Assembly (NCBI RefSeq): GCF_052324685.1
Contig: NC_135211.1
Span: forward strand, 12,774,913 to 12,838,912
Direction: 5' to 3'
Origin: Brachyhypopomus gauderio
Lineage: Eukaryota > Chordata > Actinopteri > Gymnotiformes > Hypopomidae
DNA: 64,000 nt
Part shown: positions 1-64,000 of the stretch, one piece after another
How the letters are laid out: each line of letters opens with the position of its first letter
Position numbering within the stretch: position 1 is the stretch's first letter
The notes under the pieces: model-generated
Databases searched by the model: none
Told to the model about the DNA's origin: nothing
The model's input: the letters and a program-made list of their open reading frames with translations, nothing else
Position numbers and translations under genes: made by a program

Positions 1-631
1 ATTTGAGGTATGCTCACGAAACAGGCTGGTGTCCTGGAAGTGTTTCAGGCAGTGTGTTTACAAACCATTCCAGTTAACGTCAGGAGTTTATAAACTCTCA
101 GTTGTTTGTGATTGGCTTGGCATTTGGTAAGTGTTTCTGAAGCTGAGGCAATTTATGCCTGTTTCTCTGTTTTGGCACCCGGCACTTAACAAGCTGTGTT
201 GCTAAATGAATCCGAACTTCTGTGTCCTGTGGACCTCCGGCGCTCCTGTCATTATGAGAATTGCAGGATGCTTCAACTTTACAAAGAATGTTATCAGAGG
301 GGGGAGCTCCGTCCTACCTAGCAAACACAAGGTTGGATATTATCTGCCACCTCTCTAGCACACCCACCATTAGACCTTGAGATGAGAGAGTGATGGCATG
401 TGCCTGTAGCAAGAGTGTGTGTGATGCGCATGTGATTTACATGTGACGTGCATGTGATGTGAATGTGATGGCCTCGTCTCACAAGATTACCAATCCCTTT
501 CTCTTTCATTTGGTCTATCTGATCTTCCAGGACCACAAAACAAGCTATGTCTATTAAGAATTTAAAATATCACTAGTGTTAATCCCATGTGTCTAAAAAG
601 TGCCTTTGTTAAGTTTGCACTCAGCCCACAG

Positions 632-1701
632 CAATCGAGGTACAAGGGTCACATCCCCAGATGATGCACAGACTAACTATGAGGAGAACGTTGAAGGTGT
701 CAGCACGGTGGAGAGGAACATATACCACACCATCAAGGTGAAACGCTCAGCCCCTGCCAGCGGTCCAGATCTTTGTGCTGGGACGCTTTTGGAAGGATTC
801 TGTTCCTCGTGTCACAAGGTGAGGACACCCGTCAGTGTTGGCTTCTGGAGGATTAGCTCTCCACACACGCAGACTCTGCCGTTATTAGACTAGCGTGGTA
901 TTCATCTCATCTACTACATTTAAATGACCTGCATTGTGGCGCTTGTGTGACTTACCCCTGACAGACTGAAAGACCGATCGGTTTGTTTCAGGATCATAAG
1001 CAACCATGATTGATACTGAGATAAATATAACCTTTTCATTTCATTGCCAATACATGTTTTAGGACTTAGTAAGCCACAGATTTAGTCTATTCAAAATGTA
1101 GCTGACCTGAATCAGCATTAAGCCATCTCTTAAATGCCACCACCACTGATGTGTTCTTTTCTTGTTCTTGTGAGGACCGATAAGGTAGACCACTGCTGGA
1201 CATAGCGCCAGCCCTCTGATGACAGCTGTATGAGACACGATACCACACCCTCATACATGCACACACTCGTGCCACTATCACATGCCTGAGGATGCACAGG
1301 CAGGCATTTATTTCCACAGGAATTTCTGTAAATGTACCCGCTCTGTAGTTGTAAGATGTAATTATCGTTAAGATTTATCTATAAACACTTAATTGTGGGG
1401 GCTGATGACAGAGGCCTTCCTCATGGGGCTGCGCTCTTTAATCAGCCGTGACGCAACAGCCGTCATCTTCGTATGAGTTTTTCCTACATCCATATGTCCC
1501 ACCGTTGATGATAATGGTATTTGCTGCAGGTATTTCACGCTGTGGAGACTAAAGACGTGGTACACTTGTTGCAGAAAATGTCCCTGCAAGCTGAAACAGG
1601 TCAGCTGAGGCCCCCGGGGGGCCCCTAGGCAGTTGTGCACTGGAGACACACTTTAACACTTAGTCTTGTTTTCATACACAGCCTTCAGACCAGGGACATA
1701 A
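632..1701 (+). CDS. Unidentified candidate exons (possible 3' end of an upstream gene)
   Basis: Two stretches look like real coding exons. The first, 632-818, follows a CAG acceptor, is open for 62 codons and ends at a GTGAGG donor in phase 0. It encodes a polar segment with three cysteines near its end (core ..DLCAGTLLEGFCSSCHK). The second, 1530-1599, follows CTGCAG, continues in phase, and ends at a GTCAGC donor; it reads VFHAVETKDVVHLLQKM and so on, which is helix-like and vaguely ankyrin-like. A short phase-compatible terminal exon could run 1682-1701 to TAA. I do not recognise the protein. The phase agreement supports coding, but chance exons of this length are possible. If real, the gene begins left of the window and is unrelated to ADAMTSL5. 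Confidence 0.3.
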
Positions 1702-2149
1702 CAATAGTGGGGGAGTGCAGCTGATGGGGTATCGTGGTTGATATGGGCTATTTTGGGAACGGTTTCCATGGTCAGAGATCAGGCCTGCCAAAGTGCTTGG
1801 TTATAACACCTGCCAAAACTTCAGTGACTGCTTGTTTCTAAGGTGCCTGTGGTTAGTTTTGGTACTTTAAAAATGGATTCAAATGGAAATATATGAATCT
1901 GTCATGTAACTGATTCCTGCAAAAATCTGCTGCATGTATGTCACGCTGATTTATTTTATAATAGCTACATCTCTCTTTCCCCACTGTTACCTGATTAACA
2001 TTTTGTGTGTATGGTATGGTAAATATACTGCAGCCACAGCATTAAGATGTGTTGTGTCAGATTCTGTTCGTCACTCTTAGATAAATAGTTTCGCGCCTAG
2101 TTCTTCAGTTTAGGTAGACTGAGACGCACGGTCCAAAATTCATTAATGC

Positions 2150-3437
2150 AGTCCGTGTTTGCTTTGATTCATGCAGAGATGATTCACACTCGCCATTGGC
2201 CAAGCCGCGTTCGAAGGGGCGTGTCCAGTAGCATTCGATGGAATGCGAGCGCGACGAGACGAACTTCAGGTGTAAGTAGCGCGCTGCGCTGAAACCGTGA
2301 GGCTGCACGTGAGGGTTAGACTGCGATCACAGACGGAGATCTCAGGTCAGTCCTAGCTATCGCAAAAGTTATTTACCTGTCTTAATAAAGCTGCCTTCTC
2401 CCCTCTGTGTATTCGCCCCTTGAACTGTATTTTCTTAGGTAGATTCGGTTTTACGTAGGAAATATGCAAAGCGCATTTTATTTGTGTTATAATATATGCA
2501 AAGCTGATGAGCTGCAAGTTATGCCGGTTTATCCTTTCATATTATTTTGTGTAATATCATTATGTAGCATTAGTAAATATTACATATTTACCCTCTTATT
2601 TATCATGTGCAGCGCATGTATATAGATTATGATTTTGAAAAAAGCTTCACTTGTTTAGCCCTCAGATGTATCACATTGAAATCCAGTGTGTTACATTTGT
2701 GAAGGTATCTAGTTAAAACTACATTAGTGCACCAATTTATTGTTATTTATATGTAACTACTTCTCAGGTGATATCCCGCCACCTGCACCGCACAAACGGA
2801 ACCGACCCGTGACCCAGTCTGAAGCCCCGAGAGGATTAAGTTGTTTAAAGAGAATAAACGTGCCAAATTTTAAAGTGCCACAGGATCCGAGTGAGGAGAA
2901 CAAATGATTTTGTGAAGATCTCGATAACGGTGAAGGCCAGGTAGACTTCAAGGCCACCGTCCCAGAGAGACACCTGGCTGAGGAGCATTTAAAGCCAACA
3001 TGTCGTAGGCTTTCTCTGAAAACGACGAACCTATTTGATGACCCATTTAACGGTTAAGGAGTGTGGTGCCGTCTGCGTGGAGCGCACCTGATATCTCATT
3101 CCACATCATCTGTCTCTTCATAGGACGTGTGGTTATAACAGTCATATTACATTTGAACAAATCCGCTTTACTGTTACAAGTGATCTTTGGGTATCGGGCT
3201 CTTTGTTTTACACGTTTTGGGATGACCGAGATGTGTGAAGATCTGGACTTTTGGATTCGATTTGGTCGATGATCAGAGAGCAAGATCTTTGATCATGGAT
3301 AGAATCAAGTGTAACGTTTGTTTGAGAGAAAAGACACTTGGGACCAAACAGTTCCCGGACAATATTTTATCAAATGTTTCATGAATTGTATATCAGAGAT
3401 TTTGTGTCATTGTGTTACGCTTGCCAAACAACTAAGG
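2150..3437 (+). promoter_or_regulatory. adamtsl5: Probable promoter and 5' UTR region of ADAMTSL5
   Basis: A short CpG-richer stretch (about 2170-2345) ends at a possible donor, CTCAG|GTCAGT. About 400 bp later, CTTCTCAG|GTGATA could be the acceptor of a UTR exon running up to the first coding exon at 3438. All frames in 2768-3437 are broken by stops, and several upstream ATGs are present. The assignment is inference from position. Only the coding start at 3438 is supported by splicing phase. Confidence 0.3.
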
Positions 3438-6400
3438 ATGCCAGATCCAAACGACAGGTAAGTGTACTTATTTTAGTCTCGGGTATAGTTCTTTCATAGC
3501 GTGGCAAAGCAGTAGAGAAACCATGTACTTCAATCCACAACTCAGTATTTCTTTAGAGGCTGTCACATGTGCTCTTTGTTATGACCACAAACTCATGGAC
3601 CTGTTTTACTCTTCTAGTTAAGATAGCACAGGGAGTGATCAGTAAATCCTTGTATGCATTTATTTCCTTTTCCCAAGTTTATGTTCAGTATCCTGTGTTT
3701 TTTGCCATAGAGTTTGTACTTTATCAGGTAGAAAACACTCATGTGCTAGTGGAGTGTGCAGAGATATGATTGCTTCATCTTAACAGGAAAGATGCTTACA
3801 TTTTGGAGTATGGGGCAAATCACATTTCTCAGACACAAAGTCCTTTTGCATGACTGAATTTAAGTAGCCTGTAAATTTTGGTATTGCATAGGAGACAATG
3901 GTTAGAAGTATAAATAGGTTCAGTTTTCTTCCTGTTGCTCTGGTATGTCAAACCGTAGTACATAAGCATATATATCACACTGGTCAGAGTTATTGGTATC
4001 TCTATAAGATAAGATAAGAAAGTCGTTTATTATCCCACATGAGGAAATTTTCAGTATTGCAGCAGTATATAGATTGTCTCACATAGAGCACACAGTTGGT
4101 GCTGGGGTCACATAAGCATCTCTTGTCATTAAAATACCTTACACTTATCTAATGTTATTTACATAAACATGTTGATTTGTGATCTCACCACAGCCTGTAA
4201 ACAGCAGGTCCTGTGACCCGAGGAAGCCTTTGACCTCATTTTAAATATTTAGGACATACCACTGCATATTATGGTGTTGTGGTTTTCATCATAGACACCC
4301 AACCTGCACTCAGTGTTTTGTGTACCTCGGGTGACTCTGGGTAAAGTCAATATGCAGCCAATTAGTGCAACGAAGTACAGGTTTGGTAAATTATAGGAAC
4401 CTTTTTTTGTGATTTGAAGAATGGCAGACATCTGTGTGAACCTGAGGTTCATGTCCTTTACAGTTGTGTTGCTTTAGCAAACATGGAGTGGCATCTTCCA
4501 ATTCCTCTGAACTTATTTGAATACTTTGTTAAAATTGTTTAATAGTTGGGGAGATATGCATAATTTAGTTGGGTGGTGTGGCTACTGCTTTGGTGTGGGA
4601 CAGTTTGAACACAGTGGAAAGATAACAACCAAGCAAGAATTAGCATGCTTCCTAGTGAAGGCTAGCCTATGATCAGTCTCCCATAATTGGGGAAAAGGAG
4701 GTGCTTTTAATTTTCTGATTGTTGCCACTGATTGTTAAATGTGCAATAACATCATTGCCAGTAAGAAAGCGAAGGGTATTTCCCCAATTGTAAAAGAGTT
4801 TATGGGAAACTACTAACTCGGTGAGTCATATTCCATGTGCAGTACTCAGTGCTCCTGGGTTCATTTGCAGGAACCAGGCTGGTTATTACAGACATCTGCA
4901 AATAAAGACATCCAGAACAGAATGTGAGCATTTCACTAAATCAAGAAATTATGTGTTGGGTGGACTGCAGAGATACTGGGAGACTGCAGAGATACTGGGA
5001 GACTGCAGAGATACTGGGAGACTGCAGAGCTGCCCTCTTTTAGAGTTTGGGAGTTAATGATCGTACGTATGTGGAGACCATTCCTGACCTTGACTTGTCC
5101 GCCCTCGGGGCCCCACTGTCCCGGCAGGTCCAGCAAGGCTTTGTTGTTATTAATGGTAGCCCTGCGACCCGGGGGCCAACACACTATTGTTAAGTAAGAC
5201 GTCAGCATCCACATTCTCTCCCCTCCGACTGACGTCTCCCCTCGGTCACTATGTTGACGGTTGTAACTTACATACATTGTTTGTTTTGTTTGTCTCTAGG
5301 AAACTGACTCTGTGCCAAGCCCTCAGCGTCGTTACCCTGTTGGCGTCCCAAGTTTTGTCCCAGCACGTAAGACAACACCTGTTCCCTTTCTTTGCTCAGA
5401 TTCGCCCCTCATTAAAAGGTCTAAATGCGTCCGCCAGGTCCGAGTGGCACAGGTTGATTCTGCACAGCAACTCTGCATCATGTAGGCGCAGCAGCACAAA
5501 TACCCCACGTTACTTTACGTCTGTGTTATATGTAGGGCAATTTCGTGATATTGGATCTTGTATAAAAAGATTAAGTCCCCTGTCAGACCATGTGAACGTT
5601 GAGCTGAAGGGGATTGTTTGCGTAGTGGTGTGTGTGGTAATAGAATATTCTGATTGGCGTGTTTCCCTCTCGGTGGCTCTGTTTAACTCGTGCGCCGTGC
5701 CGTATTTGTCATGTCACTGACATCTTTCAGCGCCGTTTCTATAACCATCACGGACAGGGTTCTGCTGAAGAAACCCTTCAGCCTCTGTTTGCTTCAATGT
5801 CATCACCCACTAGCTTAATGGGCTGCTTTAGCCCTTTCAGCACCCAGGACGTATTCCTTCTCTCCTGAACGTGGTTATGTCCGTACCCTGCACGTACGAG
5901 TCGGAGTGTATGTTACAAGGGAAGTGCACTTCTGCCCTTTCCACCTTAAGTGCTAGACATCTGGGGCATCTGGAGGAGGGGCTGCATGCAGACCTTTGAA
6001 TTTTACTGCTGAACCCTTAATGTCCTCTGGCCCCCACGCAGTCATGTTGCTCTGCTAGGAGGTCCAGGCTGTTCTCCAACAGGCAGTGTTAGTACCATTC
6101 CACTGGTGTTCAAGTCTGGTGGTCAGGGCTCTCTGCTTATCCTACTGGCACAATTGACTCTTTGTAAGTAGTAATAAAAAATACACATTTTTGTTTATGA
6201 AGTTACAGTTGTATTAAGTATTATAACTTAAATTTAGCAGTCCAATTACCATGAACCAGAGAAGGGAGAGATAAATAAATATAATCTATACACATTATAC
6301 AGTACATTTCAAAGCTTTTTGTTATTTTATTTTTTTATTTTTATCAGCAATCATTTTATCTTTATGCAATTTATATACATGGAAGGCAAGTTCTCACATT

Positions 6401-8339
6401 GGCTAAGGTCTTGGAAAGTAAAAGTCCTATATTGTGATTACTGTACGTGCACAATGTATTGCCCAGCCCAAAGGAGTGCCCTACAGTGTGAGACTTGACT
6501 CACACCCAGATTCTTTCTCAGAAGAGTCAACATTTCTCCTGCTACATTGTCTCAGGGCAAAAACTGCCATTCTGAGGTTAAAGGTCAGTTTCATTAGGTC
6601 CGTCTTGCTCCACTGACCCCACAGTGAGCTGCTATCAGCACTAATTTGAATCTTTGGCCCTGCGTTGAGGCCACTTTCAGGTCACTCGGTGACGGAACGT
6701 GATGGACCTCGGTCGTTAATCTCAGCAGCGGCAACGTCGGTGTAGTCACGTAATCTTCACTTTCCACAGTCAGACCTACATGCTTCCTGTCACTCACTAT
6801 CAGGGTGTTGTTCTCTGCAGATTAAGAGGCTAGCTAAGGTCATGGACTTCAGAGCTCACTCATTCACTTATCTTCATCCCTTTGATGGATATTTAATTGG
6901 ATGTTGACTCCTCCTACCTTTTGAAGGTTTTTCAGTTGCAAAAAAAAAAAGCCTTCGTAAATCCTTTTGGATTATCTGGATTTCTGCATGGATGATTCCT
7001 AAAATAGGATCTGATCATCATCCAAGTCATAACAAAAAATAAAGTCAAATAAAACAACAAGCAACTTGCACTTTTTACATTATACCATTATTGAAGGAAT
7101 GGTTTGAATAATGAAGACCCTTGATGTATGTATATGTGAGCATCTAATAAATTGCCTGTTCAAAAAGGGGTAATTGAAGTCAGGTGTTCCCCTTGGTTCA
7201 AGCGTGGGTTTGACTTCCCTTTCCATGCACAGTTTTGGTTACCTGCATTTCCCAAAAGAATTCTATTGTAATATGTGCAATTCAGTCAAAACTGAACGAA
7301 AAAAAAGAGCTAAAGCTATAAAATCTGTAAAAGGTTACAAGAGGACAGACTTAAATCTCAGTGGCGTGGGGCTTCTCTGCTGCCTAAAGGCCTGGGTGGC
7401 TTCCAGTCATTGAGAGACCGACGAATTCCAAGATGTACGAGAAAATTCCGCAGCAGAATGTCAGGACATCTTGACTGGGATCGAAACTCTGAAGAGGTTG
7501 GGTCTTGCAGCACGACGGGCAATCCCGAGACCAGGAGTAAACAACGGAGTGGCTCAAACTGAAGTCAGTCTGTACTTAGAATGGCCTGACCCGAGTCCCA
7601 CTGAAATGCTGTGGTATGAAGCAAGCCATTCAAGCAAGACAGCCCTGAAGTCATGAAGAAACTGAACGCTTTGTGGAGAGGAAGTTCTTTTTTTTTTAAT
7701 CTTAACTATGATGCAGGGCCGATCAACAGTTGCAAAAGTATTGGGACATTATTGTCTGTATGCGAGTTAAGAAAATTTACCATATTCAGAAGCTCACATA
7801 CATTTTTGGATTATTTAAACTATTTAAAAGATTTGACACTGGAAAGTGTTTTGTGTAATTTGCTAAATCAGATTGAAGATCTAAAAAAATATTTATCACT
7901 CTGGCTGAAATGTTCTTGCAAGAAGGTCCAAAGGGGTCATCTTATGTTTTGTTGCACCCGTATCTGTACTCAGCGCTATACGTGAACATGTACGCTGGGG
8001 TTTGTGCCTGCGTCATCTGCATTGAGTGATTGAAGGGTTAAATTGGAAGAACTTGCATGAATGAATGTATGCATGAAAGATGAGTCATGAGTTGGGCCAG
8101 GGAAACACACCTCCGGGGGAAAAGTTTCGGATATGTGTTCGATGTAGTGGTTGTTGGGCTAAATCGTTTTTTGTGTTGCTGTGTCCGTATTTACATTCTT
8201 CACCGGGTCTTGGAAGTTCTCCAAATTAGATTTATGTGGCACTTGGATATCTTATTTTTAGCATGAAAACAACCGGAGTGCCTGAGGTCCTTTAACTGAC
8301 AGTCACAGCAGGGTGTACTCTCCTTCCTTCCACACCCTT

Positions 8340-8402
<63 letters not shown>

Positions 8403-11044
8403 TCTGTCTCCTGTGAGGGATTCAGGGTGGCCTCAGGGACCTGTTGAAAAGTGCAGCCTGTCCTCAGTCTCAGCTGCCTGTTTGTCTCAGATCAAAGCCA
8501 GAGGCTGATCTTAAAGCTGGCAGATCTCATGCCCAGCAGGGCGATGGGTCCCCCTGCCCACCAAGCAATGCTGCATGTCTAATGGAGGACGACAGGAAAC
8601 CTCTGTGTTAGTGAGCTAATGCAGCTACCTCTGCCCTGTGCTAAGGAACACAAATGCACAAATACCTTCCCAAACATCCCAGGCAGACTAGCACTGCAAG
8701 TGAGCAAGAAATGTTTTTATCCTGCCTGATATCAGATGTTCAAATGTGCCATTACACCAGTTGTTAGTACAGTGCACTAGAAATACAGATCTAAATCGAT
8801 ATTTGATATTATGTCATTTCAAATGTCTTTGGGCATTAGCACTGCCCCCCTTTCTTTTTTTATATTATAACATAGTGTAGTACTTGCCATAACATCAACC
8901 ATTTATATTCACAATAGGTACTGTATGGGACTCCTTATCATAAGCCATGATTACCTTGTGCCCATTATAAAGTAGACATTAGCTGGACTGTGCTTGGTGC
9001 AGTGGGATCGATGTTATTGTCTCATCGCTGTCTCATTTCCCGATGCTGTGTCTCACACCCTGCTCTTGCGTCTCTGCTTCACAGCCTGCGGGGTGGGCTG
9101 AGGGGGGCGGAGCCAGTCGTTCACTCAGGGTGCACCGGCAGCTGGGTTTTAAGAACGAGTGGGCCTCGTGGAGCGGCTGGTCCGAGTGCTCGCGCTCCTG
9201 CGGGGGAGGGGCGTCCATCCGCAGACGTACCTGCATCGCCAGGTAGCTAAAGCCTCTCCTCCGAGGCCTCGTTCAGGCCTCGAGCGGTGCTGCAAACCGA
9301 ATTTATAAAAATACATGTCTTGTTAGAGTGTTACAGCAGCCCTTAATAATGAACCTTGTTCCATTCATTCATTCATTTGTATTTCTGTGTTTTAGGAATC
9401 CAGTTGGAGAACCCTGTTTAGGTGAACCCAGGCAGTATAAGATCTGTAATCCCAAGGTAAAGGTTTCCAGATTAACATAACCTTGATTGGTCCTTCATGT
9501 ATCACATAATTGTAGATAGACCCTAATAAAGCTGTCATACCACAGAGATGAGGGTGTTTATGGAGTGCACCAGCAGGACCAGCCCTGACTGCATTAATGA
9601 TGCACTGACTGAGACCTCCTGAGCGAGTTCAGGCAGGCTGCGTGTGTGTCTCTGGGTCCGTCACATTGATCCGACTCTCTCACGCAGGACTGTCCTGCCG
9701 GATCCGTAGACTTCCGAGAACTCCAGTGCAAATCTTTCGACGACAGGCCCATAATGGCAGGCGTGACATACCGGTGGACTACGTTTCACAGAGGTCAGTC
9801 AGGCGCGGTGCACGGCCTAGACGTGTGCGGTTAAGATGTTCTGCCATTCGGGAGTGCTCAAAGCTCGGGGCTCAAGACCCTCTGGGTTTCTACCCCCGCC
9901 CTCTTCTCCCAGGTTCCGACCCCTGTGAGCTCAGCTGCCTGGCCTTGGGGCACAATTTCTACTACAACTTTGGGCGAGTCCTGGATGGCACACCCTGCGC
10001 TTCGGACCCCGGGGCCGTCTGCGTGAACGGCAAATGCCTGGTGAGTGACAAATGGAGCGAACAATGCGTCTTGTTTCAAGCCTACTCCTTCTGCCGCACC
10101 TCCTGCCTCCTGCCTCTCCTCATGCTGTAGCCTCCTGGGCTTGGGCTGGAGATGGTTCTGCCTGGGTCTGTCTGTCTGACGATGCCGCTAGTGCAGCGCT
10201 GCTGCTGTGATGTAGTTAGACATTTTAGCTTCTCAGGTTTAAGCTCCCCCTCACTTGCCATTAAAAACACACAGTGCTAAAATGTATGTGGAGAAAGGTA
10301 TCAAATAGAAGGGTTTCCCTTGATCAGTGAAAACATTTCATTTGGGGGCTTGTTTTATTGAAAATATGTGTTGTGTTTCTGAAGAGTAAAAAAAATTATG
10401 TAAAGGTGAATTTCTGGAGTGTGAAGTCAGTAATATCCTTAAAGGACTTGGGGATGGAGAAGGAGTCTGACAGGGAGGAGGTGGAGGTGAAGCAGAAGGA
10501 GTCTGATAGGGAGGAGGTGGAGGTAAAGCAGAAGGAGTCTGATAGGGAGGAGGTGGAGGTGAAACAGAAGGAGTCTGATGTGGAGGAGGTGGAGGTGAAG
10601 CAGAAGGAGTCTGATAGGGAGGAGGTGGAGGTGAAGCAGAAGGAGTCTGATAGGGAGGAGGTGGAGGTGAAACAAAAGGAGTCTGATAGGGAGGAGGTGG
10701 AGGTGAAACAGAAGGAGTCTGACAGGGAGGAGGTGGAGGTGAAACAGAAGGAGTCTGATAAGGAGGAGGTGGAGGTGAAACAGAAGGAGTCTGACAGGGA
10801 GGAGGTGGAGGTGAAACAGAAGGAGTCTGACAGGGAGGAGGTGGAGGTGAAACAGAAGGCTGAGGGGCAGGCTGTGTGGGCTAGATTGAGTCCAGACCCA
10901 GTGTGAGGAAAAGCGCTATGCAGCATGAAACACAGACCTTGTATGTGTGTGTGTGTGTGTGTGTGTGTCTGCTCCTGAGAGGGGCCTCTCACACACACTG
11001 TGATGTGTTAAATTCCTTGATTAATGCCCTTGTCTTGGGTGTTG

Positions 11045-11108
<64 letters not shown>

Positions 11109-12632
11109 GCAAGCTTTTAAGTGAAAAAGAAAAAAAAGATGAAAGAAAAGAAAAGGAGTAGAAAAGGAAACCCAAAAGAGAGCAGGGTATGAGCAGGAAT
11201 GACGGAGGAGTAACTTTCGCTTGGTCTTGATGCAGGAGTGTGTGAGAGGGTCAGCGTAACAGTGAGCGGAGGGTTTAATTATACACCTCTGTGACAAATG
11301 GGCAGACACTGTGGTGAACACCTCCATATTGACTTCATCCTCTTCTTATACCTTCTCCCCTGATCCCGTCCACCTAAGCCCCTCCTCTTAAGATGAGCCC
11401 CTTGCTCTAAGCCCCTCCTCCTCAACATGTGCTGCTGTGTGGGTCTGCTCCCTCTGCTACTCTGTTCTTGGGCTGGTTTCTTGTGTCTGGGCTGTATCAG
11501 ACCGGGGTCTGCAGCCCCTGCCTCCTGCCTCACTGGCACACATCTGCGGTCAGTCTGTGGTATGTCCATGTAAATACCTGCATGCCGGGGTCTTTCACCA
11601 TAACCGCCACGCCATCACGTGGACACGCTCAGCTGCGGCTGGCTTGAAGAGACCACATGTGGGACCCTGCCTAGGGGTCAAGGGTCACATCCCTTTTAGA
11701 GTGTTTATAAAACTCAAGATGACCTTGGCCTTTAGTCTCTGAAAGACCTGTCAGAGGGCAGCTGTAAACACAGTCTGGTCTTATATGAAGAGCCTGTGTT
11801 TGTGAAAGACGTCTGCAGTTTGGTGGACAAAACTGTGATGTCTCTTCTCCTTCTTTGTCATGGAAAAGTGGCAGGAGTTCATATGAACATACTTGTGCTA
11901 TATAAAAAGGTTACAGGTTAACTTTTAATGGGATGGGACGTACTGTATCCAAAGTTGGTGTGTGGTGACACGTTAGATGGAGAGGCTGCAATTGGGTTTC
12001 TAATCCTGGTGTTTTTGTGTGCGTGTGTGTGTGTGTGTGTAGAAACCAGGCTGTGACTTAATCTTTGGATCAAAGCAGCAGGAAGATGCCTGTATGGTGT
12101 GTGGAGGGCTGAACACCACGTGTCTCCATCACCGCAACATCTACCAGAGTGAAAGCCAGGAGGCTGGTCAGTACAAACTCCCATGTCCAACTCACCTTCA
12201 CCAGCAGCTGTAGATGTGGGCACTGAGCCCTTTAATTCTGTCACTCCTGGTGTGTATTTACAGTGTGTGTTTTCAGTTTTGGTTAATGTATGACGCTGGA
12301 GAAAAAGCCACCCCGCAGAGGGAGAACAGAAGCTGAAACATTTTTATTACTGTTTTCGTGTCTGCAGTCCGTGGAGACTCCAAATTAGTTCTCACCGTGA
12401 AATCGACTATTGTGTTCAAGCATTTGTAGGTCATTGTAAGTAGATGGATAGATGATAGATAGATACTGTATTGATCCCGTAGGAAATGAGGGTCATATTG
12501 AGTCATGCTTCTGTGCTCTTTAGGTAGAGTATCACAGAAACCAAATGCAATTTTAGGTTTTGGCACATATACAGGGAAATCTGAACCTGTGTGGTTCCTG
12601 TAGTGACAGTAAGTCTTCAAAGAACTTGAGTG

Positions 12633-12687
<55 letters not shown>

Positions 12688-15345
12688 AGTGCCAGTAGCC
12701 GGAACAGTGCCTTTCCTTAAAAACTTCGTCACGTTGGCAAAGTGAAAATACTTAGCATTTACAGAGGGGAAAACATGGCGATAATGCCGGCTTTGTCTGG
12801 CTCTTCCGATCAGCCTGGGTTTCCTCTCCTCGGCTTCTGGATTTGCGAGGGTAGGATAACAGCATGTGAGACGCCAGCGTGCTGCTCTCTATAGCAGGTT
12901 AAAAGCCACTAGAGCCAGAGCTGCAGTTCCTCAATGCCACAAAGCAGGTGCAGACCACAGCTGCAGGAAGGACCATTGTAAATGCACATGTGCTGATAAA
13001 TGTGGTGTCTGCATGACATGGAGTTTCTTTACAGAGTTATAACGCTTTATTCTTTAACCTGCCTCTCTCACCAGGGCCATTTGGATACAATGAGGTCACC
13101 ATGATCCCGGCTGGGGCGACTCACATCAGAGTGACTGATAACAGCAAAAACTATTTAGGTTTGAGCAAGGCCTGTTTCCCTGGTAGCTAGGAAAGGAATG
13201 TGTGTTTTTCATTACAAAGTGAAAACGTATATCCGTTCTGTGTATTTGATTTGGTTTAATTTTCTGCTTTGCTGATAGGATTAGTCACGTATCCAGATTC
13301 ACCGTATTTATCATCACTAACGTACAGAAGCATAAGGGTTTTTAAATCTTGTGCTTTGTCAATTTCTTGCCAGCTTACAAGAAGAAGTATTGACTTTTGT
13401 TTAATTTAGTCAATGCTAAGACATTGTCAATATTAAAGTATTCCCTCCAGATAACCTAAGCAAAACGTAAGGTTAATCGCAAAGACAACAGTACACTTTG
13501 CGTACATAGTTAAAGTCAAAATGTCAGGGAGAACGATGTGATCATTGTGTGCTCGGTTCCAATTGCTTTATCTTGATTCCACCAGCTCTTCAGACCGGCC
13601 GCTCCCAGTACGTGATCAATGGGAACTGGAGGATCAGCGTTCCGGGTGTGTACGACGTAGCTGGAACCAAACTGCTGTACCGTCGCTCTGCGGACACCTG
13701 GGAGAGTTTCGACCTAGCTGGGCCCACACAGGAGGACCTGCACGTTATGGTGAGCGTCGGCAGCGCCCGGAGCGACGTAAAATGTAAAGTTCATTTTACC
13801 TACCGTTTCCTCTTTTGTATCTGAACCCAACTGCTCACAGGTGCTGTCCACCGATAGGAATTCTGGGATAGAGTACGAGTACTGGCTGCCTCCGGACCGC
13901 TATGCCCTCTTTCACGGGGGGAAGAGTCCACTTCGACAGCCCCACACATCCATCTTCTTGCCCTCTGCACCACCAACCACCACCACCACCACCACCAGGT
14001 CCCCAGCCACCAAACAGCCTGCCTGGGGTGACCTGTTACTTCCTTACTTATAATTTAAATATCATTAGCAGCATAATACTGCTCTAAATATAGTAGACTT
14101 GTGACTTTAAGATTCATATAATTGTACAGTTAACACTGTTTCATGCACCCTTAACTAAAATTAGACTGATTATCTGGGTAGAGAAAGATTGATTCATAAA
14201 AAAAAGTATGTTCTTTCTAAAAGGACAAGAAAATGGTTTTACAGTCAGGTTCCTTGTGCACTTATATCTGTGCATACATGTCTGACAGTACAGTGGAATG
14301 CATGCTGGCCACTCCCTGTTCTTTCTGCACCCAATGCAGTGAGCGGTTTGTGTCTCAGGGAGTCTTGTTTGAGCATTAGGGTATACAGGTCATATTTAAT
14401 ATACACATTGTATAATGAGAAGAATGCCAGAGGGTGGCTAGGCTGTTGGTTTTGGATCAACTTGGTCAGGGAAATGTGTGTGTGTGGTAGAGGACTAGAG
14501 CAGGGCTTTCCAGTGTGCGAATTTGTGATGAAGCGAACGGTCTCTCTCAGGTCCTGTAGGCGGCTGGCTCACGAGGCCTCCGTCTCGGCGGTGGCAGCAG
14601 CTCAACGTGCCTCCTCGTCTGGAGCGCGAGGAGAAGCGCCGGGGCTACGCTCCCCAGACGCACGGCGCAGGTCAGCACATGTTCATCACCGCTTAGCACC
14701 GCTGTCTCCGTCAGCTTAACTCCACCTGGCATCTCCACCAGACTGCGAAGAAACACCCCCCCCCCCACAACATGAACTCATCAGTTGTCTCTGATTCCTT
14801 TGCAGGTTACTGTGGTAAATGCAGGAGGGTCAAGGGTCGCGGTGAGAGGCAGAGACAATATTGCCAGAGGGATTTTGGTGAGTCCGAACATGGTTCTGTA
14901 GCCCACCCAGTTTGATTTTACAGTCCGCTTCACTTTCTCCTGACAGGCACCGCATGTCTCTAATGAGTCCTTACCTTGTTATTATTTATTTGCTTAATTA
15001 TTTCTTGCTTAATCAGTCTTCAGAGCCAAGATCTTGGAGAAGTTTTACATTGGGGAAGAGACTCGGTACGATGTGCAGATCATCCACACCTACCGCAACC
15101 GTTTCCGTCTGGAGCACCGGGAATACCTGTGGTCGCCGAACAAGTGTGACTGCCCCCTGCTGGAAGAGGGCCATCAGTACATCCTCATGGTAAGGCGTCA
15201 CATCAACTACGAACACACCCTCAACCGTATTCTCCTGGAGGAGGACACCTACGCACAACCCTACCGGCCGCGCGAGGACGAGCTACTGCGCCCCCTGGAG
15301 GAACTTTGCAGCAACAGAGGACCTAGAACTCAGCCAAGAGGGTAA
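3438..15345 (+). CDS. adamtsl5: ADAMTSL5, ADAMTS-like protein 5 (13 coding exons, 539 aa)
   Basis: Secreted extracellular-matrix glycoprotein without a protease domain; the mammalian protein binds fibrillin microfibrils and heparin. Exons: 3438-3457, 5300-5366, 9085-9242, 9396-9456, 9688-9793, 9913-10040, 12043-12166, 13075-13158, 13586-13749, 13841-14027, 14551-14670, 14806-14877, 15017-15345; all phases agree. Residues 1-29 form a signal peptide (hydrophobic core LCQALSVVTLLASQVL). A TSP1 repeat spans about 55-106 (WASWSGWSECSRSCGGG). The Cys-rich/spacer region follows, with GHNFYYNFGRVLDGTPC and YVINGNWRISVPGVYD. A Pro/Thr linker encoded by a CAC run, and a C-terminal NTR domain from about 409 (YCGKC ... 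KCDCPLLEEGHQYILMV), complete it. The single TSP1 plus NTR layout separates ADAMTSL5 from other ADAMTSL proteins. The protein is about 58 residues longer than the human one (481 aa as remembered). The start is the least certain part: it rests on a 20-nt exon whose phase fits the signal-peptide exon. Confidence 0.9.
3995..4085. repeat. Possible interspersed-repeat tail
   Basis: The stretch TCGTTTATTATCCCACATGA, followed by GGAAATTTTCAGTATTGCAG, resembles the 3' tails of common fish SINE/LINE families (the 'tttattgtcccac..gggaaatt' type). Only the tail is recognisable. A library search would be needed to name it. Confidence 0.3.
4966..5032. repeat. 19-bp tandem repeat, about 3.5 copies
   Basis: The unit ACTGCAGAGATACTGGGAG repeats head to tail in ADAMTSL5 intron 1. 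It keeps a short frame open but has no sign of being an exon. Confidence 0.8.
7170..7985 (+). mobile_element. Decayed Tc1/mariner-type fragment
   Basis: Between 7440 and 7660 the + strand gives transposase-like pieces, notably a stretch like the C-terminal catalytic region (LEWPDPSPTEMLWYEA), with the W-P-x-x-S-P-x-E-x-LW spacing seen before the final acidic residue of Tc1 transposases. Upstream pieces are degenerate and the downstream part (7710-7985) is AT-rich. No inverted repeats or clear target site could be found, so the borders are approximate. It lies in ADAMTSL5 intron 2. Confidence 0.45.
8341..8399. repeat. (CA)n microsatellite
   Basis: An uninterrupted CA run of about 29 units in ADAMTSL5 intron 2. 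Confidence 0.98.
10459..10860. repeat. 36-bp minisatellite, about 11 copies
   Basis: Units of 36 bp (AAGGAGTCTGATAGGGAGGA followed by GGTGGAGGTGAAGCAG) repeat about 11 times in ADAMTSL5 intron 6. Because the unit is a multiple of three, long frames stay open on both strands; the + frame would read a charged 12-residue repeat. No acceptor or donor joins it in phase to the neighbouring exons, so it is called a repeat and not an exon. Confidence 0.9.
10940..11106. repeat. Two (GT)n microsatellites
   Basis: GT runs at about 10941-10967 and 11046-11106, separated by about 80 bp of ordinary sequence, in ADAMTSL5 intron 6. Confidence 0.95.
12020..12042 (+). repeat. (GT)n run forming the acceptor of ADAMTSL5 exon 7
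   Basis: The GT run leads directly into TAG at 12040-12042 and then exon 7 (12043). It takes the place of a normal pyrimidine tract. Confidence 0.85.
12430..12500. repeat. Possible LINE/SINE tail next to a GATA-type simple repeat
   Basis: A GATAGATAGATA stretch is followed by CTGTATTGATCCCGTAGGAA, the fish retroposon-tail pattern 'tttattgatcccg..ggaaa'. Too short to name; ADAMTSL5 intron 7. Confidence 0.35.
12636..12682. repeat. (CA)n microsatellite
   Basis: A CA run of about 22 units in ADAMTSL5 intron 7. Confidence 0.97.
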
Positions 15346-16526
15346 AGACCGGACGTGTGTTCTCCCCAGCTCCCGTCACTGCGCACTTACTATATTTAAT
15401 TCTCATTCCAAGAGCGATTAAGACTCCAGGTGATGTGTTATTGTTACGAGACTGCAGACGTCACATGGAGCTTTGGGATAAGAATGGCCCGAAGCCTGTA
15501 GTGGTTACACACTCAATGAAGCACTTTAGGTGGATGCTATCACCTACCTTCAAAACTCCTCACCAAAGAGAAGAAGAGCATCATTTTTACCACTATTAGT
15601 TATCGTTGCATTTCTTCCACAAGAAAATAATGGCATAAACTCACTTTACATTTTACATCTGTCTCTCTGTCACACGTTTGCTCTCAGTAGGTTATTCGCT
15701 ATAGTCAATTATTGTTTTTTTTATTGTATTTATGGTAGTATTAGTGCAAGTAGAAATCAAACCTGCATTTATATATGGATTTTATATATATTTTTATTAT
15801 TAATGTATTCGCTGCCAGTGATTTACTGTTACTAATTTAGTAAATCACCATTTTGTATTTTTAAAACAGAGCATTACGCTGTTTTCTCTTTGCTAAACTG
15901 ACTCGCCTTCATTATGCAGCGCCTTACTGAACTGATCAGCTGAAGAGATCCGAGTGTCTCGTATGTGGCGAGGATAATGATCGGTAGACACGATGCCCTA
16001 CAGGGGCCATGACGGACTGACATCCCATAATTTATTTCCACTGTTTTAATCAGACTCATGTGCGCTCACCTCTACAAAAGCCAACAGCTGTCGCTTTGAT
16101 CTAAACTACCACAGTTATGAATACAGAGTCAATATTTAATTTGGTGTTCAGAAAAAGCCATTAGATTCTTGCGCATGGCAGGCATATTTGGGAAATGACT
16201 GTTTTATGCTTGTAAAGTGCAGTTTCAGTTTCGGCGTGTAATACATTCCTTCTCGGAATTAGAGACCTCTGCTCTTTCTCTTCAAACAAAACAGTTTGAG
16301 ATCTTAACGGGGCTGTTTTCCCCCCCTCTAAAGTTGGCTCCTGTTTCCTTTCTCCTCAATAATTGCACACAAAACAGCTTGTTATGTGTGTTTTGTTTAA
16401 AATATATTTACAAAAATAGCTTGATCTTTTATGTCCACGACATAAAGTGTGCTAACGTAAACCCATAATGAGGCCCAAGTGGTTTAGGTTGCTCATTTCT
16501 GGTCTAGTAAAATCATTACAGTTCAC

Positions 16527-16560
<34 letters not shown>

Positions 16561-17105
16561 GGTGGAAGAACAGGAGGTTCCTTCCCCTGGAACAAATGGC
16601 TGATATATATATAATACCCACCCATGACTGAATGATAACACTGTAGCAGAACATCACACACACAACCATTTTAAATAAACCTGTAGATCAAGTATTATTC
16701 TTAAAACGTTTTAATCCAGTTGTATTTTAATCTTAATACTCCTAAATCATAGTCCACTGGAGGAAATGAAGCTGATGTGAGTTCTGCAGGAAGGGGAGAC
16801 TTATCTTGTTCACCTTGTGATCCTTTGGCAATGTCTACATATTCCCAAGGATAGTCCCTCAGAGTGGTAAACATAGGCTGTATTGTTCCAGTGTCCTTTT
16901 TTCTGTTATTTTTGTTCTGCCCTCCGCTGCTGGTATCAGTCCAGCCGTGGTAACGATAGAAGAACGATGAAGTGCTTGTAAGAGAGTCTCTTACCCTGGT
17001 CAGGGTCCTGGACTCACCCATTCATAGATAAGATAAGGGCTCTTTTCTTACGGCAAACAACCCCCCATCCTCCACCAGAGTTTCCGTTGCACTCTGGGGG
17101 CCGGC
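15346..17105. other. Tail-to-tail gap between ADAMTSL5 and SERINC4
   Basis: This holds the two 3' UTR regions, AT-rich and without conserved exons. An AATAAA on the + strand lies at 16674-16679, and a possible SERINC4 signal on the - strand (TTTATT as read on +) at 16031-16036. A CT microsatellite lies at about 16531-16558. The only notable reading frame is on the - strand at 16701-17021 and is listed separately. Confidence 0.6.
16701..17021 (-). other. 106-codon frame directly downstream of the SERINC4 stop
   Basis: On the - strand this open frame begins with ATG at 17021 and ends with TAA at 16701-16703. It lies in the same frame as SERINC4. After the SERINC4 TGA (17106-17108) there are 27 sense codons, a second TGA, and then this ATG. 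The predicted peptide is polar, with a short aromatic part (DYPWEYVDIAKGSQG). I do not recognise it. It may be a chance frame in the 3' UTR, an alternative last exon, or a remnant of a longer C-terminus. Confidence 0.25.
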
Positions 17106-32154
<15,049 letters not shown>

Positions 32155-32724
32155 CACTCTGAGTTGTCAGGCAAAAAATTCCAAGTTGTCAGGTTTTTGA
32201 AGAGTCAGTCATACAGCAGGATAAAGAGGTTGGTGATGATAATGGTGTAAGAGCACATATTAAGGTCCAGAATCACTTGCCATGCAGGATTTGCAACCGC
32301 ACACAGCCAGACTAAGCACTTATGTGACTGGACAGTAGGTGCTGTCTTGTGGGTTGGAAAGGTTTCCTTTTTGTTAAGCTGATTAGGCTGAAGAAGGTGG
32401 GGAAACTGGCACAAACTTTAAGAGGCAAATAGGAATTGCCTATAGGAATTTAGTGAATATAGGAATATAGTGAAATTAAGGGGGTAACGTTCTGGAAGCC
32501 ACTGAATTTTCAAATCAGGTTACATTTCTAGAAACATGTGGTTAATGAGATACTGGTTATTAGACGCTTTATTATACCAGGATACTGTACACTACTTCAA
32601 ACGACAAAACAGGGCGCTCTTTCCCTCTACACTGTGTGATGTCACTTCCTCCGGTGTGTTACCCTGATTCCTTCTCGGGTTGCTTCACTGCTCCTTTTTG
32701 TTCCCGGTCTAAATCGAAGCAAAC
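32155..32724. promoter_or_regulatory. Divergent SERINC4/HYPK promoter interval
   Basis: The two start codons lie 570 bp apart and point away from each other. Near HYPK the sequence has CACTTCCTCCGG, an ETS-like word, and is richer in pyrimidines and C than the intron to the left. Transcription starts are not visible directly. The spacing is typical of a shared bidirectional promoter. Confidence 0.5.
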
Positions 32725-33602
32725 ATGGCCGCAGAGGGAGACGTAGATTTGGACCTAGAAGCTGAAGAGAATTGTACCGGAAAGCCGACTGAAAAACCAC
32801 GTAAACATGACAGTGGGGCTGCCGATTTAGAAAAAGTTACTGATTATGCAGAGGAGAAAGAAATATCAAGTTCTGACTTGGAAACGGTGAGTTGTATTTC
32901 CGTATAGGCTAGGTGGCTAGCTAACCAACATCGCTAGACTACTGTTAGCTGGCTAACCATGTGCGTTGAAAGTGTATAGCAGGGCCATAGTGTTTGTGAT
33001 GATTGTTCTAACTTAGTCTTTAATTTAGTCTATTAGTGGAATAATGCGAGTTAAGAGTAAGTTAGCACTGGTCCTTATCGCTGAAATGACTGTAGTGGGT
33101 TAGGTTAGCAGGTTTGGTCGCATGGATGCTGGGAAGCGAATAGTGGTGGTTAGCCTTGAATGGTACAAGAACAGTGTCCCGTTAAGACATCGCGGGGTTT
33201 CTGATTAGTTAAGTTTTTCTTTGCTTTTGAAGGCTATGTCCGTGATTGGAGACAGGAGATCCAGAGAACAGAAAGCAAAACAGGAAAGGTGAGAGGACAA
33301 AAAAGATAATAGCAATCTCTTGGGAATGTAACTTTGTGATGTAACTAATTTTATCCATGTCTACCTTCTCTGCAGGGAAAAAGAATTGGCCAAAGTTACA
33401 ATTAGAAAAGAGGACGTTGAGCTCATTGTAAGTATACTGCATTAATGTGTACAAAATGAATACATAAAATGAAAAGACTGTTCTGATGGTCCTGTTTATC
33501 CAATAGATGGCAGAGATGGAGATTCCAAGAGGTGTGGCGGAGCGGAGTTTGAGAGAACACATGGGCAGTGTTGTGGAGGCACTCATTGCACTGACCAACT
33601 GA
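32725..33602 (+). CDS. hypk: HYPK, huntingtin-interacting protein K (4 exons, 121 aa)
   Basis: Small ribosome-associated chaperone-like protein that binds and tunes the NatA N-terminal acetyltransferase (NAA10/NAA15). Exons 32725-32886, 33233-33288, 33376-33427 and 33507-33602 join in phase. The start has a good context (AAACATGG). The N-terminus is acidic and disordered (GDVDLDLEAEENC). The middle helix is charged (DRRSREQKAKQEREKELAKV). The C-terminal 45 residues form the UBA-like domain (VELIMAEMEIPRGVAERSL) ending ALIALTN. Length and end match the vertebrate protein. AATAAA at 33702-33707 fits its 3' end, about 100 bp after the stop. Tail to tail with MFAP1 and divergent from SERINC4, as in human. 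Confidence 0.95.
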
Positions 33603-33701
33603 ACTGTCGCTACTCAACTCTGACCAGTAGCATGGACACCCTGGACTGCCCTTTTCTGGAGTTTTAATGCCATTCCACACTTAAATGGATTTATCATCTG
33701 T

Positions 33702-33707
33702 AATAAA
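33702..33707 (+). terminator. HYPK polyadenylation signal
   Basis: AATAAA, 100 bp after the HYPK stop. Confidence 0.75.
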
Positions 33708-33817
33708 ATGGATCTTGCCTATTCACCAGTGCACTTCAGTCATCTCCCTCTCAGCTTTCGTAAAGCTTCTTTTTGTATAAATTCAATTTGATAAAGGACA
33801 CCAGGAATGTCTTGGAC

Positions 33818-33823
33818 TTTATT
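33818..33823 (-). terminator. MFAP1 polyadenylation signal
   Basis: AATAAA on the - strand, 255 bp after the MFAP1 stop; the two convergent signals lie about 110 bp apart. Confidence 0.7.
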
Positions 33824-34077
33824 TCTATCCATCACAGTTATGCATTAGCAGTAACAATAGTAAGATTTTTACAAGGTCTAAGCAGAAAGATTCTGTAGAA
33901 ATCCCAGATTTACAAAATTAAAATGCAGTTAACCAAGATTTATCGTCATTACAACTGGGTATTTCCATTTTCGGTGTTGCATACAAAACAGACAATTTCA
34001 GAGACTGCTTAGGATTCAAGGGTGCTGATGAATGTAAAACAGTTCTTTATAACTTTCATGGCTATCCAAAAAGCCGC

Positions 34078-37000
34078 TCATGTCTTCCTCTTTTGCACTG
34101 AGGGGCGGTCAAACACATCTCTGACTCCTCCTGCCTTCTGTTTGAAGAACTTGCTGTTCTGTGCTGTCTCCTGTGCCCATGCGGAGTCGAATGAGGTGGT
34201 GTCCTGGTCCACCAGATGTGTATACTTGGTGCGTCCTGAACGGCCAAAGTTCTTGACCTGAAATAATGCAGATAACATTTTTCTTCCACTCCTACAACTG
34301 CATTGAGAACTACGCTCGGCTACAGATACCCTCACACCATTCCAATTCATACAGCTATCAACAGCGCCAAGCTCTATTAGGACTAAACACAGTCTGGCAC
34401 AGTTGAACTTGGTTATGTCACAGATGTATTCATTTTGGTTTTACAGGGTGCTGAAAAAATGATAAATACTCTCATTTTAACATTGCCAAGCGAATGTTTT
34501 CTTAATGGAAAACCATCAGATCCAGAATTCTGAGCAACAGAAGCTTATGATGTCACTAAAATCAAAACCCAACCAACCTGCATGACTTTGGGCAGAATTG
34601 TTTTGTTGAAGTGGTCCTCAAGGGTTGGTGCACTGAAGTCCCTCTTGAACACATCCTGTTCTTCATCCTAGGATAAAAACGGTCCGAAAATGTTTAACAA
34701 ATAAGTGAGCCGGCCGTATAAGGACATGTTGCCCTAACTAAACTTTCTTTAGTTTCACTCACCATGAAGAAAGCTCCTCTGTGGTAGTATTTCTGCAGGA
34801 ACTTGTATTTGCCTTTCGTTGCTTTGTTGGTAACAACTCTTCCGTTGTTACGAAGTTCAGCTCTGCGCTCCTCCTCCGTGAGATTGTGGAATCTGTCAAT
34901 CTCCGATTTCTCCTTCTCTATCCTAGAGATCACAAGTGACATTCGGTGACACGAGCTAGTGAGATTTGCAGGAATATGCACAACAGGCTCAAGTACTGCT
35001 TTGGGTAAAGTAAACCCCGTGTGTTTATCATGAGCACGGTGGAGAAGCACTTACGCCTCACGAGCCTCTCTGTCCCTCTTGATTCGCTTCAGCTCTCGGA
35101 CCTTCCAGGCCTCGTACTCCTCTTCCTCGTTTTCGCCGTCCGTGTCCAGGGCCTCCAGGGCGGCCAGAGTGCGTCTGTTCTCCTCAAACTCCTTCTTGGC
35201 CTCCTCCTCAACGATCTTCAGGGTGTAGCGGCGCCTCTCCTCCGCCTGCTTCTTCACCTCCACTTCCACCTCCTTCTGTCTCTGCTCCTCAGCCTCTCGT
35301 TCAGCCACCGTCACCCTGTCCTTCCTAACAGGCAAATGAAGCCAAAAGTCAGAAACACATTTCCAGAGAGCTCGAATGACAATGTGCTCCTTGCTCTACC
35401 ATTCAAAGATGATCTTTCTGGCATGATACTTTTGGGGAGACCTTGCTCCGATTCCCTTTATAGAGAGATCAAGTCATAGCGTTTTCCCCTCCAAAACACA
35501 TGATTGAATTGTAGGTTAAGAACGCTTAAGAACTCCTGAATGAATGTTAGTGTTCAAGACCTTGGGGACACATTGTATTAAAATGTTTGTATGATTGTTA
35601 TATTACATAAATTGTTATATTAAACATTCAGTACATTTTTATTAGTGCTGTCAATTCCAGGTGCCGCGATTAAAAGTCCTCACCAGGATTTTGCTCAAGC
35701 TTGCTAGATTTTCTAATTAGCAATCCAGGTAAAATTAGTGGAATCAACACAATCCAGGAAACCTGAGCAAAATCCTGGTGAGGACTTTTAATCGCGGCAC
35801 CTGGAATTGACAGCACTAATTTTTATACAAAAACAAAGATAAATGTGATAAATCATCGCTCAAGAAACAACCAAATTGGCTCTGAGCTAAGAATGGTCTG
35901 TAATACCCATAATATTCCAATAAGCAGCCTGCTAGGTTACTTAGAGCAGTATATATTGGCACAAAACCTCATTGACAGATGCTGAGGTTTTTATCAAGAT
36001 AAAAATAAATCTATTGGCAGATGCAAACGTATACCTCTGTGGACAGAGGAAAATTGCAAGGGCTTCACTGCAAAATTATTCAGCCTTGCACTGACTGTTT
36101 TTTTTAGTTAATGTAATTACTGCCTAATATAATGCTCAATCTAATACGATTGGAATTAAATCCTGTTGGAAATCAACATTAGAACCCTCCATTTTGCATT
36201 ACAAAATGAGAATTCCAGCAAAATAAACTGGACCTTTACTGCATTTTGGAACAGTATTCATTAAACATACTATGCAAATGTACAATGTGTGCTGTAAAAT
36301 TAACCCAATAATAAATAAAGCTTAAGCCTTTGGTTTCCTGGGATACTAACACATTTCTCACATGTAAAATATGCATTCTTAACAGAACTATGTGTTCTTA
36401 AAAACATGACCATCGAAATCCACCTCTACAGTCAACTAACACACGGGTCACTCACTTGCGGATGAAGACGGGCTTTAATCGCGGCTCGGCCTCATCCTCA
36501 CTGTCCGTGTATTCCTCATATTCTGACTCTGACTCCGACTCCTCTCCAGACTTCCCCTCTTCCTCCACCTCCATGATCTCCATATCCTCGATCTTCCTCT
36601 CCTGGGCTCGCTGACGCATCATTGCTCGTCGTCTCTCAATTTCCTGCAGAGAAGGTTAACACCACCCATGTCTTAAGGGGCAATTTCTTTCTTTCATTCT
36701 CTACTTTCCTCCCCCCCCTTCATCTTCATCCTTCTCTTTCCATTAACCAGCATTCATCCGCATTTGACAACAATTCACTCCACGTCATTTTTTCCATCAG
36801 TGGTTCTTTGGTTCAGATGTATAGGAGGAAAACATCAAAACATCTTGAATATACATTCCAGTCTGAATACTGATTCTATTCAAAACACTCACCTCATCAT
36901 CCACCTCCTCCTCCTCTTCCTCATCTTCACTGCTCTCCTCTCGCTCAGGGTGCCAAGTTCCTTCGTCTGAATCCTCACTGCTCTCAGGAATCAGCTCTGG

Positions 37001-37899
37001 TTCAGCTATTTGTCTGTGTCGTGCCAATCTAATAGGGAAAGAAAAATGTGTCTCTTATATTCCACCAATGCGCAACTGAATATGATTAAAAACTCCCTAA
37101 GAAAAGAAAAAACAGAAAACACACTTTTCTTCAACATCTTCCGTCATACGGTTCAGAAGACGGCGAAGACGAGGATCTGAAACGTCCTCCTCTTCCATTT
37201 CAATCTCAGGTTCGGCCTCTTTGCCTTTTTTAACAAACTGGAAATCCTCTTCCTCCTCATCCGAGGACTCCATGGGAGCATAATCTGGGCGTTTTCCTGA
37301 CACATATCGCTTCACCTTCACCTTTTCCATAGAAATTTCACCTATAAGAATAAAGAGATAAAAAGCTTATACAAAACTCTCAAGGTACACCAACCCTCTT
37401 AAAGTTCAGTCAGTGAAAACCTACCTATACATAATGTATGGTTAATTACAATCGACTTCTAGTTTTTGTGTCTTTTTGGTGTTGTAATATTCCACAATGG
37501 AGGAATAAAACAATGTTTCCGCAGGTTTTATTTCTAGAACGAGTATGTAAGTGGAATGTGAATGTGCAGGCAGAATTAGCTGCAAATGAAATACATAATA
37601 ATTAGGCCTACTGGACACTACTATTTTGTCCAGATCAACTCGTTTCTCCACCAATAAGTGTATACATTCAAGACGTTTCTAACAAAATGGATACTAATCT
37701 GATATCATTAAGGTAAACAGTATAGTTAGCTAGAAAGGTAATGTAGCAGCTACTTCACTTTAGCTTCGCAACTAGCTACCTCTGCTAATTTTAGCTAGCT
37801 AGTCAATTAAGCGTTACCTTTTTCATTTCGAATGGGCACAGCTCCTGCCGTGGATTGAATAGGCGGCTGCTTGACGTTTAGAGCGTTTTGTCCCGACAT
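34078..37899 (-). CDS. mfap1: MFAP1, spliceosomal B-complex protein (8 exons, 440 aa)
   Basis: Despite its name (microfibrillar-associated protein 1) this is a nuclear protein of the spliceosomal B complex, needed for pre-mRNA splicing. Exons 5' to 3' on the - strand: 37899-37818, 37341-37125, 37028-36893, 36643-36456, 35324-35055, 34922-34763, 34667-34578, 34257-34078; phases all agree. The protein starts [15 protein letters not shown]. It then has Asp/Glu-rich low-complexity blocks ([26 protein letters not shown]) and long charged helices ([12 protein letters not shown]). The highly conserved C-terminal part includes [37 protein letters not shown] and [10 protein letters not shown]. Length is within one residue of human. 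Intron 4 holds a perfect inverted-repeat element (35641-35820). The start codon is fixed by the conserved first exon. Confidence 0.96.
35641..35820. mobile_element. 180-bp MITE with perfect 57-bp inverted repeats
   Basis: The first 57 bases (35641-35697, starting ATTAGTGCTGTCAATTCCAG) are the exact reverse complement of the last 57 (35764-35820). Only 66 bases separate them. No protein frame is present. It lies in MFAP1 intron 4, transcribed as part of that pre-mRNA. Confidence 0.93.
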
Positions 37900-38700
37900 G
37901 TTGGGCTTTTAAAACAGGCCCGAAAGCGACTAAACGACGTGCGTTAACCAGATTCTCGTGGATGTTTGTTGTTTAGCCAGCGACCGTATTTAGAACAAGA
38001 CCGGAAATGTCAGCAACGTACACGGACCTGAACCTACCAACGTCCCTACGGAAACAAAAACACAAACGTAAACGTTCCGTGTCTAAAGTGCGGTCGACTC
38101 AACAGTTCGATGACCTTCAGGCAGTTACTATAAATATAGCTTTGTTATTCACCAAATGCCATCTCGGCTATGTTTGCGAGAGCCGGGGTTGTTATGAACT
38201 TACAAGCGTATTTTGCCCTCAAGTACAAGAGTCAAGACGACCAAAGGAACATGGTTGGACAGCCGTAAGATTCATGCTAGAGGCAGCAATTCTCCAAACA
38301 AAAAAAATAGATGGTACTTCAGTGCTAGTAAACTATTTTAAAGGTTTGCCAGAAATTACAAATTAGTGTAATTACAAAAAAAGTCACTTCCTACCCATGT
38401 CTGAACTATGTAACAAATTTGTCGAGTTATTGGATCGACTTGAATTTTATAAACCTGTAAAAATCACATAAAATGCGCTTTTCAAACGACGTAAAGAATG
38501 TATCATAGAAAACAGCGTAATCTGTGTAGCTTATTATTGTCAACAACAGCATACTACAATTATTGACCATCTTTATTATGAAAGAAAAAAAAACAATACA
38601 ATTAATGCAAATGCATGGTCCGATTCATAAATAAATGCCAATTTATGAGAGCTTACAAAGTGATAATAATGGAGCAGTGTGAAGTAAGGCGTGATCGGGG
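37900..38700. other. MFAP1 upstream region and HDDC3 3' flank
   Basis: Just upstream of MFAP1 the sequence contains GACCGGAAATG, an ETS-like word, suggesting a housekeeping promoter. A 119-codon + frame (38007-38366) has no family features and overlaps this promoter; I leave it out. AATAAA on the - strand at 38572-38577 is probably the HDDC3 polyadenylation signal. Confidence 0.5.
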
Positions 38701-39614
38701 TCATATCGCCACGCCTCTCTCGTTGAAAAGCTGCAGCAGCTTGAGCTCCAGCACGGGGTGCGTCCCGCGGAGCCCCTTCACTACTTCCGCCGCCCATACG
38801 AAGTACTCCTGGACACGTTCAGGTGTCCAGCCTGCCAAACACAAGGGTGACATATTTAGGAAATACATTTTAAACACTAGTCGGGCCTCTGCTCCTTGTT
38901 TCACACATTTCTTAAGCAGCGAGAGAGAGTGTAACACACCTACGGGCGTGCAACGATTAAGGTCCCGTAGATTGTACAACTTGTCGGCCAATTTGACCAG
39001 TTTGGCCTGGTGACTGCAGTAAGGCGCATGTTCTACTTGCAGGCGTTTTCGTTCGTGTTTAGGCAGCGATTTGTCATCGGTCACTTCATGAACGATCCTT
39101 GATACTGTATTACCAAACACGGTCTCTAGCTCTTCAACAGTGGTGTCTGTATCTTCTACAGTGTCGTGAAGAAGTGCTGCCTGAAATACGGGAAACATAA
39201 TCCACTTCAACCGGTCAGTCTGCCAACATGGACAGTTACACTTTAAAAAATAAATTCAGGCTAACGCCATTTTATTTCCATTAATTGAAATGTCAAAAAC
39301 ACTCACTTGTAAAACTTCGATATCAGTGATTCCAGCTTCATGGCTCAAGATCCTTGCCACCCCTAAGACAAAGTGGGTTATTAATTATACACACTAAAAC
39401 TAAACAGAGTAGCTCAGTAGGCTTTGGCATGGACACATTAATACCTAAGGACACATTAATACCTATGGACACACTCATTAATACCTATGGACACATTAAT
39501 ACCTATGGGGTGGTTGATGTATGGGCTTCCTTCAGGGTCTTTGCGACGCTGGCATCGATGTTTCTCTGCAGCGAAGCTTATGGTTTCCAACAGCACTGCC
39601 GATTCTGAATTCAT
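38701..39614 (-). CDS. hddc3: HDDC3 / MESH1, metazoan SpoT-like hydrolase (4 exons, 179 aa)
   Basis: Mn-dependent HD-domain pyrophosphohydrolase related to bacterial SpoT. The animal enzyme cleaves (p)ppGpp in vitro and acts as an NADPH phosphatase in cells. Exons 5' to 3' (- strand): 39614-39503, 39362-39307, 39180-38940, 38831-38701, in phase. Visible motifs: the substrate loop RRKDPEGSPYINHP, the metal-binding His of ARILSHEAG, the HD pair with following Glu-Asp in LLHDTVEDTDTT, and the second metal site in KLVKLADKLYNLRDL. Total length equals the human enzyme. An upstream in-frame ATG exists (starting MTGISND), but the conserved start is MNSESAVLL, so 39614 is preferred. The intron 1 donor is embedded in a short tandem repeat (39441-39510). 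Divergent from VPS33B. Confidence 0.95.
39441..39510. repeat. Tandem repeat copying the HDDC3 exon 1 donor
   Basis: Read on the - strand, the exon 1 border CCATAG|GTATTAATG recurs downstream as CCATAGGTATTAATG and CCTTAGGTATTAATG, with 16 to 24 bp spacing. Four GTATTAAT donors are present in all. Only the first (after 39503) gives the conserved HPIGVARIL junction. Confidence 0.85.
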
Positions 39615-40237
39615 AACTACAGTCGGGGAGGGAGCACAAATGTCGTTAGAGATGCCCGTCACTTTTTATTCATGTGACGGTTGTGTTATAATCTCGGTTC
39701 TCGATACGTAGCTCGCAGTTTCTCGCAACTGAAACCTCAACCAGCCACTGTTTCGTTGTGTGCGTCCCTTTAATTGGTCCGTGCAGAAACGCACAGTTTC
39801 CATCCTATTAACGCTACTTCCGCAATCAAAGGCGCAAGGTACGTGTGTGTCATTCGTTATTGTTACTAGCCAGCACGTTTCAGTCGACCGTGAGGGATGA
39901 CACGCGGATAAATTGTATAATGACAGTCTAACATAAAAATGATCCTATCGAGGATTTGTCTAGGCTGTGCGATTAGCTGTAAAGGCAGTTTCATCCCACA
40001 AGCTAGCTAGCTAGCCGTGTTAGTTCATTTGACAGTACCCCCAGTGTCTGAAATTAAGAGCACAGTTTTACTTCACTTCCTTTATACAAGAACATGCTGT
40101 CTCGTATCTTGTCTACATGAAATGAAATGATTGCAGTGACATATAATGTAATGATTGATTAAAAAAAAAATAATGTTGATTTTGCCAAGGCTAATAATGT
40201 ACGTATACACTGATGTGTGTCTTGTGCAGACTCCCAT
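39615..40237. promoter_or_regulatory. Divergent HDDC3/VPS33B promoter and VPS33B UTR exon
   Basis: The interval between the two starts is 623 bp. An inverted CCAAT box (ATTGGTCC) lies near 39773. A likely noncoding VPS33B exon ends at 39838 (GGCGCAAG|GTACGT) and joins an acceptor at 40228-40229 (TTGTGCAG), eight bases before the ATG at 40238. This is inference from splice motifs. Confidence 0.55.
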
Positions 40238-43200
40238 ATGGCACAGACTACCAGGAGAGATGCTCCTGAACTTCCAGACTTCTCTTTACTTAAAAGACTG
40301 GCCAAGGACCAGCTTATCTACCTGCTGGAACAGGTTGGGAACAGACGGTCTTTACCCTGTGCAACTGTCAAGTCACTGCTGGTATTACGTTGTGGAAGTG
40401 ACTTTGTGTTTTGCCCCCGTAGCTGCCAGGGAAGAAGGACCTCTTTATTGATGCAGACTTGATGAGTCCGCTTGACCGAATTGCGAATGTCACAACACTT
40501 AAGGTCGTTTTAATGTGAAGTAGGGTTATAGAAAAATTTGTTAACTGTGAAAATATTTGATTTTGATAAATTTGAATTTATCTTCTTTTAAAACAGCAAC
40601 ATGAAGTGGACAAACTGTACAAGGTTGAGTTAAAACCAGTCGTCAGTGTTTCAGAGCAGTAAGTTGCTCTCTCGTCCGGCCCACCACAATAAAATATACC
40701 ATGAGTTTATGGTGTTATTAACCAACTTATGTCATTATACGCCGTCCTTGTAGATTGTGCTTCTTGATACGTCCAAGAATACAAACTGTGAAATGGATTG
40801 CAGGTCAGCACTGAATTTCCAACAACATAGATTTGTGCTGCGTATCAAGATGAACATTGTGAAGAGTCTTTGTATTAAATTAGAATTCACGTTTGATCAA
40901 TTTTTGCAGACGTAGTTAACTTGGACAAAGCAGCTGGAAGATTCAGAAGATACAAAATCATATTTACACCTCAGAAGGTAAGCTCTTATTAAATGAAATG
41001 ATTAATTATTGTGTCTGTTGTCTGTATCTTGGCATATATACATTATCTGTATATGTAATATTTTCTATATAAAGTATATGTTTGTGTATTGATTGTTCAC
41101 TGATTGTATAAATATCAAGAACACAATGCCTTTGATACAAAGCTACTAAAGTACTAACAGTGAATTCTATTAAAAGCCAGGGCCACAAGGTGCTTCACAT
41201 CTGAAAAATATAGTGTTCTTATATGTGTTCTACTTACATAAGGCAAATAAAGTAACTTCATAGTTCCTACTGCAAACTTGATTTTCCTACTACAGTGAAT
41301 GCTATTCCTTCTAGTTCTATGCATGTGAGACAGTTTTGGAGGAGCAGGGAGTCTATGGTGGTAAGTGCTCAAAAGTCACATATAATGCATACAGACATGT
41401 TGACCTCACATGGTACTCAAAATGCATTGAATTTTTCCACAGATGTGACCTCTGATGAGTGGGATTTCTATCTTCTTCCCCTTGATGATGACATCATCAG
41501 CCTAGAACTTCCTGAATTCTTTAGAGATAATTTCCTGGTAATTGGTCCATGCTGTATACTTTCATACTTTCAGTCTAACTCACTGCTGAGATAACTTTGA
41601 TTTCTAATGTAAAGCAGCGCAATTGCAGATTTTGTCCAGTAGGTGGTGGACAGAAATTAGAATCAGAGAATCTTAGGCTCGGTCCAAAATGCAGTACACA
41701 CTATATTTCAATGCAGTACGTTCTGCTCATCCGTTAAAGCAGTACGTTCTTTCAGCAGGCGACTGGGCAGTATGCATACTACCACTGACATACTACATCC
41801 GCCATTTTACCTGTGTCCTATAACATATGACATCACACGATCATAGTCAAAGCTTCAGATGAATCATGGGATAGGACAGTGTTCTACTATCACATTCTTC
41901 AAACTGGCTCCCGATTCAGTAAGCCATCTGGGTACTTTTCACTTAGTGTTTAATGCATACAATGTATTCAGGCATACTACCCTTTATCGTGTACTGCTTT
42001 GGCGTTCTGTATAGGAGGGAAGTATGGCATTTCGGACGGAGCCTTAAGAATGTTTTTTCAAAAGCTCTACTTTCTATGGAATAAAAGTCTTTGCTGGCCA
42101 GTTAATGCAGTTAACTGCTTGATGGTTGTGATGTGCGCATTTTGTGCACAATTATGCACACATTACGCACGATTACGGGAAACTCTCTTTGCTCAGTTAG
42201 TCAAATTGAAATTTAAGGATTTGAGCTGTTCATTGTTGTTCTCTTTGGTCTGTAATTATGTTCTATGATCAAAATGATTCTTCCCTCACTAGGAAGGAGA
42301 CCAGCGCTGGGTGACCACTGCAGGAAGTGCCCTACGCCTGCTACACTTCCTCTATGGCCCCTTCTCCAAGGTCTACGGAATTGGGCGCTGTGCCAAGGTG
42401 AAAGCTGAGGCGGTGGAAGGAACGAATTACATGTTTTTTTTTTTTAGTACAAAAAACCTTTAGCCCTTACTGCTTCGACCTGTTGTGGCTTCCTGTAGAT
42501 GGTGTATGAGTCATGGAGGGAGCAGGTAGAGGATGGGGAGAAGAAGACACAGAAACCTGATGTTGGATGTGTCTTCCTCATTGATAGAGGTACGTAGGCC
42601 AAAGTCACGTTCAAGAGTGCATCTCAAATATGTTTGCAAGTGTTTAACTCGGAGTAAGGTAAGGGTAGTGCGCACTGTTTTGTTGTTCCAAATATGATTA
42701 ATATAACATCCAAAATAATTGAGCACTTCTGCTTTTACAGATGTAGACTTCGTTACACCTCTGTGTTCGCAAGTTGTTTATGAGGGACTGGTGGATGACA
42801 TTTTCAGGATTAAATGTGGTATGTAGTGGATTGTTTTTGTGTTATTATTGAGATTCAGATATTATTATTTAAATCCATCTGCCAGCAAAAATAATATTTT
42901 GTTATTTTTGCTTTTCACCTATTTGTTTAATAGGTAGTGTAGAGTTTGGTCCTGATGTCACCTCCACTGACAAGAGTATAAAAGTGATGCTTAACTCACA
43001 AGATAAGGTACTGAAAAAAATTACTGAAACTGGGGTTTGGGGTAGGTGCAAGAACAATTTACCCTGGTGGGACAAAGGTGGGAGAAATAAGCTCCTCCCA
43101 AATAAAGAGTATACAAAGGGCAAAAAGGCAGGAAGAACCAGGATGTAGGAAGGAGGACAAGAGAGGAGTTGGGGATATAAAAGGGAGGAGTTGGGGACAT

Positions 43201-45839
43201 AAAAGGGAGGAGTTGGGGGTATAAGACAAGGAGTTAGGGGTATTAAAGGGAGAATGCATGTGGTTTCTGGTGTGGTCTTCCTCCCTTTTACTATGACTAC
43301 GAATGTGCTTATGGCTGATTATGTTAAATCTTTCATTTCATCAGGTGTTTAGTGAAATCAGAAATGAACACTTCTCCAACGTGTTTGCCTTTTTGAGTCA
43401 AAAGGCCAGGAATCTTCAGACAGCATATGATGTAAGAGTCTTTTATTAGATCTTTCTGAGTGTCCTGAGACATAAAAACTCTAAATTTTCTTCCCGAAAT
43501 TATTCACCATAATGGCACCATATTCACTTTTACTTGTCTTATCTGCACATGTAACAGAAACGATGTGGAATGGATATCAAGCAGATGAAGGCGTTTGTTG
43601 CGGAGGAGCTGAAAGGCCTGAAGCAGGAGCATCGTCTTCTCAGTCTCCGTGCGTTACATAAAAGGCCCTTTGGCCATTTTAAAAGATGGATTGCGTAGAC
43701 GGTGCATTTAGTGATTTGATACACGAGCAAAAAGTGCATACTGACCATGTCACACAATGTCACAACAGACATCGGTGCATGTGAGTCCATCATGAAGAGG
43801 AAAACGAAGCAAGACTTCCAGGAGTTGCTGAAGACTGAACATTGTAAGATATGTTGATTTACTTGGAATTACACATGGAATCCAATTGTGTATTCTTTCA
43901 ACTATTAATGCATTTGTTATAAGGACAGCAGAAAACATTCCCTCTTAATTGAATGCATCTTAAGATTGTAAGATATGTTAATTTACTTGTAATTACACAT
44001 GGAATCCAATTGTGTATTCTTTCAACTATTAATGCATTTGTTATAAGGACAGCAGAAAACATTCCCTCTTAATTGAATGCACCTTTTTTTTGGGGGGGGG
44101 GTGTAATTAAGCTTTACTTGAAGGTTTTGAGATTCGTGAATGCATCACCTTCATCGAAGAACACATAAACAGACAGGTACAATGATGCTACAGCAGAACA
44201 ATATATCTCAATCAAATACCAGTTTATTGCCTGTCATTAACAGGGAGTTGGTGAGCATCTAATCTATAGTCTGAACTAACATTGTTATAATGCTCCGTGC
44301 ACCAGGTGTCAATGGTGGAGAGTCTGAGACTTCTCTGCTTGTTATCCCTCACTGAAAATGGTGAGACTTATAAATTCTTAGAAGCAAGTAATTTAACAAT
44401 CATTTTTATTATTGTTATTAATGTTTTGGGGTTTATTTCCTGTTATATGCTATTGTGTGTTTTTCTCCATTAGGACTTCTCCCCAAAGACTACCGGTCTC
44501 TGAAAGCTCAGTACCTTCAGGTGAGTTCTTACAGGTGTAGATGTAATTGCATCTATTTATTGTATAACATTTTCCCCTAGAGATGTTTCCACAAATAGTC
44601 TATAGAAAATATACTATAGTACACTTTATACCACACCTTTACTGAGTATATTATACTGCAGAATCCTATGCTTTATACAGCACACATTGTCTTAAATACT
44701 ATTAAATTCAGGAGAATTAAACCTACGTCATTCGAATTTGTTAACCCGTTGTTCGTCCTGCTGTGTGCAGAGTTATGGTATAGAACACCTGCTGACCTTT
44801 GCCAATCTGAGACAGATTGGTGTGCTGGTGGAGCAGCAGCCTGGTGAAACACTTACCGTCATGGAAAGCAAAGTGGGCAAACTGGTCAATGACAAGACTG
44901 CCGGTGACAGACAATCCCGTCCTCTCTCTATCTCTGTCTCCTGCACATACAAACACATGCATACAGGAATATGGCTTTTGATACAGAAAGCCAATAATGC
45001 AGTCACACCTTTTTTTATTCTCTTTTTTTAGGAAAGCTGACTGATGCTTTTTCCTCACTGGCCAAGAAAAGTAATTTCCGAGCCCTGAGTAAAAAGCTGA
45101 TGCTGGTATGTGATGTCCTAGATCCTATCCTGTTATGCTAGCTGGCAAAGGCACTAACAGACTTCTCATTTCTGTCCTGCGATCCACAGATTCCCAAGTC
45201 AGGAGAAGAGTATGACCTCCGTGTCCCACGAGACATGGCCTACATCTTCAGCGGGGCTTATATCCCTTTAAGCTGCAAACTGATCGAACAGGTCAGTGCA
45301 GGCACAGCAAGTGATGTTTTAAGAAGCGTAATTTTCTTTAGACTGAATTCAGCATGAAGGTATTTGCGTTCTCCGTGCAGGTGCTGGAGAGGGACGGCTG
45401 GACGGGGTTGGAGGAGGTCACGCGCATGTTGAACGGACATGAATTTGCAGTAACGGGTGTTCAGCATCTCCCATGTTCCCTTCTCACTTCAAACAGTTGT
45501 CATGACAATTCTTGCTCCGATTGAGATACTAAGCATGTTGCCTCTCCTCCTAGGAGGAAACAGCGGCACCGAAGCCAGGAACAAAACGGACAATCAGAGG
45601 ATCGTTCTCGTGATGTTCCTCGGTGGATGTACTTTCTCTGAAATTTCTGCTCTCCGCTTCTTGGGCCGAGAGAGAGGTGAGAGATCTTCCTTCAAAAGCT
45701 TCGTTTTAATGCATTTGTTGGCGTTTCAGTCTCAACACGAACTTTTCCCCTTGTCTAAGGTTACAAATTCATTGTGCTGACCACAGCCATTACGAACAGT
45801 GCCAGACTGCTGGAGTCTCTGTTGGATAACCAGGGGTGA
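40238..45839 (+). CDS. vps33b: VPS33B, Sec1/Munc18 vacuolar sorting protein (23 exons, 617 aa)
   Basis: SM-family protein that partners VIPAS39 in late endosomal and granule trafficking. Exons: 40238-40333, 40423-40503, 40597-40658, 40754-40803, 40910-40977, 41315-41360, 41443-41537, 42293-42397, 42499-42589, 42741-42818, 42934-43007, 43345-43431, 43558-43648, 43769-43843, 44112-44176, 44306-44360, 44474-44520, 44771-44903, 45032-45105, 45190-45291, 45381-45456, 45554-45676, 45760-45839. Phases agree and the total equals human length. Conserved stretches include [102 protein letters not shown] and [19 protein letters not shown]. The exon 15 acceptor is weak (G-rich tract then TTAAG); a second AG 12 bases on would also stay in frame. 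Intron 14 has a tandem duplication that copies the donor. ATTAAA at 46158-46163 may end the transcript. Confidence 0.97.
41640..42020. mobile_element. Possible MITE in VPS33B intron 7
   Basis: The sequence has repeated AGTACGTTCT, GCAGTATGCATACTACC and CATACTACCCTTTA words, as in a common class of fish MITEs that begin 'CGGTCCAAAAT'. Matching ends could not be aligned by eye, so the borders are rough. Confidence 0.35.
43150..43245. repeat. About 27-bp tandem repeat, 3 to 4 copies
   Basis: Copies of AAAAGGGAGGAGTTGGGG plus a TATA/ACATA spacer in VPS33B intron 11. The reverse strand reads a proline/serine-rich frame with no splicing support. Confidence 0.75.
43841..44083 (+). repeat. 124-bp tandem duplication spanning the VPS33B exon 14 donor
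   Basis: The block from the last exon bases ATT|GTAAGATATGTT to GAATGCA is repeated at 43965-44083 with few changes (for example TTGGAATTAC versus TTGTAATTAC). The second copy therefore carries a second ATTGTAAG donor. The true donor (after 43843) keeps the frame. Confidence 0.92.
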
Positions 45840-46157
45840 ATCTTCAGTGTTTCTCGTCACAAGGTGATGACAGTAAAATCCAGCCCTGTGAGGAACCTGC
45901 AGGACAGAGCTGAGAAGAGGGTTCCAAAGGACTATTTTTCCCTAAATAACATCACCACAAAAAGCATTACATGTTGTAATTTCTGTAAACAATAAGTATA
46001 CATGCTTAGTTTTGGGAATGTAACAGAGTGGATACAAAATCCTCTGCAACAGGAAGTAATGTTGCTCTGTTTGGAATGAGATATTCAATGTAATAACCAC
46101 TACAGAAAAACGATGAAAATCTCTATTGAATGTGGGTGCAGCTGTCATTTAAATCAG

Positions 46158-46163
46158 ATTAAA
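46158..46163 (+). terminator. Possible VPS33B polyadenylation signal
   Basis: ATTAAA, 319 bp after the VPS33B stop. No AATAAA is nearer. Confidence 0.4.
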
Positions 46164-46559
46164 GTTTGTGAGCATTGTGTCTTACAAAAAATATTACTGT
46201 TTTTATATTGTTCTGATTTGGGATTGCCAGTGCTTTTATAAAATTGAAAACACTGTAAGCTGTTACATTATGTTAAGTCCAATTACAAATACCACTTCGC
46301 TTTGAGTGTCACAGCATGACGTTTTTATTAATGAATGAATGATGAAAACCTTAATTTTAATACGGTTGTACTTATTTCAGAGTACACGTCTTACACGTAC
46401 TGCCTACATTACATTCCGTACATTAACTACGACCGTACAATTCGCAATTTCTAGTAAAATTTTGGGCGAAATAAATGAATCATCTGTCAATGTTTTTAGA
46501 TAAGACGAAAGAACTGACGTCACATTTTCTGACTTCGTCGAAAAAAAAATGGAAGCACT

Positions 46560-46725
46560 CGAACACGCGCATGCGCAGTTCGCCCCTCGCCGGCCAATGA
46601 GATTCGAAGCTCTATTTTAATGCATGTTTTGAATCAGAAACGGCTGCGCTAAGTAACTAGATTCGGGTCGCTGGCTGCACCGCCACCCACTATAAACAAA
46701 AAAGAAGCATTGCTGGCACTCCAGG
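46560..46725 (+). promoter_or_regulatory. prc1: PRC1 promoter with NRF1, CCAAT and CHR-like sites
   Basis: A GCGCATGCGCA palindrome (46567-46577) fits the NRF1 site. CCAAT follows at 46594-46598, TTCGAA at 46603-46608 and TTTGAA at 46628-46633, within 100 bp of the ATG. CCAAT boxes plus a TTTGAA/TTCGAA cell-cycle homology region (CHR) about 30 bp downstream are the usual layout of late cell-cycle promoters bound by NF-Y and the DREAM/MMB complexes. PRC1 is such a gene in mammals. Which TTYGAA is used is not known. Confidence 0.6.
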
Positions 46726-49700
46726 ATGAGAAAAAGGTTGGTGAGCGTAACCTTATATTCAAACGTATTTTACATTATCGGTTAACTATTGTGTTTTGTT
46801 AACTAGCGTTAAGTGGAAACGGGTGATGACATTCTTGACAGTCTTGGCCAAGATTATCTTGTGATATCCTAGTTTGTTTGTTTTGGCTGATCGTGGGCAC
46901 GTGTTTCTCATGCAAGTTTTGTAGATTAACGAACAAGGCTATAAATCCTACAGATTTATATGATGCATGATGTATATAGCTACTGTTTTCCCCCCTGTGT
47001 GTGATTTTAGCGAGGTGCTTGCTGCCGAGTCGGTGGCGTGCCTGAATAAAGCGTTATGTCACTTGAAAGACATCTGGGAGGAGATTGGGATACCGGAGGA
47101 GCAGAGACTAGAGAGAACGAATGTCGTAAAGAACCATATCAAAGTGAGTATGAAGAGGACACGGTTAGGTTATTAGTCACTAGATCTAATACATCGAAGC
47201 ATCTGTGAATATAATTTTACGTTTTAGGGCCTTCTAGACATGATGATAGCCGAGGAAGAGAGTCTGAGGAAGCGTTTGGTTACTAGTATCGAGACATGTC
47301 GCAAAGAATTGAACAAGGTGTGCTTGGAGCTGCAGAAACCTCCATTTCAGGCAAGTGTCTGTTTATCATTGATGAACTGTATGTAGTTGACCTTAACCAC
47401 CTTGTTTTGACCATCAAACCCAAAAAAGGGTATAGAGAAAATATAAATATCAGTGATCACCATGGTTGCTTTCTCCCAGGTGACCAAATGGATCTTTTGT
47501 CTGTCACACTTAGTTATAATTAAGTGATAGGTGAGTTCTGTCGATTAAACCAATTGTTTGAAAAGGTGTGTTACCTTTCCAGTGATTGTCAGCAGTGGCA
47601 TATCTTTCTTACGGCTTTAATGTGTGATTGTTGGGACGGTTGACATGTTAATTCAGATGTTTGATCCACCTATGTTAACTTTAATGTTTAACAATAAATA
47701 AATTTACCTTTTGTGGTTGTTCTTTCTTTTTCTCTTTTTAGGAGGAGAGGGGGAACACCATGCTTCAGCAGGAGAAAGATATTCGTACCAGTCTCGAGGT
47801 AATGCTAAAAGAGAAGGATCAGAGAATGCAGACACTTAAAACTCTAATGGATCAGGACCAGGACCTCTGTGACATCCTCTGTTCTGAGCCATTCCCAATA
47901 CCTGCAAACTCGGTTCCGTCCCTGCAGCAGCTGGAAAGCTTCCAACAACACCTTGCCAAACTCGCAGCAGAAAAGGTGAGAGTTTCTTTTACCTCACATT
48001 CCTTAGTATATTGCATGTATCCTTAATAGCATTATGATTTTGATCACAAAACATTTTTCTTGTTGTTTTTATGTTATTCTTATTGAGAAATAAATTTTAT
48101 TTCACTTCAGGACCAAAGACATGCCAAGTTTGTTGAACTAAAGAATAAGATAATATTATGCATGGAAGACTTGGATCAGCTGCCTGAGAATAGTTTTGAA
48201 AAGGATGTTGTGTGTGAGGACGAAGAAGCCTTTTGTCTTTCCAAAGAGAATATTGATTCCCTCAAAGTTCTTCTTCATCAGGTATGGCTATAATGTTCAG
48301 ATCACTGTGTTCCTGCCCAAATGATTAGCCTCACTCAAATGACACACATTTCAAAACCTTATATGTGTTTTAGCTGGAGAGCAGGAAGGGTGAGAATGAG
48401 CGAATCTGTACGTCGTACCGAGAGACGATCCAGGAGCTTTGGAACAGACTGCAAATCTCCCAGGAAGATAGAGATGCTGTTTCTGAGCACATGACCTTGT
48501 CTAAAAAAAGGAACATGGAAGCTGTAAGTAGAGGTGGTCTTGTCACACCGGGAACAAGCTGTATGCTGCGTGTCGTGTTCCATGTGTTTCCTTATATTTT
48601 TCTTATAATGAAATAGAGAGCCAATTCTTTTTGTGTATGTGAGCCTGATTTGTGGCCATCTGTCTTTGTTTGGCAGCTGCAAGCTGAAGTCAAACGTCTT
48701 GAGGAGCTAAAGCTTAGAAATATCCAGGATGTTACTAATTCTATTCGTGAGGATATTGCTGTGTTCTGGGAGAAGTGCTTCTACAGCACTGAACAGAGGC
48801 AGGCCTTTATGCCCTACTATGACGGTAAGCAGGGATTTCTGAATGTTGCTTATCAAACAGTTTTTCTTTGTGCCAGGATACCAAGAGATATCTTGGGACT
48901 TGAGACATTTGTTCTCTTCAGATGATTTTAGTGAAGAACTGTTAAGCCACCATGATGCTGAGATCCTGCGCTTGAAACAGCACTATGAAGATCATAAAGA
49001 GCTGTTTGAAGGTGTTCACAAATGGCAGGAGAATTGGAGGCTTTTCTTGGATCTTGAAGTGAGTTGGATAAACACAGTGTAAAGGCTGATGTAAAATTCT
49101 TTTAATTAAATGAATGAGATTTTAATTCAATGAATTTATTTTTGTTTTTTTTTTTTAAGAAAAAATCCACAGATCCTTCCAGGTTCACCAACAGAGGAGG
49201 ACACCTTCTTAAGGAGGAGAAACAAAGGTCTGACCTGCATAAAAGCCTTCCTAAGGTAACTGGACTGCTCAATATTAGCAAGAAGGTCCTCTTCTTTGGT
49301 CAAGATGAGTGAAATTAAGCTGGATATTGACTCAATCTGTCATTTAGCTTGAAAAGAAGCTGAAGAGTGAGATTGAACTGTGGGAGACGGAGCAAGGCAG
49401 AGAGTTTCTCATCCAAGGTCAGAAGTTCATGCAGTTCGTGACTGAGCAATGGGAGCTTCATCGACTTGAGAAGGAGAAAGAGAAACAAGAAAGGGTATGC
49501 CTTTCTTTGTTTTTATGTGCTCATATGTACTAAAGCAATTACATGTACAAGTTTACCATTAGGATTAAATTAAGGTAAATTGTCCATTTGACAATCATAG
49601 CTTTGGAAAATTATTCATAATATAATCTTACCATCAGACCCATTAAGAAAGTGGTGTGTTTTTGTTTTTTGTTTTTGTTTTTAATAAAATAACTCATTGC

Positions 49701-52236
49701 TTACATTTGGGATGTATTATCAATGAAAGCAGTGGATCGTTGCTGATTCGTTCAATTATGTAGACATTTAAGTTTTTGACACATTGTTTTAGCAATTGAA
49801 GAAGAACAAACAAACAGAGGAGGATATGCTCTATGGCACTGCAGTTCGAACACCAACTAAACGAAGATTTTTGGGCAGCACTACGCCTTGCAAGGCACGG
49901 AAGGTAAAGCATTGGCTGAGATTTCATTGTGCTCAGTGCAAAAATTATGCTTGTATACTAATAACTTTCTCACCTTGAACATATTGCTTTAGCTAATTCC
50001 ACCATCGCATAAATCAGGACGTTGTCTATTTATGTGAGTGCATGGTGCAGCATTAACTCTCCTGGCATTTCCTTCAGCTGAATGCTACCTCCAGTACCAC
50101 CACTGGCACCTCTAACAGCACTATGCGCTCTGTATTTGGTGGAACTGTCTGTCACTCACCTGTGCCCCGCCCTCCAAAATCAGCAAGCAAGGTCGGTGCT
50201 GGGTAATAAACATTTAGATTTAAATTAATCTTGCACCAATAATGCATTGCAGTCCTTTATGTAACGGTTACCAGTTCAACACCTAGAGTCATATCAGTGT
50301 TACTGTTGTGTTGAGAATAAGTATATATTCTGTGTTGAGGAACTGATTGATGAAGAATGGGGTGATCTCTGCATAAAAACACATGGATTACAATTCATAA
50401 TATTAAATTAAATTTTCAAATGTCTGTATAAAATATCCATGTTTTAATAAAATGGTCTGCTAATTGTGCCATAGTTATTTCTAATAAGCTAACCAGTGAG
50501 TGGAATGTTTTTATGTGTAATGTTTTTTCTAAGTTCTTTTTTTTTTATGTTTAATGTAAACAGGGTAACGCACCAAGGACACCTCTTAATGGTAAACCTC
50601 CCCATCGAGGACTGGCGGAGCGTAACAAAGAGAATATTTGCGTGCATAACTGTGCTGTAAGCGGAGCGTTGAAGACCCCGGCCAGCCCTCAGCGGAGCTT
50701 CAGTATTCGCTCTGTTGCCAGCACCTATTCAGAGTTTGCGGTAACTTCCTTTTTCCTTTGTGTGTTCACATTATCACAAACAACATGCAGTCTAATCCCA
50801 GTGTGCAAGGGGTTATAAAACAGACCTAAAACTTTGCCTGTTGGTTTGATAATTTGGTTTGATAAATTGGGATACATTTGACCTTGCAAACCAAACAGGT
50901 ATGTAAATATTTTCTGTACTGAAAATGGTTTAATTGTGGCCTTTTTTAAATAAGATTTTTAATTTTAGATTATAAGGTTATGAGGTGAGGTCATACATGA
51001 AAATTGACTCTTGATTATTCACTAATGATTATAATTCCTCAAAAGCTTTTTGATACACCAGGTACTAGCTATTTTATTCTCTTTTGAGGCATTTTTGCTA
51101 ATCTCACATGACAACTGATTTTTTCCAAATAATTGAACATAATTAATTTGTCCTCTTCACCCTCTACACATTAAAGTATCTTTCAATATATTTAGAATTA
51201 GCTTTACTTTTAATATTACTTTAAAGAACAACAAACTCAGTTTATTTGTACACATATTTTCACTGAACAAGTGCTTGTTAAAACTTGGCTTGTTTTGACT
51301 TGATGTGGTGTTAATATTGTAATCTGTTTTGAAAGGAGGTAGCCGACACTGCAAGTGTTCAATCAAGGTTTGTTTGAAAGCAGCCATTTCAGAGCCCTTT
51401 TGTCATGTACATGCATGCTTACCCTAACAAAGTTGCCACAGCTCAGTATTTCTTACTCTAATGTGGTCAAGCAAATCAGCCTATTGTGAAAAACATAGCA
51501 GCTAGCTTTGTGCCTTTCTTCTTACATATATGCCACTTTACGAGCAACACCTAATATTTTACACTTCTGTAAGTATTATTACACTAATATATAAGTACAT
51601 CATAGTTTTAGCCGATATCCAAACATTACAATATCAATACAATAGTTAACAATTGGTATACGGCATTGAAATGAACCGGTATAACTGCAGCTTAATAATG
51701 AAAGAATTTTGTCTCACATTTGTCTGCAGTATAACATCTGAATTTATTATTTATGCATAGACGTTTGTCTATTTAGCCAAATGTTTTGAAGCCATGTCAG
51801 CTTATCTAGCTGAGCTGTTGTGCATGTATTGCCTTTCAGTGTTCCCTCTGACCCTGGTGTTAGACTGTGTGTATCTTATATCCCTCCTTGCACACTTTCT
51901 AATGTCCTCATCTTTTCAGCCTGTTAACTGCTGTCTAACTGTTCTCATCTATACATTTTCTAAACAGGTTGTCCTTGTTTGCTATGAATACAATCTCCAT
52001 GGGTTCTAGATCTATTTTGTCACTGTTAATGTGAAACTGTTCAAGAAAATGTTTTTAAAGTCATTGTAGAGCATTGAAATTAACAATGTTTCAGTGATTA
52101 AATAAGATTGAGCACAGTTGTGCTGAGTAGACCTGTTGATCTTCTTATTTTCTTCCTTCCATAGCGAGATCTCTCCAAGGCCTCTAAGTCAAAGTGTACA
52201 CCAGAAATCTTGAACTCCACCATCACACAGCTCTGA
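46726..52236 (+). CDS. prc1: PRC1, protein regulator of cytokinesis 1 (14 exons, 607 aa)
   Basis: MAP65/Ase1-family protein that crosslinks antiparallel microtubules in the central spindle, with KIF4A and other kinesins. Exons: 46726-46736, 47011-47143, 47228-47350, 47742-47975, 48111-48281, 48374-48523, 48677-48824, 48922-49058, 49160-49255, 49348-49494, 49793-49903, 50078-50191, 50564-50740, 52165-52236. The N-terminal dimerisation helix region begins MRKSEVLAAESVACLNKAL. Coiled coils follow, then the microtubule-binding spectrin-like domain (WEKCFYSTEQRQAF, RFTNRGGHLLKEEKQR). The C-terminal tail is disordered. CDK-type sites RTPTKRR (Thr470) and TTPCKARK (Thr481) fall at the same numbers as the known human sites, and a KEN degron lies at 547-549. 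Intron 3 starts with GC (CAG|GCAAGT) rather than GT. The last intron is 1.4 kb. AATAAA at 52680-52685 fits the 3' end. Confidence 0.97.
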
Positions 52237-54049
52237 TTTCACACGCGTACAAAATGTTTAATTGTTGTGGACGGAAGAAGGAGGTACTGCATGAGATAAA
52301 ATCCAGATTTCTTTGGCCATATTTTCATGTTTTGCATTTTATGTGAAAATGTAAGTAATATATATTTAATGTTTCATAAACAATCTGTATTGAATGTTCC
52401 TGTTAACATGATTAACACTAGTTTTAAATAACAGTCTTATTAACAGTATATGTTAATGTTGAGAGTAATCAGTTGCCTCTTATGTCTAAAGTATAAGAAT
52501 GGTGATTGGGTATATGATTTTAGCTAGGCTGTTACCAGTGGTCTATGTGCTACTTTAAAGTCTATGCATATGAATGTTTTGCACATTATACGGTTACACG
52601 TTTTTTCTTTGCACTTGCATTCTGCTATTCACTGCATAAAAAAATTAATTGAAATCCGTTTTTATTTAACATGTAGTTTAATAAACAGGATACTTTGTAC
52701 TACTGTGTTTTGCAATTAATTTTTTGTTAAAGTTTGTTAAAACAAGTCCAGAACAATTAGCCCACACACATACATTATATTGAACATATGTGAGAACATG
52801 TGCACGATTTGGGTTTTTTTTTTTTTGTTGTTTTTTTTTTTTTTTTACATAGTTTTGATCAATTCTCTTGATTAACTGTTTAACCAGGAATGGTTGTGTC
52901 TTCAAACCACCCACTGAAGAAAACAATCAAATCCCCTGTATCAACTTCCTCTTTATTTGCCTCATTTTTTCCTGTGGCTTTTTTTCTCATTAATTTATAA
53001 TTTTAAAAATAATTTTAGGCTTATCAAAGAAGTTGACCACTGGAATATTGTAATTCATAAACCAGTTATTAATTTACTTTTTTAAAATAGTGAGTTTTAT
53101 CCTAGGGAAGCACTACCTAATCTAGAAATGCTAATTTCCTGAAGACAATATAGGGTGACTGCACTGCTTAAGCAATTCCCAGGTTGACTGGTAGTTGTAT
53201 CCCACTAAAATAAGTCAAAAATTATAATAAGCCTAAAATAGTCTTATTATAATTAGTAATAAGTCCTTAAAAACTAGAAAAGTGCATTTCTTGAAGAAAT
53301 TATAGATCCCACAGTTGAAGCAATTCCTGGGCTGTTGTAAGGTGGTTGTTATGGTATCGCAGGTGGTTGTTATGGACTCCCAAGTATTTGCTGAAGTGTT
53401 ACCAAATGGTTGTTATGGTCTCCCTATTCCGAGATACAGTGGGAAACGGGGTTGCTACGCGGAAACCTTTTGTCCAATCAAAAAAGCTGAACACAAGCAC
53501 GTGGTTCGCGGTCAGCTGGAACATTCCGGTGTTTTACCGACTCGTCACACATTCTGATCACCGCATGCATGCACACACAAATAAACATTTTAGTAAGAAT
53601 TGAAATAATTTGTTTAACTTTATTTTTGTATATTCAGATAGGCATAATATTCTTTCCCCATAGGAAGCAATGATATCCAGCAATTACAAGCTTGGACATT
53701 GAGTAATCTGAACTCCAATATTTGTTTGTTGAGAGTGTGTAAATGCTTCTTTGTGCCTTTTCTCAACACACAGGCAGAAAATGCACCAGCGGTCTGCGGT
53801 CACATATCGATGGTTACGGACAGTACCGGCGTTGGTGCCGCGGCGACTTAGAAAAATATGAAGAATATACCGTCTAATTATTAGAGCAGTTATTAGTTAT
53901 TATATATTGCGCTATTAGTTATCATTAATTGTGTTTTTACAATGAAAGCCGTTGTGTGGCAGAGCGAGTTCGCCGTAGTAACTGGAGTGACCCGGAAGCA
54001 GAAAGACGCGAGTGCTACGACGGAGGTCGAGTGGAGAGGAGGCGGAAAG
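52237..54049. other. PRC1 3' UTR, spacer and TTC17 upstream region
   Basis: The PRC1 3' UTR runs to the AATAAA at 52680. AT-rich DNA with long T runs (52813-52847) follows. A loose repeat of GGTGGTTGTTATGG words lies at about 53335-53425. The final 100 bp before TTC17 becomes GC-richer, as expected near a promoter. I see no coding exon or RNA gene. Confidence 0.5.
52680..52685 (+). terminator. PRC1 polyadenylation signal
   Basis: AATAAA, 444 bp after the PRC1 stop. Confidence 0.6.
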
Positions 54050-56611
54050 ATGGCGGACGACAGGGGAAGCAGCCGAGGAAATCACTCCTGTTTTAATGAC
54101 TCGTGGAGAGCGCCGGTCCGGGGAAAGATGTTTGTTTTTATTTGCATACTCTTAGTTGAGCCTGGACAATCCACCACTCACTGGGTCGTTACGGAAGACG
54201 GGAAAATTCAACAGCAGGTACGCAGGTGGCTAGCGAGGTGGCTGGTCCGCTGGTCAGACGAGCTGGTTCTGTTACACCTCAGCCGGGCTTGTGCTGTAGT
54301 GCAGCCCTGGTACATCTGGGGGGACTCGGGTAGCGGGCTGGTCCAGAGATCAATGTTATGGTGCTGATAATGTGATAGCCCAACTCTGACTAGCTGTCTG
54401 GCTGATCTATTCGCTGACAACAGCAGACAGGTCCGAGCCCAGGTGCTGAGGCAGAATTACTGTTAACTAATGGGTTACTGAGCTCCTGGATGTTCACGAG
54501 TTAATAAGATATAGATGAAGGATTATGGTTATTCACAGTTTTTGTTTTTTCACAGTTTTGAGATATTACTGCTTACTTATAATCAGAGATCTTCCAAGCT
54601 TCCCTCTACACATACTAAGTCATTAGTCATTGATATTTTAAGGCGACGGTATGTTTGCCTGTTAGCTAGCCAGGTAAATAAAACAGGTAACTAGGCCCCT
54701 GATATTTAAAAAGACTTGGTCTCTTAATTACAGCCTTTTCCCTCCTTTGTTGCTGCCTTGTTTATAGGTGGATTCTCCGTTGAACCTGAAACATTCACAC
54801 CATTTAGTCCTTTTCATGCAACAAGAAACTCGAGTGAACTACCTCAAAAAATTAGAGGTAACTCTTCAGCGGTTTACGTCATGCTTTGCGAGTGAAATGC
54901 TGTTTAGTACATCGTTGTATTGGTGACAGACACTGCTGCTTCATGGTTTGACGGTGTCTTGCAAAATGTTTTATGTTGTCACACTTCCAACATTTGAAAC
55001 ACACCCTTGTCTGTAGCAACTTGTATATATATATCATGTGTGTGGGCTCGATGGGAATCATACTCACGACCTTGAGGTGGCTAGCACCTTGCTGTAATCA
55101 TCTTCACGAGGTGAGCTACAGCGGTGTACAAGTGTTTTTTCCTTTTGCAGCAGTGTTCCACTTTTTGTCTGATTTTTCTGCCATTTACAGAAGCAACTTG
55201 TTGCTCAGAAAATTCACATAGAGGAGAACGAAGACAGGGACACTGGCTTAGAACAACGTCACTATAAAGAGGATGCCGATTGTGTCACTGCTAAAGTTCC
55301 ACTGGGGGACCTGGACCTCTATGATGGCACCTTCATATCGTTGGAGAGCAAAGGCATAATGTTAGTTGTATTTGATTTTGTTTGGGTTTTTTTCCCATTT
55401 GCATTTACATTGTGTATTTTTGCAATGCATGGTAGATTTATTATTTTTGTTCTTGTTTTATACACATAATACAGACCCATTCTACTTGTTGTATTTGTGT
55501 TTACAGTCCTGAAGATTATGTGGATTACATGTCACCTCTACCTCCAGACCTAGAAAAACCAGAATGTGCAGAAATTCTTGAGCTCCCTTACAGCATTCAT
55601 GCTTTCCAGCACCTAAGGGTGATCATGCTCTTATTGTTTCAAAAACTGAGCAAAACGGTCCTTTTTCTGTCTGTGCCTTACGTTTTTGCCTTATTGCTCA
55701 TTTAGTCTCTCTTCTTTCAGGGTGTGCAAGAGAGTATAAATCTTACGTCACCTTTGCTCTCCAAGGACGACCCCATCTTTGCTTCTTTATCCCACAATCT
55801 CGGGCAGCACATGGATGAGATTGGCCATAGAATACGCCAAGGCCTCATGAGGGTATCTATATGTGACATTGTACATGGGTGACACATATGCTTCCCAAAT
55901 TATTTTCCATTTCCTGATAGTTCAGCAGGTCGAGTAATACTATGAGACTCCCGTAAGTCATTAATTGGTGGGAATATTCCTATAATAGATGTTTGCACTC
56001 CCTTTTTTTGTGTGACTCCTGTCCAGAACTCCTCCTCATGGGTGCTTTATAACCTGGCCTCCTTCTACTGGCGTGTGAAGAATGAGCCCAAGAGGGCTGT
56101 GGACTGCGTGATCCGGGCGCTGCACTTCTCTCCGAGGTAAAAGCAAACCTCACAACCCAGATGGCGTACAGCTCGGCTAATTCTGGACCCGAACAGCATC
56201 CTGCGTGACGTACTCGGGAAGGTCGACCGATATAGCACGCCGGACTCCTGGCCTGATTTGTTGATTGTTTTATAAGATGGTGGAATGGTGGTGTACCTAC
56301 GGCAAGGGCTCTGGATATGCACTCATTAGCATGCTGTGTTTTTCCACCTACAGGCAACACAAAGATGTAGCCCTGGTCAACATGGCGAATATTCTACACC
56401 GCGCCCACTTTTCAGCAGATGCTGCCATTCTGGCACATGCTGCCCTGGATCTTACTACTGATCTACTTACTAGCCACTACACCCTTGGCAACATTTATGC
56501 CGTAAGTACTTAGTACATAAGCTGGGTTGGTCATTCAGATCCTGATTGTGTTTGAGTTGACTATAAATCTGTAATTTGTTGCAAGATGAATAACTAATTC
56601 ATTCATTCATA

Positions 56612-56698
<87 letters not shown>

Positions 56699-59611
56699 AT
56701 GTTGGGGGAGTATAATCACTCGGTGCTCTGCTACGAGCAGGCGCTGCAGGCCCAGCCGGCCTTCGAGCAGGCCCTGAGGAGGAAGCACGCCGTTCTCTGT
56801 CAGCAGAAGCTGGAGCAGCGGCTGGAGGCCCAGCACCGGTGAGAGGGGGAAAGGCCTTGTCTATAAGGGTGGGGGCTCAGCACCGGTGAGAGGGGGGAAA
56901 GGCCTCGTCTATAAGGGTGGGGGCTCAGCACCGGTGAGAGGGGGGAAAGGCCTCGTCTATAAGGGTGGGGGCTCAGCACCGGTGAGAGGGGGAAAGGCTC
57001 CGTCTATAAGGGTGGGGGCTCAGCACCGGTGAGAGGGGGGAAATGCCTCGTCTATAAGGGTGGGGGCTCAGCACCGGTGAGAGGGGGAAAGGCTCCGTCT
57101 ATAAGGGTGGGGGCTCAGCACCGGTGAGAGGGGGAAATGCCTCGTCTATAAGGGTGGGGGCTCAGCACCGGTGAGAGGGGGAAAGGCCTCGTCTATAAGG
57201 GTGGGGGCTCAGCACCGGTGAGAGGGGGGAAAGGCCTCGTCTATAAGGGTGGGGGCTCAGCACCGGTGAGAGGGGGGAAAGGCCTCGTCTATAAGGGTGG
57301 GGGCTCAGCACCGGTGAGAAGGGGGAAAGGCCTCGTCTATAAGGGTGGGGGCTCAGCACCGGTGAGAGGGGGGAAAGGCCTCGTCTATAAGGGTGGGGGC
57401 CCAGCACCGGTGAGAGGGGGAAAGGCTCCGTCTATAAGGGTGGGGGCTCAGCACCGGTGAGAGGGGGGAAATGCCTCGTCTATAAGGGTGGGGGCTCAGC
57501 ACCGGTGAGAGGGGGGAAAGGCCTCATCTATAAGGGTGGGGGCTCAGCACCGGTGAGAGGGGGGAAAGGCCTTGTCTATAAGGGTGGGGGCTCAGCACCG
57601 GTGAGAGGGGGAAAGGCTCCGTCTATAAGGGTGGGGGCTCAGGAAGCAGGCACTGCTTTTTAGTTGCTTATTTTTCTCTCCCAAAAGGGTGTTACATGCT
57701 CAGAAGAAGAAGTCCATGGCTTGGGGGTTTTTGAATACTCTAAAATGATTTTTCATGCTGATCAGTGTAGTGGGTTTGGTTTTAGTTTCTAGCGGTTTTC
57801 TTTTGCCTGTTAGCTTGACGTACAATCCCTGACATAAGTTCTGTCGCTTGTCCATGTTGTGGAAACAAAAGCTTTGTATAATTGAGCATGTTTGGGGTAG
57901 GATGAAAGAGGAAAGGCTTGGAAGACAAAACCAAATAATTTTGAAAACCAAAGAACTCTGGGAGGCATGTAAGACTGCATTCTTTGCTATTGTATGAATC
58001 ATTGTCGACCCGCATGGATGCGGTCCTTCAAGCTCGTGGAAGTCACACAAAATATTAAATATGGCTCTAATAGCACCACAACATCATTCACCAGTGTTAT
58101 GAAGCATATATTTGTATATGAAGTGAATTATTTGTTTGATTTTCACCTTACTTTCTGTTGGCGACAAAACCTTTGTCTTGCCAAAATCTGACCTTTCTGT
58201 GTTCATTAAATGATCAATATTTCTGCAGTAAAGCAAATTTATTTTCGTAAATTAAATCTCATTTGGGAGGGTTTCAGCTTTCATACGAGTCATTTCGAAA
58301 ACCAATCGATGAGTTTAAAGTCAGGTTATAAGCTTGTTTCCACAACATGGATAAGCGACAGAACTTATGTCAGGGACTCTATTTGCCTAATAATTTTGTC
58401 TAGGCCTGTAGCAGAATTAGCTAACACACAATCCAGTGTCTCTGCTACAGTGTGTGAATTTGAGCCGTAGAACCCATGAATGCGACTCCCCCGCCAGGTC
58501 TCTGCAGCGCACGCTGAACGAGTTGAAGGAGTACCAGAAGCAGCACGACCATTACCTGCGGCAGCAGGGCACGCTGGACAAGCACAAGCTGATCCAGGAG
58601 GAGCAGATCTTGAGGAACATCATCCATGAGACACAGATGGCCAAGGAGGCGCAACTGGGTGAGGATGACTCCTTACACCCGCTCCACCCGCTCCACGCGC
58701 CCCAAACACCCGCTCCACGCGCCCCAAACACCTGCTCCACGCGCCCCAAACACCCGCTCCACGCGCCCCAAACACCCGCTCCACGCGCCCCAAACACCCG
58801 CTCCACGCGCCCCAAACACCCGCTCCACGCGCCCCAAACACCCGCTCCACGCGCCCCAAACACCCGCTCCACGCGCCCCAAACACCCGCTCCACGCGCCC
58901 CAAACACCCGCTCCACGCGCCCCAAACACCCGCTCCACGCGTCCTACACACGCCCTACACCCGCTCCACCCGCCCTACACACGCCCTACACCCGCTCCAC
59001 GAGCCCTACACACGCCCTACCCACCCTACACACGCCCTACACCCGCTCCACGAGCCCTACACATGCCCTACGCATCCCCTACATCCCTTCCTCACACACC
59101 CCACATGCCCTACACACACCCCACACACCTACACACATCCCACATGCCCTACACACACCCCACACACCTACACACACCCCACACACCTACATCTGCCTCA
59201 GACAATAGAGCACCTACCTAAGCACACGCCCTGCACACACATGCTGCACAGTGAGCCTGGGTAAACAGGTAGCACAGTTCTCTCATTCTTTCATTCTTTC
59301 TTTCCCTTTTTTTTGGCTCCCATTGAGTGTGCTTCTGTCTTTCTATCTAAGGCTTTAACTGAATTGTTTTCTTATGTTTATTTCAGGCAACCACCAGATG
59401 TGTCATTTAGGCCAGCAGCAGTCTAGCCTGTTCTGCCCGTTTGACTTGCCCGTGCGTTATCACCGCGGAGAGCTCTTTGAGAACGTGCATCACATCCAGG
59501 TGTGCTCTCTCTTCACAGCGTGCCTCCACCGCGCACACACACACGTCCTGCTGACTCCCTCTTTTAAGAACCCTCATTTGCAGCCACAGAAAAACTGCAG
59601 CACAGTCTCCA

Positions 59612-59676
<65 letters not shown>

Positions 59677-62600
59677 TTTGGAGAGGAGGTGTCCATAGCC
59701 AGCAGTGTGGCTCTGGTGTCAGAGCTGAGTATGAACGAGAGCCGAAGCCCCCAGCCCTACTCCTCTGTGTCTGGTGGAGAGGAGTCAGCAACACGCTGGG
59801 CCAGGGAGTCCTCCTCCCCTTCCAGTGCTGTGAGTCTGCCTGCCCGTATTTACACTCTCGCAGGGAGCGGGGATTACCTCTCTCGTGTTAGTATTGTAGT
59901 TTGTCCTCTTCCATGTACGTGGTGCTCCGGCGCTGGCCCCTAAGGTGTGTGTGTGTGTGTGTGTGTGTGTAACCAGGAGACTCATAGTGTGGTGTGGCCC
60001 AGGAGAGCAGACTGCACCCAGCGTTTCCCCTCCATCCCCCCCGCTCACCTGCTGCCCACCTTCTTCCTCCCCCCCGAGAGCCATGGCTTTGGGTAACACA
60101 CACACACACACACCAGAGATGTTGAAAATTTGCAAAATACAGTTCCAAGTCAAGTCACAAGTCTTTAGGCTGGAGTCAAAGTCAAGTCACGAGTCAATAC
60201 CCGGATAAGCTTGGGGGCAGGAGACGAGATGTAAAAATAACTGTTTTATATATTATCTTTATATCTCCTATTGTCCTCCGTCCCCCATTATTGGCCACTT
60301 CCACGTATTGCGTATATTCTGTGTCTCTTATCACCAATACTGTAAAAAAATGTAAGCTTCTGTCTTAGAATGACATTTAAACTTTATTTTAGCAAAAAAA
60401 TCACATCTGAAAACTATTTAAATATCACAAATTTTGCGTGTTGTATAAAACACATCACTTATTTTCTTTCCGCAATGGTTATAATTAATTATTCTCAATA
60501 CCTAAAATGTCGATGGTTGTTTTGATGTTTGTTTATAAGTGGCAACTATGCTAATTCAGGCTACAACGGTGGGTGTACTGACAGCTAAGTCGCTAACATA
60601 AACTAAACAAACCTATCCGGGTGTGTTTTTAGGTGCCTTATGAAGTTTGATGTGGTCGTTCCAGTGTCTTTATTTTGTTTCCCACATTCTTTACACATCG
60701 TCGGCCGTCGGTTTTGTCCAACAAATTTAAATTCCATATATCCAAAGGCTCCACGTACTGTACTGCAGCCGAAACCATGGCAACCGCGTTTGTTTTGACA
60801 GTTCTCTCCGATTTCCCGCTTGCAATAAGCAATGTTGTAATACGTCACGAGAAAAGGGGCTGTGTCCCAAATCACGGAAACAAAAGTAAGGAATAATGAC
60901 AAAATGAATAGAAAGTGTTTTTTTCTATACCTCACACACAGCGCCTGGATAACAGTCTGACTCTTATTGTTAGGGACGAGTTTCAAGTCATGTCTGAAGT
61001 CTTTTTGTAGGCGACTTAAGTGCGATTTCGCCACAAGTCGCTCACTCGAGTGCCCATCTCTGTTGCACACCAACACACATCACACAAGTCAGATCAGCCC
61101 TCGCTTTATGTACCCGCGATTATCTTGACTTGCAACATTTGTGCATTTTGCGTTTGAAAGTTTCACCATTTAGTATGCATTTAGTATCGTGAAACAACAT
61201 GATTTCAGTTCCTGCGAGACAATCGACCGAGCGCTTCTTGATTCTTACTTTATGCCTAGGGCTGAGAGCACCCTGTATGCGAACAGGACCCCGCCCAAAT
61301 CATCAGAGCCCCCAGACTGCAGTTCTAAAGTTGAGCTGTCGACTGATGACCGTCTGGACTCTGTGTTCTGGGGGCTGGAGGGGAAGGATCTCCCCGACCA
61401 ACATGCCACTCAGGTGGGCCTCCCACTTCCTGCTTCATGACATACAAACCACTGAGTGGTCGTATGAGATGAATCGAGTTGCGGCTTTAATTGAATTCAG
61501 CTGCATGTAATTAAAGGTAAACATCCTCAGCTCAGATGCTGGTAAGAATGGCGTCTGTTCAGTTACGCGCTGGAGCGAAACCATGCGGTCACCGAACATG
61601 CTCGGCCACTGCACAGCAGGTGCAGTGAAGTCACAGGCTGTTATGGATCTCGGGCAGTAATTTCATCTGGGTTCTTGACTAAATTATGGATCCAGTGTGC
61701 TTTCCTGTAATATTAATGTGTGTGGTGGGTCACCGCATTTAAAGCATGATCTGTAAATGCCACTAAAATGCCCTTAGACTGCTAAAATGTAAAACATTAG
61801 AGCTAACGATGTCAAATCCATTTACTCTGTGGGATGTGGCAAAGTTATTACCTCAGCAGATAGGTGTCTGATATGTAGGAGTGTATTATTTTCACAAGTG
61901 AAGTAAGTGTGTGTGCGTGTGCGTGTGCTACAGGTACTGCTAAGACGTAGTGGTGGGTGGAGTCTGGAGCAAACCGGTGCAATGATTGCACACGCCATGG
62001 AGAAGGTGAGGACCAGCAGCCCTGTCCATGATGACGAGGCCAGTGCTGTATGAACCTGCTTCTGCCCCGCCAAAGCAGTCCGAAGGCCTAGAACCTGACG
62101 GGGCAGCATCTCTGCCTCAGCAAAAACCCTCCACAGCATACACAGACTAACCGATTGAGGACCGTATGAGTCAGGACTATGTCATCAGGGCTTGAGCAGT
62201 TTTCTGGGGTTTTTTTTGTTTGCTTTAGTTTTTGTTTGTTTTATTGGCTGACTGTGGCGTACCAACACGCTTACTGCTTCTCTTTCAACAGCTGTAGTTT
62301 CAGCCTGTAGGTTTAGTGGTTTTGAAGCCACTAAAGCCACCGATTGATTTAGTCCGTTTCTCTCCTGCCGCCCGTCTGGCGTAGGCGAGCGCCCCCCGGT
62401 GGCTGCTACAGAACGAGGCGGGCCTGTTCTGGCGGGCCCGGGGAAACGCCACACAGGCCCTGCAGTGTTCGCGTCAGGCGCTGCACGCGGCCCCCCCCCA
62501 GCACAGGGACGTGCCCCTGGTCAACGCCGCCAACGTGCTGCTCCACCACGGCCTCCACCGCGAGGCCCACGACTTCCTGCAGCAGGCCCTGGAGCTCAAC

Positions 62601-63586
62601 GCCTCCGAGGTACCCCACAGCCCCCCCCCACACACACACACACACACACACTAATCCGCGATCCTCCGCCCCGGTTCTCTCGCAGCCTCTCACTCTTCTG
62701 AGCATGGTGAGCGTGCGGCTCTCCCAGGGCAACGTGAGCGGCGCCCTGGCCCTGTTCCGCCACGCCCTCTCCCTGACCTCCAGCTGCGCCCAGTGCCACG
62801 CCAGCCTCCCCCTGCTACGCTGCCTGCAGTTCTACCCCTTCCTCTACAACCTCCAGCGCCAGCCGTGCCAGAGTGAGTATCCCCCGCCACCGTGCCCTGC
62901 TCCGGGCAGCGGAGAACAGGGTTATGGGGGGTCGACTCGGGCTCCTCGTCGCAGCGGCCGAACGTCATCGTCCCCGAGCAGGAACCGTTCCGCTCCTCTC
63001 TCTCCGCTCCGCGTCTCTGCTCCAGACCCGACCCGTTTCAGGCTGGCGTTTGTGGTGTTGTGGGGCTTTTTTTTTTTTTATATAGCGCAGTCACTGTAAT
63101 CTCAGCCATTTTTAGCTCCACCACTGCTCGCCTTTTCTATTCTGGCTTCACCCTCCTTCCCTCCACCCACTTCCCTCCACCCACTTCCCTCCGCCCACTT
63201 CCCTCCATCGCTCCGCCTCCCCCCGCAGTTCGGGCTTTTTTTTCCCCTGACGCTCTTCCCCCGTCAAGCCATAGGGCTTTGATGTAGAGGAGTCTAGCGC
63301 TCAATAATTCAGCGGGCTGGAAATAGCGTAGGCTTTATTTAGATGCTGCTCTACTCTGCGGAGAGAGAAAAAAAATAACCTAAATCCATTGTCCTCGCAC
63401 GCCGTGCTTTCGTTTGGGGTATTAATATAAGCGTCTCGCGAGGCCTAAGAGAGCGTCTTCACGCAGTCTCTCGCCAAGTCAGAGTCGGAACATTTTCGCG
63501 GTCGAAGTTGGTGTTGGACTAAACCGTGGCGGGTGGGTTTCGGTAGCAGCAGCAGGTCACATTTCGCGTGCGTGTGCGTGTGTGCG

Positions 63587-63635
<49 letters not shown>

Positions 63636-63874
63636 TGTGTAGACGGCTCGTCCTGCGAGGGAGAGGGGGACGTCGACCTCGAGGCCTGGGACTCCAGCAG
63701 TGATGGCGGGCCGGACACTGGGAGCGGAGACGGCGTGACTGGCGCCGGCCCGGAGGACTCGCTCCTGTTTGAGAGTAAGAGCTCACTCACCACCTTCTAC
63801 ATGCTGCACTACAACTGCTTTGCCATCTACCGCATATTTAAAGGCACTTCCACTGCATGGTATGCCATCATTCA

Positions 63875-63949
<75 letters not shown>

Positions 63950-64000
63950 GAAGTAGTGGTGGACAGTAACGGCTCCGGCGAGGTGGGCCAGCATGAGCGG
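54050..64000 (+). CDS. ttc17: TTC17, tetratricopeptide repeat protein 17 (first 18 exons, 811 codons, cut by window end)
   Basis: Large TPR protein implicated in actin organisation and ciliogenesis with CATIP. Exons: 54050-54217, 54768-54857, 55191-55360, 55507-55618, 55721-55852, 56027-56136, 56354-56501, 56699-56838, 58498-58658, 59387-59499, 59677-59829, 59977-60092, 61260-61413, 61934-62005, 62385-62609, 62686-62872, 63643-63774, 63951 to the edge; all phases agree. Marks: THWVVTEDGKIQQQ after a hydrophobic FVFICILLVE segment (signal-like), KIHIEENEDRDTGLEQRH, VPLGDLDLYDGTF, LPYSIHAFQHLRGVQE, TPR units with SSWVLYNLASFYWRVKNEP and HYTLGNIYAMLGEYNHSVLC, the coiled region SLQRTLNELKEYQKQHDHYL, and a second TPR block (NEAGLFWRARGN, FYPFLYNLQ). 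The start is the ATG in AAAGATGG; an upstream in-frame ATG at 53942 and an internal one before FVFICILL are alternatives. Exons 12-17 are unusually GC-rich, and several introns are dominated by satellites. Confidence 0.96.
55018..55135 (-). repeat. Possible tRNA-derived SINE fragment
   Basis: On the - strand, TAGCTCACCTCGTGAAG resembles a pol III A box, and GGTCGTGAGTATGATTCCC about 40 bases on resembles a B box, followed by GAGCCCACACACATG. The spacing suits a tRNA-derived SINE head. No poly-A tail or target duplication is clear. TTC17 intron 2. Confidence 0.4.
56616..56697 (+). repeat. (CT)n microsatellite forming the acceptor of TTC17 exon 8
   Basis: About 40 CT units run straight into CAG and exon 8 at 56699, serving as an extreme pyrimidine tract. 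Confidence 0.95.
56831..57642 (+). repeat. 47-48-bp minisatellite that amplifies the TTC17 exon 8 donor
   Basis: The exon 8 end and donor, CAGCACCG|GTGAGAGGGG, start a unit that continues AAAGGCCTCGTCTATAAGGG and ends TGGGGGCT. It repeats about 17 times; units differ by one G in the G run and by CCT/CTC or TGCC variants. Nearly every copy keeps CAGCACCGGTGAGA. Frames through it are open by chance and are not annotated as genes. Confidence 0.95.
57826..58376. mobile_element. 551-bp MITE with about 46-bp inverted repeats
   Basis: The left end TCCCTGACATAAGTTCTGTC and the following GCTTGTCCATGTTGTGGAAA are mirrored at 58331-58376. No transposase frame is present. The ends resemble fish Tc1-type MITEs, but TA target duplications are not obvious. 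It lies in TTC17 intron 8, beyond the minisatellite. Confidence 0.8.
58676..58942. repeat. 21-bp minisatellite, about 12 copies, followed by degenerate variants
   Basis: The unit CACGCGCCCCAAACACCCGCT repeats from 18 bp after the TTC17 exon 9 donor. To the right (58943-59190) it decays into CCTACACACGCCC and CCCACACACCTACACA variants. The 21-bp unit keeps several frames open on both strands; none has splice support. Confidence 0.93.
59613..59676 (+). repeat. (GT)n microsatellite at the TTC17 exon 11 acceptor
   Basis: About 30 GT units end in TAG at 59674-59676, immediately before exon 11. Confidence 0.93.
59945..59970 (+). repeat. (GT)n microsatellite next to the TTC17 exon 12 acceptor
   Basis: A GT run is followed by AACCAG and exon 12 at 59977. 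Confidence 0.9.
60114..61062 (-). mobile_element. hAT-type element with BED zinc-finger remnant
   Basis: The ends CAGAGATG (60114) and CATCTCTG (61062) are inverted. Subterminal CAAGTCAAGTCAC-type words occur on both sides. Flanking 8-mers (ACACACAC and TTGCACAC) agree only in part, perhaps because the left flank is a CA microsatellite. A - strand frame at 60603-61076, which overruns the right end by 14 bp, contains a BED-type zinc finger: CKECGKQN, then NFIRHLKTHPDRF with the paired histidines. This is the N-terminal DNA-binding domain of hAT transposases. The catalytic domain is absent. TTC17 intron 12. Confidence 0.75.
62628..62651. repeat. (CA)n microsatellite in the short TTC17 intron 15
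   Basis: About ten CA units after a poly-C stretch; this intron is only 76 bp. Confidence 0.9.
63566..63642 (+). repeat. (GT)n/(GC)n tract at the TTC17 exon 17 acceptor
   Basis: A GT run with GCGCGCG interruption ends in TGTAG at 63642, before exon 17. Confidence 0.9.
63882..63950 (+). repeat. (CT)n microsatellite at the TTC17 exon 18 acceptor
   Basis: About 32 CT units lead into GTAG and exon 18 at 63951. Confidence 0.93.

Follow-up and report, generated by a model that had tools for sequence, protein, structure and literature searches.

A 5' splice site repeated 17 times by a minisatellite that begins at a coding exon end of TTC17 in Brachyhypopomus gauderio

Turri, Cuin and Porter are said to have found in 1995 that a minisatellite of the human IFI6 gene (6-16, G1P3) provides multiple splice donors. 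Two of its downstream repeat units are stated to be used, giving different isoforms (PMC4526556), and this minisatellite is also mentioned in another source (PMC3618361). A second described system is the intron-18 VNTR of the human ABCA7 gene: its unit measures 25 bp, its first GT is the exon-18 donor, and retention of one unit makes up about 2 +/- 1% of isoforms, unaffected by VNTR size, with the percentage assigned by the order of the text (PMC5954066). Tandem repeats at exon-intron boundaries are furthermore described in human segmental duplications (PMC2812944). With ABCA7 and IFI6, it is already established that minisatellites can contain or provide donors.

Here we describe a new example, an array at the donor of the TTC17 exon called 8, which is distinguished by copied exonic context, by unusually faithful decoy donors and by a single stop codon that all decoys share. 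The two arrays are alike in that each begins at the exon's own donor and in that splicing from the GT one unit further on retains an extra unit and throws the product out of frame, an outcome that is predicted for TTC17. They differ in the unit (25 bp versus 47/48 bp) and in their start, which the description of ABCA7 places at the GT, whereas the TTC17 array takes in between 5 (exact register) and 16 (similar) exon bases, so that the -3 to -1 context has been copied as well. The common stop for all decoys also sets TTC17 apart from ABCA7; length variation and its effects were measured in ABCA7, while the TTC17 array is known from the sequence of one assembly. With IFI6 it shares repeat units as alternative donors, which in TTC17 are predicted decoys; however, downstream units of IFI6 are said to give different isoforms, whereas every TTC17 decoy would truncate the product. 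The segmental-duplication cases resemble it as minisatellite expansions that alter gene structure at borders, but those are described as having produced novel introns or longer exons (PMC2812944), whereas in TTC17 the border of the intron is retained and decoys are added. Literature on the TTC17 array was not apparent from titles and abstract openings in 20 of the 43 papers matching TTC17 and minisatellite, which does not prove its absence from print.

Exon 8, whose number we adopt as a label from the initial annotation, occupies positions 56699 to 56838 on the plus strand of the window, by which we mean the whole analyzed stretch of 64,000 nucleotides. It is 140 nt long, starts in phase 0 (ATG TTG GGG GAG), ends two bases into a codon (CAC CG|) and encodes MLGEYNHSVLCYEQALQAQPAFEQALRRKHAVLCQQKLEQRLEAQHR, the final residue of which is completed by the next exon; the exon upstream of it ends ...LGNIYA. 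The next exon (58498 to 58658, plus strand, 161 nt) reads SLQRTLNELKEYQKQHDHYLRQQ..., its opening being SLQRTLNELKEYQ..., and is continuous with exon 8 in frame and phase across an intron of 1659 nt, 804 nt of which belong to the array. The joined exons 7-9 match the TPR_2 model above its Pfam cut-off (E 7.6e-08) and four other TPR models below theirs. The locus thus has a TPR-containing product and a frame that runs through three exons; we take it to be TTC17 on the strength of the human protein sequence, in agreement with the initial annotation. When the genome was searched with exons 8 and 9, five candidates were scored and two matches emerged, both in TTC17; the full-length product therefore appears to need the first donor of the array. 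No TTC17 paralogue that could serve as an outgroup was present among the scored candidates. The window sits on a 55-Mb contig of a genome that comprises 796.5 Mb in 840 contigs.

Exon 8 is preceded by a (TC)40 microsatellite with the acceptor AG (56617 to 56698, plus strand), whose perfect repeat (56617-56696) forms the pyrimidine tract. Both splice signals of this exon consequently lie inside repeats of an often length-variable kind, (TC)40 upstream and the donor array downstream. Several other features of the surroundings caught our attention. A 22-bp minisatellite with 11.7 copies and 99% matches starts 26 nt beyond the donor of the next exon, TGG|GTGAGG at 58659 (58659-58941 for the donor and repeat together), and more C-rich repeats extend from there to about 59190. 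At 63882-63947, a (TC)32 tract stands immediately 5' of an open frame, VEVVVDSNGSGEVGQHER..., which may belong to TTC17 as a later exon whose pyrimidine tract is a microsatellite. A minus-strand open frame at 60606-61079 has the look of a BED-type zinc finger (RPTMCKECGKQ...SNFIRHLKTHP) and may be what is left of a hAT transposon in a TTC17 intron. Further away, a stretch at 10331-10903 that is open on both strands contains a 36-bp repeat with 11.2 copies (10458-10859), in frame as KESDREEVEVKQ, and an open frame about 83.0 kb from the window start, some 17 kb past the last TTC17-like frame seen, resembles the start of HSD17B12, which would match the synteny with TTC17 in human.

The initial annotation had proposed that a 5' splice site was amplified about 17 times as a minisatellite, and this is borne out by the array at 56823-57642 on the plus strand, for which Tandem Repeats Finder reports a period of 48, 17.2 copies and 94% matches. 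Its 17 head-to-tail units of 47/48 bp, to which an 11-bp tail adds, each carry the donor CCG|GTGAGA and fall within the size range of minisatellite units (about 10-100 bp). In the exact register CACCG...CTCAG, 17 whole units run from 56834 to 57642, and the 11 exonic bases ahead of this register show nine matches out of 11 with the end of the unit. The unit had also been said to start with the last eight bases of exon 8 and its donor; these bases, CAGCACCG, beginning at 56831, are indeed identical in all 17 units, and the likeness extends eight bases further into the exon, so that the final 16 bp of exon 8 fall within unit 1, 14 of them (counted from 56823) matching the usual unit. The 10-mer CACCGGTGAG occurs 17 times on the plus strand of the window, every time inside the array, and never on the minus strand; donor-to-donor spacing is 47 or 48.

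Units diverge from one another by a mean of 4.4%, and variation is confined to 7 of 48 aligned columns. This low divergence is consistent with a recent or homogenized array, and the minisatellite is probably young. The units fall into ten distinct types in irregular order; a higher-order organization was looked for and discarded, because repeated mixed blocks span at most two units, a length that 10095 of 20000 shuffles also reached, and duplication of blocks is thus not in evidence. The array is G-rich (G4Hunter 1.04, GC skew 0.42) and contains no canonical G-quadruplex motif with loops of up to 7 or 12; R-loops or a non-canonical G4 are possible. When two to four units were used to query the animal's own genome, with the best candidates scored and very common words skipped, all seven matches listed were to the array itself. 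No exact 22-mer match was found in viral contigs, a search from which records very near the window were possibly excluded.

The 9-mer CCG|GTGAGA (-3 to +6) is identical in 17/17 units. Donor 1 occupies 56836 to 56844 on the plus strand with its GT at 56839, and the first bases of the GTs of donors 2-17 (56886 to 57602, plus strand) lie at 56886, 56934, 56982, 57029, 57077, 57124, 57171, 57218, 57266, 57314, 57362, 57410, 57457, 57505, 57553 and 57601. By a donor matrix, each scores 8.45, and each has a U1 pairing energy of -8.3 kcal/mol; further units thus carry donors of a strength equal to that at the border, and the 9-mer does not pick out donor 1. On the same scale, the donors of the neighboring exons score 4.67 (-7.1 kcal/mol) and 7.23 (-9.8 kcal/mol), and another intronic GT, at 57969, scores 7.45. 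Each of the 17 units has in addition a weaker donor-like GT, AGG|GTGGGG (score 6.29; 17 places from 56869 to 57631, spanning 56869 to 57632 on the plus strand), which the initial annotation had not listed. The possibility that the units act as 5-nt micro-exons (AG|CACCG|GT) was rejected on sequence grounds, since they lack a pyrimidine tract.

What distinguishes donor 1 is the reading frame, by which its authenticity was judged: spliced from donor 1, exon 8 reads on in frame into the next exon (EAQHR|SLQRT), which it does from none of the other 16, and donor 1 is the sole frame-keeping donor of the 17. Read in frame with any array donor after the first, the first stop comes after 47 codons in 16/16 cases and is one and the same TGA (56840 to 56842, plus strand), the 48th codon counted from the start of exon 8. 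All decoy products end there because the border CG|G TGA places a stop across the original donor. Donors 2-17 would add between 47 and 762 nt, a multiple of three in five of 16 cases that still stop at the shared TGA, and any other GT beyond 56842 would include this stop as well. The border unit had been presented as the first copy with about 16 decoys of the same exonic context downstream, and 16 further identical donors are what we found; the accompanying expectation that decoys add frame-shifting or stop-containing sequence holds in a stricter form, each decoy (16/16) truncating the product at the one common TGA, without variety among the products. Array length should consequently change only the share of stop-containing transcript and not the kind of protein. 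Skipping of exon 8 (140 nt) or of exon 9 (161 nt) would each shift the frame.

To gauge chance expectation, we analyzed 18 control stretches (180 kb, including 2913 bases N) for arrays with a period of at least 12 and at least four copies. Among the 33 minisatellites found, two carried a donor-like 9-mer with a score of at least 8 in at least 0.7 of their units, and their best scores (9.3 and 9.2) exceed the 8.45 of the TTC17 array; by eye, no exons were seen flanking these two. Under the same criteria, one of the five arrays in the window is donor-like, namely that of TTC17. GT sites that score at least 8.45 number 109 of 7870 on both strands of the window, the 17 of the array included, and 169 in 360 kb of control strands (0.47 per kb). 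Donor-like units alone are therefore not rare and arise by chance; the distinguishing mark of the TTC17 array is that its first unit is the end of a coding exon.

We favor, with a probability of about 0.72, a reading in which the array is an intronic minisatellite seeded at the border, with donor 1 dominant and slight leakage to a single stop followed by nonsense-mediated decay (NMD). Donor 1 would be used almost always, as it closes an exon of 140 nt, while the decoys would create exons of 187 to 902 nt with internal G-runs. Exon definition and G-runs both bear on donor choice; a literature search on these effects found no paper. Use of a decoy, perhaps at a few percent by analogy with ABCA7, would put TGA straight after the border codon, and the resulting transcript is expected to undergo NMD; copy number could then alter at most the amount of TTC17 mRNA and not the kind of protein. 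Predicted local accessibility of donor 1 exceeds that of the median decoy at all four folding-window sizes (by 0.76 to 1.58 log10), yet that of donor 1 itself is at most 0.011, one decoy is more accessible at a folding window of 70 and decoy 2 at 240. RNA structure that hides the decoys was accordingly set aside as a weak explanation, partly contradicted by these exceptions.

Alternatively, the array might have come to lie at the border by mutational chance, with decoys that are never measurably used and TTC17 unaffected. The abundance of minisatellites in the control, their occasional donor-like units (2/33), and the presence of other repeats near TTC17 exon borders are all in keeping with this view. 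However, some leakage is expected of decoys that copy exactly a donor which has to function, and later units are reported as used in IFI6 and ABCA7. We regard a wholly silent array as somewhat unlikely; it overlaps with the border-seeded reading, the two being distinguished solely by how much leakage occurs, so that the probabilities of the two are not mutually exclusive.

An appreciable use of donors 2-17, such that copy number sets the stop-containing share and tunes TTC17 dosage between alleles, strikes us as improbable; it had been raised in the initial annotation, together with possible competition for U1 and possible length variation between individuals. The equal 9-mer strength of the 17 donors and the additional weaker GT in each unit would suit such a regulatory role, and longer ABCA7 VNTR alleles are associated with reduced expression and increased skipping of the following exon (PMC5954066). 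The same study, on the other hand, places use of the next unit's GT at about 2% independent of length, and the invariance of the donor 9-mer gives no indication of selection, since just 7 of 48 columns vary and most of the unit is equally invariant. More speculative still is a length-dependent valve in which 17 equal donors would share U1 and copy number would set what proportion of the TTC17 transcript NMD removes, the protein being unchanged. With its upstream (TC)40 tract, exon 8 would have both splice signals in length-variable repeats.

As to the origin of the array, its period is bounded by an imperfect direct repeat of 11 bp with 9/11 matches, the exonic arm of which, TGGAGGCCCAG, lies at 56823 to 56833 and the intronic arm, TGGGGGCTCAG, at 57632 to 57642, the final bases of the array (both plus strand). 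This arrangement points to birth by slippage at a microhomology, and such a slip, if it led from the intronic arm to the exonic one, would give exactly the junction observed, CTCAG-CACCG. Among the 130 11-mers of exon 8, agreement with the intronic arm at nine or more of 11 positions occurs in a single case, at the array edge, compared with five of 56811 in window positions 1-56822; these rates serve as a guide rather than a strict test, given that the arm was chosen post hoc, after the array had been seen. Before the array arose, TGGAGGCCCAGCACCG|GTGAG would have been followed, some 31 bp into the intron, by a single TGGGGGCTCAG. In this state an imperfect 11-bp direct repeat would already have existed, with one arm at the exon end and the other starting 47 bp further into the intron. 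Replication slippage or strand misalignment between these arms would have copied the donor with its exonic context, an event whose direction we infer along with it, and later slippage or unequal exchange would have lifted the copy number to 17 units. The exon-intron border as the founding copy is the best reading of the sequence, since the frame runs uninterrupted through the exon bases and the exon/intron microhomology bounds the period.

The converse order, in which an intronic minisatellite came first and its edge overwrote the exon end, bears on origin and not on splicing behavior; the question of artefact below is likewise a separate one. A conversion tract would likewise leave 14 of 16 exon bases shared with the usual unit end, and one unit (57394) has the same C as the exon at one of the two positions where exon and usual unit disagree. 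The exon 8 frame nevertheless runs unbroken into the next exon, and at these two positions the later units have the intronic arm's base in 16/16 (first) and 15/16 (second) cases. We also count against it LEAQHR-SLQRT, which is conserved in human TTC17, and altogether consider it very unlikely that the array preceded the border. That the array or its copy number was wrongly assembled is very unlikely, for although there is a single assembly and the array exceeds short-read length, it lies within a 55-Mb contig and its ten irregularly ordered unit types are unlike what would result if one unit had been assembled in a loop.

The array counsels caution at minisatellite borders, both in annotating genes and in analyzing splicing from short reads, and it suggests a route by which such arrays may be born, namely microhomology across an exon border. 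It also provides a naturally occurring row of 17 donors behind one exon, their -3 to +6 positions identical and their surroundings nearly so. With a readout that stops at one codon for every later donor, the TTC17 array would offer a clean case for position alone deciding the choice of a 5' splice site.
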